Shown piece after piece: positions 1 to 41,981 of a DNA stretch of 41,981 nt (the first letter of the stretch is position 1; each line of letters begins with the position of its first letter). A model generated the notes under the pieces. That model saw only the letters and a program-made list of their open reading frames with translations. It was not told the origin of the DNA and did not search any database. Source of the DNA: a virus; IMG/VR virus record IMGVR_UViG_3300043777_000142, positions 1-41,981 of that record. The stretch is one strand, 5' to 3'. A program made the position numbers and the translations under genes.

Positions 1-254
1 AGACGCATCACCTACCTGGCAGTTCAAAAGCGCGAGGAACACCTGTACGGCGATGAGTTCCCGTGCAAGGTAGTGCTCCCTGAGCACATTCAGGACATTG
101 CAAGCACTCGCGACTATCTATGTCACAAAGTGTGGCCGTGTGACAAACTTATCATGATGGATGACGACTTGGAATTTGCCGTGCGGCGGTCTGATGATCC
201 CACCAAATTCCAAGACGCCTTTCCAGAAGATATCAATCAAATGATTAATGCCCT
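1..254. repeat. Terminal direct repeat (copy 1 of 2), assembly overlap
   Basis: Identical to 41728-41981 except A at 127 versus G at 41854. The mismatch is almost exactly central (126 bases before, 127 after), the pattern expected from a de Bruijn assembly with k=127 around a polymorphic site. Evidence that the genome is circular or circularly permuted, with a unique length of 41,727 bp. Confidence 0.92.
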
Positions 255-729
255 CTATGTAACACTGGAGGGGGTGGCGCACACGGGAGTTTCTCCACGC
301 GAGGGTGCCAACAGGAATACTGACGACTTTTGCTTCAACACCCGGACTATGCGAGTTCTGGGCTACAACACGAAGGTACTGGTGCAAGAGCATATACTAT
401 TCCGTCCTTATACCTTCATGTGTGACTTTGGTGTGACGTTGGAACTCTTGACCAGGGGCTATGACGGAATAGTACTTAATCATTGGGTCAACAATCAGGC
501 TGGCTCTGATACTCGTGGCGGATGCAGCACTCAGCGCACACCAGAACTTCAGACCGCAGCAGCATATTATCTTAAAGAACGCTTCCCACAGTTCGTTACT
601 GTGGTGGAGAAGGAAACTAAAACGTCATGGGGCGGAGGGGTACGTACAGATGTCCGAATTCAATGGAAAAAGGCTCGAGTTTCTGCAGGAAAAGATAGCA
701 AACCTACACTACTGGATGTGGGAGCGTGA
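1..729 (+). CDS. GT-A glycosyltransferase, TET-associated (TAGT) type; 3' part of a gene split by the window edge
   Basis: Open from base 1 in frame 1. The missing 5' end is at the other end of the window (GTG at 41656), giving 266 residues when the circle is closed. The acidic DDD motif at residues 78-80 (IMMDDDLEF) fits the metal/nucleotide-sugar-binding DxD of GT-A enzymes, and the C-terminal HW..NQ..SDTRGGCS..R stretch resembles phage glycosyltransferases predicted to glycosylate hydroxymethylated bases in DNA. It overlaps the next gene by 80 bp and is followed by other base-modification genes, so the likely role is sugar transfer to 5-hydroxymethyl-pyrimidine in phage DNA. Seen: DxD motif and context. 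Known: TAGT families sit in such cassettes. Inferred: substrate. Codon 127-129 is Lys (AAA) here but Glu (GAA) in the repeat copy at 41854. Confidence 0.7.
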   Translation, partial: RRITYLAVQKREEHLYGDEFPCKVVLPEHIQDIASTRDYLCHKVWPCDKLIMMDDDLEFAVRRSDDPTKFQDAFPEDINQMINALYVTLEGVAHTGVSPREGANRNTDDFCFNTRTMRVLGYNTKVLVQEHILFRPYTFMCDFGVTLELLTRGYDGIVLNHWVNNQAGSDTRGGCSTQRTPELQTAAAYYLKERFPQFVTVVEKETKTSWGGGVRTDVRIQWKKARVSAGKDSKPTLLDVGA

Positions 730-1531
730 GAATGTCCGACACGCCAAAGAAGCAGGTCAAGCGAAGCCCTGGAGCAGCGACAGTATCTTCCAGCAAACTT
801 ATTTCTGCAATGTCCATAGAGAAGACGACAGAGTTACCAAATTCATCCGTACTGCTTACAATTCTGAAGTTGAGGATCCAATGTTTGAAGTTAACATTGG
901 TTTCTCCCGAATCATTAATGAACCTGCCACACTTAACGCCATTGGATATATTAGAACTGCGGACGAGCTTAAAACTGTCGGTGGGCGACTTAGAGAACGC
1001 CAAGAAAGCGGCTTTAAGACTTTTGGAGACGCTTACATTGTAAGCACGAATGGCCGCCCCGTACCCAAGCACGCCTATGTGGCAGATGTACTGCTCCCGG
1101 CGCTTATGAACGCCGTGGGACCGCAGGGAACTAGCCCGCGTGCTACCATAGCCCCCCGCTGTAGCGCGTGGTATGAGCGCTATATGAGAATTTTTGGCAT
1201 TAGCTCTTTCATGGCAGGACAGAATATTGCAGACCTTAAGAACACACCTGGGCATCCTCTATATACTGCTAGCGATCGTGGCCAGTTTTCTTGTCCTGGT
1301 CCTGGCAGTCTTCGGGGCTTGTCCTGGATATTTCATGGTGATGACAGTCTACCGGTTGCTAAAACGTATCAAGACGATATCGCGTATGTACATGGAGCAC
1401 TTAGACAACTTGAACCCTTGATTGAAGTAGATTTTCAGGACTTGCAGAATTGTCTCTGCGAGTTTGACAAATATATGAGGATTTTACACGGTACGGGCCG
1501 CAGCAAGAGGGGATACCCTGGTGTACGGTGA
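650..1531 (+). CDS. Thymine hypermodification enzyme: aGPT-Pplase / 5-hmdU DNA kinase helical-domain family
   Basis: 293 residues. The frame is open from 515, but I place the start at ATG 650, which has GGAGGGG at 634-640 and lets the conserved region begin close to the N-terminus. Family-like features are LHYWMWERENVRHAKEAG (about 19-36), a WSSDSIF...YFCNVHREDDRVTKFI segment (41-66), a helix-hairpin-helix-like IFGISSFMAGQNIADL (181-196), and D209 followed by GPGSLRG (217-223). These match the DNA-glycosylase-fold proteins that install amines or other groups on 5-hydroxymethyl-dU in phage DNA (alpha-glutamyl/putrescinyl thymine pyrophosphorylases) and the helical domain of 5-hmdU kinases. No P-loop is present, so it is not itself a kinase. 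It overlaps the glycosyltransferase by 80 bp and the next gene by 11 bp. Family assignment is from remembered motif patterns; the exact reaction is inferred. Confidence 0.68.
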   Translation: MSEFNGKRLEFLQEKIANLHYWMWERENVRHAKEAGQAKPWSSDSIFQQTYFCNVHREDDRVTKFIRTAYNSEVEDPMFEVNIGFSRIINEPATLNAIGYIRTADELKTVGGRLRERQESGFKTFGDAYIVSTNGRPVPKHAYVADVLLPALMNAVGPQGTSPRATIAPRCSAWYERYMRIFGISSFMAGQNIADLKNTPGHPLYTASDRGQFSCPGPGSLRGLSWIFHGDDSLPVAKTYQDDIAYVHGALRQLEPLIEVDFQDLQNCLCEFDKYMRILHGTGRSKRGYPGVR

Positions 1532-1733
1532 AAATGCCCCGCGCTCTAAAGTGCGAGTGGTTGAGAGAACAGCCTACTCGGAAACTTACTACTATGTGGA
1601 AAAACGAGTATTTTGGCTATTTTGGGTTTTTGTAGAGCATTTTGCAGAAAAAGAACTTGCTGTGAAATTTGCAATAGACCTTCATAAAATGTTGAATGAT
1701 GGTCCAAAGGAATGTATAGTATGGGAATTATAA
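1521..1733 (+). CDS. Small unknown protein in the base-modification cluster
   Basis: 70 residues, GTG start at 1521 with AGAGGGG at 1506-1512. It overlaps the upstream hypermodification gene by 11 bp and the thymidylate-synthase homologue by 13 bp, so it sits inside a translationally packed operon. The centre is very aromatic (YYYVEKRVFWLFWVFVEHF) and could be a hydrophobic core or membrane-associated segment, followed by a charged helix. I recognise no family. Its location between two modification enzymes makes an accessory role possible, but nothing in the sequence states one. Confidence 0.6.
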   Translation: MYGENAPRSKVRVVERTAYSETYYYVEKRVFWLFWVFVEHFAEKELAVKFAIDLHKMLNDGPKECIVWEL

Positions 1734-2713
1734 CGTTCGAGGGTAGCACAGCCGCCCAACTCTATGAGGAAGGGCTGTACCAGTTTCGGGTTAGCGGTCG
1801 GAAAGAGGCAAGCCGGAATGGCCCTGTGCTAGTCCTTCCCAATATAGCAGTGTTTACACTGAACGACCCCAGACGAAGGGTTCTGGATGATCATGTGCGG
1901 AACGCTAACCCGTTTTTCCACATGATGGAATTCATTTGGATGATGGCGGGCAGACAGGATGTTGAATGGATTGCGCAGTTCAACAAGCAATATCGCGAAT
2001 ATGCCGATGACGGTATGGTGATGGCTGCTTACGGCTATCGTTGGCGGAAGCGTTTCAGTTTTGATCAAATAGAACAAGTCATCTCAGCACTTAAGAAGGA
2101 CAAAACCACCCGCCAGGCTGTCCTTCAAATGTGGGACCCCACCACTGATCTTGGCACTAGCTTCAAGGACAAGGCATGCAACACGAGCATAATGTTTCGA
2201 AACAACGCAGGAGCGTTGGACATGCTCGTGACGAACAGATCAAACGACTTTGTGTGGGGTGCCCTTGGCGCGAATATAGTCCATATGACGATGTTACACG
2301 AACTGATTGCTCACTTAAGTGGGATCCCATTAGGCAAATATTCAGTTGTGAGCAACAACCTGCACATTTACGAAAACATGCCACGTTCAGTAGAAATACA
2401 GAACACTCTGGTAGCGGGAGAGATATACGACAATTGCGAGCCCCTCCCCCTGTTTGGGAAGGACGAGGAATACGGTGGCTTCGTGATAGACTGCGAAAAT
2501 TTCTGTAATAGCAGGATGGCTGGACTGTACGCTCCTGGATTTTTGTCGCAAACTGCTTATCTTGCATATACCGCGTGGTTCAAACGTCATGACGATACCC
2601 GGTATGCGCTACAATTGATTGACAATATGAAACATCATGATTGGAGAATTGCATGTCAAAACTGGTTCAAAAGAAACGTAAAAGGAGCAGAAAAATGTAT
2701 GGAAAAGAAGTAA
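1721..2713 (+). CDS. Thymidylate synthase homologue, probable dUMP hydroxymethylase
   Basis: 330 residues. ATG 1712 would sit directly on the ribosome site AAAGGA (1706-1711), so I choose ATG 1721. Thymidylate-synthase-fold signatures: E70 in the FHMMEFIWMMAG helix, the catalytic cysteine C153 in KACNTS, the phosphate-binding RSND (173-176), N185 in WGALGANIVH (the Asn that selects dUMP over dCMP in this family), and LHIY (214-217). The RSND..WGALGAN style is that of phage enzymes that make 5-hydroxymethyl-dUMP rather than dTMP (established for hypermodified phages), so it probably feeds 5-hmdU into the phage DNA. The two neighbouring enzymes support this. An ordinary dTMP synthase remains the alternative. 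Confidence 0.8.
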   Translation: MGIITFEGSTAAQLYEEGLYQFRVSGRKEASRNGPVLVLPNIAVFTLNDPRRRVLDDHVRNANPFFHMMEFIWMMAGRQDVEWIAQFNKQYREYADDGMVMAAYGYRWRKRFSFDQIEQVISALKKDKTTRQAVLQMWDPTTDLGTSFKDKACNTSIMFRNNAGALDMLVTNRSNDFVWGALGANIVHMTMLHELIAHLSGIPLGKYSVVSNNLHIYENMPRSVEIQNTLVAGEIYDNCEPLPLFGKDEEYGGFVIDCENFCNSRMAGLYAPGFLSQTAYLAYTAWFKRHDDTRYALQLIDNMKHHDWRIACQNWFKRNVKGAEKCMEKK

Positions 2714-3057
2714 GTGGAAGGGTGGGAACTACATCTGGTCACATTAACGGAGTGGGGATACACTCGACAGGCAGACCAGTTGAAACTCCTGGGCCGGTTA
2801 ACGAAGCTGCAATACGCTCGTTAATTGATTGCCTAATTGGCCGCACTTGCGAAACAAAAGAACAGGCAGTCAGACTGCTTGCCAGAACATCCAATGTGGC
2901 CAACAGAGTTCTTGGAGAGGAACCACCGTCAGAAAGTAATAGGGATAAATCCCCATTCCCAAGCGCACTTCTCCAAAATCTTGAGCAACACATGGCCGAA
3001 CTTCAAGAGATTTTGGCGCAGGTGGGGCACCAAGTTTCGCGCCTGGAAGTGCTGTGA
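2695..3057 (+). CDS. Small unknown protein with C-terminal coiled coil
   Basis: 120 residues. The frame is open from 2641, but ATG 2695 has AAAGGAG at 2681-2687 and overlaps the thymidylate-synthase homologue by only 19 bp, so it is the preferred start. The N-terminal third is Gly/Pro/Thr rich and probably disordered. The middle contains a short helical segment around a CETKEQAVRLLAR stretch, and the C-terminus (LLQNLEQHMAELQEILAQV) has heptad character. The stop overlaps the next start as GTGA. No recognisable family; the arrangement suggests co-translation with the HAD phosphatase. Confidence 0.65.
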   Translation: MYGKEVSGRVGTTSGHINGVGIHSTGRPVETPGPVNEAAIRSLIDCLIGRTCETKEQAVRLLARTSNVANRVLGEEPPSESNRDKSPFPSALLQNLEQHMAELQEILAQVGHQVSRLEVL

Positions 3058-3557
3058 AAGAGCCAGTTAAGGATATCGTCATTTGCGATCTTGACGGCAC
3101 ACTCGCAATTGACGATCATCGTGCGGTGCATCTACACAAAAATCCTCACTGCCCCAAGCAGACGGACCTTTCGGCCAAGTGTTTCTGTAAACCTGAAGAA
3201 CGCGATTGGGATACGTACTTCAGTTTGTGCGGCGAGGATACTCCCAACCACGCCGTCGTGCAGCTAATAAGGATACTCAATCATGCCAGAAAGAGAATCT
3301 TTATCTTCAGTGGACGGTCTGATACAGTTCGATCCGCAACGGTTGAATGGCTCGATCGTTATAATATCGTCTACGAAAGACTTGAAATGCGTAGGGCCGA
3401 TTCACGTACAGATGACAATATGCTCAAACTGTCGTGGGTGGATTCGCTCGGGATTAGGGATAGGATTTGGCTTGTCTTGGAAGACAGAAGTCGTGTTGTT
3501 GCCGCGTGGAGAGATGCGGGATATACCTGCCTGCAAGTGCGACCGGGTGAATTTTGA
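3054..3557 (+). CDS. HAD-superfamily phosphatase, polynucleotide kinase 3'-phosphatase-like, without kinase domain
   Basis: 167 residues, GTG start overlapping the previous stop (GTGA). HAD motif I is DLDGT (residues 9-13, ICDLDGTLA), motif II is the IFIFSGRSD strand with SGR, and motifs III/IV are in the MRRADSRTDDNMLK and LVLEDRSRVVAAWRDAG segments. The R..D...D...K and EDR..VVAAWR patterns resemble the C-terminal 3'-phosphatase domain of T4-type polynucleotide kinase. A His/Cys-rich insert (HKNPHC...CFC) lies after motif I. There is no N-terminal P-loop kinase domain. It probably removes phosphate from nucleotides or DNA 3' ends. Its place after the thymidylate-synthase homologue makes a nucleotide-pool or base-modification role possible, but this is inference. 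Confidence 0.75.
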   Translation: MKEPVKDIVICDLDGTLAIDDHRAVHLHKNPHCPKQTDLSAKCFCKPEERDWDTYFSLCGEDTPNHAVVQLIRILNHARKRIFIFSGRSDTVRSATVEWLDRYNIVYERLEMRRADSRTDDNMLKLSWVDSLGIRDRIWLVLEDRSRVVAAWRDAGYTCLQVRPGEF

Positions 3558-3897
3558 TTATGATGTAGTTGCTCATCGGGCGCGAGCGGTGCAAGCTGGG
3601 GGCGTGGTAAAGGCTAACGATTACCAGATAGGCGGATCGCACTACAAAAGCGAGATACAGCATTGGGATTATGTGTTGGCGAATGAAATACCATACCTTG
3701 AGGCTATGGTAATTAAGTACCTGACACGATGGCGTAAAAAAGGAGGAGCGGAAGATGTTAGAAAGGCTTACCACTTTCTTCTTAAGCTGGCGGAGGCGTC
3801 GGAGATTAATTTATCTCCGCCAACAACAACGGATGGCTCGGAACCTGGACAGGCGTACACGAGCCAAGACGGCAGCAGCAATAAAGGAACTGGGTGA
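3547..3897 (+). CDS. DUF3310-like phage protein
   Basis: About 116 residues if translation starts at GTG 3547, which overlaps the upstream stop; GTG 3604 (97 residues) is the other candidate, and neither has a convincing ribosome site. The core NDYQIGGSHYKSEIQHWDYV, followed by EAMVIKYLTRWRKKGGAEDVRKAYHFL, matches the small DUF3310 domain common in phages, often near nucleotide-metabolism genes and sometimes annotated as a nucleotide kinase without proof. The domain ends by about base 3795; the last 33 residues are polar and probably disordered. Confidence 0.72.
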   Translation: MNFDYDVVAHRARAVQAGGVVKANDYQIGGSHYKSEIQHWDYVLANEIPYLEAMVIKYLTRWRKKGGAEDVRKAYHFLLKLAEASEINLSPPTTTDGSEPGQAYTSQDGSSNKGTG

Positions 3898-4150
3898 GGA
3901 TTGGCTGCTGTACCCACGAAATTGAGCTCACCGAGACCTGTTACCCCGAGCCTGCCAGGGTGTGAGCAGCAGGCGCGAATTAGCCGGAGGACTGGCGATT
4001 AATAAATGAGTCCCCGTCCGGGTGTAGACGTTAAACACGGTATTCATTCCACACCAGCGAACCGCTCCTTCGCTATACAAGAGGTCCGGGCGGGACGGTT
4101 GGTGGTCCGTTGAAAACCACCCGCGAATTTTTGACAGTAAGGAGTAGATT
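3898..4150 (+). other. Spacer with possible mini-ORFs; no firm gene
   Basis: A GTGA overlap at 3894-3897 opens a 23-codon reading frame (3894-3965) containing three cysteines. ATG 4006 opens a 36-residue frame (to 4116), but the only ribosome-site-like GGAGG (3986-3990) is 15 bases away. The stretch 4096-4130 can fold using GGTGGT with ACCACC. I would not call any of these genes with confidence; the region may be a leader for the gene at 4151. Confidence 0.35.
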
Positions 4151-4396
4151 ATGGAATGGTTCAGGAAGCATATAACGGCTGATGGGCATGGGCAAATTCA
4201 GCAAATCGATCCGCACCAGCCGCAGACTGTAGCGGCTCCGGAATTAAACCCAGGCGCGGGGGTCAGTGCGATCTTAGTGCTTGGCATCGTTTTGGCGATC
4301 TTAACAGGAGAACGTCGTGGCAAAGCAGCTAAGAAGCAATCTGGGGGATACAATTATCGTGGAGAGGGAGATTTGTCCGAATGGTCTGACTCATGA
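4151..4396 (+). CDS. Small single-span membrane protein
   Basis: 81 residues, ATG at 4151 preceded by AAGGAG (4139-4144). A polar N-terminus (residues 1-35, His/Gln/Pro rich) is followed by one hydrophobic segment, AGVSAILVLGIVLAIL (about residues 37-52), and then a basic C-terminal tail (ERRGKAAKK), giving the pattern of a single membrane span with a positively charged flank. It is the last gene but one of the plus-strand block. No family recognised; a membrane-acting accessory protein is the most that can be said. Confidence 0.65.
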   Translation: MEWFRKHITADGHGQIQQIDPHQPQTVAAPELNPGAGVSAILVLGIVLAILTGERRGKAAKKQSGGYNYRGEGDLSEWSDS

Positions 4397-4496
4397 AAGA
4401 GTAACCATGAGCTGGACCCGGCCGTACCCCGCCTACGAGCAGCCAAATATGCTGCAAAAACAAGGGCTTAGGCGTCACTACTCCGACCGCGTATAG
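4317..4496 (+). CDS. Small unknown protein, out-of-frame overlap with the membrane protein gene
   Basis: 59 residues from GTG 4317, with AGGAG at 4306-4310 at good spacing. The frame runs through the 3' third of the preceding gene (80 bp overlap) and continues 100 bases beyond it without a stop, through ATG 4407, to TAG 4494-4496. The product is charged, with an N-terminal half reading VEREICPNGLTHERVTMSW and a basic C-terminus. No family recognised. The strong ribosome site and the extension past the upstream stop argue for a real gene. Confidence 0.55.
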   Translation: MAKQLRSNLGDTIIVEREICPNGLTHERVTMSWTRPYPAYEQPNMLQKQGLRRHYSDRV

Positions 4497-4517
4497 GCGG
4501 TCCATTTTATGGCAATA

Positions 4518-4538
4518 GCAGGGTGGCGGGTACCCTGC
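4518..4538. terminator. Hairpin at the convergent gene boundary (end of plus-strand block)
   Basis: GCAGGGT (4518-4524) pairs perfectly with ACCCTGC (4532-4538) around a 7-base loop, and is followed by GATTTG on the plus strand. It sits 21 bases after the last plus-strand stop codon. The T-tract is weak, so termination is inferred from position. Confidence 0.45.
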
Positions 4539-4588
4539 GATTTGCCCTCATAAACGTTCCTAGGCGGGCAAAAATTGCTCTAAAACAG

Positions 4589-4633
4589 CCAGGGGGCCTG
4601 CCAGGAGTAAATAGCAGTATCCCTGCCCCCTGG
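4589..4633. terminator. Long-loop inverted repeat between converging transcription units
   Basis: CCAGGGGGC (4589-4597) and GCCCCCTGG (4625-4633) form a perfect 9-bp stem around 27 bases, immediately downstream of the last minus-strand gene (stop at 4642). On the minus strand the stem is followed by a T-rich run (GTTTTAGAGCAATTTTT). Most likely a bidirectional boundary or terminator element. Confidence 0.5.
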
Positions 4634-4641
4634 CGAACTTT

Positions 4642-4998
4642 CTAGGGACTAAACGCCGCCTGCACTGAGGGCGGGTTGGGCACAGCCAGCCCGAGCAGTA
4701 CCTGGACAAAACCCACAGGACTCGTGTTGCCCACCGTATCCGTCACAGTCACGTTGTACTGATCTACTAGCCCCAGGTCGGGGGCTGGGTCATTCAGTTG
4801 CAGCGTGTAGCTGCTGAAGGGGGCGTTCAGTACTGCGAATGGAGCAGGGGCGGTGAATGTTGGAGGACCGCCAACTGCCTGCGGTGAGGGGGTACCCACC
4901 TGCTTTGTCACCGTAACCGTCTGAATATTTGCCAGCGGTAGATTCCCTCCGTCCTTGCGGGCGGAGGGTAATGTGATGGTTATGGCAGTTGACGACAC
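4642..4998 (-). CDS. Probable beta-sandwich structural protein, Ig/FN3-like
   Basis: 118 residues. The start is GTG at 4998, one base after the upstream gene's stop, so translation is likely coupled. The protein is rich in Thr, Val and Pro with alternating beta patterns (SYTLQLNDPAP..., QYNVTVTDTVGNTSPVGFVQVLLG) resembling an immunoglobulin or fibronectin-like fold. It is the last gene of the minus-strand block and follows a secreted FN3-like protein. Function unknown; surface adhesion to host or carbohydrate is a common role of such domains on phages. Confidence 0.65.
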   Translation of the reverse strand: MSSTAITITLPSARKDGGNLPLANIQTVTVTKQVGTPSPQAVGGPPTFTAPAPFAVLNAPFSSYTLQLNDPAPDLGLVDQYNVTVTDTVGNTSPVGFVQVLLGLAVPNPPSVQAAFSP

Positions 4999-4999
4999 G

Positions 5000-5362
5000 T
5001 CACTTCACCGTAAGGACAACAGTGCCCGGAGTTCCAGCCGCGATGGATTTAGAGCCAACATTAGATTGGCCGCCCTCTACAGAACATGCTGAAGCAGTGA
5101 TGGCCCAGAAGTAAGTCGTACCATCCGACAAACCCGTATTAATCGTGTTGGTCAGCGCAGTCACCCCAGTAGCCACCTTGGTCAAAGTGGTGGCGCTCAA
5201 GCCCTGGTAGACGTTATATGTCACCGGACAAGTAGCTGGAATAGTTGTGCCATCAGTGTACGTGGTGACCGCCGTCCAACTCAGTGTGGCTGATGGCGCC
5301 GTTTGGGCCGCAACGCACGCGGAAAATAACAGAGCAGCAAGAAACAGACTTAGCTTACGCAT
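5000..5362 (-). CDS. Secreted or lipoprotein FN3-like domain protein
   Basis: 120 residues from ATG 5362, preceded by GGGAG; the longer open frame to 5386 lacks a ribosome site. The N-terminus MRKLSLFLAALLFSACVAAQ is a signal peptide with a possible lipobox (FSAC, Cys15), so the mature protein may be a lipoprotein or periplasmic. The rest (ATLSWTAVTTYTDG...VTYNVYQG...DGTTYFWAITA) has the strand pattern of one fibronectin type III domain. It overlaps the upstream gene by 8 bp. A phage-encoded envelope protein expressed late could act in superinfection exclusion or lysis, but that is inference. Confidence 0.68.
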   Translation of the reverse strand: MRKLSLFLAALLFSACVAAQTAPSATLSWTAVTTYTDGTTIPATCPVTYNVYQGLSATTLTKVATGVTALTNTINTGLSDGTTYFWAITASACSVEGGQSNVGSKSIAAGTPGTVVLTVK

Positions 5363-5858
5363 TTCCACTCCCAGGATAAGAAGCACCTAACGCACTCCAG
5401 ATGCAGGCAGCACCTGTAGGATTGAATTTGTTGGTCGGCAGGTACAGCGGAGGGCAGATACCTGCTTTCTCTGTGCATGCCAGTAAGAGCTCATCACAAA
5501 ACCAGGCTTCATCATCCCGCCAGTCACGATCAGTGAAAAAAGCAAGGATGGCCAGCTTATCGTAGGGTTTCCCTACTTGCAGACGAGCATAGTTGTAGAA
5601 CAAGCTGGACTGAACTGGCGTGGATGGTAACTCCATCACTACCTGTCGTATCCACGTCGTCTTACCATAATCACAGGGGCGTATCTGCACACCTGTCTTT
5701 CCGTTTACCGGGTAGTCTGTTCGCGACCCTAGCAGTTCTCCTGTGGGCAGTATGAGGTCTACATGAGAAAATCCAAGGGCTCGGGTGCCCCCGCCAGCTA
5801 GTTGAATAACTGCTGACGAGAGTCCCCTTGCTAAGACGAATTGCGCTCTAACGCTCAA
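5355..5858 (-). CDS. Permuted NlpC/P60 (papain-like) peptidase-type protein
   Basis: 167 residues, TTG start at 5858 within a TTGA overlap with the upstream stop, with AAGG a few bases before. A histidine in the GFSHVDLILPTGELLGS block lies upstream of a cysteine in WFCDELLLACTEKAG, the His-then-Cys order of circularly permuted NlpC/P60 (YiiX/YebB-like) enzymes. Those proteins hydrolyse amide bonds in peptidoglycan peptides or other substrates. Its position within the lysis cassette suggests a cell-wall or accessory lysis role. Catalytic competence cannot be confirmed by eye. Confidence 0.65.
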   Translation of the reverse strand: MSVRAQFVLARGLSSAVIQLAGGGTRALGFSHVDLILPTGELLGSRTDYPVNGKTGVQIRPCDYGKTTWIRQVVMELPSTPVQSSLFYNYARLQVGKPYDKLAILAFFTDRDWRDDEAWFCDELLLACTEKAGICPPLYLPTNKFNPTGAACIWSALGASYPGSGNA

Positions 5859-6148
5859 CTGGTTGCCTTGGCGGGCACCGCAGTCGTTGAAGCAGATGCA
5901 GTAAGCAGACTGGTGGCTTCTGCCTGAATCTGAGCAGCCAACGCCTTGATTTCATCTTGCCCGATTTGCGGCAGGACGGCGAGCAGCCCTGCTTCAAAAG
6001 ACGCAAGCTGCGCAATGATGTTGATTTCAGTCGGATTGGTTGCAATGGAGTTGAGGAAATTGGCAAGCAGCGGTAAGACGAGCTTTGCTGCATCCCCCTT
6101 CGCCACAGCAATCAGGGTTTGTAAAATTCCGGAAAATACGGCTGACAT
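5855..6148 (-). CDS. Small helical protein of the lysis region
   Basis: 97 residues, ATG 6148 with a strong AAGGAG ribosome site. Mostly alpha-helical and alanine/leucine rich (LVLPLLANFLNSIATNP; FEAGLLAVLPQIGQDEIKALAAQIQAEA), with no clear membrane span and no cysteine. It is coupled to the next gene by a TTGA overlap. No recognised family. It lies between the holin-like protein and the NlpC/P60-type protein, so it may belong to the lysis set. Confidence 0.65.
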   Translation of the reverse strand: MSAVFSGILQTLIAVAKGDAAKLVLPLLANFLNSIATNPTEINIIAQLASFEAGLLAVLPQIGQDEIKALAAQIQAEATSLLTASASTTAVPAKATS

Positions 6149-6151
6149 TAT

Positions 6152-6412
6152 CTACTCCTTAGTTAAAGATGGGTGCGGTCGCTTTATTTGAGCCAACACG
6201 GCGCATAGTACCGCATTGGCTATTAGAATGTAGTGAAAAGTGTCATGAGGAATGAGGGTGGGATCAAGCGTAAGCGTCGCCAAAACGCCCTGTACGAGCA
6301 TCAAAATGGTGATGGCATTCGCCCACGCCCACTTCAAAATATAGACTAATCCGCTCCAGGCAGTCCATACCATGTATTTCCATCCAAAGTCACTTGGCAT
6401 GGGGTCATTCAT
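6152..6412 (-). CDS. Holin-like small membrane protein
   Basis: 86 residues. ATG 6412 is preferred because GGGGGAA precedes it at good spacing; the frame is open further upstream inside the endolysin gene. Two hydrophobic segments are visible, roughly residues 12-45 (VWTAWSGLVYILKWAW, ITILMLVQGVLATLTL) and 57-73 (ILIANAVLCAVLAQI), with a short basic C-terminal tail (KRPHPSLTKE). It overlaps the endolysin gene by 8 bp. Size, membrane topology and neighbour fit a holin that permits endolysin access to the cell wall. Identification rests on these features, not on a family motif. Confidence 0.62.
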   Translation of the reverse strand: MNDPMPSDFGWKYMVWTAWSGLVYILKWAWANAITILMLVQGVLATLTLDPTLIPHDTFHYILIANAVLCAVLAQIKRPHPSLTKE

Positions 6413-6773
6413 TGACGTATTCCCCCGGTATGGTAAGAACCTCGGCCACAGCATCGTCTGGGCTGCACGGCACATTCTCGCACACAAAGTCCAGGTACCC
6501 AGCCGGATCATTATTATCCACCCCAGGAGGGCAGTACGAATAGATCAACTCTTGGATTGACATCCCTCGTCCGGCGTCGATTTTGAGTTGTCGCTCGAGA
6601 TCGTCCCACCCGAGTTGAGGGGTTTTAATCTGCCCAATAGCGTTTGGGTCATTGGGGCTGTGGAAACTGTTAGGACTATGTCGTAAATCGCCAGGGTTAT
6701 TATTGCGAGTAGGCAGAGTTCCCGGAATGCCATATCCTTCCTCCTTAGCAATCACTTCACCTAACTTGCTCAT
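6405..6773 (-). CDS. Endolysin-type muramidase/transglycosylase, P5-like
   Basis: 122 residues from ATG 6773, with AGGAGG directly upstream; the frame is open to 6812 but that start lacks a ribosome site. The TRNNNPGDLRHS block followed by AIGQIKTPQLGWDDLERQL, GMSIQELIYSYCPPG and a D..GYLDFV segment is the typical pattern of small phage lysins often annotated as structural protein P5-like lytic enzymes. They cleave the peptidoglycan glycan. Glu residues near the N-terminus (EVIAKEEG) are candidates for the catalytic acid. Adjacent genes encode holin-like and coiled-coil membrane proteins, completing a lysis cassette. Confidence 0.72.
   Translation of the reverse strand: MSKLGEVIAKEEGYGIPGTLPTRNNNPGDLRHSPNSFHSPNDPNAIGQIKTPQLGWDDLERQLKIDAGRGMSIQELIYSYCPPGVDNNDPAGYLDFVCENVPCSPDDAVAEVLTIPGEYVNE
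6545..6733 (-). CDS. Possible nested membrane-protein gene inside the endolysin gene
   Basis: 62 residues in another frame, wholly within the endolysin gene. ATG 6733 follows a perfect AAGGAGG at about 6 bases. The N-terminus MAFRELCLLAIITLAIYDIVL is a plausible signal anchor, followed by a polar tail. Nested lysis genes exist (Rz1 within Rz), so a spanin or antiholin is conceivable. Against it, the ribosome site is simply the codons for KEEG, which recur in this lysin family, so it could be chance. Confidence 0.3.
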   Translation of the reverse strand: MAFRELCLLAIITLAIYDIVLTVSTAPMTQTLLGRLKPLNSGGTISSDNSKSTPDEGCQSKS

Positions 6774-6987
6774 TTCTATCCTCCTGTCTACGCAAGCGGG
6801 AGCGTGCTTCAATGTTGGTTAATCGGGTCTCAATGGATCTGAGACGTTTCTGAACTTCGTCGGCAGCCTTGAGGTGGCGACCCACTAACACCCGAAGTAT
6901 AATCCCCCAGGTAGCCGTGAGCAATGCGATGGCCCATCCTGACTGCCCCACCGCATCCGCCACGTCCTTAAGAGGAACTTCGCTCAT
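6757..6987 (-). CDS. Small membrane protein with coiled-coil tail, lysis cassette
   Basis: 76 residues, ATG at 6987 overlapping the preceding stop as ATGA. One hydrophobic span, GWAIALLTATWGIILRVLVG (about residues 17-36), is followed by a charged amphipathic helix (EVQKRLRSIETRLTNIEARSRLRRQEDR) with heptad repeats. It lies directly upstream of the endolysin and overlaps its 5' region. This architecture suits an inner-membrane spanin subunit or a phage-holin-like anchor. No catalytic motif. Function inferred from architecture and location. Confidence 0.62.
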   Translation of the reverse strand: MSEVPLKDVADAVGQSGWAIALLTATWGIILRVLVGRHLKAADEVQKRLRSIETRLTNIEARSRLRRQEDRNEQVR

Positions 6988-7208
6988 TTATTCTTCTTTG
7001 GGTTCTTAGAAGTGCCTGGTACACCCGCCGGTGCTTGAAATTGAGGTACGATTTGCCGCTCAATCTCAGCATATGCTTCTTTGGCTTGACCATGAGGCAT
7101 AAGCTCTAATCCGCGTAACACGATATTCAGCGTGTTCGGAGTCATGGTGAAGGTAACGGGTCGGTCGACGGTAACGGGCTGGGGGCCAGGGGACTTCGTG
7201 TTGGACAT
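6984..7208 (-). CDS. Small unknown protein
   Basis: 74 residues, ATG 7208 with AAGGAG upstream. The central part (VTFTMTPNTLNIVLRGLELMPHGQAKEAYAEIERQIVPQF) could form a beta strand and two helices; both ends are Pro/Lys rich. Its 5' end overlaps the cupin gene by 67 bp in another frame, and its stop overlaps the next start as ATGA. Small proteins with a PNTLNIVLRGL-type motif occur near phage lysis genes, but I cannot assign a role. Confidence 0.62.
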   Translation of the reverse strand: MSNTKSPGPQPVTVDRPVTFTMTPNTLNIVLRGLELMPHGQAKEAYAEIERQIVPQFQAPAGVPGTSKNPKKNK

Positions 7209-7513
7209 GAAATTACTCCTTCAAGCTGTTGTATGGATAGTTTCTTGTATTCTTCTGGTTCACCGTTTAGATACGTGTTCAGTATAGCAGTACGGGGCTT
7301 CAGTGCAACTATCTCGTGTGGCTTGTTATTCTCAGGTATGAACGTATCCCCCGCCACGAGCACCACATGGTTCACCCGCACACTGCCGCGCAACACATGA
7401 ACATCATGGTACATCGGTGGCTTATGAGAATGCATAGGGATAGTTTCCCCCGCATGCTCGAAATCATAGCGGCAATCAAAACCACCATGACGACAATGGT
7501 AGTATCTTATCAT
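7142..7513 (-). CDS. Cupin-fold protein
   Basis: 123 residues, ATG at 7513 in an ATGA overlap with the tail-protein stop. The MHSHKPPMYHDVHVLRGSVRV block resembles cupin motif 1 (several His and an Asp as metal ligands) and AGDTFIPENNKPHEIVAL resembles motif 2. The domain covers about residues 15-90; the C-terminal 30 residues are Pro/Ser rich and overlap the next gene. Cupins bind metal ions and many small ligands. Why a phage would place one between tail and lysis genes is unclear; a virion-associated sugar-binding or enzymatic role is possible. No function proven. Confidence 0.6.
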   Translation of the reverse strand: MIRYYHCRHGGFDCRYDFEHAGETIPMHSHKPPMYHDVHVLRGSVRVNHVVLVAGDTFIPENNKPHEIVALKPRTAILNTYLNGEPEEYKKLSIQQLEGVISCPTRSPLAPSPLPSTDPLPSP

Positions 7514-8178
7514 GTGAATTTTATCACAATAACTCCTGGGTTGCCCAGGGTTCGGCCAGTATTCGCCGCGCCTGCTCCGCCGTGACCAGTTCCAGGGCCT
7601 GTGGACACTGTCCCCACTATGGGAGCTCCACCATTGCCTCCTCCACCCGCACCAGTGCTTCCGTTAGAGCCCGCATTCCCCGCCGTGTTAGCGACATTGC
7701 CGCCTGTGGCGACTGCCGGGGCCGCGCCACCGATTCCGTTGGATCCGCTGGCATTGCCGCCGACTATGCCAGCAGGAGAAGACATCGCCGTAATGGCGAA
7801 GGTACCGCTAGCCACCGAGGATGGCGAACCAATGGCTCCTACTGTACAACTGATGGTTAAACCATTGGACGTTGCAACGTTGTAGGAACTACTAGAAAGT
7901 GAGCTTGAACTAGCCCCTCCTCCACCAAGTTCACTACATCCAGAACCGCTACCTGTTCCGCCTGCGTTGGTTCCACCATAGCAATCTATCTGCACGGTAG
8001 TAGCACCAGACGGAATGGTGATTACTGTTCCAGACTGGGCAGTGTTGAGCGTTGTCGTTTGCGGTGCGAATGGACTTGCGTCCTGGGCAAACATGATGGT
8101 GGAACCACTGGCGCGGATCTGTCGACGCCAGCGAGTTCGTCTAACGTAGCGCGGCCGATTTTTGACCAGTGCGCTCAC
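7510..8178 (-). CDS. Glycine-rich tail appendage protein
   Basis: 222 residues, GTG start in a GTGA overlap with the tail fibre stop. A basic N-terminal region (RPRYVRRTRWRRQIR) precedes a predicted beta strand block (VITIPSGATTVQIDCYGG). The remainder is very rich in Gly, Ala, Ser and Asn (GGGGASSSS, TGAGGGGNGGAP) and ends in NPGVIVIKFT, the usual end of glycine-rich phage tail domains. Such proteins form receptor-binding tips or adhesins. It follows the tail fibre gene in the same operon. Confidence 0.65.
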   Translation of the reverse strand: MSALVKNRPRYVRRTRWRRQIRASGSTIMFAQDASPFAPQTTTLNTAQSGTVITIPSGATTVQIDCYGGTNAGGTGSGSGCSELGGGGASSSSLSSSSYNVATSNGLTISCTVGAIGSPSSVASGTFAITAMSSPAGIVGGNASGSNGIGGAAPAVATGGNVANTAGNAGSNGSTGAGGGGNGGAPIVGTVSTGPGTGHGGAGAANTGRTLGNPGVIVIKFT

Positions 8179-9470
8179 GAAAGATTAATTCCACTAATGG
8201 TCCATTCAGTAGCGGCAACCTTCGTTGCAGTGAACTTACCATTGGGTGACAAAGTGCGTGAACCAGTTCCGCCAGTGCCCAGCCACACGAGCGTATCAGT
8301 GGTGATGGCTACCGTGATAGAACCGCTACCAAGATGTGTGCCTGAAAGGGTTGTGCCGACCGGATAAGCCACTGAGGCATTTGCTGGGATAGTCCAGGTA
8401 AACGGAGCCGCGCCTGTGCAGACAAGTGATTTACCGCTGTCAGACAATACGTAGCCGTAGCTCGCATTCTTTAAAATCATCGGCACTTCAAGGTAGCCGA
8501 CATTAAAGGGGCCATTCCCCGCTTCGTCTTGGGTTATTAGGGGATGAACTCCACCCGCTCCAGCCACCACGCTCAGAGTAGCTACAGTAGAATCACCTGT
8601 TAGGACAACGCCGCCTGTGGAGAGTATTCGTAATCTATCTACGCCATTATCGCAAATGCTAAGAGCATTTGCTACAGAATTTCCAACTATGAAGTTATAG
8701 TTCTTAGCATTGGTGACTAAAGCCAACCCTAAAATTTGCGAAGCAGAACTTACAGCGTAGAACGAGTAGACACCAACACTGCCAGCAGCTTCTACTGTGA
8801 CGGAACTAGACCCACCAATGCCCACATTCAAAGTAGGGAAAGTGGCATTCGCGCCAGAGATTGAAAGAGAAGTCCCTGTAGTGGAACTATTTACAATGAC
8901 GTTACCCGCAGCGGATATTTGAATCCTAGCAACGTTGTCTGTAAAGAAGCTTAATGCGTGATTGGTAGAAGTTCCTATAAGATGATTATGACTGCCATCT
9001 TCTTCAAAAAGAAGTATAGACGTCCCATCTGTGGCCTCAAAATAATTAGAATTATTGATTACATTTAGTAACAAGGCCGCAGAGGCACCGGACCCTATTT
9101 GATCAAGTACGAGCGTTGTACCGCTCGCGGGCGCATTCAGTACTACATTCTGTCCTGACAACGTGAGCGCAGTCGGGGTGAATGTATATCGAACCGTACC
9201 CCCGATGCTTAGCCCAACCGTATTCGCGGCAGCGCGGTACAGCCCAGTAGAGGGTTCAGCACCAAACGCTACTCCAGGGGCCGCAGCAGTACCATCAAGA
9301 ATCTTAAGCGCAGCCAGCATTGAACCGTTGCCAGAACGATCCAAAGAAGCTGTCAATACGGTGCCTATGTCTGTTAGGGTCGTATTGCCCCACGAACTAG
9401 AAATAGTCGTACCCGTGACGACTGGGTTGCCACTCGGCAGGGTATAATTCCCGTTACTGTCGCGAGGCAT
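8175..9470 (-). CDS. Tail fibre / tail spike protein
   Basis: 431 residues, ATG 9470 with AAGGAGTG upstream. The N-terminus MPRDSNGNYTLPSGNPVVTG, followed by the WGNTTLTDIGTVLTASLDRSGNG region, is the standard virion-attachment start of podovirus tail fibres. GVAFGAEPSTGLYRAAANTVGLSIGG is a second familiar segment. The middle is low-charge beta-rich repeats (trimeric shaft style) and the C-terminal 80 residues (DSGKSLVCTGAAPFTWTIPANASVAYPVG) form a compact domain. It should bind the host surface receptor. No SGNH or lyase motif seen. Confidence 0.8.
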   Translation of the reverse strand: MPRDSNGNYTLPSGNPVVTGTTISSSWGNTTLTDIGTVLTASLDRSGNGSMLAALKILDGTAAAPGVAFGAEPSTGLYRAAANTVGLSIGGTVRYTFTPTALTLSGQNVVLNAPASGTTLVLDQIGSGASAALLLNVINNSNYFEATDGTSILLFEEDGSHNHLIGTSTNHALSFFTDNVARIQISAAGNVIVNSSTTGTSLSISGANATFPTLNVGIGGSSSVTVEAAGSVGVYSFYAVSSASQILGLALVTNAKNYNFIVGNSVANALSICDNGVDRLRILSTGGVVLTGDSTVATLSVVAGAGGVHPLITQDEAGNGPFNVGYLEVPMILKNASYGYVLSDSGKSLVCTGAAPFTWTIPANASVAYPVGTTLSGTHLGSGSITVAITTDTLVWLGTGGTGSRTLSPNGKFTATKVAATEWTISGINLS

Positions 9471-11655
9471 TGTCTATCACTCCTTGGCGGGTAGCGAAAT
9501 CGGCCAAGTGCGCCGCGTTGGGATTTTTTCTGAGCAGGTTGGCAATGAAACGTTGCGTGTCAGTATCCCCGTAAAGCCCCCGCTGGAAAGTCTTGGTAGC
9601 CAGAGCATTAGCTAGCCCCACGGATCCTAGAGCAGCAGCGGGTCCACCAACAAAGCCTGCTAGTCCTGGACCTACCGTTTCCTTGGCCAAATTCAGCACA
9701 TGGCGACCAGCGGGATCTACACCGCCAGCGCTCTCACCAAATACTTCATGAGCATCTTGCGCCATTCTTTGCACCTGACTATCATCTGGCGCAGCTTTCG
9801 CGAGTCGGCCCCATTGTCCAGCAAGAGTCCCTTTATTTGCAACATTTCCCTCAGATGTGGAGAGTATCGCATTGGATTCTCCATAATGTTCTTGAAGTCG
9901 CTTAAAATTCTGTAGATCAGCCTGTATCTGAGGATTGGGGGCTGCCTTACGAGTCATGGTGGCTTCGCCATTGCCGTCCAACTTAAAGCCAGCTTTCTGG
10001 TAAAATTTAATCAAATCTGGCTGTGAAATACCTCCTTTGTCAAGCGGTATGGCGCTAAGCGTCATATTCGTGCCGTGCTTATCTGCCAAGCCTGTAATAT
10101 TCTTCAACGCAGCCGAGCCTGCGCCGGTACCGGGCAAATCCGAGCGCAGCTTTTCCAAGTGTACCGTATTCGGATCACCTGGGTCCATGTAAAGCTCAGC
10201 AGTAGAGTTTCCATTAACACGCTGGCCAAGTTGACCTACACCAGCTTCCTCTGGGTACTTTGCTTGGAACTCCGCCAGCATATTCTTGCTAGGAATGACA
10301 CCCGGTTTCGTGGCAGTGCGGCCATTCTTAATGGCGTTGTCAATCATATTGTCGAAACTGCCCAGTGCAGTTTCGGTAGAGGCTGGGTTGCCGAGACTAG
10401 CCAGCCCCCCAGCGCTACGAAGATTGCCTAATGCCTCGCGTCCTGCGGCCTTGGCTCTAAGTAGGTTCGCACCCGACAAGGTGCCGTCGTCGGAAAGGTG
10501 ACTTTGCAGAATGTTGTCGAGGGTTGAAGCAATCTGCTGTTTATGCCCGGTTGGGAGATCAGTTCCAGTGAGATTGTCCAACACACTTCCGTGGAAGTCT
10601 TCTGGGGGCTGGAAGGCATAGTTTTTCACCGTGCGATCGTAAGCCGCGTCGGATTGTTTACGAATATTCGCTGCCGTAGCCTGAGGTGTATCACCCTCTG
10701 GTACGGGGGATTTTACGAGAGTGCCCGTAGCATCGGTTTGGGGTACCGGCGCGTGGGTCATCAGAGTATCACTGTAGATTTTTTGGGCTTTCTTAGATTG
10801 TGAATCAAGCTGCTCACGCGCGCCGAAGAAATATGGCAACACGGTCTTATAAGCGCCTGCTACTGGACCTTCACCCCCCTGACTAATGGGAATATGAAGA
10901 TTCTTACCTTCTGCAGCGGCATCTTTAATCATATGTTCAGCAGGCTCAGATTTACGAACAATGCCATTCACTACTCTGCCAGCCATGCTGAGAGGTAAGC
11001 TCAGAGCGGCGCCTGCGCCTGCTCCAGTAAGTGGATCTTCACCACTTAGTCCACTGGCCGCAGCCCCCTCCCCGCCTGCCTGAGCAGTTCTCGCACTTAC
11101 CCGCCCCGCCAGCTTAGCTACGCCCGTTCCGGCCAGCTTACCCGCTCCCAGGGCCTCTGAAACGGCTCCGCCAGCCGCGCCTACGGGCAGTGTAGCCACT
11201 CCCTGGCCAGCAATATCACCTACGGCTCCTCGACTGGTAGCTAGCAGTGGAGCGTCCAATTTAGCATCTGTCAATGGGGCGTGTGGGGTAGCTTCGCCAC
11301 CTTCACCTGCGCCAATGGCGTCGGCGCCAGAAAGCAAAGTATCGCCCACCTTGGATAGACCGTGACCGAAACCCTCAGCAGTTTGATCTAGCCCAGGCTG
11401 GGAACCGGGGAACAGATGTCCACCGCCCTCAGCAGGATTAGAATCCCTGACTGCTATTTTCTGGTAAGTGTTGAGCAGATGCCCGTGGAGTTCCTGCATA
11501 GCAGCCATATCGCCTGCCTTGGCTGCGAGACCGTAGGCATGCTGATAAATAGCAGCGTCATTTTTCAGTGGATCGGCAGGCGGGGGAGCGGCGGCAGCCG
11601 GAGACTGAGGAGTCTGCTCCCACGAATCAATCATATCGTCAGCGGTAGCACTCAC
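9454..11655 (-). CDS. Large internal (ejection) virion protein with embedded GNAT domain
   Basis: 733 residues, GTG start overlapping the upstream stop (GTGA). The N-terminal third is Ala/Gly/Pro rich with hydrophobic Gly-Ala helices (VGDIAGQGVATLPVGAAGGA), typical of DNA-ejection proteins that line a trans-envelope channel. Residues about 475-570 carry an acetyltransferase-like segment: GTGAGSAALKNITGLADKHG (acetyl-CoA pyrophosphate loop), LSAIPL, then DLIKFYQKAGFKLDG. The C-terminus again has hydrophobic Gly-rich helices (GPGLAGFVGGPAAALGSVG). Likely ejected with the DNA; the GNAT part may modify a host target (inference, after the polyvalent-protein concept). Confidence 0.7.
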   Translation of the reverse strand: MSATADDMIDSWEQTPQSPAAAAPPPADPLKNDAAIYQHAYGLAAKAGDMAAMQELHGHLLNTYQKIAVRDSNPAEGGGHLFPGSQPGLDQTAEGFGHGLSKVGDTLLSGADAIGAGEGGEATPHAPLTDAKLDAPLLATSRGAVGDIAGQGVATLPVGAAGGAVSEALGAGKLAGTGVAKLAGRVSARTAQAGGEGAAASGLSGEDPLTGAGAGAALSLPLSMAGRVVNGIVRKSEPAEHMIKDAAAEGKNLHIPISQGGEGPVAGAYKTVLPYFFGAREQLDSQSKKAQKIYSDTLMTHAPVPQTDATGTLVKSPVPEGDTPQATAANIRKQSDAAYDRTVKNYAFQPPEDFHGSVLDNLTGTDLPTGHKQQIASTLDNILQSHLSDDGTLSGANLLRAKAAGREALGNLRSAGGLASLGNPASTETALGSFDNMIDNAIKNGRTATKPGVIPSKNMLAEFQAKYPEEAGVGQLGQRVNGNSTAELYMDPGDPNTVHLEKLRSDLPGTGAGSAALKNITGLADKHGTNMTLSAIPLDKGGISQPDLIKFYQKAGFKLDGNGEATMTRKAAPNPQIQADLQNFKRLQEHYGESNAILSTSEGNVANKGTLAGQWGRLAKAAPDDSQVQRMAQDAHEVFGESAGGVDPAGRHVLNLAKETVGPGLAGFVGGPAAALGSVGLANALATKTFQRGLYGDTDTQRFIANLLRKNPNAAHLADFATRQGVIDNASRQ

Positions 11656-12746
11656 TGCGGGCTACCACTGGGGATGCCGCTGAACAGATTGTTAATGCCT
11701 GGCACGAACGGTAACTGTCGCGTAGGCATGGGCATCTGGCCCGTAGATTGCGGAAATAGAGACCCAGACGGAGCCGCTAATCCAGGGGCTGCCGGAGCGG
11801 CGGGTGCTTTGGGAGCCGTGATGGCTTGGGTCGCGGCGCGGACGTACTGGGACGCGGGGGTAGCTGCCGAGGCGGAGGCCGAGGAGTTACCGGGTGCTTC
11901 CGGTCGCATCGCTGCAATTTGGTCAGAATTATACCCTCCAGCCTGCAAAGCATCAAGACGCTGGTTGATTTTGTCAGCCACGCGCTTTTGAATCTGAGTC
12001 ATATTCTGCATTTGCACGTCGGGAGACTGGCTGGGGTTGATATGGTACTTTTCGAACGTAGCCATCTCTGTTGGCGAAATGCGAGCGCCGAACAGACGGT
12101 GCATTTCGTCAATGGTGAAGTTGCGGCCGTAATTCTGGTACCAGTTAGCAGCATCCTTATCATCTTGATTCACCAGCCCCAGCGCGCCTGAAACTGTAGG
12201 GAAATTGGCCGACATATAATTCGTAGCATTGCGCGAAACTTTGCCTGCCCCTGAAAACTCAGGCTTGTAGTTGGAGATAGAGTCATTTATAGCGTCAAGA
12301 CTGTCCTTTAGAGCACTAACATCCTTAAAAGTACCCATCGGCAGCGGCTTGCCCGGTGCGTCATCCTTTTTGGCATTTTGACGAGCCAAGGCGTCAGCAT
12401 CTCGCTGGGTAAGTAAATCGCGTCGTAACTGATCATTGCTGGCCGTAGCTTCTCGGCTGCGGGCATCAGTCATTTGAGCAATTTTCATTGCTTGATCTTG
12501 CTGCGCCTGGTGAATAGCAAGAGTCTGTGCAAGGGCTGACTGCTTTTCGCGCTCACCGGCGATGGACTGGCCACTCTGTTGGGCACCGCGTGACAAATCT
12601 TCACCAAGAGGCGATATTACACGATCTCCCGTAGCCTGATACATTTGACCAAGCGTAGCTTGACGACGTAATGCCTGAGCGAGCGCCTGCTGCTGGGTAG
12701 GGTCAGTCGGAACTCCCGAAACCATTGCGTCGAATTGATCGGCCAT
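11652..12746 (-). CDS. Internal virion protein (DNA ejectosome component)
   Basis: 364 residues, ATG at 12746 in a TAATG overlap. Gln/Ala-rich amphipathic helices dominate residues 1-135 (DPTQQQALAQALRRQATLGQMY, QQDQAMKIAQMTDARSREATAS). A more compact central domain follows (SGAGKVSRNATNYMSANFP to HRLFGARISPTEMATFEKYH), and the last 80 residues are Pro/Ala rich and disordered. Size, composition and place between two other ejection-type genes in the tail operon support a structural role inside the capsid. No enzymatic motif recognised. Confidence 0.65.
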   Translation of the reverse strand: MADQFDAMVSGVPTDPTQQQALAQALRRQATLGQMYQATGDRVISPLGEDLSRGAQQSGQSIAGEREKQSALAQTLAIHQAQQDQAMKIAQMTDARSREATASNDQLRRDLLTQRDADALARQNAKKDDAPGKPLPMGTFKDVSALKDSLDAINDSISNYKPEFSGAGKVSRNATNYMSANFPTVSGALGLVNQDDKDAANWYQNYGRNFTIDEMHRLFGARISPTEMATFEKYHINPSQSPDVQMQNMTQIQKRVADKINQRLDALQAGGYNSDQIAAMRPEAPGNSSASASAATPASQYVRAATQAITAPKAPAAPAAPGLAAPSGSLFPQSTGQMPMPTRQLPFVPGINNLFSGIPSGSPQ

Positions 12747-13183
12747 TACTGATAATTCTCTTCTGGGTCCATATCCTGTATGGCATTAAGGGATCCATCC
12801 TGGTTGCCACCACTGGCTATTGCAGCATTAGTATCAGGATGGTTAGCCGAGGGATTATTCGCGGCGTTGTACTGCGCCTCTGCCGCGCTAATAATCCGCC
12901 CTCTGGCATTCCGTAAGGTGGTGGCTTGCGCCTGCGAGGCGCGTAATGCTTGAGCCATCTGGTATTGAGCCAGCATATTCTGCCCAGCATTCGCTGCGGT
13001 TGCCAATGGCGAATTTCTCACCACAACCTTCCCAGCCATCTGGGCGTTATTCAATGGGGGAGGTCGCATAGCTTGCGCCATTGCCATCTGCTGTTTGAGG
13101 TTATTTTGATCCTCTTGGCTACTGGAAATTGATTGAAGTGCCTGTATTAGTCCAGGATCAATTTGTTGGCCACCGTTCATCAT
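12746..13183 (-). CDS. Small internal virion protein
   Basis: 145 residues, start ATG 13183 (ATGATG pair) with GAGGAT upstream. Rich in Gln, Ala, Asn and Met (NNLKQQMAMAQAMRPPP, AQYQMAQALRASQAQATTLRNARGRI), helical and without recognisable domain. It lies between the 333-residue and 364-residue internal proteins and is coupled to the latter by a 1-base TAATG overlap, so it is probably part of the same ejection complex. Confidence 0.62.
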   Translation of the reverse strand: MMNGGQQIDPGLIQALQSISSSQEDQNNLKQQMAMAQAMRPPPLNNAQMAGKVVVRNSPLATAANAGQNMLAQYQMAQALRASQAQATTLRNARGRIISAAEAQYNAANNPSANHPDTNAAIASGGNQDGSLNAIQDMDPEENYQ

Positions 13184-13193
13184 AATCTTATCC

Positions 13194-14195
13194 TCACGCC
13201 GCTGCTAGGGCTGGAATTGCATAAGCCATCAAGGCAGAACTGCCCAGCCCTGCCAATGCGCTATCCGTACTGTTTGCGGAACCCATTGCCGCATTGAACA
13301 TATTGAGATTGGCATTGCCCTGATCTTCACCAGCTTGCAATAATCCTGGAGTTTGGGCAACTCCTGCCGAAGTAGTGCCCGGAAAACTGGGCATGCCGAC
13401 TTGCTGGCCATTCATCAACGCATTCAGCATGTTGATGTCATAGCCAGACTGCTCTTGCCCAAGCCCTAGGTTTGCTTCCTCATTACTGATGTTTTGAGGT
13501 ATTTGAGCATTGTTGTACTCAGTCTGCGTACCCTCTTGCCCGAAACCCTGCGCTTGAGCGGCATTGGTCTCACCAAACTCCGTGGCACCCTCTTGCTCGC
13601 CGGCGCCGACCGCCTGATCTTCAGCAGTTTGATCCTGCGTGAACTGGGTGTTCAGTAAATTCTGAGTAGCAGTGTCGTAGGCTGCATCACCTGGCTTGAG
13701 CCCTTGGGCAGCCAACTGAGCTTGAGTTTGTTGGGTCTGCTGCTGTTGCAGAGGTTCCTGCAAATTCTGAAATTGATTCCAAACAGCATTCTCAGCCTGC
13801 TGATTAATCTGACCTGGGTTATTAGCAATCCCTTGCCCTGCCCCAGTCATAGACTGAGTTTGTGGTATAGTACCTGGGGGCGTGTTTATCTGGCTATTGA
13901 TCCCTTGAAGGAGATTGGCGCCAGTTTGCGACTCACCAGCAGATATCGCCTGCTGATTTTGGACAGATTCTTGCTCATCAGGCGTGAGCCCAACGTTTTC
14001 ATTGTAATCGGTGACCGCTGCGCCAGTGGCGGGATCAAATCCTTCACTGGTCGTATAGGAAAGATTGCCCCAGGGGGTGCTTACATCAGGACGGTTTGCC
14101 GCCGTCTGCTGCGCATTTAGTGCAGCGGATGACTGGGATTGCTGTTGAGCGAGTTGTTCGTAGTCTGGACTTGCTGGGGCGTCTGGTTTCGACAT
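13194..14195 (-). CDS. Internal virion / DNA-ejection protein
   Basis: 333 residues, ATG 14195 preceded by AGGATGAG. The beginning SPDYEQLAQQQSQSSAALN, followed by NRPDVSTPWGNLSYTTSEGF, matches a conserved podovirus internal protein seen upstream of ejection genes. The body is extremely Gln/Asn/Gly rich with helical segments (QFQNLQEPLQQQQTQQTQAQ), and the C-terminus ends in a hydrophobic helix (GLGSSALMAYAIPALAAA) that could insert into a membrane. It overlaps the acetyltransferase gene by 79 bp. Confidence 0.68.
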   Translation of the reverse strand: MSKPDAPASPDYEQLAQQQSQSSAALNAQQTAANRPDVSTPWGNLSYTTSEGFDPATGAAVTDYNENVGLTPDEQESVQNQQAISAGESQTGANLLQGINSQINTPPGTIPQTQSMTGAGQGIANNPGQINQQAENAVWNQFQNLQEPLQQQQTQQTQAQLAAQGLKPGDAAYDTATQNLLNTQFTQDQTAEDQAVGAGEQEGATEFGETNAAQAQGFGQEGTQTEYNNAQIPQNISNEEANLGLGQEQSGYDINMLNALMNGQQVGMPSFPGTTSAGVAQTPGLLQAGEDQGNANLNMFNAAMGSANSTDSALAGLGSSALMAYAIPALAAA

Positions 14196-14608
14196 CTCTC
14201 ATCCTGGTTAATCCACCGACACTCTTCGCGTCGAATAACCTGGATGGCCGTGTTGGTTCCAGCAACATAGGCGTCCTCAAGGACGCAGACCGTCTTCCAA
14301 CCTAACTTCTTATTGAACCTGATCGCAGCCACATTATTGCACGGGGTAATACCGATTACAAGGCCGAGGTTGCATGTGACGAATAGGTAGTGAAAAACTT
14401 CCCTTATGAAATGTCGTGTGAGATCTCCAGGTTTTCTAATCCAGAGATGAGTTTCACAGGAATTTGGGGTCCAGCGATCAAATCCTGCTGCGCAAACCAC
14501 CATTCCGTCTACGACGCCTTTGATGCCACGGAAGTACGGCGTCGTGGAGAGTTTGAGAATTGCACGAAACTCGTCTTTATCTTTTTCATTAAACTTGGCG
14601 CATATCAT
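14117..14608 (-). CDS. GNAT-family acetyltransferase, phage virion-cluster type
   Basis: 163 residues from ATG 14608 in a TAATG overlap with the tail protein; the open frame extends further upstream but without a usable start. The fold pattern is visible in FIREVFHYLFVTCNLGLVIGITPCNNVAAIRFNKKLGWK: a helix, a strand, then the N..A.....LGW motif of the GNAT C-terminal half. Such acetyltransferases commonly sit between tail-stabilisation and internal-protein genes of podoviruses. Substrate unknown; acetylation of a virion or host protein is possible. The C-terminal 30 residues are polar and overlap the next gene. Confidence 0.72.
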   Translation of the reverse strand: MICAKFNEKDKDEFRAILKLSTTPYFRGIKGVVDGMVVCAAGFDRWTPNSCETHLWIRKPGDLTRHFIREVFHYLFVTCNLGLVIGITPCNNVAAIRFNKKLGWKTVCVLEDAYVAGTNTAIQVIRREECRWINQDERCRNQTPQQVQTTNNSLNSNPSHPLH

Positions 14609-16434
14609 TAGAAGAAGCCTTTTGTTGGCCTCACTGATAATTCGTAACCTGTGAGGGTTGTCTGCCCCTTTGTAGCACCTAAGCACCCGATTGTAAACCA
14701 CTTTCCCATTCCCTGTCCACCTTGGATAGAGAATTGCGGCAGGGGCGCGCCCCCGCCTCCCCATATAGCGCTATCCCACAAGCCCGAGTCCCATCCTCCT
14801 GCGGTAGGTACGCCAACATATGACACAGAGCCCAGCGCCAAGGCGGTCAAATCAAAGTCGAATTGCGCAAATGTCTTGTAGGAAACCGGGGAAGTAGTGG
14901 TAAAGAAGGGTTCAATCAAATCAATAAATTTATTTCCTTGGATTTTTCCTTTCTGGAAAGCGCCGAGCATGCCAAAGTTGATAGCAACGCCTGGGGTGCC
15001 ATTCAACATCTGATTATCAACATTGCCCGAGGCTTGGAGCACCCTGCCGCCGGAGTCGCCGAAATACAGATTTCCGTGCCAGAAAGCGGCGCACTGCATC
15101 TGTAACGTGTTAAAGATGCTCCAAGCCGAAGTAGCAAGATTGTAGCACCATTGTTTGTAGGTAGATCCCGCAACAATGGGCTCCAAAACCAGTAGCGAGT
15201 TCTGTGCAGGCCAAGGCACAAATTGAAATCCAAATAAAGCACTTAGTAACGTAAAATCCGCCGCCATTGCCGGAGCAATATTCTTGTCCAGATGCAGATT
15301 AGGATCTTCTGGATTTTGGTTGGAAAATAGTGATGAAATCTTAACTAGACCATAAGCACACAGAATTATGAGATCTCCGCCATAATTGGTGACAAAGCGC
15401 CTCCCTGCCGGAACATCACCAACATACCATTGTCCTGAAAGAGTCCAGGTGGCCGCATTGGAGGGGTTAATACCTTGATAGGCCAAGACATCACCGGCAT
15501 CACCAATACCAATGAGGTAAGTGTATGTTCCATAGGCACTTCCGAAAGTAAAGATATTTAGATACTTGAGGTTGCCGCCGTGCGGGAATTTGTTCCCCCA
15601 GCCAAACGACACCATCTGACCCAAGAAACCACCGAACTGACCATACCAGGACAGTCCGGTGCCACCTTGCACGAAGTGTATGAAAGCTCCAAATACCCGA
15701 GGTTGAACGAAAGTTGCTGGGTTAACGCCAAAAATCTGCGAACCACTCATTATAACGATGTTAGCTGCCGCGAGGGTAGCGTTGCCGCTGAGCACCCAAG
15801 CTGTGCCAGAGCCAGATACAATATGAAGCCCAGTATCCGTCAATACGCCGCCAGCGTTTGTATAGAGTTCAGCACCAATTTGAATAACGCCAGAAAGTGT
15901 TGAATTAATAGTCAGTGCCGTGGTGCCAGTCGCAGTCCCTGTGCCACTGAAAGCCTGAGTGATTTGGGTCCACGTGGTAGTAGAACAATCAAACGTGTAG
16001 TACCCATTTACCTCATCGCAAACAAGGAGTGTTACATCCCCATTAGCGTTGACTGAAAAATCGTATTCGCAGTACCCAGCATTGCCACTTTGAGTGCCAA
16101 ATGTGACGACCTGGGTGGGGACACTGGTAGAACTCGAAACATCCCAAATTCCGGTGAGTGTACAGGCGAATAAGTGATCCTGTGCCCCGGCAGTACCAGC
16201 TCCACGAACTGGTATAAGTGTGCGAACGCCACCCGTGCCCGTGTTGTTGATCGCCCACTCGGTGTATCCCGGACGTACAGTTGGTCCGCCCTGAGAAAAA
16301 ATGACATTGAGGGCATAGAGTGCCTCTGTTGGGCGCATTTCCATGAATCCAGTGACGGCATTGATACCCTCCATAGGAGCAGGGAGAGTTTCGAATTGAG
16401 CGAAGCCTGCCCCTGGCTGGGGCGCAGGCATCAT
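14608..16434 (-). CDS. Packaged-DNA stabilisation / tail hub protein, P22 gp10-like
   Basis: 608 residues, ATG 16434 in an ATGA overlap. Rich in beta-strand repeats with Gly/Trp/Phe turns (WYGQFGGFLGQMVSFGWGNKFPHG, NLKYLNIFTFGSAYGTYTYLIGIGD, GQWYVGDVPAGRRFVTNYGGDL), consistent with the beta-propeller-like gp10/tail hub family of podoviruses that closes the portal after packaging. The ALNVIFSQGGPTVRPGYTEW start region is characteristic. It lies directly after the gp4-like adaptor gene. Assignment rests on length, order and these motifs. Confidence 0.72.
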   Translation of the reverse strand: MMPAPQPGAGFAQFETLPAPMEGINAVTGFMEMRPTEALYALNVIFSQGGPTVRPGYTEWAINNTGTGGVRTLIPVRGAGTAGAQDHLFACTLTGIWDVSSSTSVPTQVVTFGTQSGNAGYCEYDFSVNANGDVTLLVCDEVNGYYTFDCSTTTWTQITQAFSGTGTATGTTALTINSTLSGVIQIGAELYTNAGGVLTDTGLHIVSGSGTAWVLSGNATLAAANIVIMSGSQIFGVNPATFVQPRVFGAFIHFVQGGTGLSWYGQFGGFLGQMVSFGWGNKFPHGGNLKYLNIFTFGSAYGTYTYLIGIGDAGDVLAYQGINPSNAATWTLSGQWYVGDVPAGRRFVTNYGGDLIILCAYGLVKISSLFSNQNPEDPNLHLDKNIAPAMAADFTLLSALFGFQFVPWPAQNSLLVLEPIVAGSTYKQWCYNLATSAWSIFNTLQMQCAAFWHGNLYFGDSGGRVLQASGNVDNQMLNGTPGVAINFGMLGAFQKGKIQGNKFIDLIEPFFTTTSPVSYKTFAQFDFDLTALALGSVSYVGVPTAGGWDSGLWDSAIWGGGGAPLPQFSIQGGQGMGKWFTIGCLGATKGQTTLTGYELSVRPTKGFF

Positions 16435-17204
16435 TGGTAACTTCCACCAGCCGGAGGCTGTCCACCGAAGCCAGTATCTGGTGAGTTGAATCCAGTGATG
16501 AAAGGGAAACGCGCGTCGCGCGCCAATTCGAGTTCTGGCGCTGCCCCGTCGGCTGCTGCCATCGCCATATCCATAGCAACACGGAATTCTTCCTTAGCTG
16601 CGGTCACATCGTGGCCCAGAGAGGCCAGATACCGCAGCTTTAGGAAGGTCATCACGGCCATCCAATCAAAATTGATAGTATCACTACCTTGGGTCGGGGC
16701 AGCCTTGCCAGTATTTGTCAAACCATCCGTACACCAGAAATTAGACTTATAGACAAAAGTAACGCCTATACCGATCGGCGGGGGCTGGGGCCAGAGCCAA
16801 ATTTGGTTGTTTTCGATGCGGAACGCAACATAGATTCCAGTTGTTGGGTAATTGACAACTCGTTGCCACATCTGGGCTGAATAGGGACCACGCAAGGGCC
16901 AGAAATAAGACTTTTGCCATCCTGTTTGATCAGTAAGGGCGTAGAAATCACTTGGTAGTGGGTAGACACCTGTGTCACCTGCTTGAGTTGTGAGGTTGTA
17001 CACTACCTGTAGATGCTGCCACTCGTGCATTCCCTTCAAAAGGTTGCACGTGGAAGTAAGCAAAGCGCAAAGCCGATTTGTTATCGGGGTGCCCTGTTGG
17101 AAAGGGTCTGCCGTACCGAGATTTAATCCAATTTCCAGCGCTGTCTGCTGCAGAATGAACTGGGCAGTCGCAAATGCAGCTTCAGGAACTACAAGCTCAG
17201 GCAT
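16431..17204 (-). CDS. Head-to-tail adaptor protein, P22 gp4-like
   Basis: 257 residues, ATG 17204 preceded by GAGGATG. The helical N-terminus (ATAQFILQQTALEIGLNLGT...NRLCALLTSTCNLLKGMHEW) and the later PSDFYALTDQTGWQ, RIENNQIWLWPQPP and WMAVMTFLKLRYLASLGHD segments match the phage accessory protein that binds the portal ring and starts the tail. The C-terminal FITGFNSPDTGFGG tail is Gly-rich. Its order (capsid, small protein, adaptor, stabilisation protein) is as in P22-like podoviruses. Confidence 0.72.
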   Translation of the reverse strand: MPELVVPEAAFATAQFILQQTALEIGLNLGTADPFQQGTPITNRLCALLTSTCNLLKGMHEWQHLQVVYNLTTQAGDTGVYPLPSDFYALTDQTGWQKSYFWPLRGPYSAQMWQRVVNYPTTGIYVAFRIENNQIWLWPQPPPIGIGVTFVYKSNFWCTDGLTNTGKAAPTQGSDTINFDWMAVMTFLKLRYLASLGHDVTAAKEEFRVAMDMAMAAADGAAPELELARDARFPFITGFNSPDTGFGGQPPAGGSYQ

Positions 17205-17826
17205 CTACATCCTCAGCTTCCTCAACTTTCTTTTTTCCTTTCTTTTTCTGCATTTCAGCAATCTGCTCTTGCATCATTTGCATCTGAGCGCGCATTGCGT
17301 TCATTTCTTCATCTTTAGCTGCCATCGCGGCTGCAAGCTGCATCGCAGGCTCTTCACCCTTACGCACAGCGAGCCACGCCTTAGCCTTTTCGCAGAGTTG
17401 GGTTATACCCATGAACTTCTGCTTAACAGTATCAGAGACGTTTGCCAACGCCTCAACCGTAGTGATCTTAAAGTACATCAACTCGTCGCACTGCGCACGA
17501 GAAATGGCGGGCCAGTCGACGAGTGGGAATCCAACTTGCTGCTCCTTCCCATTGAGGAAAGCCGCGTATTGCAGCGGAAAACGATCCTTGTCCTGATCAC
17601 GAACTGGGCGGTGGACTACTGAAGTTTGGTCACCAGGCACCATAATAGTGATATAATCCCTCATAACAAACACGGGCCGCTGCTCGGCCCGTGTTTGAAC
17701 GTCATCAAAGTGAGAAGCCTGCGCAAAGACGACATGCAGAAACTGGTCGCCCGCGTCTTTCAACTTGGGCATTGGGTTGACAGATCCTGTAAGGACGTCG
17801 ATGTTTAAAGCTTCTACTCGTTCCAT
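17197..17826 (-). CDS. Structural protein with C-terminal coiled coil
   Basis: 209 residues, ATG 17826 with GGAGTG upstream. Residues 30-110 look folded (HVVFAQASHFDDVQTRAEQRP..., TIMVPGDQTSVVHRPVRDQDKDRFPLQYAAFLNG), and the C-terminal 60 residues are a Met/Glu/Lys coiled coil ending in a Lys-rich and then acidic tail. It overlaps the adaptor gene by 8 bp. Similar proteins occur just after the capsid gene cluster in podoviruses without known function; a head-associated or minor structural role is likely. Confidence 0.65.
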   Translation of the reverse strand: MERVEALNIDVLTGSVNPMPKLKDAGDQFLHVVFAQASHFDDVQTRAEQRPVFVMRDYITIMVPGDQTSVVHRPVRDQDKDRFPLQYAAFLNGKEQQVGFPLVDWPAISRAQCDELMYFKITTVEALANVSDTVKQKFMGITQLCEKAKAWLAVRKGEEPAMQLAAAMAAKDEEMNAMRAQMQMMQEQIAEMQKKKGKKKVEEAEDVDA

Positions 17827-17838
17827 AAAGCACTCCGA

Positions 17839-18540
17839 TTACGTTATCGCACCTTGAGCGTGCGGAGACTGAATGTTGAGAACGGCATTGGTTGCCGCAA
17901 GAGCAGGTTGAACCGTACCCGTGCCAGCGACAAATACCGCAGATCCGAAGTTTGCGGCCGCTGCCACCACGAATTGACTGGAAAGCATCTGCTTACTGGC
18001 GACGGCGGTGCTGGAAATGACTCCATTCGCCTGCCAGTAGGCCGGACTACCTACCACATCGGTTCCGTTGGTGACCACAAACGCATTACCTTGAATCTGG
18101 AACCAACCAAACTGGTTCTGGGCCAAGGCAGTCATCGCGACACCGAGGGCCTTACCACTATTCGCCGTACCCTGCCACAATTGGAATGAGGTAATCAGAA
18201 TAATGGAATTGCCGTTGGTAAACAGAGTCTGCGTGCCTTCGCACACATTTCCCTGTACACAACCAGTCGCGTTAGACCACTGCCCGTAAACGAACTCACC
18301 AATGCCCAGGGATACATCTTCTCCCTGCACGTACATGCCTGAAGGTTCGAGGCCCTGCAAATACGCAGGATTCGCGCCAATGGTGTACGCTGATTGAAGT
18401 TGCTGCGCTGCCATCGTGCTGTCCGAAGCAACCCATGCTGGAGCAAAAGCCACCGCAGTCAGCATTCCGGCCTCGTGATGGCCGAAGAACACTAAACTGA
18501 GCGCTAGCGCCGCGAGAGCAATACTGAATAGAATCTTCAT
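17839..18540 (-). CDS. Head-region structural protein with N-terminal hydrophobic segment
   Basis: 233 residues, ATG 18540 with AAGGAG upstream. The N-terminus MKILFSIALAALALSLVFFG is signal-peptide-like, unusual for a head protein. The rest is Ser/Gly/Asn/Ala-rich beta structure (GEFVYGQWSNATGCVQGNVCEGTQTLF, FQIQGNAFVVTNGTDVVGSPAYW). It lies 9 bp after the major capsid gene, the usual position of a capsid decoration or head fibre protein. Decoration protein is a guess from position. An exported protein is the alternative raised by the hydrophobic N-terminus. Confidence 0.6.
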   Translation of the reverse strand: MKILFSIALAALALSLVFFGHHEAGMLTAVAFAPAWVASDSTMAAQQLQSAYTIGANPAYLQGLEPSGMYVQGEDVSLGIGEFVYGQWSNATGCVQGNVCEGTQTLFTNGNSIILITSFQLWQGTANSGKALGVAMTALAQNQFGWFQIQGNAFVVTNGTDVVGSPAYWQANGVISSTAVASKQMLSSQFVVAAAANFGSAVFVAGTGTVQPALAATNAVLNIQSPHAQGAIT

Positions 18541-18549
18541 GACTGCTCC

Positions 18550-19515
18550 TTATGGGCTGATCGAACGGCCGCAGAACTGCGGTCCCGCCGATGTGATGTT
18601 ACCCGCCCAAGCCAAAATCTGCACAACGGCATCTTGATTGATGGCGTAGCGCTTTTCCGGGCTAAGAGGGACCATGTTGCGAGCAGCATGCGGACGCCAG
18701 TAGAAGAAGTCCGTGTTAATCCAATAACACGTCTTGAAAGTGGCGAACCCGCCGATGCCGCCGTCCAGAACACAGTCTGTGTTCATGTACTTCGCCGTCG
18801 GGAAGCCAAGATCACCTTCTTCAGCACCGGTGAACCGCTGAATAAGCTGCAAAGAGGCCATGTAAATCTGCCACCAGAAGGAATCCATGATGGCAAGGTG
18901 CGGGTGATCCTTACCGCGCACCAAAAGCGACCACATGGCATTCATTTCAGTCTGGACCGTTGCAGTGGTGATAGTTGCACCCGCTGTACGGACCTGGGAC
19001 GACCAAAAAGGCCATGTCGCGCGGTTGATGTTGCCATACGTTCCCGTTGATGGCACAATCGGAACCGCGATGTCCAAACCGCCGATCTGCTTGCCCGAAT
19101 TGCCGGTACCGTCGCTGTACGCACCCTGCGCGAGCAGATTGTACATTGAAGCTTCAGCTACCTTCATACGGCCATCAACCAGATCGATAATCTTCTCTTT
19201 ACCTGCATTCTGAAGCAGTTCCAGGCCCGATACCGTCACAGGACAAGCAGCTTGCTTGATCTGATAGGCAGCGGCGCTGATGACATCAGCAGCGGAGGTT
19301 GGGAGAGGATCGTAGCCCGAATACCAGTTGGCGTTCGGGTTGGCTTGGAACGAGATTTCCTCAAAAATCTGCGTTCCGCCACTAAATTCGCGCGTATGGC
19401 CTTTCTTTTCCAAATGGCGAAGAAACGCGTTGTTCTTAGTGACGTTGTCGCGGATCTCGCCTTGACGATACTCAATCGTCGTGGCGACAAGATCTGTGAC
19501 GTTTGGAAATGACAA
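18550..19515 (-). CDS. Major capsid protein
   Basis: 321 residues. Start is TTG at 19515 with AGGAGA five bases upstream; no ATG is available near. Sequence pattern and length fit an HK97-fold coat protein: an extended N-arm (FPNVTDLVATTIEYRQGEIRDNVTKNNAFLRHL), a GGTQIFEEISFQANPNANWYSGYD region, the long helix KEKIIDLVDGRMKVAEASMYN, and the beta-rich DHPHLAIMDSFWWQIYMASLQ part. It follows scaffold and portal in gene order and has a sigma70-like promoter of its own just upstream. Highly expressed late protein. Confidence 0.82.
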   Translation of the reverse strand: MSFPNVTDLVATTIEYRQGEIRDNVTKNNAFLRHLEKKGHTREFSGGTQIFEEISFQANPNANWYSGYDPLPTSAADVISAAAYQIKQAACPVTVSGLELLQNAGKEKIIDLVDGRMKVAEASMYNLLAQGAYSDGTGNSGKQIGGLDIAVPIVPSTGTYGNINRATWPFWSSQVRTAGATITTATVQTEMNAMWSLLVRGKDHPHLAIMDSFWWQIYMASLQLIQRFTGAEEGDLGFPTAKYMNTDCVLDGGIGGFATFKTCYWINTDFFYWRPHAARNMVPLSPEKRYAINQDAVVQILAWAGNITSAGPQFCGRSISP

Positions 19516-19612
19516 ATTAGTCTCCTAAAGTTCAGTCGAATACAAAGATTCTACTTAAACTTGGGGAGGCTTCCACGGAGGGTGAGCATCCTAGTTCTTT
19601 CGCACAGCAGTC

Positions 19613-19641
19613 ACTATACGCGGGCACAAATAAGAGTGCAA
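19613..19641 (-). promoter_or_regulatory. Sigma70-like promoter upstream of the major capsid gene
   Basis: On the minus strand TTGCAC (19636-19641) and TATAGT (19613-19618) are separated by exactly 17 bases. The -10 box matches consensus at 5 of 6 positions, the -35 box only at its TTG. It lies in the only sizeable gap in this part of the operon (19516-19644), which fits extra transcription of the capsid gene. Confidence 0.55.
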
Positions 19642-19644
19642 GGC

Positions 19645-20805
19645 TCACGTAGTAGCGCTCAAATCATCCCATGCTTGCGAAACTGATGCCCGAATCCCCT
19701 TTGGCGATGCTCCTCCACCTCTGCTAACATTGGCTGGGGTGCCCTGCCCCTGAGAGGATGCCGCTCGGCGGGCACGCTCAACATTCCCTTTCCCCGCTTT
19801 GGCTCTTTCAACTGCTTGCTTCTTAGCAACCAGCTTGGAAATCTCGGGATGAGCGCTTGCTGCGCGATCATAGGCCTCTTGAATTGACATGAGGCGTCCG
19901 CGATTGGCTGCCATATCCAAAAGATCAGCCATATCTTCGCGCAAATCTTCATAGTATTCATTTTTCGGATCCGCTGCAAATTCCTCGGCAGTTTGTGATG
20001 CCTGTGTCTGCATCTGCTCTTCCTGCTGTTTCTGAGCACGAGTTTGAGCAGTAATAACTGGATGATTCTGTAACCTTGCATCGATAGCACGCTGCAAAGC
20101 AGCTTCATCTAACTGCCCAGTATTCTCCTTTGGCTTTTGCCCTGCCAACATCTTATCAAGTGTGGGAATATCCACGCCATAAGTCCGAATGATATTGGCA
20201 ATCGTACCAGCTTTCTGTACTGAGGTACCAGTTTGTAGAGTGGCCGCAGTCGACATCAAATTTTGAACTGCCTTGAGCGGATGAACACCCGAACCAGCAA
20301 TCAACGCCTCAAATGGGCGAATAACTTGCGAAAATTCACTGTTAAACTTACGAGCGGCGGCGGATTCGCTCAACGCCCTGCCTGTCTCTGATTCTCTGCG
20401 CAGTATTTCCTGTTGCATTTCCGCGGGCAATTTCGTAAATTGCTCACGCATCGCTGGCTTCCAGCTTTGCGGAGCTTTCGATACCACGGCCGCAGCGGCG
20501 GGGGCGTTAGGATCCGGTTTTGCTACCGCTGGGGATTTGGCCGCTGCAGGTAATGGCCCTGCTTTTTTCTCAGGTTTTAATTTGGAAGGGGTTTGAACTG
20601 GTTCTTCAACCACCACAGGTTCGTCATCATTTGCCCCTTCCCCTTCGATAACTTGAGTAGAGTAAGGATTGGGCTTTTTGGCTGATGGCGCGTCCGGTAT
20701 GATGGTATCGTCCACAATTGGACGTAAGCTGGTATCCGTTTCCACGGTACCCGATTCATGATCGTCAAACGCTTGTTCCAACGCCTCTCTTATTGAACCC
20801 GCCAT
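19645..20805 (-). CDS. Capsid scaffolding protein
   Basis: 386 residues, ATG 20805 with AAGGAG. Acidic and proline/alanine-rich N-terminus (VETDTSLRPIVDDTIIPDAPSAK, DDEPVVVEEPVQTP), then a folded helical part starting WKPAMREQFTKLPAEMQQEILRRESETGR (common in phage scaffolds and capsid-assembly proteins), and long helices rich in Gln and Glu before a basic C-terminus. The position between portal-proximal genes and the capsid gene, and the charge pattern, support scaffold function: directing procapsid assembly and then leaving the particle. Confidence 0.78.
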   Translation of the reverse strand: MAGSIREALEQAFDDHESGTVETDTSLRPIVDDTIIPDAPSAKKPNPYSTQVIEGEGANDDEPVVVEEPVQTPSKLKPEKKAGPLPAAAKSPAVAKPDPNAPAAAAVVSKAPQSWKPAMREQFTKLPAEMQQEILRRESETGRALSESAAARKFNSEFSQVIRPFEALIAGSGVHPLKAVQNLMSTAATLQTGTSVQKAGTIANIIRTYGVDIPTLDKMLAGQKPKENTGQLDEAALQRAIDARLQNHPVITAQTRAQKQQEEQMQTQASQTAEEFAADPKNEYYEDLREDMADLLDMAANRGRLMSIQEAYDRAASAHPEISKLVAKKQAVERAKAGKGNVERARRAASSQGQGTPANVSRGGGASPKGIRASVSQAWDDLSATT

Positions 20806-20814
20806 AAAAACTCC

Positions 20815-21150
20815 TTATCTCATTCGTCGATTGCGATTTCGCTCTTCTAAAGTGTTGAATGCCCTTACGACTGATTGTAATCGCCTTGGGTCCTTATCCT
20901 GACCACTGAAAAGCGCTTCGCGCTTTTTCTGAAAATTCGCCCAGTGATTGGTAAAATCACTAGGATTGGTAACCCCCAGTTCCTTGTTGTGTGCTCGGAG
21001 TCCTGCCCTACCATTGATGACACGTCCATCTACGCTTGAAACAAAGTCAGGCAAATCCGGCATAATGTCCGGCGCAGTGCGCTCGCGTCTTATTTCGCCC
21101 TTGACAACCATCTCCTTGGTTTCTGGATCGTAAACGTAGATTGTCCTCAT
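20815..21150 (-). CDS. Small portal-adjacent protein
   Basis: 111 residues, ATG at 21150 overlapping the portal stop as ATGA, and 9 bp upstream of the scaffold gene. Charged and helical (MRTIYVYDPETKEMVVKGEIR; NHWANFQKKREALFSGQD; LEERNRNRRMR). The segment LPDFVSSVDGRVINGRAGLRAHNKELGV resembles a small phage protein found beside portal genes in many podoviruses, with no established function. Confidence 0.68.
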   Translation of the reverse strand: MRTIYVYDPETKEMVVKGEIRRERTAPDIMPDLPDFVSSVDGRVINGRAGLRAHNKELGVTNPSDFTNHWANFQKKREALFSGQDKDPRRLQSVVRAFNTLEERNRNRRMR

Positions 21151-23342
21151 TGTGGCGCTCCGTCAGCACCATTCTGGTCAAGACGCAAAGATTGCGCCTC
21201 ACGCGCAGCAGTTTCACGGTCAATGGTGGCCTGGGCCTGCTTGGTAATCATATCTGCATGAGCGCCAGCAATCGCAGTCTGGCCCTCCACCTGCGCAGTT
21301 TGTTGATCAGCCCTTGCTTTAGTCACATGAGCATGTGTCTCTGCCTGGACGCGCTGCAAATTGGCATTCATTTCTGCCATCTTAGCACGGAATTCGGTTT
21401 GCAATTCCGTCATCTCCAATTGATGCTTCTGTTGTTGTTCTTGACTCTTTTGCTGCCCCTGCTGTTGCATCAATTCTAGCTTGGCTTGATGATTCTGCTG
21501 GTCCTGCTGCATCTCCATCTTGATTTTTTCGAGTTCTGGATTCGGTTGCTGCTGGCCCTGCCCCTGCTTCGCCTGGGTTTCCATCGCGGCCATAGCGCGA
21601 TCGATAACGCCTTCGATCTGCTTGGAGCCTTTGAAGCCAGCCAAGCCCCATTTCAGCAATTCCATCAAGATGGGGGTCGCGGCTGGGAATTTCTCCGCAA
21701 TAGGAAATGAGCTCTGCAAGAATATGCCCAAAGAGTTTATATATTCGGTTCTTTCTTGTTTTAGCTGCGCGTAGTCGACCATAGCCATCGACTCGGGTTG
21801 AATTTGTATTCGCCATTTTGCTTGGTCCGAGTCTTTAAGAAACTCCGCAGCCTGCATCACTAAATCTGGTGTATCCGTGCCGTCAGCAGTATTCATCATA
21901 TTGCTGTTTTCAATCATGGTCTGCACATCGAAGTGCTTACACATGATTTCGAATCTTATTTTCTGTAGATCGGTAGCGAAGCGAGTGAACTCGTCCTGTA
22001 TAGACTGAATGCGCACCGACGCAAACTTAACCTTAATCTGCTGCTCCGTGGCGCTTGCAGGCTTATCGCCAGCCGCTTGGCCACGCATGATATCAGCCAT
22101 GCCAGTGATCTGGTAAAGTTGCTCAACGCGAGCTTGTTGCTGATTTTGGAGGATTGTAATGACACTAGCGATATCCTCAATTGGCAAAAATTCTATGGAG
22201 CCCTTAATGCCGCCGCGTTCTTGAAATGCAGCCCACGCATCAACTGGAATCAATTTATTTTCAGCAGTCTCATTAACAAGGCGACCAACATCCTGTCCAG
22301 CCTTTTTGTCGTACACACCCGCGACTCGGACGGCCATAGTAAGAAGTGCAATGCGCTCTTCAAGGCGATCAATTTCGCGATATAGCGAAGCTGCGAAAGT
22401 GTAGTCATTCTTGGGAACGTACTCCATCGTCGTAACGTTGGCGATGAAGAATGGGGGCGCTGGGTAGAATCCTTCGAGTTCAAGTGGATCCTCCACTGAT
22501 TTCAGAATGCGCTGGTAGCCCTCAACCCACCAGAAAACGGTCTTGGAGGTCTTATCCCAGATTTCCCAGATTTCGCACTTGTCCCACGTTTCGCTAGTTT
22601 TCTGGGTGGCGTTTTCAAGCGGTGCCTTCGAGTTGTAGTCAAGTTCATCCGTGATTTTTTCGCCGTCTTTAACGTCCTTGAGGAATTCTTTGACTTCTTT
22701 CTTATCTTTGTAGATTCGGAAAGCAAGCCATCGCATTTCAGACCAGTACCGACATGGAGACCACATAACATCTTGCCAAGGCACATACACGTCGTCGATC
22801 CACTCATCGGTTTTAGATTCAGCTTTAACGTCGGTATCTTCGACTGTTTCCTCAGCGACATCACATGAATACCGGACGCGAGCAACTCCGACACCCGGAA
22901 TGAGCCTATCCTGTAGCGTTCCGCGAAGGACTGAAGAGAAGTCATTTCCAGCCGCTTCGATGTCTCCGTTGAGAAGTCGGGATGCCATTTCAGCAGCGAT
23001 TCTTGCCACCTGGTCCTCGGGGTCAGCCCATCGTCTGTCAACAGAGACCTGCGGGACTTTCCCATAAAGCATGCTCATCATAGTGTTGATGTTGGCGCTG
23101 AACAAATTCAGGTTGTACCCCGGCGATTCAGGATCGGTAGTTTTCATGTCCCGACCGAGATACTTACTGACAGCTACCTTGCCAGATTCTCGCCACTTGC
23201 GGTGGAACTCCTTGGCTTGACCAAACTCGCAGGACCAACGTTCAGCCCAGCCCTTCGGCGTATTGGCGAACTTATCCTTGCCCTCTTTCTGGTCCTTACC
23301 TTCCTTGGCAGCACCATCATCTTTCTTTTTCTTGGAGGCCAC
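21147..23342 (-). CDS. Portal protein
   Basis: 731 residues, GTG start at 23342 directly behind the preceding stop, with GGAGG upstream. A Lys/Glu/Asp-rich N-terminal tail (residues 1-30) precedes the portal core, including NLNLFSANINTMMSMLYGKVPQVSVDRRW, the VYVPWQDVMWSPCRYWSEMRWLAFR wing region, and EYVPKNDYTFAASLYREIDRLEERIALLTMAVRVAG. The last 150 residues are a Gln/Glu/Met-rich helix (EMQQDQQNHQAKLELMQQQGQQ) as in P22-like portals with a long barrel. It forms the DNA-entry ring and binds terminase and adaptor. Confidence 0.83.
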   Translation of the reverse strand: MASKKKKDDGAAKEGKDQKEGKDKFANTPKGWAERWSCEFGQAKEFHRKWRESGKVAVSKYLGRDMKTTDPESPGYNLNLFSANINTMMSMLYGKVPQVSVDRRWADPEDQVARIAAEMASRLLNGDIEAAGNDFSSVLRGTLQDRLIPGVGVARVRYSCDVAEETVEDTDVKAESKTDEWIDDVYVPWQDVMWSPCRYWSEMRWLAFRIYKDKKEVKEFLKDVKDGEKITDELDYNSKAPLENATQKTSETWDKCEIWEIWDKTSKTVFWWVEGYQRILKSVEDPLELEGFYPAPPFFIANVTTMEYVPKNDYTFAASLYREIDRLEERIALLTMAVRVAGVYDKKAGQDVGRLVNETAENKLIPVDAWAAFQERGGIKGSIEFLPIEDIASVITILQNQQQARVEQLYQITGMADIMRGQAAGDKPASATEQQIKVKFASVRIQSIQDEFTRFATDLQKIRFEIMCKHFDVQTMIENSNMMNTADGTDTPDLVMQAAEFLKDSDQAKWRIQIQPESMAMVDYAQLKQERTEYINSLGIFLQSSFPIAEKFPAATPILMELLKWGLAGFKGSKQIEGVIDRAMAAMETQAKQGQGQQQPNPELEKIKMEMQQDQQNHQAKLELMQQQGQQKSQEQQQKHQLEMTELQTEFRAKMAEMNANLQRVQAETHAHVTKARADQQTAQVEGQTAIAGAHADMITKQAQATIDRETAAREAQSLRLDQNGADGAPQ

Positions 23343-23660
23343 TTAGTTGCCTCCGCCGCCTCGTTGCGCGTAGACCGTTCCGGTGCCCCCTATTCCCCAA
23401 ACGTTAATGTCAGTAGTGCCAATAGGGATGGAAACCACCTTATCTTCATTAGCATTTAGGATGTAGCCCGTAGCAGAACCCACAGCTCCGCCCGCGACCT
23501 GTGCAAAAGTGATTGAAACAGGAAACGCGGCTAAGTTCACTAGCCTACAGCTATCCCCACCCGCTCCGGGCAGAGTAGTGGATCCCAATCCCGATCCACT
23601 GGGGTACACCAAGGCGACCGATGCCCCTAAGGGCGAAAATGGCGCTGGATTATTGCTCAC
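23343..23660 (-). CDS. Small protein between terminase and portal
   Basis: 105 residues, GTG at 23660 in a GTGA overlap with the terminase stop. Low charge, rich in Gly, Ala and Val with strand-like repeats (SCRLVNLAAFPVSITFAQVAGG; EDKVVSIPIGTTDINVWGIGGTGTVYAQRGG), suggesting a small beta-sandwich. Not recognised; it might be a head-decoration or fibre-type protein. Its fixed place between packaging genes suggests a virion component. Confidence 0.6.
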   Translation of the reverse strand: MSNNPAPFSPLGASVALVYPSGSGLGSTTLPGAGGDSCRLVNLAAFPVSITFAQVAGGAVGSATGYILNANEDKVVSIPIGTTDINVWGIGGTGTVYAQRGGGGN

Positions 23661-25024
23661 GAATTCATCCTCCGTCGACGTTTTTGCCGGGACTCGTATT
23701 CTTGGAACAAGTCCTCAAGGCATATGGGCTCTTCGTGGAGCTCAGTCGCCGGAGGTGGCTCGATGACTTTGGGTAATATACGCTCCTTAACCACGAGTGA
23801 CAAGTATCTGAACGCGTCAGAACCATGTGACGACCAATCATGGATAGGATCGTTACTTAAAATCTTCTTTTTCTCATCCCACTTTCTCTTGTACGCCCTA
23901 AGAGCTTCAATCCCAGGCATGCAACGAGGGTTGAACCAGCAGAACGGGAGTATCGACCGCGCTGCATCAATGCCATGCTGACGTGAGAGGTTGGGTGTGA
24001 TGTCAATTGGAAACTTAGCATGCAGAAACTGTTCGACAGTCGACCGCTCCGTGGCAAGGGTCTTGGCTTTTGCATCATGCGGAAGCCAAATCTTCTCGTA
24101 TTCGTAACCCTTAGCCCTAAGCATGTCAAAGTAGAAGGAGAGATGCTCACTATCATGCTCCTCATAATCAATAATCTTAATACCAGTAGGCGTTGTCTGC
24201 CAGAACCAGTAAGCACTTGAGTCCGTGTAGCCCAAATCCGCTGCTGCTGATACTGGGAACTCGGGATCGTACTCAACCAAATCGGTGATTTGGTGATTCT
24301 GCTCCAACGCTGTGATCAGTTTGGAAAAATACTCTCCCTTAACCATCGCGTCGAACGAGCACTCGTATTCTCGTTCATATTTATCATCATCTTGCATCTC
24401 CAACTTCTGCGTTGCGAGTTCTTCTTGCGAAAGTATGCCGCTCTCACTAGCCCGCAGGAGGTACGTATACCATCGGTCTGGCGCAGCACTGCCCGACATA
24501 TACTGAGAATAGAAGTGATTCTTACCTTCGGGCGTACCAATGAAAACTATCCACCCTTTCCTGTCAGCAATCGTCGGTAGAATGATTTGAGTGTAAATGA
24601 TGGGGTTCATCTGTCCATATTCATCGAAGACAACTCCATCGAAGTACAGTCCTCGGAAACTGTCAGGATTATCTGCACCGTAGACTGAGATTCTGGCCCC
24701 GTTATGCTTAAACTCAACGTACAGTTCGGATTCAGATATCTTGCTAGTAAGTCCTTGACTATAGTGCTTAAGGTAGTCCCAAGCGATGCCCTTAGCTTGA
24801 TTTCGGAGGGGGGCGATGTAGGCATATCGGGGTCTCTCTCGTTTGTTGTAAGCTGCTTTCGCAATGAGATCATTCACACAAGCGACAGTCTTACCCGCTC
24901 TGCGGTGGATGACCATCGCGCTAAAGCGTTTATCGCGTTGATGAAAGGCGTTGAACTGGCGTCGCGGTCGGTACGGCGACCGAATAACCTGTGCTTCTGG
25001 GTCTACATACTCACTTCCGATCAT
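23657..25024 (-). CDS. terL: Terminase large subunit (packaging ATPase/nuclease)
   Basis: 455 residues, ATG 25024 in an ATGA overlap. ATPase: Walker A RRAGKT (41-46), Walker B VVFDEYGQM (131-139) and the coupling motif GTPEG (163-167). Nuclease: D263 in SAAADLGYTDSS, acidic residues in KIIDYEEHD (284-291), and WSSHGSDAFRYL (397-408), the RNaseH-like metal site. It cuts and translocates concatemeric DNA into the procapsid through the portal. No cos or pac site could be located by eye. The P22-like neighbours favour headful packaging (inference). Confidence 0.88.
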   Translation of the reverse strand: MIGSEYVDPEAQVIRSPYRPRRQFNAFHQRDKRFSAMVIHRRAGKTVACVNDLIAKAAYNKRERPRYAYIAPLRNQAKGIAWDYLKHYSQGLTSKISESELYVEFKHNGARISVYGADNPDSFRGLYFDGVVFDEYGQMNPIIYTQIILPTIADRKGWIVFIGTPEGKNHFYSQYMSGSAAPDRWYTYLLRASESGILSQEELATQKLEMQDDDKYEREYECSFDAMVKGEYFSKLITALEQNHQITDLVEYDPEFPVSAAADLGYTDSSAYWFWQTTPTGIKIIDYEEHDSEHLSFYFDMLRAKGYEYEKIWLPHDAKAKTLATERSTVEQFLHAKFPIDITPNLSRQHGIDAARSILPFCWFNPRCMPGIEALRAYKRKWDEKKKILSNDPIHDWSSHGSDAFRYLSLVVKERILPKVIEPPPATELHEEPICLEDLFQEYESRQKRRRRMNS

Positions 25025-25596
25025 GCGCCATACAGCCCAAACGTTTTCAAATCCGTTATAATCTTGGCCACTGCTGCTCCAAGGGTGGCCAAAGTCGCTG
25101 CGCCACCTGCGAAATTATTCTGAATTGATGCTCCCGTAGGCGTTCCCCATCCAGTAATCTGCGCAGCAGGGGATGCGCCCAAAAATCCTATGCTTGGAGT
25201 AGTCCTCCACTGAAGGGCGGTTCCGCCAAGCTGTCCGCTTCCGTCACCATTAATGACTAAATAAATTTCTGACGCTGCTGCATTCCTCACATACAACGCA
25301 GTATCGGTGGAGTTCGTACCCGCAGTGATTATTGGCCCAAATGAATTACCGGCAGAGTTAGGAGATGTAAAATTCGCAACATAGTTGCCAGAAAAAGCAT
25401 TCACTACCAGCGCCGTCCCGGCCGCAGCAGGCGCTATGATTACCTGTCCGGTGAATGTATTTGCCCCTTGCCACGTCTGGCTAGAAATAAGCTGTCCAGC
25501 TCCAGTGATTTTAGGACCGTCGGTTGCTAGCTGAGCTTGAGTAGCCTGTAGCGACTGACCGACGTAGTAGTTAGACGTGCTTACGGCGGATGGCAT
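25021..25596 (-). CDS. Unknown packaging-region protein, tail-fibre-like composition
   Basis: 191 residues using ATG 25596; the frame is open to 25719, but that 5' part overlaps the neighbouring 55-residue gene and is basic and non-protein-like. The body (QTWQGANTFTGQVIIAPAAAGTALVVNA, NSFGPIITAGTNSTDTALYVRNAAAS) looks like the repeat region of tail fibres or head fibres. It ends in ATLGAAVAKIITDLKTFGLYG, close to a common phage C-terminal segment. Coupled to terL by ATGA. Possibly a head-associated fibre. Weak ribosome site. Confidence 0.6.
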   Translation of the reverse strand: MPSAVSTSNYYVGQSLQATQAQLATDGPKITGAGQLISSQTWQGANTFTGQVIIAPAAAGTALVVNAFSGNYVANFTSPNSAGNSFGPIITAGTNSTDTALYVRNAAASEIYLVINGDGSGQLGGTALQWRTTPSIGFLGASPAAQITGWGTPTGASIQNNFAGGAATLATLGAAVAKIITDLKTFGLYGA

Positions 25597-25738
25597 GCGC
25601 GAGCTTGTGCTGCTTGGCGATCGAGTAAGCCACCGCAGCCCTCTGCGCTTGGTCAGGGAATGACTGCCTCGCCTCAGGAGATCCCATGTACCGCCCGACA
25701 AAGTTCTGCGTTGTCTCACCTGGGTTCGGCGTCGGCAT
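25571..25738 (-). CDS. Small conserved-looking phage protein (55 aa)
   Basis: ATG 25738 to TAA 25571-25573, sitting in the 145-bp space between annotated-size genes; it overlaps the next start by 26 bp. The pattern NPGETTQNFVGRYMGSPEAR, followed by FPDQAQRAAVAYSIAKQH, resembles the short F..fM....R..FPDQ.QR.AVAYS motif found in small phage proteins and in the tails of some prohead proteases. Ribosome site is weak (AAAGAAATAG). Role unknown; the motif and reading-frame fit make it a likely real gene. Confidence 0.6.
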   Translation of the reverse strand: MPTPNPGETTQNFVGRYMGSPEARQSFPDQAQRAAVAYSIAKQHKLAHAIRRKHV

Positions 25739-25740
25739 GA

Positions 25741-25863
25741 CTATTTCTTTTGCTTGACCGGCACCCGAGCAGGCAACACTTTCGCAATGGGTATAGCAGA
25801 CGGCCCAGGCGCCACTTGTGGTCGCGTCTTGCTATGATCAATCGGTACGAATTTTTCTGTCAT
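25741..25863 (-). CDS. Very small unknown protein (40 aa)
   Basis: ATG at 25863 overlaps the previous stop as ATGA, and its own TAG stop ends two bases before the next start, so it fills the gap exactly. Contents: EKFVPIDHSKTRPQVAPGPS, then a Val/Pro/Lys-rich tail. Composition resembles a short flexible linker peptide. No family. Real status rests on the coupled start and perfect packing. Confidence 0.5.
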   Translation of the reverse strand: MTEKFVPIDHSKTRPQVAPGPSAIPIAKVLPARVPVKQKK

Positions 25864-26186
25864 CGTATCATCCCCGGGACTTTGGTCCCTGGAAACGTAG
25901 GGGCAGCGACTGGATGGCCTCCAGCGGTACCGCCACGAAGGGCGTTCGAAAGAATCCGCTGTTTAATAAGTCCCAGTGAGTCCTGTGCCCTCTGTCCCAT
26001 CGACCCTGCTGGAGCGCTGCCTCGGGCCACTCCTGGGGTGAGCGATGGGATGTGAGGGGCCATCCCGGTAGGTGGCATCAAGCCCGGTTCGTGAACCGCT
26101 GCGGGGCCTCCCAAACCGTTCCCTACGCGCGCGGGCCTGGGCGCGTTAATAGATAAGGTGCGGCCCGCCTTCGGTGCTCCCATCAT
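25860..26186 (-). CDS. Small Gly/Pro-rich protein of the packaging operon
   Basis: 108 residues, ATG 26186 (ATGATG pair) with GGGAGGG upstream. Pro/Gly/Ala-rich (GNGLGGPAAVHEPGLMPPTGMAPHIPSL), with a short helix around QDSLGLIKQRILSNALRG. Ends in an ATGA overlap. Resembles flexible linker proteins encoded next to terminase genes. No function assigned. Confidence 0.58.
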   Translation of the reverse strand: MMGAPKAGRTLSINAPRPARVGNGLGGPAAVHEPGLMPPTGMAPHIPSLTPGVARGSAPAGSMGQRAQDSLGLIKQRILSNALRGGTAGGHPVAAPTFPGTKVPGMIR

Positions 26187-26519
26187 TTAGTAAGCCCTCC
26201 CCATTGGTCTCTGCTGTGAGAAACCCTGGCTAATCGGTTGGAGTCCGCCCTGCCTCCCGCGTAGCGCGTTCGCGAGGGCCATCTGCTGACCCATTGCTGG
26301 TGAGCCGTTGAGCGGAGCGGCTTGCCCTCCACCTGCCGCGTTCGGAGGGGGCATCCCCATACCTCCTGTAGCCATCGCTGGCGGTGCTCCTTGCGGCGGC
26401 ATCCCTGGACGCGCCATCGGCATCTGTGGTTGTGGCTGGGGTGCCGCTCCCATTGGCTGGGCAGGCTGCTGCGGCATTGGGGGTCTAGCTACTGGATTCG
26501 GTACCATTTGGTTGAACAT
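26187..26519 (-). CDS. Proline/glutamine/methionine-rich small protein
   Basis: 110 residues, ATG 26519 with GAGG upstream, overlapping the upstream gene by 35 bp. Strongly biased: PMPQQPAQPMGAAPQPQPQM and repeated GMPP/MGQQ stretches, with one helical island (GQQMALANALRGRQGG) that resembles SLGLIKQRILSNALRG in the next gene. The composition predicts a disordered protein. Low-complexity proteins of this kind occur at this position in podovirus packaging operons. Role unknown. Confidence 0.55.
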   Translation of the reverse strand: MFNQMVPNPVARPPMPQQPAQPMGAAPQPQPQMPMARPGMPPQGAPPAMATGGMGMPPPNAAGGGQAAPLNGSPAMGQQMALANALRGRQGGLQPISQGFSQQRPMGRAY

Positions 26520-26868
26520 CTGTTGCCTCTACGTCGATTGGTTGTGGAGGCGGTTCGTCCAACTTGGATGGAGGGATGGCCGCTTGGTAGATAATATTCA
26601 GTGATCCCGCGTTCACCTGGATGGCAGATGCTTGCGGGAGCAGTTTCGTGAATAGTTTGGTGAAAAAATAACCAGGATGTTCGTTGGCCCAATGGGCGAG
26701 TCTAGCATCGCCACCGATTGCATGAAAGGCAGCAACGATTGATTTTGCCTGCTCATCTCTATTGAATGCCTTGGGCTTCCGAATGATAAGACGTCCGCCC
26801 AGGACTGTATCCTCATTCCATAGGCCGTCGAGGTACAGCGGAGCGGGGGGTCCAATGCCTTCATCCAT
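26485..26868 (-). CDS. Putative terminase small subunit
   Basis: 127 residues, ATG 26868; no ribosome site is present and the promoter boxes sit immediately before it, so the mRNA may be almost leaderless. The sequence PLYLDGLWNEDTVLGGRLIIRK, the KPKAFNRDEQAKSIVAAFHAIGGDARLAHWA helices, and NEHPGYFFTKLFTKLLP look like a small DNA-binding helical protein; the last 35 residues are Pro/Asp/Glu rich. It is the first gene of the packaging operon (six genes before terL), the usual place of the small subunit that recognises phage DNA. Called from position and helix pattern. Confidence 0.5.
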   Translation of the reverse strand: MDEGIGPPAPLYLDGLWNEDTVLGGRLIIRKPKAFNRDEQAKSIVAAFHAIGGDARLAHWANEHPGYFFTKLFTKLLPQASAIQVNAGSLNIIYQAAIPPSKLDEPPPQPIDVEATDVQPNGTESSS

Positions 26869-26876
26869 GGGTGATC

Positions 26877-26905
26877 AGTATACTGTCCCTGTGGCGGAAA
26901 AGCAA
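26877..26905 (-). promoter_or_regulatory. Promoter of the packaging/structural operon, nearly leaderless
   Basis: On the minus strand TTGCTT (26900-26905) and TATACT (26877-26882) lie 17 bases apart. The predicted start point falls at about 26868-26871 while the first ATG is 26868, leaving a leader of 0-3 bases. A terminator upstream (27108-27141) would isolate it, so it should serve the late structural operon. Two 46-bp repeats lie just upstream. Confidence 0.65.
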
Positions 26906-26929
26906 GTGTTGAGAATATGATTCATAGTG

Positions 26930-27021
26930 TTGATTCATAGTGAAAAAACTGAAAAATTAGATACCTGGTAGGAACTTGATTCTTAGTGTAAAATCGAAAA
27001 AGTTAGAGTCCTGGTAGGAGG
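26930..27021. repeat. Two adjacent 46-bp imperfect tandem repeats
   Basis: Unit 1 (26930-26975) and unit 2 (26976-27021) agree at 36 of 46 positions: both begin TTGATTC(A/T)TAGTG, have an A-rich middle, TTAGA, and end CCTGGTAGGA. A third partial TGATTCATAGTG lies at 26918-26929. They are 25 bp upstream of the -35 box of the late promoter, so an upstream activator or operator site is likely. Confidence 0.75.
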
Positions 27022-27107
27022 TTACTGTGCGGGTCTTGTGATTGTAAAGGCCCTCCAGGGGGTCATCTTTAGCATAATCCATAGTGCAGTGCAGCAATCG
27101 TCAGGCA
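27022..27107. other. Non-coding spacer upstream of late promoter
   Basis: Between the tandem repeats and the terminator; contains GGCCCTCCAGGGGGTC and no open frame or clear signal beyond this. I see nothing further. Confidence 0.4.
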
Positions 27108-27141
27108 TAAAAATGCCGCGACGCATCACTGCGTCGCGGCA
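27108..27141 (-). terminator. Rho-independent terminator
   Basis: A perfect 11-bp stem TGCCGCGACGC (27114-27124) / GCGTCGCGGCA (27131-27141) with a 6-base loop is followed on the minus strand by TTTTTATGCC. It closes the transcript of the 98-residue gene at 27156-27452 and insulates the late promoter. Confidence 0.85.
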
Positions 27142-27155
27142 CTAGCTGCGTTATG

Positions 27156-27452
27156 TTACGCGACTACAGCCTGCAAGATGCGCAACCGCTTGACCGCGTA
27201 GCTGTAGAACCCTTTGTGCTGCATGGCAACACAAACTTCCATTGCCTGCGCGGCAGTGATGGTTCCACCCAGTTCCGCCGCCTTGGCTGCCAGGGCCGCA
27301 TGTGTCGCAGCATTACCCCGCTCGCCGTACTTAAGACCGGTCAGCGGCCGCTTGGGCGCAATGACCGTAAATACAGTGGATGGTTGCTGCGGCGCAGTAG
27401 TTTCCGTGGTTTGCGGCGCTGCGACAATAGCCTTGTTTGACTTTTTACCCAT
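27156..27452 (-). CDS. Small basic protein, possible DNA-binding regulator
   Basis: 98 residues, ATG 27452 with AGGAAATAG upstream, its own promoter and its own terminator: a monocistronic unit, suggesting a separately controlled regulator. The N-terminal 25 residues are Lys/Thr/Pro/Gln rich and disordered. The C-terminal part (GNAATHAALAAKAAELGGTITAAQAMEVCVAMQHKGFYSYAVKRL) looks like a helical winged-helix-type module of small phage proteins. The overall plan, a disordered tail plus a GG-T-containing C-terminal module, resembles the protein at 41219. Function not established. Confidence 0.62.
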   Translation of the reverse strand: MGKKSNKAIVAAPQTTETTAPQQPSTVFTVIAPKRPLTGLKYGERGNAATHAALAAKAAELGGTITAAQAMEVCVAMQHKGFYSYAVKRLRILQAVVA

Positions 27453-27497
27453 GTTTGCTATTTCCTGTTAAAGCGTGGCTGTATTGCCACGATTGCT

Positions 27498-27525
27498 ATT
27501 ATATAGGATTGCACCCAGGGCGCAA
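27498..27525 (-). promoter_or_regulatory. Promoter for the 98-residue gene
   Basis: On the minus strand TTGCGC (27520-27525) and perfect TATAAT (27498-27503) are separated by 16 bases. The leader contains a CGTGGC/GCCACG hairpin just upstream of the ribosome site. GTTAAGA half-sites lie directly beyond the -35 box. Confidence 0.62.
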
Positions 27526-27531
27526 GGGTTT

Positions 27532-27562
27532 TCTTAACATATTTAGGTTAAGATTTCTTAAC
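27532..27562. promoter_or_regulatory. Operator-like triple half-site TCTTAAC
   Basis: TCTTAAC at 27532-27538, its inverse GTTAAGA at 27547-27553, and TCTTAAC again at 27556-27562. The last two form a 16-bp palindrome with a 2-base centre, immediately upstream of the -35 box of the promoter at 27498-27525. Regular half-sites suggest binding of a dimeric regulator; which one is unknown. Confidence 0.6.
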
Positions 27563-27959
27563 ACTAGCTTAATGTTTTCTTGCCTTGTTGTCACGATACT
27601 TACATACAGGCATATATCATATATCTATCTTGGTCTATCGCAGTGCATCATTTTTGAGCCCGGGAACGTTAACAGAACGTTAACGCGACGGTCTGAGACC
27701 TTCTGAGGGTGTGGAGATAGGTAGCAGTCAAAACCCTGAGCCTATGTACGTGTCAGGCAAATTTAAGGTTTTTGGAAGTGTATGATGCCTAAACAATCTA
27801 AAAATACCCCTGGTAGCAGTCAGGTGCAGCCAGTTGCAGCCAACTTATGGAGATGTAAAAACCAGCAAATGCACCCAGTAGCAGTGTTTAAAATTTTGAC
27901 TACACTGATTGCAACTGACTACACCGAAGGCCGCTGAAGCAATTTTGGCTACACCCTGA
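27563..27959. other. Repeat-rich non-coding region, candidate control or replication region
   Basis: No convincing gene. GAACGTTAAC occurs twice 11 bp apart (27664-27673, 27675-27684). GTAGCAGT occurs at 27721, 27813 and 27878. TGACTACAC occurs at 27897, 27916 and 27957 with a variant TGGCTACACC at 27946. GGTCTGAGACC near 27690-27700 is a palindrome. A plus-strand 51-codon frame (27782-27937) lacks a good ribosome site and lies against the local gene direction. AT-rich near 27600-27640. Confidence 0.5.
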
Positions 27960-28076
27960 CTACACCGTCTTTGGCGCAGCCTGCAACCGTTCCAGCAATG
28001 CATCAGTAAATACGATAGCTAGATCTGCATAAGTATCTACGGCTATGCCTGCTTCTGCATGCATCCTATCATCCAT
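27960..28076 (-). CDS. Very small protein (38 aa)
   Basis: ATG 28076 overlaps the preceding stop as TAATG; the frame ends with TAG at 27960-27962. Acidic N-terminus and a helix ADLAIVFTDALLERLQ. No family. The coupled start supports translation; coding confidence is limited by its length. Confidence 0.48.
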   Translation of the reverse strand: MDDRMHAEAGIAVDTYADLAIVFTDALLERLQAAPKTV

Positions 28077-28243
28077 TAACGTAACCACTCCGTTTGCTCC
28101 CCAGCGGCCACACGACGGGCATATTCCTTTGGCCAGCGCTTTTTGTCAAACTTAGCACGTTTTGATGGTTCCTCGTTTAAGGCTGCCACGATTATATTGA
28201 CTACCCATCCCAAGACTACCAGTAATGCGATTGAATGAAACAT
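28076..28243 (-). CDS. Small membrane protein (55 aa)
   Basis: ATG 28243 with GAGGT upstream. The N-terminal HSIALLVVLGWVVNIIVAAL segment (residues 3-22) is a membrane span; the remaining 33 residues are basic (EEPSKRAKFDKKRWPKEYARR). Not recognised; a single-span anchor with a cytoplasmic basic tail. TAATG coupling to the next gene. Confidence 0.6.
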   Translation of the reverse strand: MFHSIALLVVLGWVVNIIVAALNEEPSKRAKFDKKRWPKEYARRVAAGEQTEWLR

Positions 28244-28286
28244 ATGAATTACCTCATAGCTGCACTAGCAGCGATTATACAACCAT

Positions 28287-28523
28287 CTACGGCCGACGCG
28301 GCAGGAAATACTCCCACTCATTTTCAGGTTTTGTGATTTGATGAAATATGACCGCCGTGCGGTCGCCATTCCACCGCCCCACCACAAGACCTGAGCATTC
28401 GTTACATACCTGAGTCGGGTTGCGCGTCCACTTGCCGCAAACTCTGCAACGCGTACAATTGGCATTGCTGAGCTTATGCGGAGCGCCTATTCTGCGCAGG
28501 TTCACGTCAGTATAATAGTTCAT
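28287..28523 (-). CDS. Zinc-ribbon-like small protein
   Basis: 78 residues from ATG 28523 in an ATGA overlap; the longer frame to 28562 lacks a ribosome site. Cysteines are arranged CTRCRVCGKWTRNPTQVCNECSG, giving two CxxC knuckles (plus one extra Cys) separated by 12 residues, a likely zinc ribbon at about residues 23-45. The C-terminal half (RWNGDRTAVIFHQITKPENEWEYFL) is compact. Zinc ribbons in small phage proteins often bind nucleic acid or host polymerase, but no target is visible here. Confidence 0.65.
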   Translation of the reverse strand: MNYYTDVNLRRIGAPHKLSNANCTRCRVCGKWTRNPTQVCNECSGLVVGRWNGDRTAVIFHQITKPENEWEYFLPRRP

Positions 28524-29446
28524 TTTGTAGGCACCTTCGCAAGTTTGAATGGGTCTAACCATCCAACACGACTACGCTCTTTTTCCTCGTTGTACAACTG
28601 CTTGGCGACGTTGCGCTCACGCGCAGATTCTTCCTGAGCAGTACGCATCATATAGCGCTCTACATTGCTGGGATCCTGTAAGTTTTCCATGTACTTGCGG
28701 GACTTTACCTGGCGGAGCAAATCCTCCAACTCGCCGGGCCTGAACACTATTTCATCAGTATTTATATCATACCGCTCGCGACCAGCCCGCTGTAGAAACT
28801 TCCAACTTTGGTCTGAGTAGGCGTAGCGACGGCAAAGTTCGTCGAACTCAATACGCGTCATACGAGTTGGGGGCTGGGATGCCTTTCCATACAGCTCCTG
28901 GAGCATTTGGGCATCCATCATTTTCTTACTCATAGCCATAGCTTCTTTTTGGATATCTTTAAAGATATCAATACTGCCAATTTCATCCATGAAAACTCCA
29001 AGCCCTACTTTCTGCTTTTTCTCAGTTTTTGGCTTTACTGCCTTGGCAAGGTCTTTTTCAGATATCTGATCAATAACCACAGTATTTCTACGCTTTTTGG
29101 ACTTAGCTGCCAGCTTGTCTCCAGCAATGGATCGGAGTACGCCTTTGGTCTGAAGCTTAATCCTTTTGACTTGCTGTGCTTCATCATAGTCCTCTGGTCC
29201 AGGCAAGACGCTTCGCTCAATGTTAACAATGCTAGCGTGAGCCCTGAGCAGTCCTTCACGTACCTGCGCAATCATTTCGGCAGTTACCTCTGACACAAGG
29301 ATTTGCATCAACTGCGAGGCAATGTATCGGATACCTTCTGTGACTTCATCTGAAGCCTCGTCAGCCCAGTCGTAGCACAACCCGCAGCCGACGTTGCCGC
29401 AGAACACACCTGGATCCCGTAGGGGATTGGCGACTACCCATGTCAT
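28520..29446 (-). CDS. Unknown 308-residue protein
   Basis: ATG 29446 with AAGGTG upstream. The N-terminus carries a Cys cluster (FCGNVGCGLCYDWADE) that could bind metal. The middle is Lys-rich and helical (AAKSKKRRNTVVIDQISEKDLAKAVKPKTEKKQK). The C-terminal third has a folded part (DELCRRYAYSDQSWKFLQRAGRERYDINTDEIVFRPGELEDLL) followed by charged helices. No recognised family. It lies in the minus-strand run of small genes between primase-helicase and the packaging operon. Confidence 0.6.
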   Translation of the reverse strand: MTWVVANPLRDPGVFCGNVGCGLCYDWADEASDEVTEGIRYIASQLMQILVSEVTAEMIAQVREGLLRAHASIVNIERSVLPGPEDYDEAQQVKRIKLQTKGVLRSIAGDKLAAKSKKRRNTVVIDQISEKDLAKAVKPKTEKKQKVGLGVFMDEIGSIDIFKDIQKEAMAMSKKMMDAQMLQELYGKASQPPTRMTRIEFDELCRRYAYSDQSWKFLQRAGRERYDINTDEIVFRPGELEDLLRQVKSRKYMENLQDPSNVERYMMRTAQEESARERNVAKQLYNEEKERSRVGWLDPFKLAKVPTK

Positions 29447-29447
29447 A

Positions 29448-29798
29448 TCAATGCACCTTTTTCTTGCGCGGATCGTCAGTTACGCCGATATCCCACGGTT
29501 TGGGGACATCTTTCCAGTCCACCATTTTGTCGTCATCCATATCGTCGACAATTGGGCGCAAGTGCTCAGCAGGGACGCAGCACTTACCCCAATCGAAGCC
29601 AACGCGATGCAAGTCATAGGCTTCTATCCTACCGAGGAATTTGGCAGTGAAAACTTCTTGCATTTCTGGGGTGCGCTGACAATCGCAGTGCTTCAGCACC
29701 GTTCCGATTTGACCTGCGCGTAGCCCGCCTGATAAAATGGTGATCACAACGGGTATATCGCCAACGACGACAACCTTAGTTCCTGGTTTGTACTTCAC
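29448..29798 (-). CDS. Small KOW/SH3-like unknown protein
   Basis: 116 residues. I choose GTG 29798 because GGGAGG precedes it at 7 bases; the frame is open to 29879, where ATG lacks a ribosome site and would overlap the upstream gene by 104 bp. The beginning VKYKPGTKVVVVGDIPVVITIL, followed by GLRAGQIGTVLKHCDC, resembles a small SH3/KOW-type barrel. The C-terminus is acidic then basic (VDDMDDDKMVDWKD...DDPRKKK). No function assigned. Confidence 0.62.
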   Translation of the reverse strand: MKYKPGTKVVVVGDIPVVITILSGGLRAGQIGTVLKHCDCQRTPEMQEVFTAKFLGRIEAYDLHRVGFDWGKCCVPAEHLRPIVDDMDDDKMVDWKDVPKPWDIGVTDDPRKKKVH

Positions 29799-30105
29799 GA
29801 ACAACCTCCCATCCGTATTCCCAGCCAAGAAACGGCATCCCAAGCTCCCCCATCCTGCGTTGACGATTACCTTTAACATCTACCGTGTAAGGATCTTTCG
29901 ACGAATGCGGGTTTGGTACGGTGAAATGCGAAGTATTGCAGTAATGACGCAACACGGGATGGCGCGTGCCTTCCACGTTTACGAAAGTGATTACCTGGCA
30001 AATTCTTGAACCGTAGCCCTGCGAGCGAATAAGCGAACCTTTTATCATTCGCTGCTTGACGCCCATCTTGGTGAATTTGCGGCCGCTGCGGGATTTAGTA
30101 GCCAC
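29776..30105 (-). CDS. Small basic unknown protein
   Basis: 109 residues, GTG 30105 with GGAGGGG upstream. Basic N-terminus (TKSRSGRKFTKMGVKQRMIKGSL), then QVITFVNVEGTRHPVLRHYC and a C-terminal GWEYGWEVVREVQTRN. Likely a small folded protein; basic charge might allow nucleic acid binding. It overlaps both neighbours slightly (23 and 11 bp). No family recognised. Confidence 0.6.
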   Translation of the reverse strand: MATKSRSGRKFTKMGVKQRMIKGSLIRSQGYGSRICQVITFVNVEGTRHPVLRHYCNTSHFTVPNPHSSKDPYTVDVKGNRQRRMGELGMPFLGWEYGWEVVREVQTRN

Positions 30106-30244
30106 GTGGTCCCCTCCCCGGTGCTTTAGCGAAGTATTTGACCAACTTCGTGCCCGCGTAGGCTGCGCGGACCTTTTCTACGTTCCGCTGGTTCTTGCTT
30201 TGATGCTTCAGGGCTGCGTTTCTGAAATAGTCGAGTATTGACAC
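30095..30244 (-). CDS. Very small basic protein (49 aa)
   Basis: GTG 30244 with GGGAGG 6 bases upstream, overlapping the next gene by 11 bp. Very basic helix (FRNAALKHQSKNQRNVEKVRAAYAG) and a tail ending APGRGPRG. It is overlapped over most of its length by the 67-residue frame 30126-30329; both have good initiation signals. The strong ribosome site favours it. Confidence 0.52.
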   Translation of the reverse strand: MSILDYFRNAALKHQSKNQRNVEKVRAAYAGTKLVKYFAKAPGRGPRGY

Positions 30245-30329
30245 GTCGTTCCTCCCACATTGCGCCGAGCACGGTCGCAATGATACAGCAATTGGTTAGG
30301 ATCAGCCAGTAGCAGGTGGTTTCGCTCAC
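30126..30329 (-). CDS. Small membrane protein overlapping the previous small gene
   Basis: 67 residues, GTG 30329 in a GTGA overlap with the upstream 55-residue gene. Residues 1-24 (CYWLILTNCCIIATVLGAMW) form a membrane-span-like segment; the rest is basic (RRVNTRLFQKRSPEASKQEPAERRKG). It shares 119 bp with the 49-residue gene in another frame, unusually long even here, so its C-terminal part may be an artefact or the two genes are truly nested. Confidence 0.45.
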   Translation of the reverse strand: MSETTCYWLILTNCCIIATVLGAMWEERRVNTRLFQKRSPEASKQEPAERRKGPRSLRGHEVGQILR

Positions 30330-30493
30330 GGCTGCACGGGAGGATATTTCTCCCTGTCCGAGTACTTGATACAGTGGTTGCAGTTGCCACGATTGGCGCG
30401 CTTAGCCTCATTAATCGTTTTGTAGTGGCTGGTCAGTCCATTGGCGTGGAAAATCACATGCCCGTTAATCAAACGCGCTGGGTACTTAATCAT
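30326..30493 (-). CDS. Small unknown protein with two cysteines (55 aa)
   Basis: ATG 30493 in an ATGA overlap with the preceding gene; TGA 30326-30328 overlaps the next GTG. Compact sequence (KYPARLINGHVIFHANGLTSHYKTINEAKRANRG), followed by a CNHCIKYSD knuckle that could bind metal together with nearby His residues. A plausible single-domain protein with unknown function. Confidence 0.6.
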   Translation of the reverse strand: MIKYPARLINGHVIFHANGLTSHYKTINEAKRANRGNCNHCIKYSDREKYPPVQP

Positions 30494-30699
30494 GACGGCA
30501 TCACCAGTTCTTGCGTGCGTATGGCTGCCATTTCAACCGTGCGCAGGCCTTTGTCGGCAACGTACGGACCGTGCCCGTTGAGCGTAGGGGCTCCCGCAAA
30601 CAGCCTCACAACGTGGTGCTCGCTGCCAACGGGGTTGATGTATTGGGCTTCATTGTCAACGCCGTCAAGGGTAACAATGACTCGGGTACCTTTCTTCAT
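30490..30699 (-). CDS. Small unknown protein (69 aa)
   Basis: ATG 30699 with AGGAG upstream. Sequence KKGTRVIVTLDGVDNEAQYI, then AGAPTLNGHGPYVADKGLRTVE, suggests a small beta-barrel-like domain. Follows the primase-helicase gene after a GTGGG/CCCAC hairpin (30719-30733). Coupled to the next gene by ATGA. Function unknown. Confidence 0.65.
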   Translation of the reverse strand: MKKGTRVIVTLDGVDNEAQYINPVGSEHHVVRLFAGAPTLNGHGPYVADKGLRTVEMAAIRTQELVMPS

Positions 30700-30732
30700 T
30701 TTCTTACTCCTGTTAGGTGTGGGAATAGCCCA

Positions 30733-32715
30733 CTACTGTATTGTGCCAGTATCGGGGGGCGGAGTATAGTATAATTGAGGCATTCCATTATTCTTATATT
30801 TTCTTTTTTCGTACCCTAGCCCAAGCAGAATAGCAGATGCTTCTCGTAATTGCGGATCACCTTGCCGCATTGGCAATTCCATCCATTTAAACAATTGGCT
30901 CATTGTAAATCTAAATTGTCCTTGAATAATATTGTTGGCCTGTTTGGCCATTTTATTCGCAGCAATTACTGAAAGCATATGCTCCTTAAAGATATTAGGA
31001 ACTTCAAAGTTTTCAGCATTTTCAGATGCGCCCTTTACTTCCCACCAGTCAGTTCCTCCCATTTGATACCGCTGCCAAGCTTCAGCCCAAAGTTGGTCTC
31101 GGTTAGCTTCAAGCGCTTTAAAATCAAGAAGCCTAGGCACCTCCACAATAGCATAACGACGTTGACCGGTAGGATCACTTTGAAGAAAATCATGCTTATT
31201 GCCGCAACCATATAGAGTAAACCTCCGTGGGAAAACTTCAACAGACGCTCCATAAGGAGGTCTGAACATATCTTGAGTAGTCGTAATCATCGCTTTAAGG
31301 AGTGAAGTATCCTTACGTGTAAAAGAATCCAACTCGTCGAAACCGACGACGAGCGCGCTATGGAGTAAGAGATGTAAATCCTTATTATCATGATCCCCAT
31401 AGAGGGTAGTGTTATTCCCTTTGAATAGAATACCGGGCATGCTGGTTTTCCCAGTGCCTTGTGGACCAATCGTGATAAATATCCAGTCAACCTTAGATCC
31501 GGGCTTATCCATTCTAGCACAGGACGATATAAGCCACTTAGACCCAACTTCGCGAGTAAATTGGTCATTTTTGACGCCCCAATGGTCTATCAGCCATGTA
31601 TCTAGTCTTGGAGTCTGATCCCACATTAAGTTTTTGACATAATCCAACATCGGACTACGTTCATTTTCCTTTGCAAGACTTCGCATACAAAGTTGAATAG
31701 TCTTACTACTGACCTTTTCCATACCGAAATTGTGCTGCATGTGATTAGCTACATCCATTTCAGTGCGATCGGGCTCGGCCGGTTCGTCGCCAAACATCAC
31801 GCGGTTATTGTCGCGATTAAGCCAAAGAGGTGGGAATGCAGGATGATTACGCATCAAACGCATGATGTTTGATGTATGCTGGTGAATTATAGCCTTGCCT
31901 TTAGAATCAGTCCTAAAGGCTAGATTGTACTTAGTTGCGAGAGATTGGGGAGTCTGGACAAGGTCGTTGGGATCCAAGGATGGAATAGCCATGACGTGCT
32001 GTTTGGCGTCTGATCCCCAGGCAACAATAAGGTCGTCAATCTTACCCGGAGGATTAAGCAGCGAAATGGTGAATCCACACTGCGACAGGGCATGTGCGAA
32101 CGTACCATATGCTCTACAGACATCATATCGGAATATATCTCCGTCTGGGATAATGACCACGTCCTTAACACTTCTTCGGTTAAGGTATTCAAGAATCCAT
32201 GGGTGCGGACCGCCTGTTCCATTGGGATTGCCCCACATCGTGCATCCAGCAATACCGAATGCTGGGAGGCCCAGATTTTTAATGACGGAAACTGTTTTCT
32301 TTTCTCCCTCACAAACGTAGATCGTATCCCCCGTAATCTCTTGGCAAGGGTAGAGGTACGGAAGGAAGCTGGGGAGTCCGTAAGCAGATAGCTCCTCACT
32401 AGATGGCTGTGTGTAGCGCTGCTCTTTACTAAAAGGGGGATACTTGAGCTTAATGCGGTACATGGTGTTGAAGTTATCGGCGTCACGTAAAACGTCTCCA
32501 TTAAGATCAAAATAGGGGATATGATAGCCAGCCAGCGCGCGCTCAGGTAACTTCATATTATCCACGGCATAGCCATAGATATCATCAAAACTGATGCCTG
32601 ACTTGGCCAGGTCATCGTCGGCAAATTCCCTATTGAATTTAGTGGATGGTGTGCCTATGAAATCGGAGTTGACAACTCTTCTGACCCGATAGGGTCTGAA
32701 TGCGACAACGGACAT
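30733..32715 (-). CDS. TOPRIM primase / VapE-type helicase (replicative)
   Basis: 660 residues, ATG 32715 with AGGAATAAG upstream. TOPRIM-like part: E136 in YVCEGEKKT and D191/D193 in VVIIPDGD. C-terminal VapE-like ATPase: Walker A GPQGTGKT (417-424), Walker B VVGFDELD (456-463) and a candidate arginine finger at RR 519-520. It should synthesise primers and/or unwind DNA for the phage replisome. The only large gene of the minus-strand early set, transcribed divergently from the plus-strand block that carries the DNA polymerase. Family A polymerase plus VapE is a known podovirus combination (inference for function). Confidence 0.8.
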   Translation of the reverse strand: MSVVAFRPYRVRRVVNSDFIGTPSTKFNREFADDDLAKSGISFDDIYGYAVDNMKLPERALAGYHIPYFDLNGDVLRDADNFNTMYRIKLKYPPFSKEQRYTQPSSEELSAYGLPSFLPYLYPCQEITGDTIYVCEGEKKTVSVIKNLGLPAFGIAGCTMWGNPNGTGGPHPWILEYLNRRSVKDVVIIPDGDIFRYDVCRAYGTFAHALSQCGFTISLLNPPGKIDDLIVAWGSDAKQHVMAIPSLDPNDLVQTPQSLATKYNLAFRTDSKGKAIIHQHTSNIMRLMRNHPAFPPLWLNRDNNRVMFGDEPAEPDRTEMDVANHMQHNFGMEKVSSKTIQLCMRSLAKENERSPMLDYVKNLMWDQTPRLDTWLIDHWGVKNDQFTREVGSKWLISSCARMDKPGSKVDWIFITIGPQGTGKTSMPGILFKGNNTTLYGDHDNKDLHLLLHSALVVGFDELDSFTRKDTSLLKAMITTTQDMFRPPYGASVEVFPRRFTLYGCGNKHDFLQSDPTGQRRYAIVEVPRLLDFKALEANRDQLWAEAWQRYQMGGTDWWEVKGASENAENFEVPNIFKEHMLSVIAANKMAKQANNIIQGQFRFTMSQLFKWMELPMRQGDPQLREASAILLGLGYEKRKYKNNGMPQLYYTPPPDTGTIQ

Positions 32716-32909
32716 TTATTTCTTATTCCTGTTACAGAGAGGTTATGGGCGGCCCTGGTGGGGTAATATAGCGCCTGCAAAACTTCGTAACTGTAAGAAT
32801 TACAGCACATTATGTAATTTAATGTTCATAATAGCGGTTTCGCTATTGTAAATCATTTTAGACGCGGGCACACTACTTAACGTGCATACCCGCACACTAA
32901 GGAGTAAGG
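32716..32909. promoter_or_regulatory. Divergent intergenic control region
   Basis: Separates the two transcription blocks. Palindromes CTGTAA-gaa-TTACAG (32791-32805) and ATAGCG-gttt-CGCTAT (32831-32846) look like operators. A possible minus-strand promoter has TTTACA (32847-32852), 16 bases, then TATGAA (32825-32830). I found no clear plus-strand -10/-35 pair; GTGC/GCAC inverted parts lie at 32865-32893. Confidence 0.5.
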
Positions 32910-33401
32910 ATGGAGCAGAATAACCAACTGGATGTAGAGTCCGAAAACCCAATTGATTTGCAGCTTGTGGAAGACAAGCTACGCCTTGCCAAGAAGCAAA
33001 TGATGTGGAATGCCAGTCGATCTGTGCTGGATTCATGCGTGCAAGCATTCTCCAAACTGGGGCTGGAATTGCACCTAGAAAACGACTACATCAACCTGTC
33101 TGTGACTGGTGATGCCAAGCGGCTTGGCGAAGTAGTGCGTATCTTGCGCATTGGTGGGTTCAACACGGCGGCTGTCAGACCGAAGGTTGGGGATACATCT
33201 TGGCACGCATTCTGGAAAAATGAACTGTGCCCAGTCAAGTTCTTCCTTAATTTCACCAGCAGTGTTTGTCGCCGTATTAAAGTCGGTACCAGGCTGGTAG
33301 AGGAAGACGTGTTCGAAACCAAGTGCGGCGACATAAGCAGCGAAATGCTGGAACAGGAACCAAAAGTGGTGGAATTTGACGACAGGGACGGTATAGCATG
33401 A
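32910..33401 (+). CDS. Unknown early protein (163 aa)
   Basis: ATG 32910 with AAGGAG, the first gene of the plus-strand block and therefore early-expressed if transcription starts at the divergent region. Acidic at both ends; residues 25-80 are helical (LAKKQMMWNASRSVLDSCVQAFSKLG), and the middle has FFLNFTSSVCRRIKVGTRLVEEDVF. No motif recognised. Coupled to the next gene by ATGA. Could be a host-takeover or regulatory protein, but only position suggests this. Confidence 0.62.
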   Translation: MEQNNQLDVESENPIDLQLVEDKLRLAKKQMMWNASRSVLDSCVQAFSKLGLELHLENDYINLSVTGDAKRLGEVVRILRIGGFNTAAVRPKVGDTSWHAFWKNELCPVKFFLNFTSSVCRRIKVGTRLVEEDVFETKCGDISSEMLEQEPKVVEFDDRDGIA

Positions 33402-33832
33402 CTAAACGCACCACGGTTCCAAGGGCTTTGAGGAAGGTAGTGCAGAAATACTACCCACATGTTTCCCAAATAAAGGAAGCCAAGAAGGACATAACCATCG
33501 AAGTCACCAAGGCTGATTGCAAGCAGGGCTTTTCCAAAGCCCCCGATAGTTGCGCAATGGCCCTCTCGGCCAAACGAAGGTATGGGTACGATGGAGCTAT
33601 AATATCTTTGCGCGTAGCCTATCTGATTAAGAAAGATGTAGCAACCAGGTATATCGTACCAGCCACGCTCAGAAAGGAATTGGTTACTTTCGATCTAAGA
33701 AAGCAATTTTCACCTGGGAAATTTACTTTAAAGGCTCCAAGTATTGCAGAACTCTTGGGTCCTAGACCTGTATCTAAGCACCCTAGGCCTGCTGCAATTC
33801 GCCAAGTTTTCCCAGATGTGAGAGTGTTATGA
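33398..33832 (+). CDS. Unknown basic early protein (144 aa)
   Basis: ATG 33398 in an ATGA overlap. Basic (PRALRKVVQKYYPHVSQIKEAKKD; KAPDSCAMALSAKRRYGYDGAI), with a strand-rich centre (IISLRVAYLIKKDVATRYIVPATLRKEL). The CAMA-type segment after PDS recalls small phage proteins of unknown role. Part of a four-gene coupled early cluster. The basic charge may indicate DNA association. Confidence 0.6.
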   Translation: MTKRTTVPRALRKVVQKYYPHVSQIKEAKKDITIEVTKADCKQGFSKAPDSCAMALSAKRRYGYDGAIISLRVAYLIKKDVATRYIVPATLRKELVTFDLRKQFSPGKFTLKAPSIAELLGPRPVSKHPRPAAIRQVFPDVRVL

Positions 33833-34212
33833 GCAACCACCCCAGTTACTTTATTGACGAACTTGCGGAAGAGTATCTCAACTTGCGCGCTGAGCGATTA
33901 GCGATTGACAAGCGCGCAGCGGATGCCAAGAAGCTTGAGGAAACTGCCAAGCAGAAACTTGAAAAACACATGCTTGACAGCGGCACTACCGATTACAAAG
34001 GCGAGCACCTGCGCGTGCATATGGAGCGGGAGTTCAAGCCCACCGCGACGGACTGGGGCCTTATCCAAAAGTTTGTCATCGACAACAATGCGTTTGATTT
34101 ATTCCAAAAGCGTTTGACTGAAAGCGCTGTGAAGGGGCGCTGGGAGGACGGTATTTCAATTCCGGGTATTGAAAAATTCCCGGTGGACAAACTATCTATC
34201 ACTAAGGCGTGA
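33829..34212 (+). CDS. Unknown early protein with coiled coil (127 aa)
   Basis: ATG 33829 in an ATGA overlap. Residues 10-50 form a charged coiled coil (ELAEEYLNLRAERLAIDKRAADAKKLEETAKQKL); the C-terminal half (TATDWGLIQKFVIDNNAFDLFQKRL, WEDGISIPGIEKFPV) is folded. The layout resembles phage proteins encoded beside ssDNA-binding and recombination genes, but the family is not identified. Confidence 0.62.
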   Translation: MSNHPSYFIDELAEEYLNLRAERLAIDKRAADAKKLEETAKQKLEKHMLDSGTTDYKGEHLRVHMEREFKPTATDWGLIQKFVIDNNAFDLFQKRLTESAVKGRWEDGISIPGIEKFPVDKLSITKA

Positions 34213-34222
34213 GTAATGAGCA

Positions 34223-34969
34223 ATGAGTAATGAAGACACTGTTGAGAAGGGGAAACAAGTCGTCAATTGGGAAGAAGAGCTTGCCAAGGATGCCAAGCAG
34301 CAGGCAGAACGAGAGCGCCCAGCGCTCGCCGCCATCAGCCTGCGCGGTGGGATTATGATGTACGAAAAGGTACAAATCCCAGGAAACAAGTTGATTTGCA
34401 TTATTGTCGCATCCATGATGCAGAGGCTGTACTATGACAAGCCGTTCGATCCTAATAAACCCGCCAGCCCTATCTGCTTTGCTTTCCACGATGGAGAAGA
34501 TGGCGTGCCGTGGACTCCTCACGAAAAGGCACACGAAAAACAAGCCGAAACGTGCGCTCTCTGCCCGATGTCCGAGTGGGGCAGCGACATTAAAGGTGGT
34601 CGCGGTAAAGCCTGCAAGGAAGTTCGCAAACTTGCGCTTATCCCCGGTGCCGAGTCGAAGGAAATGGCCCTCCTGTCAGTGCCTGTCATGTCGGTTAAGA
34701 ATTGGAGCAATTACGTCAACGGAGTGGCAGCTTCTGCTAAGCGGCCTCCTTGGGGAGTTCTCACTGAAATATCTGTTCACCCTGATGCAAGGAGCCAATT
34801 CGTCGTTAAATTCGATCTGGTTGACTTGCTTCCAGAATCTAAGTTGGCAGGGATATATAGCAAGATTGGACTGGCTAGGGAAGTCCTGACAACCCCGTAC
34901 GACTACCAGAATCCGCAGGAGACAATGGGGAGTCGTCAGGATGGTCCTGAGAAAAAGAAGAAATACTAA
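34223..34969 (+). CDS. Probable ssDNA-binding protein with Cys-rich site
   Basis: 248 residues, start ATG 34223, separated by 10 bp from the previous gene. Contains CALCPMSEWGSDIKGGRGKAC (residues about 113-133), a zinc-binding-like pattern with KACKEVRKL, as in phage single-stranded DNA-binding or recombination-associated proteins. C-terminal half: EISVHPDARSQFVVKFDLVDLLPESKLAGIYSKI and a lysine-rich tail. The polymerase gene lies just downstream, so a replication function fits. Called from the Cys motif and context, moderate confidence. Confidence 0.55.
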   Translation: MSNEDTVEKGKQVVNWEEELAKDAKQQAERERPALAAISLRGGIMMYEKVQIPGNKLICIIVASMMQRLYYDKPFDPNKPASPICFAFHDGEDGVPWTPHEKAHEKQAETCALCPMSEWGSDIKGGRGKACKEVRKLALIPGAESKEMALLSVPVMSVKNWSNYVNGVAASAKRPPWGVLTEISVHPDARSQFVVKFDLVDLLPESKLAGIYSKIGLAREVLTTPYDYQNPQETMGSRQDGPEKKKKY

Positions 34970-35015
34970 TTGAACAGGAGAAGCGTCGCAGTGCCAATCT
35001 GCGCGCAACTAGCGT

Positions 35016-35049
35016 CACGTGTTTGCCGAGCGTGCCTGATTCGGCTTTA
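35016..35049 (+). other. Hairpin element CACGTGTTTGCCGAGCGTG, copy 1
   Basis: CACGTG (35016-35021), GCCGAGCGTG (35025-35034) and TCGGCTTT (35041-35048). GCCGA pairs with TCGGC. Nearly the same 19 bases precede the glycosyltransferase gene at 41589-41607. It sits just before the polymerase start and may be an attenuator or terminator. Confidence 0.5.
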
Positions 35050-35059
35050 GGGGATAAAT

Positions 35060-36946
35060 TTGATTGAACCGATTACGATTGATTTTGAAACAGAAGCTAT
35101 TGTTGGTAATCCTCTAGTCAACCCCCCGAAGCCGGTCGGCTGCGCGGTGTGGGTTCCAGGAGAGGAACCGGTGTACTACTCATGGGGCAGCCTGCATGGC
35201 GATAATAACATCACTTGGGCGCAATTTCATGCGTATTTGGAACGAATTAGGGATAGCGGGATGCCTCTGCTATTTCATAACGCTGGCTTTGATATTTCTG
35301 TCTGGAATGCTTCCTTTTGTAACGCTCGGGTGCTACAGCACTCCAATCAGTGGACACTAATCCATGATACTATGTACCTCATCTTTTTGGCCGACCCTTA
35401 TTCTAACAATTTCTCTCTTAAGCCAAGTGCTGATCGCTTTTTGGGCATGCCGCCAAGCGAGCAGGATGCACTCACTGATTGGATCGTGGCAAACGTACCT
35501 GAATGCGGGTCTAGAAAGGAAGCGGGAGCTTATATTTGTCGCGCGCCAGTTAGTCTGGTCGGTCCCTACGCTATTGGCGATGTCGTCCGCACACGCAAGC
35601 TATTTGATTACCTCTATGCACAGATAGAAGAAAAGGATATGGTGGCTGCTTATGACCGAGAACGACGCCTTTTACCTATCCTTATGGGGGGTACTTGCAG
35701 AGGCATTCGTGTGGCTCGCGATTTGTTGGCTGGGCATCTTGAAGCTTATGAGTCTTGTGAAGCGATTGCAAGTGAGCGTCTCAGTAGCATCCTTGGCAGT
35801 AATGCCTTTGATAGTGATGACTGTCTTGCTGACGCTCTTGAACGTTGCGGTGCTGTTACCGAATGGGTTTTAACTCCTAAGTCTGGCAAGCGCAGTATGT
35901 CTAAGGACAACTTGCGAATTATCAGGCCAGACGTCAAGATTTTGCTTGACTACAAAAACCGATTAGACACCTGTATCCAGATGTTTATGCGCCCCTGGAT
36001 GGAGTACAGCGCTGCCGATGGGCGTCTGCATCCTAATTGGAATCAAGTAAGGCAAAGTCGTGGCGATACTTTCTTCTCTAAAGGGGCCAGGACAGGGCGT
36101 CTATCAAGTGACAGTCCTAATTTTCAAAACGTCCCGACTGAATTTGTGGATAAGCAAGGCAATCCTTTACCCGTACCGGAGGGCCTATACCCGCTACCTC
36201 AATTGAGAGCTTACTGCTTACCCGAGGTGGGGCATGTGTGGCTCAAGCGGGATTTCTCGAGCCAAGAGATACGGATACTGGCTCATTTTGAGGATGGCTC
36301 ACTTTGCGAGGCTTATCGAGCTGACCCCAGTCTAGATCCCCACCAAATGGCGAAAGAGCTTATAGCTCAAATGATAGGAATGGTGTATGCGCGTAAGGAT
36401 ATCAAAATCACCGGATTTTCAATTATCTACGGAACAGGAGGCCCGGGCCTTAGCGGACAACTTGGGTGTCCTGTCGAAGAGGCTCGCTCTATTAAGGCTG
36501 CATATCTTGATGCAATGCCCGGCGTTCGCGACCTTATGTGGGACGTACAGGCTAGAGGACGTCGCGGTGAGGCTATCCGAACTTGGGGAGGCCGACTTTA
36601 TATTGCTGAGCCAGCTAAGATCATTGATGGTAAATGGCGGGACTTCGCGTACAAACTCCTCAACTACCTTATTCAAGGCAGCGCAGCCGACCAAACGAAA
36701 GAAAGCATCTGTGATTGGGAAGACGCGCGTAGCTGGGAAGCAATCTTCCTCGCAACCGTCCACGACGAAATCAATATCAGTGCGCCGCGCGAAGCAGCTA
36801 ATGAACATATGCGGATTTTGCAACGAACCATGGACGCGGACCGCTTCGACGTCCCCATGCGCAGCGAGGGTTTTGTTGGAGAAAACTGGGCGGAATTGAA
36901 GGAGTGGGATGATGAAACAGAGCGACCTAAGGATCATGCTGGTTAA
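35060..36946 (+). CDS. Family A DNA polymerase with 3'-5' exonuclease
   Basis: 628 residues, TTG start at 35060 with GGGGATAA upstream. Exonuclease: IDFETE (D8, E10), HNAGFD (N74, D78), YAIGD (Y170, D174). Polymerase: motif A RDFSSQEIR (397-405), motif B RKDIKITGFSIIYG (R445, K449, F453, Y457), motif C VHDE (567-570). Tyr457 would be the O-helix tyrosine that limits chain-terminator use (as in T7). Replicates the phage genome with a primase-helicase on the other strand. Closest relatives should be T7-like and other podovirus polymerases. All core motifs intact. Confidence 0.9.
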   Translation: MIEPITIDFETEAIVGNPLVNPPKPVGCAVWVPGEEPVYYSWGSLHGDNNITWAQFHAYLERIRDSGMPLLFHNAGFDISVWNASFCNARVLQHSNQWTLIHDTMYLIFLADPYSNNFSLKPSADRFLGMPPSEQDALTDWIVANVPECGSRKEAGAYICRAPVSLVGPYAIGDVVRTRKLFDYLYAQIEEKDMVAAYDRERRLLPILMGGTCRGIRVARDLLAGHLEAYESCEAIASERLSSILGSNAFDSDDCLADALERCGAVTEWVLTPKSGKRSMSKDNLRIIRPDVKILLDYKNRLDTCIQMFMRPWMEYSAADGRLHPNWNQVRQSRGDTFFSKGARTGRLSSDSPNFQNVPTEFVDKQGNPLPVPEGLYPLPQLRAYCLPEVGHVWLKRDFSSQEIRILAHFEDGSLCEAYRADPSLDPHQMAKELIAQMIGMVYARKDIKITGFSIIYGTGGPGLSGQLGCPVEEARSIKAAYLDAMPGVRDLMWDVQARGRRGEAIRTWGGRLYIAEPAKIIDGKWRDFAYKLLNYLIQGSAADQTKESICDWEDARSWEAIFLATVHDEINISAPREAANEHMRILQRTMDADRFDVPMRSEGFVGENWAELKEWDDETERPKDHAG

Positions 36947-37082
36947 AGTTGGGATTATCTGGCAATGGTCGGCGAACATGGCCCAGTGCTTGGGGAGCTC
37001 CAAGTATTGGATGAAAATGGCACTTGGTATAGCGTCGGCATTGTGGCTGATGAAATTAAAAGGATTGTATCATGAAATTTAG
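36912..37082 (+). CDS. Small protein after the polymerase (56 aa); alternative overlapping frame exists
   Basis: ATG 36912 has a strong AAGGAG (36898-36903) and overlaps the polymerase 3' end by 35 bp. Product is hydrophobic in the middle (MKMALGIASALWLMK). A second frame, ATG 36965 to TGA 37073-37075 (36 aa), has a more protein-like sequence (GELQVLDENGTWYSVGIVADEIKR) and its stop overlaps the next start as ATGA. One of the two, or both, may be real. Confidence 0.42.
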   Translation: MKQSDLRIMLVKVGIIWQWSANMAQCLGSSKYWMKMALGIASALWLMKLKGLYHEI

Positions 37083-37260
37083 GCTCAAAATGGTGCCCAT
37101 AGAAACTATGGAAACTGGAAAGATTTACCTGAATGCGCTCAACTGCGCGGGGAAAACTGATAAAGAACTTAGCGTAGTTCAAGGACCATGCGTGTTAGAA
37201 ATCAGCACATCCACTTATGGTAAAGATGATGATTGGAAGCCTGTAGAGTTCTCTGAGTGA
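37072..37260 (+). CDS. Small unknown protein (62 aa)
   Basis: ATG 37072 with AAGGAT upstream. Strand-rich sequence (KFRLKMVPIETMETGKIYLNALNCAG; ELSVVQGPCVLEISTSTYG) of a small single domain. Ends in a GTGA overlap with the next gene. No family recognised. Confidence 0.58.
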   Translation: MKFRLKMVPIETMETGKIYLNALNCAGKTDKELSVVQGPCVLEISTSTYGKDDDWKPVEFSE

Positions 37261-37505
37261 GAACTCACTATGTTGTGGGTGATCCAGCAATACTTCAAAT
37301 AACCCCAGGAATTTGTCCCACATGCAAAGAAGGCGTACAGGTCATGTTTTACCTTAGTGATGACAATAATGAGCGCTGTTGGGTGAATATTCAAGGTAAT
37401 TTTTTATCTTATGGTCACGATAAAGTGGTAAATTTCCATCAGCATCCACACCAAAGAAAATCAGGACTATTTGGTAGAGGAGGAAAAGATGACCTGGAGT
37501 CTTAA
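37257..37505 (+). CDS. Small zinc-finger-like unknown protein (82 aa)
   Basis: GTG 37257 in a GTGA overlap. Contains ICPTCKEGVQVMFYLSDDNNERCW, a CxxC knuckle with one further Cys, and a His-rich part (YGHDKVVNFHQHPHQRK) that could complete a metal site. Overlaps the nuclease gene by 17 bp. Function not recognised. Confidence 0.55.
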   Translation: MRTHYVVGDPAILQITPGICPTCKEGVQVMFYLSDDNNERCWVNIQGNFLSYGHDKVVNFHQHPHQRKSGLFGRGGKDDLES

Positions 37506-38130
37506 CCGCTTAAAGACCTTCGAGACTTGCCATGCAAAGTTCAATTACCAGTATAACGTTGGACTCGAACGTGGTCCTGCGGGACCTGCCGCCCAGCGAG
37601 GAATTGATATTCACAAAGAGATTGAAAACTCTATTAAGGGAATCGCTCCAGAGCCCCATGCGGCCGGACACGTTAGTCAACATCTTGCTGCTCTTAAGCT
37701 CTCTGGATGCCCAGTCCATGCGGAATATAGCCTCAAACTTGATAGAGAGTGGAAAGCGGTCCTCAGTGGTGATTACTGGTATCATGGCGTTATAGATCTA
37801 CTAGCCTTTCCGGAGCCTGGCCTCGCTCACATTCGCGATTGGAAAACCGGGAAAATATACCCCGATCACGATCAGCAGAAGGAACTGTACAGTTTGGCCG
37901 TGTTCTGTGCCTTTACTGAAATACAGCAGATCCAAACATTTTTCGATTATCTTGACTTGGGGAAAACCATCACGCGTACATACCATCCGCATATGGTCGC
38001 CCCCGCTAAAGAACGATGGACGGCCAGGGTAGCCCGCATGGAAGCTGCAACTGAATTTATGCCAATGCCAGGGTATGCGTGTCGGTGGTGCAACTACTCA
38101 CAGTCTAAGGGTGGCCCATGCAGGTTCTGA
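37489..38130 (+). CDS. Cas4/RecB-like PD-(D/E)XK nuclease with probable Fe-S cluster
   Basis: 213 residues from ATG 37489 with GAGGAGG upstream. Nuclease core: H42 (RGIDIHKE), D103 (HGVIDLLAF), DWK (D117, K119) in IRDWKTGK, and QQKELYSLA (129-137). Four cysteines, C14 near the N-terminus and C198, C201, C211 at the C-terminus (ACRWCNYSQSKGGPC), match the iron-sulfur arrangement of Cas4 and AddB-type nucleases. Probably a DNA end-processing or recombination exonuclease for phage replication; a Cas4-like anti-CRISPR or spacer role is only speculative. No CRISPR array nearby. Confidence 0.82.
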   Translation: MTWSLNRLKTFETCHAKFNYQYNVGLERGPAGPAAQRGIDIHKEIENSIKGIAPEPHAAGHVSQHLAALKLSGCPVHAEYSLKLDREWKAVLSGDYWYHGVIDLLAFPEPGLAHIRDWKTGKIYPDHDQQKELYSLAVFCAFTEIQQIQTFFDYLDLGKTITRTYHPHMVAPAKERWTARVARMEAATEFMPMPGYACRWCNYSQSKGGPCRF

Positions 38131-38288
38131 TAGGGTACAACAATCCACAATGCAGCGAATGTCTAAACCCATTGGTGCGGGAGTCGTACACTTGTAAGAA
38201 CTTTGGCATTAATCTTGAAATTCCGTTTATAAGATTGGAAGTGAAAAAACATGCGAAACTTTTAGATGGAGGCGCTGACCATGGTTAA
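38118..38288 (+). CDS. Small cysteine-containing protein (56 aa)
   Basis: ATG 38118 with AAGGGTGG upstream, overlapping the nuclease stop by 13 bp and the next gene by 8 bp. Contains NPQCSECLNPLVRESYTC, a CxxC plus one Cys (possible metal knuckle), then basic residues (RLEVKKHAKLL). Good packing in the operon supports it. No family. Confidence 0.58.
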   Translation: MQVLIGYNNPQCSECLNPLVRESYTCKNFGINLEIPFIRLEVKKHAKLLDGGADHG

Positions 38289-38604
38289 GCGGTTTCACGA
38301 TCCTGGCGATTGGATGCAGTCACCGACCGGCGAATACGTGCTTGCGTCGGACTACGACAGGCTTCTGGATATCATGAAAGATACCTTGGAGCTTGCAACG
38401 CAATTCCTACGAGACCGCTCCGACGATGGAGTGACGGACAAGGACAACGAGGGACTGCTGCGCCAATGCGAAACCGTGCTTGAGTGGGCCGAAGCCGAGA
38501 CACACTCGACGGCGGCTCCCCTGACCTTGTCGCCGGATGGAAAGCAAGTTGGGAGGTGGGTGCAAGGCTTCCCTGATGACTCACAGTCCGATGGAGGCGC
38601 TGAG
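38264..38604 (+). repeat. Duplicated ribosome-binding segment GATGGAGGCGCTGA
   Basis: The 14-base segment GATGGAGGCGCTGA precedes ATG 38281 (from about 38265) and ATG 38607 (from about 38590), each time with the GGAGG in ribosome-site position. A small direct duplication, perhaps from recombination of initiation regions. Confidence 0.6.
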
Positions 38605-38610
38605 TCATGA
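38281..38610 (+). CDS. Small unknown protein (109 aa)
   Basis: ATG 38281 chosen over ATG 38266 because GGAGG lies upstream of it. Acidic protein (LASDYDRLLDIMKDTLELATQFL, DDGVTDKDNEGLLRQCETVLEWAEAE), mostly helical, ending in a low-complexity tail. Ribosome region GATGGAGGCGCTGA is repeated before the next gene. Function unknown; stop overlaps the next ATG. Confidence 0.6.
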   Translation: MVKRFHDPGDWMQSPTGEYVLASDYDRLLDIMKDTLELATQFLRDRSDDGVTDKDNEGLLRQCETVLEWAEAETHSTAAPLTLSPDGKQVGRWVQGFPDDSQSDGGAES

Positions 38611-38825
38611 GAATGGGCCAACAGTGCAAATGGTCACAGACTGGCGAATGCGACACAGGGCGGTGCGATGAGATTGGGTTTTGCGCTCACGCACCTAGGT
38701 CTGAACGATTTCCAAAGCTGCCCGAAGGGATTTCAGATGCCGAGGCGGCTGCTATGCGGGCCGTCATCAAGGTTCTGGAAGACGAAAAGGCGGCACGCTC
38801 TCCTGCCAGCGGAGAAGGAAAGTGA
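38607..38825 (+). CDS. Small Cys-rich unknown protein (72 aa)
   Basis: ATG 38607 in an ATGA overlap, with the GGAGG of the repeated ribosome region. Cysteines in CKWSQTGECDTGRCDEIGFC (residues 7-26) suggest a small metal-binding domain; the second half is a helix (ISDAEAAAMRAVIKVLEDEKAARS). No family recognised. Confidence 0.6.
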   Translation: MRMGQQCKWSQTGECDTGRCDEIGFCAHAPRSERFPKLPEGISDAEAAAMRAVIKVLEDEKAARSPASGEGK

Positions 38826-38995
38826 ATGCACCAGAACCGTTGACTGTTGCCGGGTTGCTTGAGCATAGCAGCAAGCTAGAGCGCAAACTGGCTCAGGCTC
38901 GTGAGCTTCTACATGAGGCGCGACAGTGGAAGTCCAAAGGCTATTACGTTATGCGCCAACGGATCGATGAGTTACTTGACGGAGATAAGCCATGA
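38822..38995 (+). CDS. Small helical protein (57 aa)
   Basis: GTG 38822 in a GTGA overlap with GGAGAAGGAA upstream; TGA 38993-38995 overlaps the next ATG. Nearly all helix with heptads (LLEHSSKLERKLAQARELLHEARQW; YYVMRQRIDELLDGDK), so a short coiled-coil or assembly peptide. No family recognised. Confidence 0.6.
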   Translation: MNAPEPLTVAGLLEHSSKLERKLAQARELLHEARQWKSKGYYVMRQRIDELLDGDKP

Positions 38996-39156
38996 GCAAA
39001 GAGGATCGGGAAGCACAAATCGCGCAATTGAAGCGATTCTACGGCGTAGAACACCTATCGGACCTTGTGCTTGAGCAGGCGAAGCACGTCGAACGATTGC
39101 AATCGAAGCTGCCGCCAACGCCGGATACGCAGCCGCGCAAGGCTAGATTCGCATGA
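38992..39156 (+). CDS. Small unknown protein (54 aa)
   Basis: ATG 38992 in an ATGA overlap. Charged helical sequence (KEDREAQIAQLKRFYGVEHLSDLVLEQAKHVERLQ) and a Pro/Arg tail (PPTPDTQPRKARF). It is followed by an 11-codon frame (39153-39188) whose stop overlaps the next start, possibly a coupling minicistron. Function unknown. Confidence 0.55.
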   Translation: MSKEDREAQIAQLKRFYGVEHLSDLVLEQAKHVERLQSKLPPTPDTQPRKARFA

Positions 39157-39184
39157 CACAGTCTGATGCCGGTGGAGACTCAAA

Positions 39185-39397
39185 ATGACATTCTGGATAT
39201 TGCTTTTCGTTTGCTTACACGGCGCCCAGGGCTGCGAATACAGCAAAGCGGCTACCTTACGCCTTGACTCTCGAGGCTCGTACAGCACGCTTAAATCGTG
39301 CCGCAAAGAGGCAGATGCCATTACCTCTCGGTACGGCGATTTTGATATCTACGGTAAGTGTATCAAAGTTAAAACCCCCAATGCTACTGGAGGTTGA
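39185..39397 (+). CDS. Small secreted-type protein (70 aa)
   Basis: ATG 39185 with GGTGGAG upstream. MTFWILLFVCLHGAQG is signal-like (residues 1-16), so the 54-residue remainder with four cysteines (positions about 10, 17, 39 and 58 of the whole) could be exported and disulfide-bonded. Overlaps the nuclease frame by 17 bp. No family recognised; an envelope-acting early protein is one possibility. Confidence 0.55.
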   Translation: MTFWILLFVCLHGAQGCEYSKAATLRLDSRGSYSTLKSCRKEADAITSRYGDFDIYGKCIKVKTPNATGG

Positions 39398-39845
39398 TGA
39401 CGAACAGAGGTATGTCGATTGGTGTACTCAAGAACAAATAATATGCGAGAAAGTCAAGTTTGTCACGGCGGGCTATCCGGACAGACTCTCCATGTTGCCT
39501 ACTGGACTCCACGTTTGGATAGAATTCAAAAGGCGAGGCAAAAAGCCAGAGAAAAACCAGCTATACCGCATCGCAAAGCTACGTTTCTCAGGCGCACTCG
39601 CAGGATGGACAGATGATAGTAGAATCGCCATTGACGCCGTCTCGTCCATCTTGGCAGCCACACGACTACCAGAAACGTGGAATCAGATTGCTACTCTCGC
39701 AATCCGCTGGGGGTTTGTTTTTGGACCCAGGTTTAGGAAAGACGAGTATCTGTTTGGCAGCTCTAAAGATATTGAAGGCCAAAGGGTATGTCTCCAAATG
39801 TTTGATCGTAGCGCCGCTGCGCCCGATGTACAAGGTATGGCCTGA
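39381..39845 (+). CDS. VRR-NUC nuclease (PD-(D/E)XK)
   Basis: 154 residues from ATG 39381 (weak ribosome site). VRR-NUC motif: E8 near the N-terminus, GYPD (31-34), WIEFKRRG with E48 and K50, and Q60. The domain should end near residue 92 (IAIDAVSSI), after which 60 residues in this frame are read out of frame with the helicase gene and look artefactual. Such nucleases occur fused to, or next to, SNF2 helicases in phages and resemble Holliday-junction/flap nucleases. Whether the frame really extends to 39845 is doubtful. Confidence 0.7.
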   Translation: MLLEVDDEQRYVDWCTQEQIICEKVKFVTAGYPDRLSMLPTGLHVWIEFKRRGKKPEKNQLYRIAKLRFSGALAGWTDDSRIAIDAVSSILAATRLPETWNQIATLAIRWGFVFGPRFRKDEYLFGSSKDIEGQRVCLQMFDRSAAAPDVQGMA

Positions 39846-41097
39846 TGAAATTGAAAAGTGGGAAGATTTTAAAGATCTAACCTATGCCATTCTGCATGGC
39901 AATATTAAGGAACACAATGTCCGATCAACCGCTGATATTTATCTTATCAACCCAGAAGGACTCCTCTGGCTTGATGGTTTGCCTGCCGCAGACGTACCTG
40001 CGTTCGACTGCATCATTATTGATGAGTCTACTAAATTCAAAGATTCCACTACTAAGCGGTTTCGAATACTCAAGAAGATTCTTCCTACTGTCGCTCGACG
40101 TTGGATACTTACAGGCACTCCTGTGCCAAACGGCATATCAGACCTATTTGGGCAGATATACATCCTTGACGCAGGAAGAGCTTTGGGGCGCTACATCACT
40201 CATTTTAGGATGCAATATTTCGAGCGCTCTGGATACAATCTGTATGAATGGAAACCCAGAGTCGGAGCATTTGATGAGATTGTGGAAAAGATTAGTCCCC
40301 TCATCTTACAGTTGTCCGCTGACGATTACTTGGCGATGCCCGAGCTTAAACATTTGGTCATTGAAACCGAGTTGCCAGCAGAATCCATGGTACGATATAG
40401 ATCTGTAGAAGATGATTTTCTCAGCATAGCGGAGAGCGGGAATATAATCGCAAGCAATGCAGCCGTCGCAGGTATAAAATGTAGGCAGTTAGCTAATGGG
40501 GCAGTCTATGATGAAAACCGTAACGTTATCCCAATTCATGATTCTAAGCTGGAAGCTTTGGAGAGCCTTTTCGAAGAACTCTCCGGTACACCTACACTTG
40601 TCATGTACGAATTCCAGCATGATGCGGATAGAATTATGGCCCGACTCGGGAAGTTGCCTATTTTTTCAAGCGGATTGTCCAGAGCTAAGCTCGACTCGCT
40701 CATTAACGATTTCAACGAAGGAAGGACGCCAATCCTTCTCGGACACCCGGCGAGTATGGGGCATGGACTTAATCTGCAGCAATCCTGTCATCACATAATA
40801 TGGTTCGGTATACCATGGAATCTAGAACACTATGATCAAGCTATTGCACGGATTTACCGCCAGGGCCAAAAGTCTGGCACAGTTTTTGTCTACCACATTG
40901 TCGCCAAGGACACCCTCGACGAACGAGTGCTCAAAGTGCTCGGCGGAAAGGATAGGACTCAGCAAGCAGTGCTTGGAGCACTTGGCGTCTCCGGAGCCAG
41001 ACATACTCTTGTGGAGCCTATCGGGGAGGTACTACGCCCGAGCCCTGACGCCGAAGGGCAAAGCTCAGATAGGTCCGGGGGAAACCCGAATTCGTGA
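39613..41097 (+). CDS. SNF2-family DNA helicase/translocase
   Basis: 494 residues, ATG 39613 with AGGATGG upstream. Motifs: Q-like WQPHDYQKRGI (14-24), Walker A DPGLGKTS (38-45), DEST (137-140, motif II), TGTP (167-170, motif III), GHGLNLQQS (motif V region) and QAIARIYRQGQ (409-419, motif VI). Superfamily 2 Snf2-type ATPases translocate on double-stranded DNA. Adjacent VRR-NUC and Cas4-like nucleases suggest a replication, recombination or branch-processing module. Overlaps the nuclease frame by 233 bp. C-terminal 30 residues are low-complexity. Confidence 0.83.
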   Translation: MIVESPLTPSRPSWQPHDYQKRGIRLLLSQSAGGLFLDPGLGKTSICLAALKILKAKGYVSKCLIVAPLRPMYKVWPDEIEKWEDFKDLTYAILHGNIKEHNVRSTADIYLINPEGLLWLDGLPAADVPAFDCIIIDESTKFKDSTTKRFRILKKILPTVARRWILTGTPVPNGISDLFGQIYILDAGRALGRYITHFRMQYFERSGYNLYEWKPRVGAFDEIVEKISPLILQLSADDYLAMPELKHLVIETELPAESMVRYRSVEDDFLSIAESGNIIASNAAVAGIKCRQLANGAVYDENRNVIPIHDSKLEALESLFEELSGTPTLVMYEFQHDADRIMARLGKLPIFSSGLSRAKLDSLINDFNEGRTPILLGHPASMGHGLNLQQSCHHIIWFGIPWNLEHYDQAIARIYRQGQKSGTVFVYHIVAKDTLDERVLKVLGGKDRTQQAVLGALGVSGARHTLVEPIGEVLRPSPDAEGQSSDRSGGNPNS

Positions 41098-41167
41098 TGT
41101 TGAAGGATTTGTACAACAGTTTGCAGACGATATAAAATTAGCATTCGACCCCTTGTATTCGCGCTAA
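41009..41167 (+). CDS. Possible small gene after the helicase (52 aa)
   Basis: TTG 41009 opens a frame ending TAA 41165-41167, with a sensible sequence (YARALTPKGKAQIGPGETRI; DVEGFVQQFADDIKLAFD) that overlaps the helicase 3' end by 89 bp and contrasts with the low-complexity helicase tail. Ribosome signal (GGAG) is too distant. Uncertain. Confidence 0.3.
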   Translation: MWSLSGRYYARALTPKGKAQIGPGETRIRDVEGFVQQFADDIKLAFDPLYSR

Positions 41168-41181
41168 GATAGGCGTATACT
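41153..41181 (+). promoter_or_regulatory. Promoter for the small protein at 41219
   Basis: TTGTAT (41153-41158), exactly 17 bases, then TATACT (41176-41181), the same -10 box as the late promoter on the other strand at 26877. It lies 37 bp before the ATG of the 109-residue gene and could also drive the base-modification cluster. Confidence 0.65.
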
Positions 41182-41218
41182 CTGGACGGCGTAATAAATT
41201 TTCATCAGGAGTAATGCA

Positions 41219-41548
41219 ATGACTGAACATGCTGCCCAAAAGGCACCGACTGCCCCCTTGAAGCCCTTGGCCCCTGCGTCTGCAACTGCCGCTGCGGCAG
41301 CCCCCAAGGCGCCGAAAGCACCCAAGGAAAAGGCTCCGCCCAAGGAGTCTAACTTTAAGAAAGTTTACCCCGACAGCGCCGTGATTACGGTCAAGGCCGC
41401 TTCCAACCCGAAGCGCGTTGGCTCGAAGGCGCACGCCACGTTCGCCCTGTACAAGAACGGCGGCACGGTCGGCGAATTCTTGAAGGCCGGTGGCTTCTAT
41501 GCCGCCATTTCGTGGGACGTTGGCCACGGTTTCATCGAGGTAAAGTAA
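41219..41548 (+). CDS. Ala/Pro-rich protein with a C-terminal small domain
   Basis: 109 residues, ATG 41219 with CAGGAG upstream and a sigma70-like promoter before it. Residues 1-45 are Ala/Pro/Lys low complexity (APKAPKAPKEKAPPK). The C-terminal domain (ITVKAASNPKRVGSKAHATFALYKNGGTVGEFLKAGGF...DVGHGFIEV) is a conserved-looking phage module of unknown function. Layout resembles the 98-residue protein at 27156, also behind its own promoter. Its basic tail may bind nucleic acid. Confidence 0.62.
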   Translation: MTEHAAQKAPTAPLKPLAPASATAAAAAPKAPKAPKEKAPPKESNFKKVYPDSAVITVKAASNPKRVGSKAHATFALYKNGGTVGEFLKAGGFYAAISWDVGHGFIEVK

Positions 41549-41588
41549 AGCCCTCCGCTGAAGCAAGGCAGCGGCGTTTAACATCTTC

Positions 41589-41632
41589 CACGTGTTAGCC
41601 GAGCGTGGGCTGAGATGGGGCCATCGGCTTTT
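41589..41632 (+). terminator. Hairpin element CACGTGTTAGCCGAGCGTG, copy 2
   Basis: CACGTG (41589-41594), GCCGAGCGTG (41598-41607), then TCGGCTTTT (41624-41632). The GCCGA/TCGGC stem followed by a T-run looks like an intrinsic terminator or attenuator after the 109-residue gene and before the glycosyltransferase. Confidence 0.55.
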
Positions 41633-41655
41633 CACCCACCCATTGGGAGTGATTT

Positions 41656-41981
41656 GTGCCATTAGTAATCCCCACCTACGGTCGCGCCCAGCGCCAAAAG
41701 ACTTTCTATAATCTGCCGGTAGACTTGAGACGCATCACCTACCTGGCAGTTCAAAAGCGCGAGGAACACCTGTACGGCGATGAGTTCCCGTGCAAGGTAG
41801 TGCTCCCTGAGCACATTCAGGACATTGCAAGCACTCGCGACTATCTATGTCACGAAGTGTGGCCGTGTGACAAACTTATCATGATGGATGACGACTTGGA
41901 ATTTGCCGTGCGGCGGTCTGATGATCCCACCAAATTCCAAGACGCCTTTCCAGAAGATATCAATCAAATGATTAATGCCCT
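41656..41981 (+). CDS. GT-A glycosyltransferase (TAGT type), 5' part; continues at base 1
   Basis: GTG 41656 with GGGAGTG upstream starts MPLVIPTYGRAQRQKTFYNL, the usual first strand (VIPTYGR) of GT-A enzymes. The window ends in mid-gene. Bases 41728-41981 repeat 1-254, so the gene is complete at 266 residues when joined. Glu is encoded at 41854 where the first copy has Lys. Functional reasoning is given for the entry at 1-729. Confidence 0.72.
   Translation, partial: MPLVIPTYGRAQRQKTFYNLPVDLRRITYLAVQKREEHLYGDEFPCKVVLPEHIQDIASTRDYLCHEVWPCDKLIMMDDDLEFAVRRSDDPTKFQDAFPEDINQMINA
41728..41981. repeat. Terminal direct repeat (copy 2 of 2)
   Basis: Second copy of bases 1-254 with G at 41854 in place of A. 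Not a coding duplication: both copies read the same gene in the same frame. Confidence 0.92.

Follow-up and report, generated by a model that had tools for sequence, protein, structure and literature searches.

Among the closest described systems to the one analyzed here are those of the M6/ViI type, represented by Pseudomonas phage M6, the Salmonella ViI relative Det7, and Pam3. What they share with it is a thymidylate synthase (TS) homolog of the dUMP-hydroxymethylase type together with a protein of the HMUDK_hel family, and in M6 and Pam3 the genes for these two proteins are clustered near that for DNA polymerase. In M6, gp54 is the 5-hydroxymethyl-deoxyuridine (5-hmdU) DNA kinase, a member of PF18748, and gp51 is the amino acid:DNA transferase, a member of PF18724. 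The DNA of M6 carries a derivative of 5-hmdU (PMC6449724).

A second point of reference is the TAGT glycosyltransferase of the T-even phages T2 and T6, a GT-A enzyme of family PF20691. In kinetoplastids, base J is glucosyl-5-hydroxymethyluracil. As of 2019, glycosylated 5-hmdU had not been reported in phage genomes (PMC6449724), and a 2026 study found solitary TAGT homologs, whose role was left unexplained, in 288 of 753 phage genomes (PMC13216743). The combination of TS, aGPT-Pplase1 (HMUDK_hel), and TAGT in one region, noted in pelagiphages in 2022, links Brevibacterium phage LuckyBarnes and Pelagibacter phages of the HTVC023P type to the phage described here; the accessible text of that paper holds no remark on a missing kinase or on an exchange of partner enzymes (PMC9599517).

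Here, we analyze this combination in the window, an IMG/VR virus record of 41,981 nucleotides taken at its full length. Unlike M6/ViI-type phages, the window phage has TAGT in the place of the kinase and lacks both a P-loop 5-hmdU DNA kinase and an amino acid:DNA transferase. It also differs from LuckyBarnes, in which the TAGTs number two and the TS is longer.

Gene content of the cluster

Positions 1 to 254 of the window, the first copy of an unstranded terminal direct repeat, recur with one mismatch at positions 41728 to 41981. Because these 254-bp ends recur, the genome is closed: the record is a complete phage genome of 41,727 bp, circular or terminally redundant, in which genes for terminase, portal, major head, PolA, and primase/helicase can be recognized. 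Truncation of the contig is thereby ruled out as the cause of the kinase gap. Pfam matches were judged against curated cutoffs, with PHROGs as a second set of families, and the invariant residues of TAGT, TS, and HMUDK_hel were drawn from 90 to 200 relatives.

Three genes beginning at position 41656 had been predicted to encode a TAGT glycosyltransferase, a helical protein labeled aGPT-Pplase/HMUDK, and a TS homolog resembling dUMP hydroxymethylases. All three assignments held, with Pfam matches above the cutoff and conserved residues intact. The TAGT gene starts with GTG, and its 5′ part (positions 41656 to 41981, plus strand) continues into the main part at positions 1 to 729 (plus strand) once the terminal repeat is collapsed, so that a single open reading frame (ORF) of 266 amino acids runs across the junction. 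Its match to PF20691 (E = 6.7e-11; 42.9 bits versus a cutoff of 27.5) agrees with that to PHROG 842, beta-glucosyl-HMC-alpha-glucosyltransferase (E = 2.6e-34). The DDD at residues 79 to 81, a DxD motif for metal and sugar-nucleotide, is invariant or nearly so in 94 TAGT homologs, and the window protein retains it along with the family-invariant D167, GGCS, and R204. The structural model of one relative, L027, has a GT-A fold and matches TarP in Foldseek (E = 1e-6). The protein is predicted to attach a sugar to hydroxymethylated bases of DNA. The window genes scanned yielded neither an alpha-GT nor a beta-GT. Since the TAGT of T6 uses a base that is already glucosylated as its acceptor (PMC13216743), the acceptor in the window phage could also be a modified base.

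Phage glycosyltransferases have other targets too, and the enzyme might instead act on something other than DNA, such as the cell surface or the virion; its place beside HMUDK_hel would then be incidental, and the DNA would carry plain 5-hmdU. We regard this as highly improbable, given that PF20691 is a family of DNA glycosyltransferases and that HMUDK_hel and TS both lie within 5 kb at 47 of the 50 nonredundant TAGT loci of the window's clade. The published genome MW202897 encodes a TS and a TAGT 38% identical to that of the window with no HMUDK_hel, so TAGT may not need HMUDK_hel everywhere.

The TS homolog (positions 1712 to 2713, plus strand, with its start at 1712 or 1721) matches Thymidylat_synt (PF00303; E = 2.4e-23, above the cutoff) and has the catalytic Cys and RSND...N intact. 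In TS, an Asn recognizes dUMP, and the residue aligned with it is kept in 98% of 195 TSs from modules of this kind. Among proteins of solved structure, CMP 5-hydroxymethylases match it best (E = 6e-17) and outrank all thymidylate synthases, and the protein is 39% identical to gp58 of M6. It is probably a dUMP 5-hydroxymethylase, yielding hydroxymethyl-dUMP instead of dTMP. TS and hydroxymethylases are hard to separate by sequence (PMC5977210), and the characterized relatives of TAGT act on hydroxymethylcytosine (PMC13216743), which would suit a TS homolog that is either a dCMP hydroxymethylase or a conventional thymidylate synthase, with the sugar placed on cytosine, as in T-even phages. This reading is distinctly unlikely in view of the dUMP-type Asn, the closer likeness to solved CMP 5-hydroxymethylases than to any solved TS, the identity to gp58, from a phage with 5-hmdU derivatives in its DNA, and the tie of HMUDK_hel to 5-hmdU phages.

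HMUDK_hel itself (293 amino acids; positions 650 to 1531, plus strand) starts at an ATG at position 650 that overlaps the TAGT gene. Its match to PF18723 was strong (E = 2.8e-31; 109.4 bits versus a cutoff of 25), so a search of the 293- and 266-residue proteins against the family profiles bore out both predictions. The double label given to this protein named the right family, but PF18723 is aGPT-Pplase clade 1, and the two names are one family rather than alternatives. Every residue conserved in ≥85% of 214 homologs is present in the window protein, including the invariant GPGSxRG and LCEFDKYMR motifs, and the invariant polar core of the family consists of R26, R57, D60, K140, D195, R222, E271, D273, and K274. 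No sequence relatives were found in the PDB. The AlphaFold2 model (pLDDT 93) aligned best in VIA with PaMx11 gp46 PUGT, a 5-PmdU glycinyltransferase (Z = 11.5), followed by the helix-hairpin-helix (HhH) DNA glycosylases Mag1, MjOgg, EndoIII, and OGG1 (Z = 6 to 9.6); Foldseek alone gave weak matches (E of about 1). The protein is thus predicted to have a helical fold of the DNA-glycosylase type.

Two neighboring ORFs were also considered. A HAD phosphatase of the PNKP-phosphatase family (positions 3054 to 3557, plus strand; PF25109, E = 6.5e-25), with homologs downstream of HMUDK_hel in 11 loci, is possibly a nucleotide phosphatase of the same operon. An aromatic ORF of 70 amino acids (positions 1521 to 1733, plus strand), which the original prediction had placed inside the cluster as a protein, has no homologs, with no tblastn match among the other 296 loci. 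L008, the closest relative, has overlapping open frames for HMUDK_hel and TS, which leave it no space. We dropped it as a component of the system, and it is probably not one of its genes.

Search for a kinase

A six-frame search of the closed genome gave no match at E ≤ 10 to either the 5-hmdU DNA kinase (PF18748) or the amino acid:DNA transferase (PF18724). Scanning for Walker A motifs (GxxxxGKS/T) returned the primase/helicase (positions 30733 to 32715) as the only convincing ORF, along with a chance ORF of 62 amino acids, and a kinase HMM built for this analysis had no match in the window. On these three grounds, a hidden kinase was rejected, and the earlier claim that the cluster lacks a kinase gene stands.

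Many IMG/VR records are fragments, and we therefore relied on positive controls and whole records. PF18748 was found in all five cultured phages used as controls (M6, Pam3, RHph_TM26, Sonora, and Det7) and in 18 of 18 kinase-type IMG/VR records. Because the same profile recovers the kinase in every positive control, its failure to match the window is meaningful. Among whole records of the glycosyltransferase type, none of 50 matched PF18748.

Partner enzymes of HMUDK_hel

To place the window in context, we collected HMUDK_hel loci from four IMG/VR scans by HMUDK_hel similarity and from annotated phages; dereplication at 90% identity left 214 loci among the matches listed. A gene was counted as a partner if it lay within 5 kb of HMUDK_hel on the same strand. 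With retrieval by HMUDK_hel similarity, proportions among the matches listed are not frequencies in nature. Among these 214 listed loci, a glycosyltransferase was present near HMUDK_hel in 122 (93 TAGT and 32 GT-B, some with both, the GT-B class being assigned from a glycogen synthase profile match at E = 6e-6 plus subthreshold Pfam matches), a P-loop kinase of the PF18748 type in 44, a methyltransferase in 13 (PF13489, E = 1e-6), a further family weakly resembling GT-B enzymes in 12 (Glyco_trans_1_2 in two members), and none of the partner families in 24. Nearly all of the kinase-free clusters of HMUDK_hel and glycosyltransferase (122 of 214 among the matches listed) also had a TS, and such clusters occur in the cultured phages LuckyBarnes and WilliamStrong, the latter a Microbacterium phage. 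The nearest partner lay ≤300 nt from HMUDK_hel in 149 of the 192 listed loci with a scored distance.

Kinase and glycosyltransferase were never found together (0 of 214 loci among the matches listed; P = 3.4e-20). The amino acid:DNA transferase, present in 28 of the 214 loci among the matches listed, accompanied a kinase in 24 cases and a glycosyltransferase in none. We also considered kinB of Microbacterium phages, a P-loop protein resembling thymidylate kinase, and rejected it as the kinase: it has no PF18748 match, and one such phage has a TAGT. The kinase gap is not a local loss in the window phage.

On trees of HMUDK_hel, the two partners changed places repeatedly. We counted 21 kinase/glycosyltransferase state changes with FastTree (214 proteins) and 14 with an IQ-TREE mixture model (105 rows), where many of the branches behind these counts lack strong support; strongly supported branches forced 16 and 8 changes of the kinase label, respectively. 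Kinase and glycosyltransferase thus interchange at least 14 to 21 times on these trees. In phylogenetically independent pairs they never moved in the same direction (median P = 5e-4 for FastTree and 0.03 for the IQ-TREE subset). In the IQ-TREE subset, those methyltransferase rows that were tested group together as a single clade. An incidental glycosyltransferase with a target outside DNA is hard to reconcile with this strict avoidance of the kinase, at every locus among the matches listed, through many independent exchanges.

Throughout these exchanges, the invariant residues of HMUDK_hel were the same whichever enzyme accompanied it, and no position separated kinase-type from TAGT-type proteins at a threshold of 80%. 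Fused HMUDK_hel-partner proteins, which would show an interface, were not found. In a profile comparison, two motif stretches of HMUDK_hel, G(F)GP...IAD and LC-(E/K), aligned with amino acid:DNA transferases. These transferases are catalysts, and the fold and C-terminal motifs that they have in common with HMUDK_hel, together with an invariant polar core that could be an active site, would fit an HMUDK_hel that is itself a base transferase, a pyrophosphorylase, or a non-P-loop kinase. It would then alter 5-hmdU, and TAGT would glycosylate the product in a second step. We consider this unlikely, as the Lys that is invariant in the transferase motif FGPWIxFKIAD is not conserved at the aligned place in HMUDK_hel, and one invariant set in the company of a kinase, GT-A and GT-B enzymes, and a methyltransferase better suits a handling step common to all of them.

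Discussion

We propose that the window phage encodes a kinase-free module for thymidine hypermodification in which HMUDK_hel presents 5-hmdU and TAGT glycosylates it directly, a proposal that we hold to be fairly probable as a whole. As judged from its family, the TS homolog would make 5-hydroxymethyl-dUMP, which would be incorporated into DNA instead of thymidine. HMUDK_hel would bind the DNA and flip out or otherwise present 5-hmdU, as its fold, the exchange of its partners, and its partner-independent conservation suggest, and a partner from the same operon would modify the hydroxymethyl group thus exposed. For phages of the M6 type, this partner would be the P-loop kinase, readying the base for the amino acid:DNA transferase. 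In the window phage, the GT-A enzyme TAGT would add a sugar straight onto the hydroxymethyl group, giving glycosylated 5-hmdU that resembles base J by a route that would have no phosphorylated intermediate.

A presenting subunit is the simplest role for HMUDK_hel because its base-flipping fold is constant while the neighboring enzyme varies among kinase, glycosyltransferases, and methyltransferase. For the same reason, the suggestion in the original prediction that HhH-enzyme chemistry contributes to the modification now seems less likely than substrate presentation. That prediction had also raised the idea of a variant route; direct glycosylation is the best-supported form of it, but with 122 of 214 loci among the matches listed having a glycosyltransferase, it is not peculiar to the window phage. 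The more general claim, that HMUDK_hel is not a kinase domain and is instead a general presenter of 5-hmdU that recruits a kinase, TAGT, GT-B, or, in one clade, a SAM methyltransferase, and that phages with the window's version contain directly glycosylated 5-hmdU, is one that we hold with about as much doubt as belief.

The TAGTs of the window and of T-even phages are distant relatives; the former is partnered by a dU-type hydroxymethylase and HMUDK_hel, and its acceptor base would differ. As in base J, the predicted product is a sugar on the hydroxymethyl group of 5-hmU in DNA. However, the 5-hmU of base J comes from oxidation of thymine in DNA by a TET/JBP dioxygenase, whereas the window phage has a predicted hydroxymethylase acting at the nucleotide level. 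We found no earlier description of the mutual exclusion, the partner exchange, or the reinterpretation of HMUDK_hel in the literature covered.

The module predicts glycosylated 5-hmdU in phage DNA and offers a concrete role for some of the solitary TAGT glycosyltransferases of phages (PMC13216743). An exchangeable base-presenting module would be useful for writing chosen groups onto DNA. It would also change how a Pfam family whose name denotes a kinase domain is understood, with the kinase as one of several interchangeable partners. For many environmental phages, annotating by the name HMUDK_hel would therefore lead to a false prediction of phosphorylated intermediates.

Surroundings of the cluster in the window

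A gene for a SNF2-type helicase lies directly upstream of the cluster (window 39613-41097). Similar helicases are found upstream of the cluster in several relatives (loci L042, L043, and L049). IMG/VR classes the window record as without end repeats, although positions 1-254 recur at 41728-41981. The two copies differ by one A/G mismatch, which changes K to E in the TAGT glycosyltransferase and which is perhaps the reason for that classification.

Annotation and position of the kinase

In RefSeq, the 5-hmdU DNA kinase (PF18748; M6 gp54, locus L004 6513-7076) is named "terminase small subunit," and PHROG 800, which carries the same name, matches this kinase. This label, which spreads to many Pseudomonas phages, is probably wrong. 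In the ViI relative Det7 (L080), HMUDK_hel lies at about 25 kb and the kinase at 76.4 kb, a gap of some 50 kb, so that the two genes need not adjoin in large genomes.

Candidate base-modifying genes beside HMUDK_hel

A further family, U1, has a member near HMUDK_hel at L033 (11621-12553); others occur near HMUDK_hel at L031, L053, L058, L076, L113, L118, L124, L125, and L179. With motif PATRFYEMLSAGLP, a weak match to Glyco_trans_1_2, and no firm Pfam assignment, U1 is probably an undescribed GT-B glycosyltransferase. In phage LuckyBarnes (L003), two tandem TAGT genes (6366-7977) adjoin HMUDK_hel and a long TS homologue, a pairing that suggests a disaccharide on the modified base. At L057 (596-3019), the genes flanking HMUDK_hel resemble those for PIG-L deacetylase, APS kinase, and sulfotransferase, and the base of this phage possibly bears a sulfated or deacetylated sugar. 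In one clade (L282 and 12 related loci), a PF13489 methyltransferase gene (L282 9057-9974) immediately adjoins HMUDK_hel, and both kinase and glycosyltransferase are missing, suggesting methylated 5-hmdU as the product.
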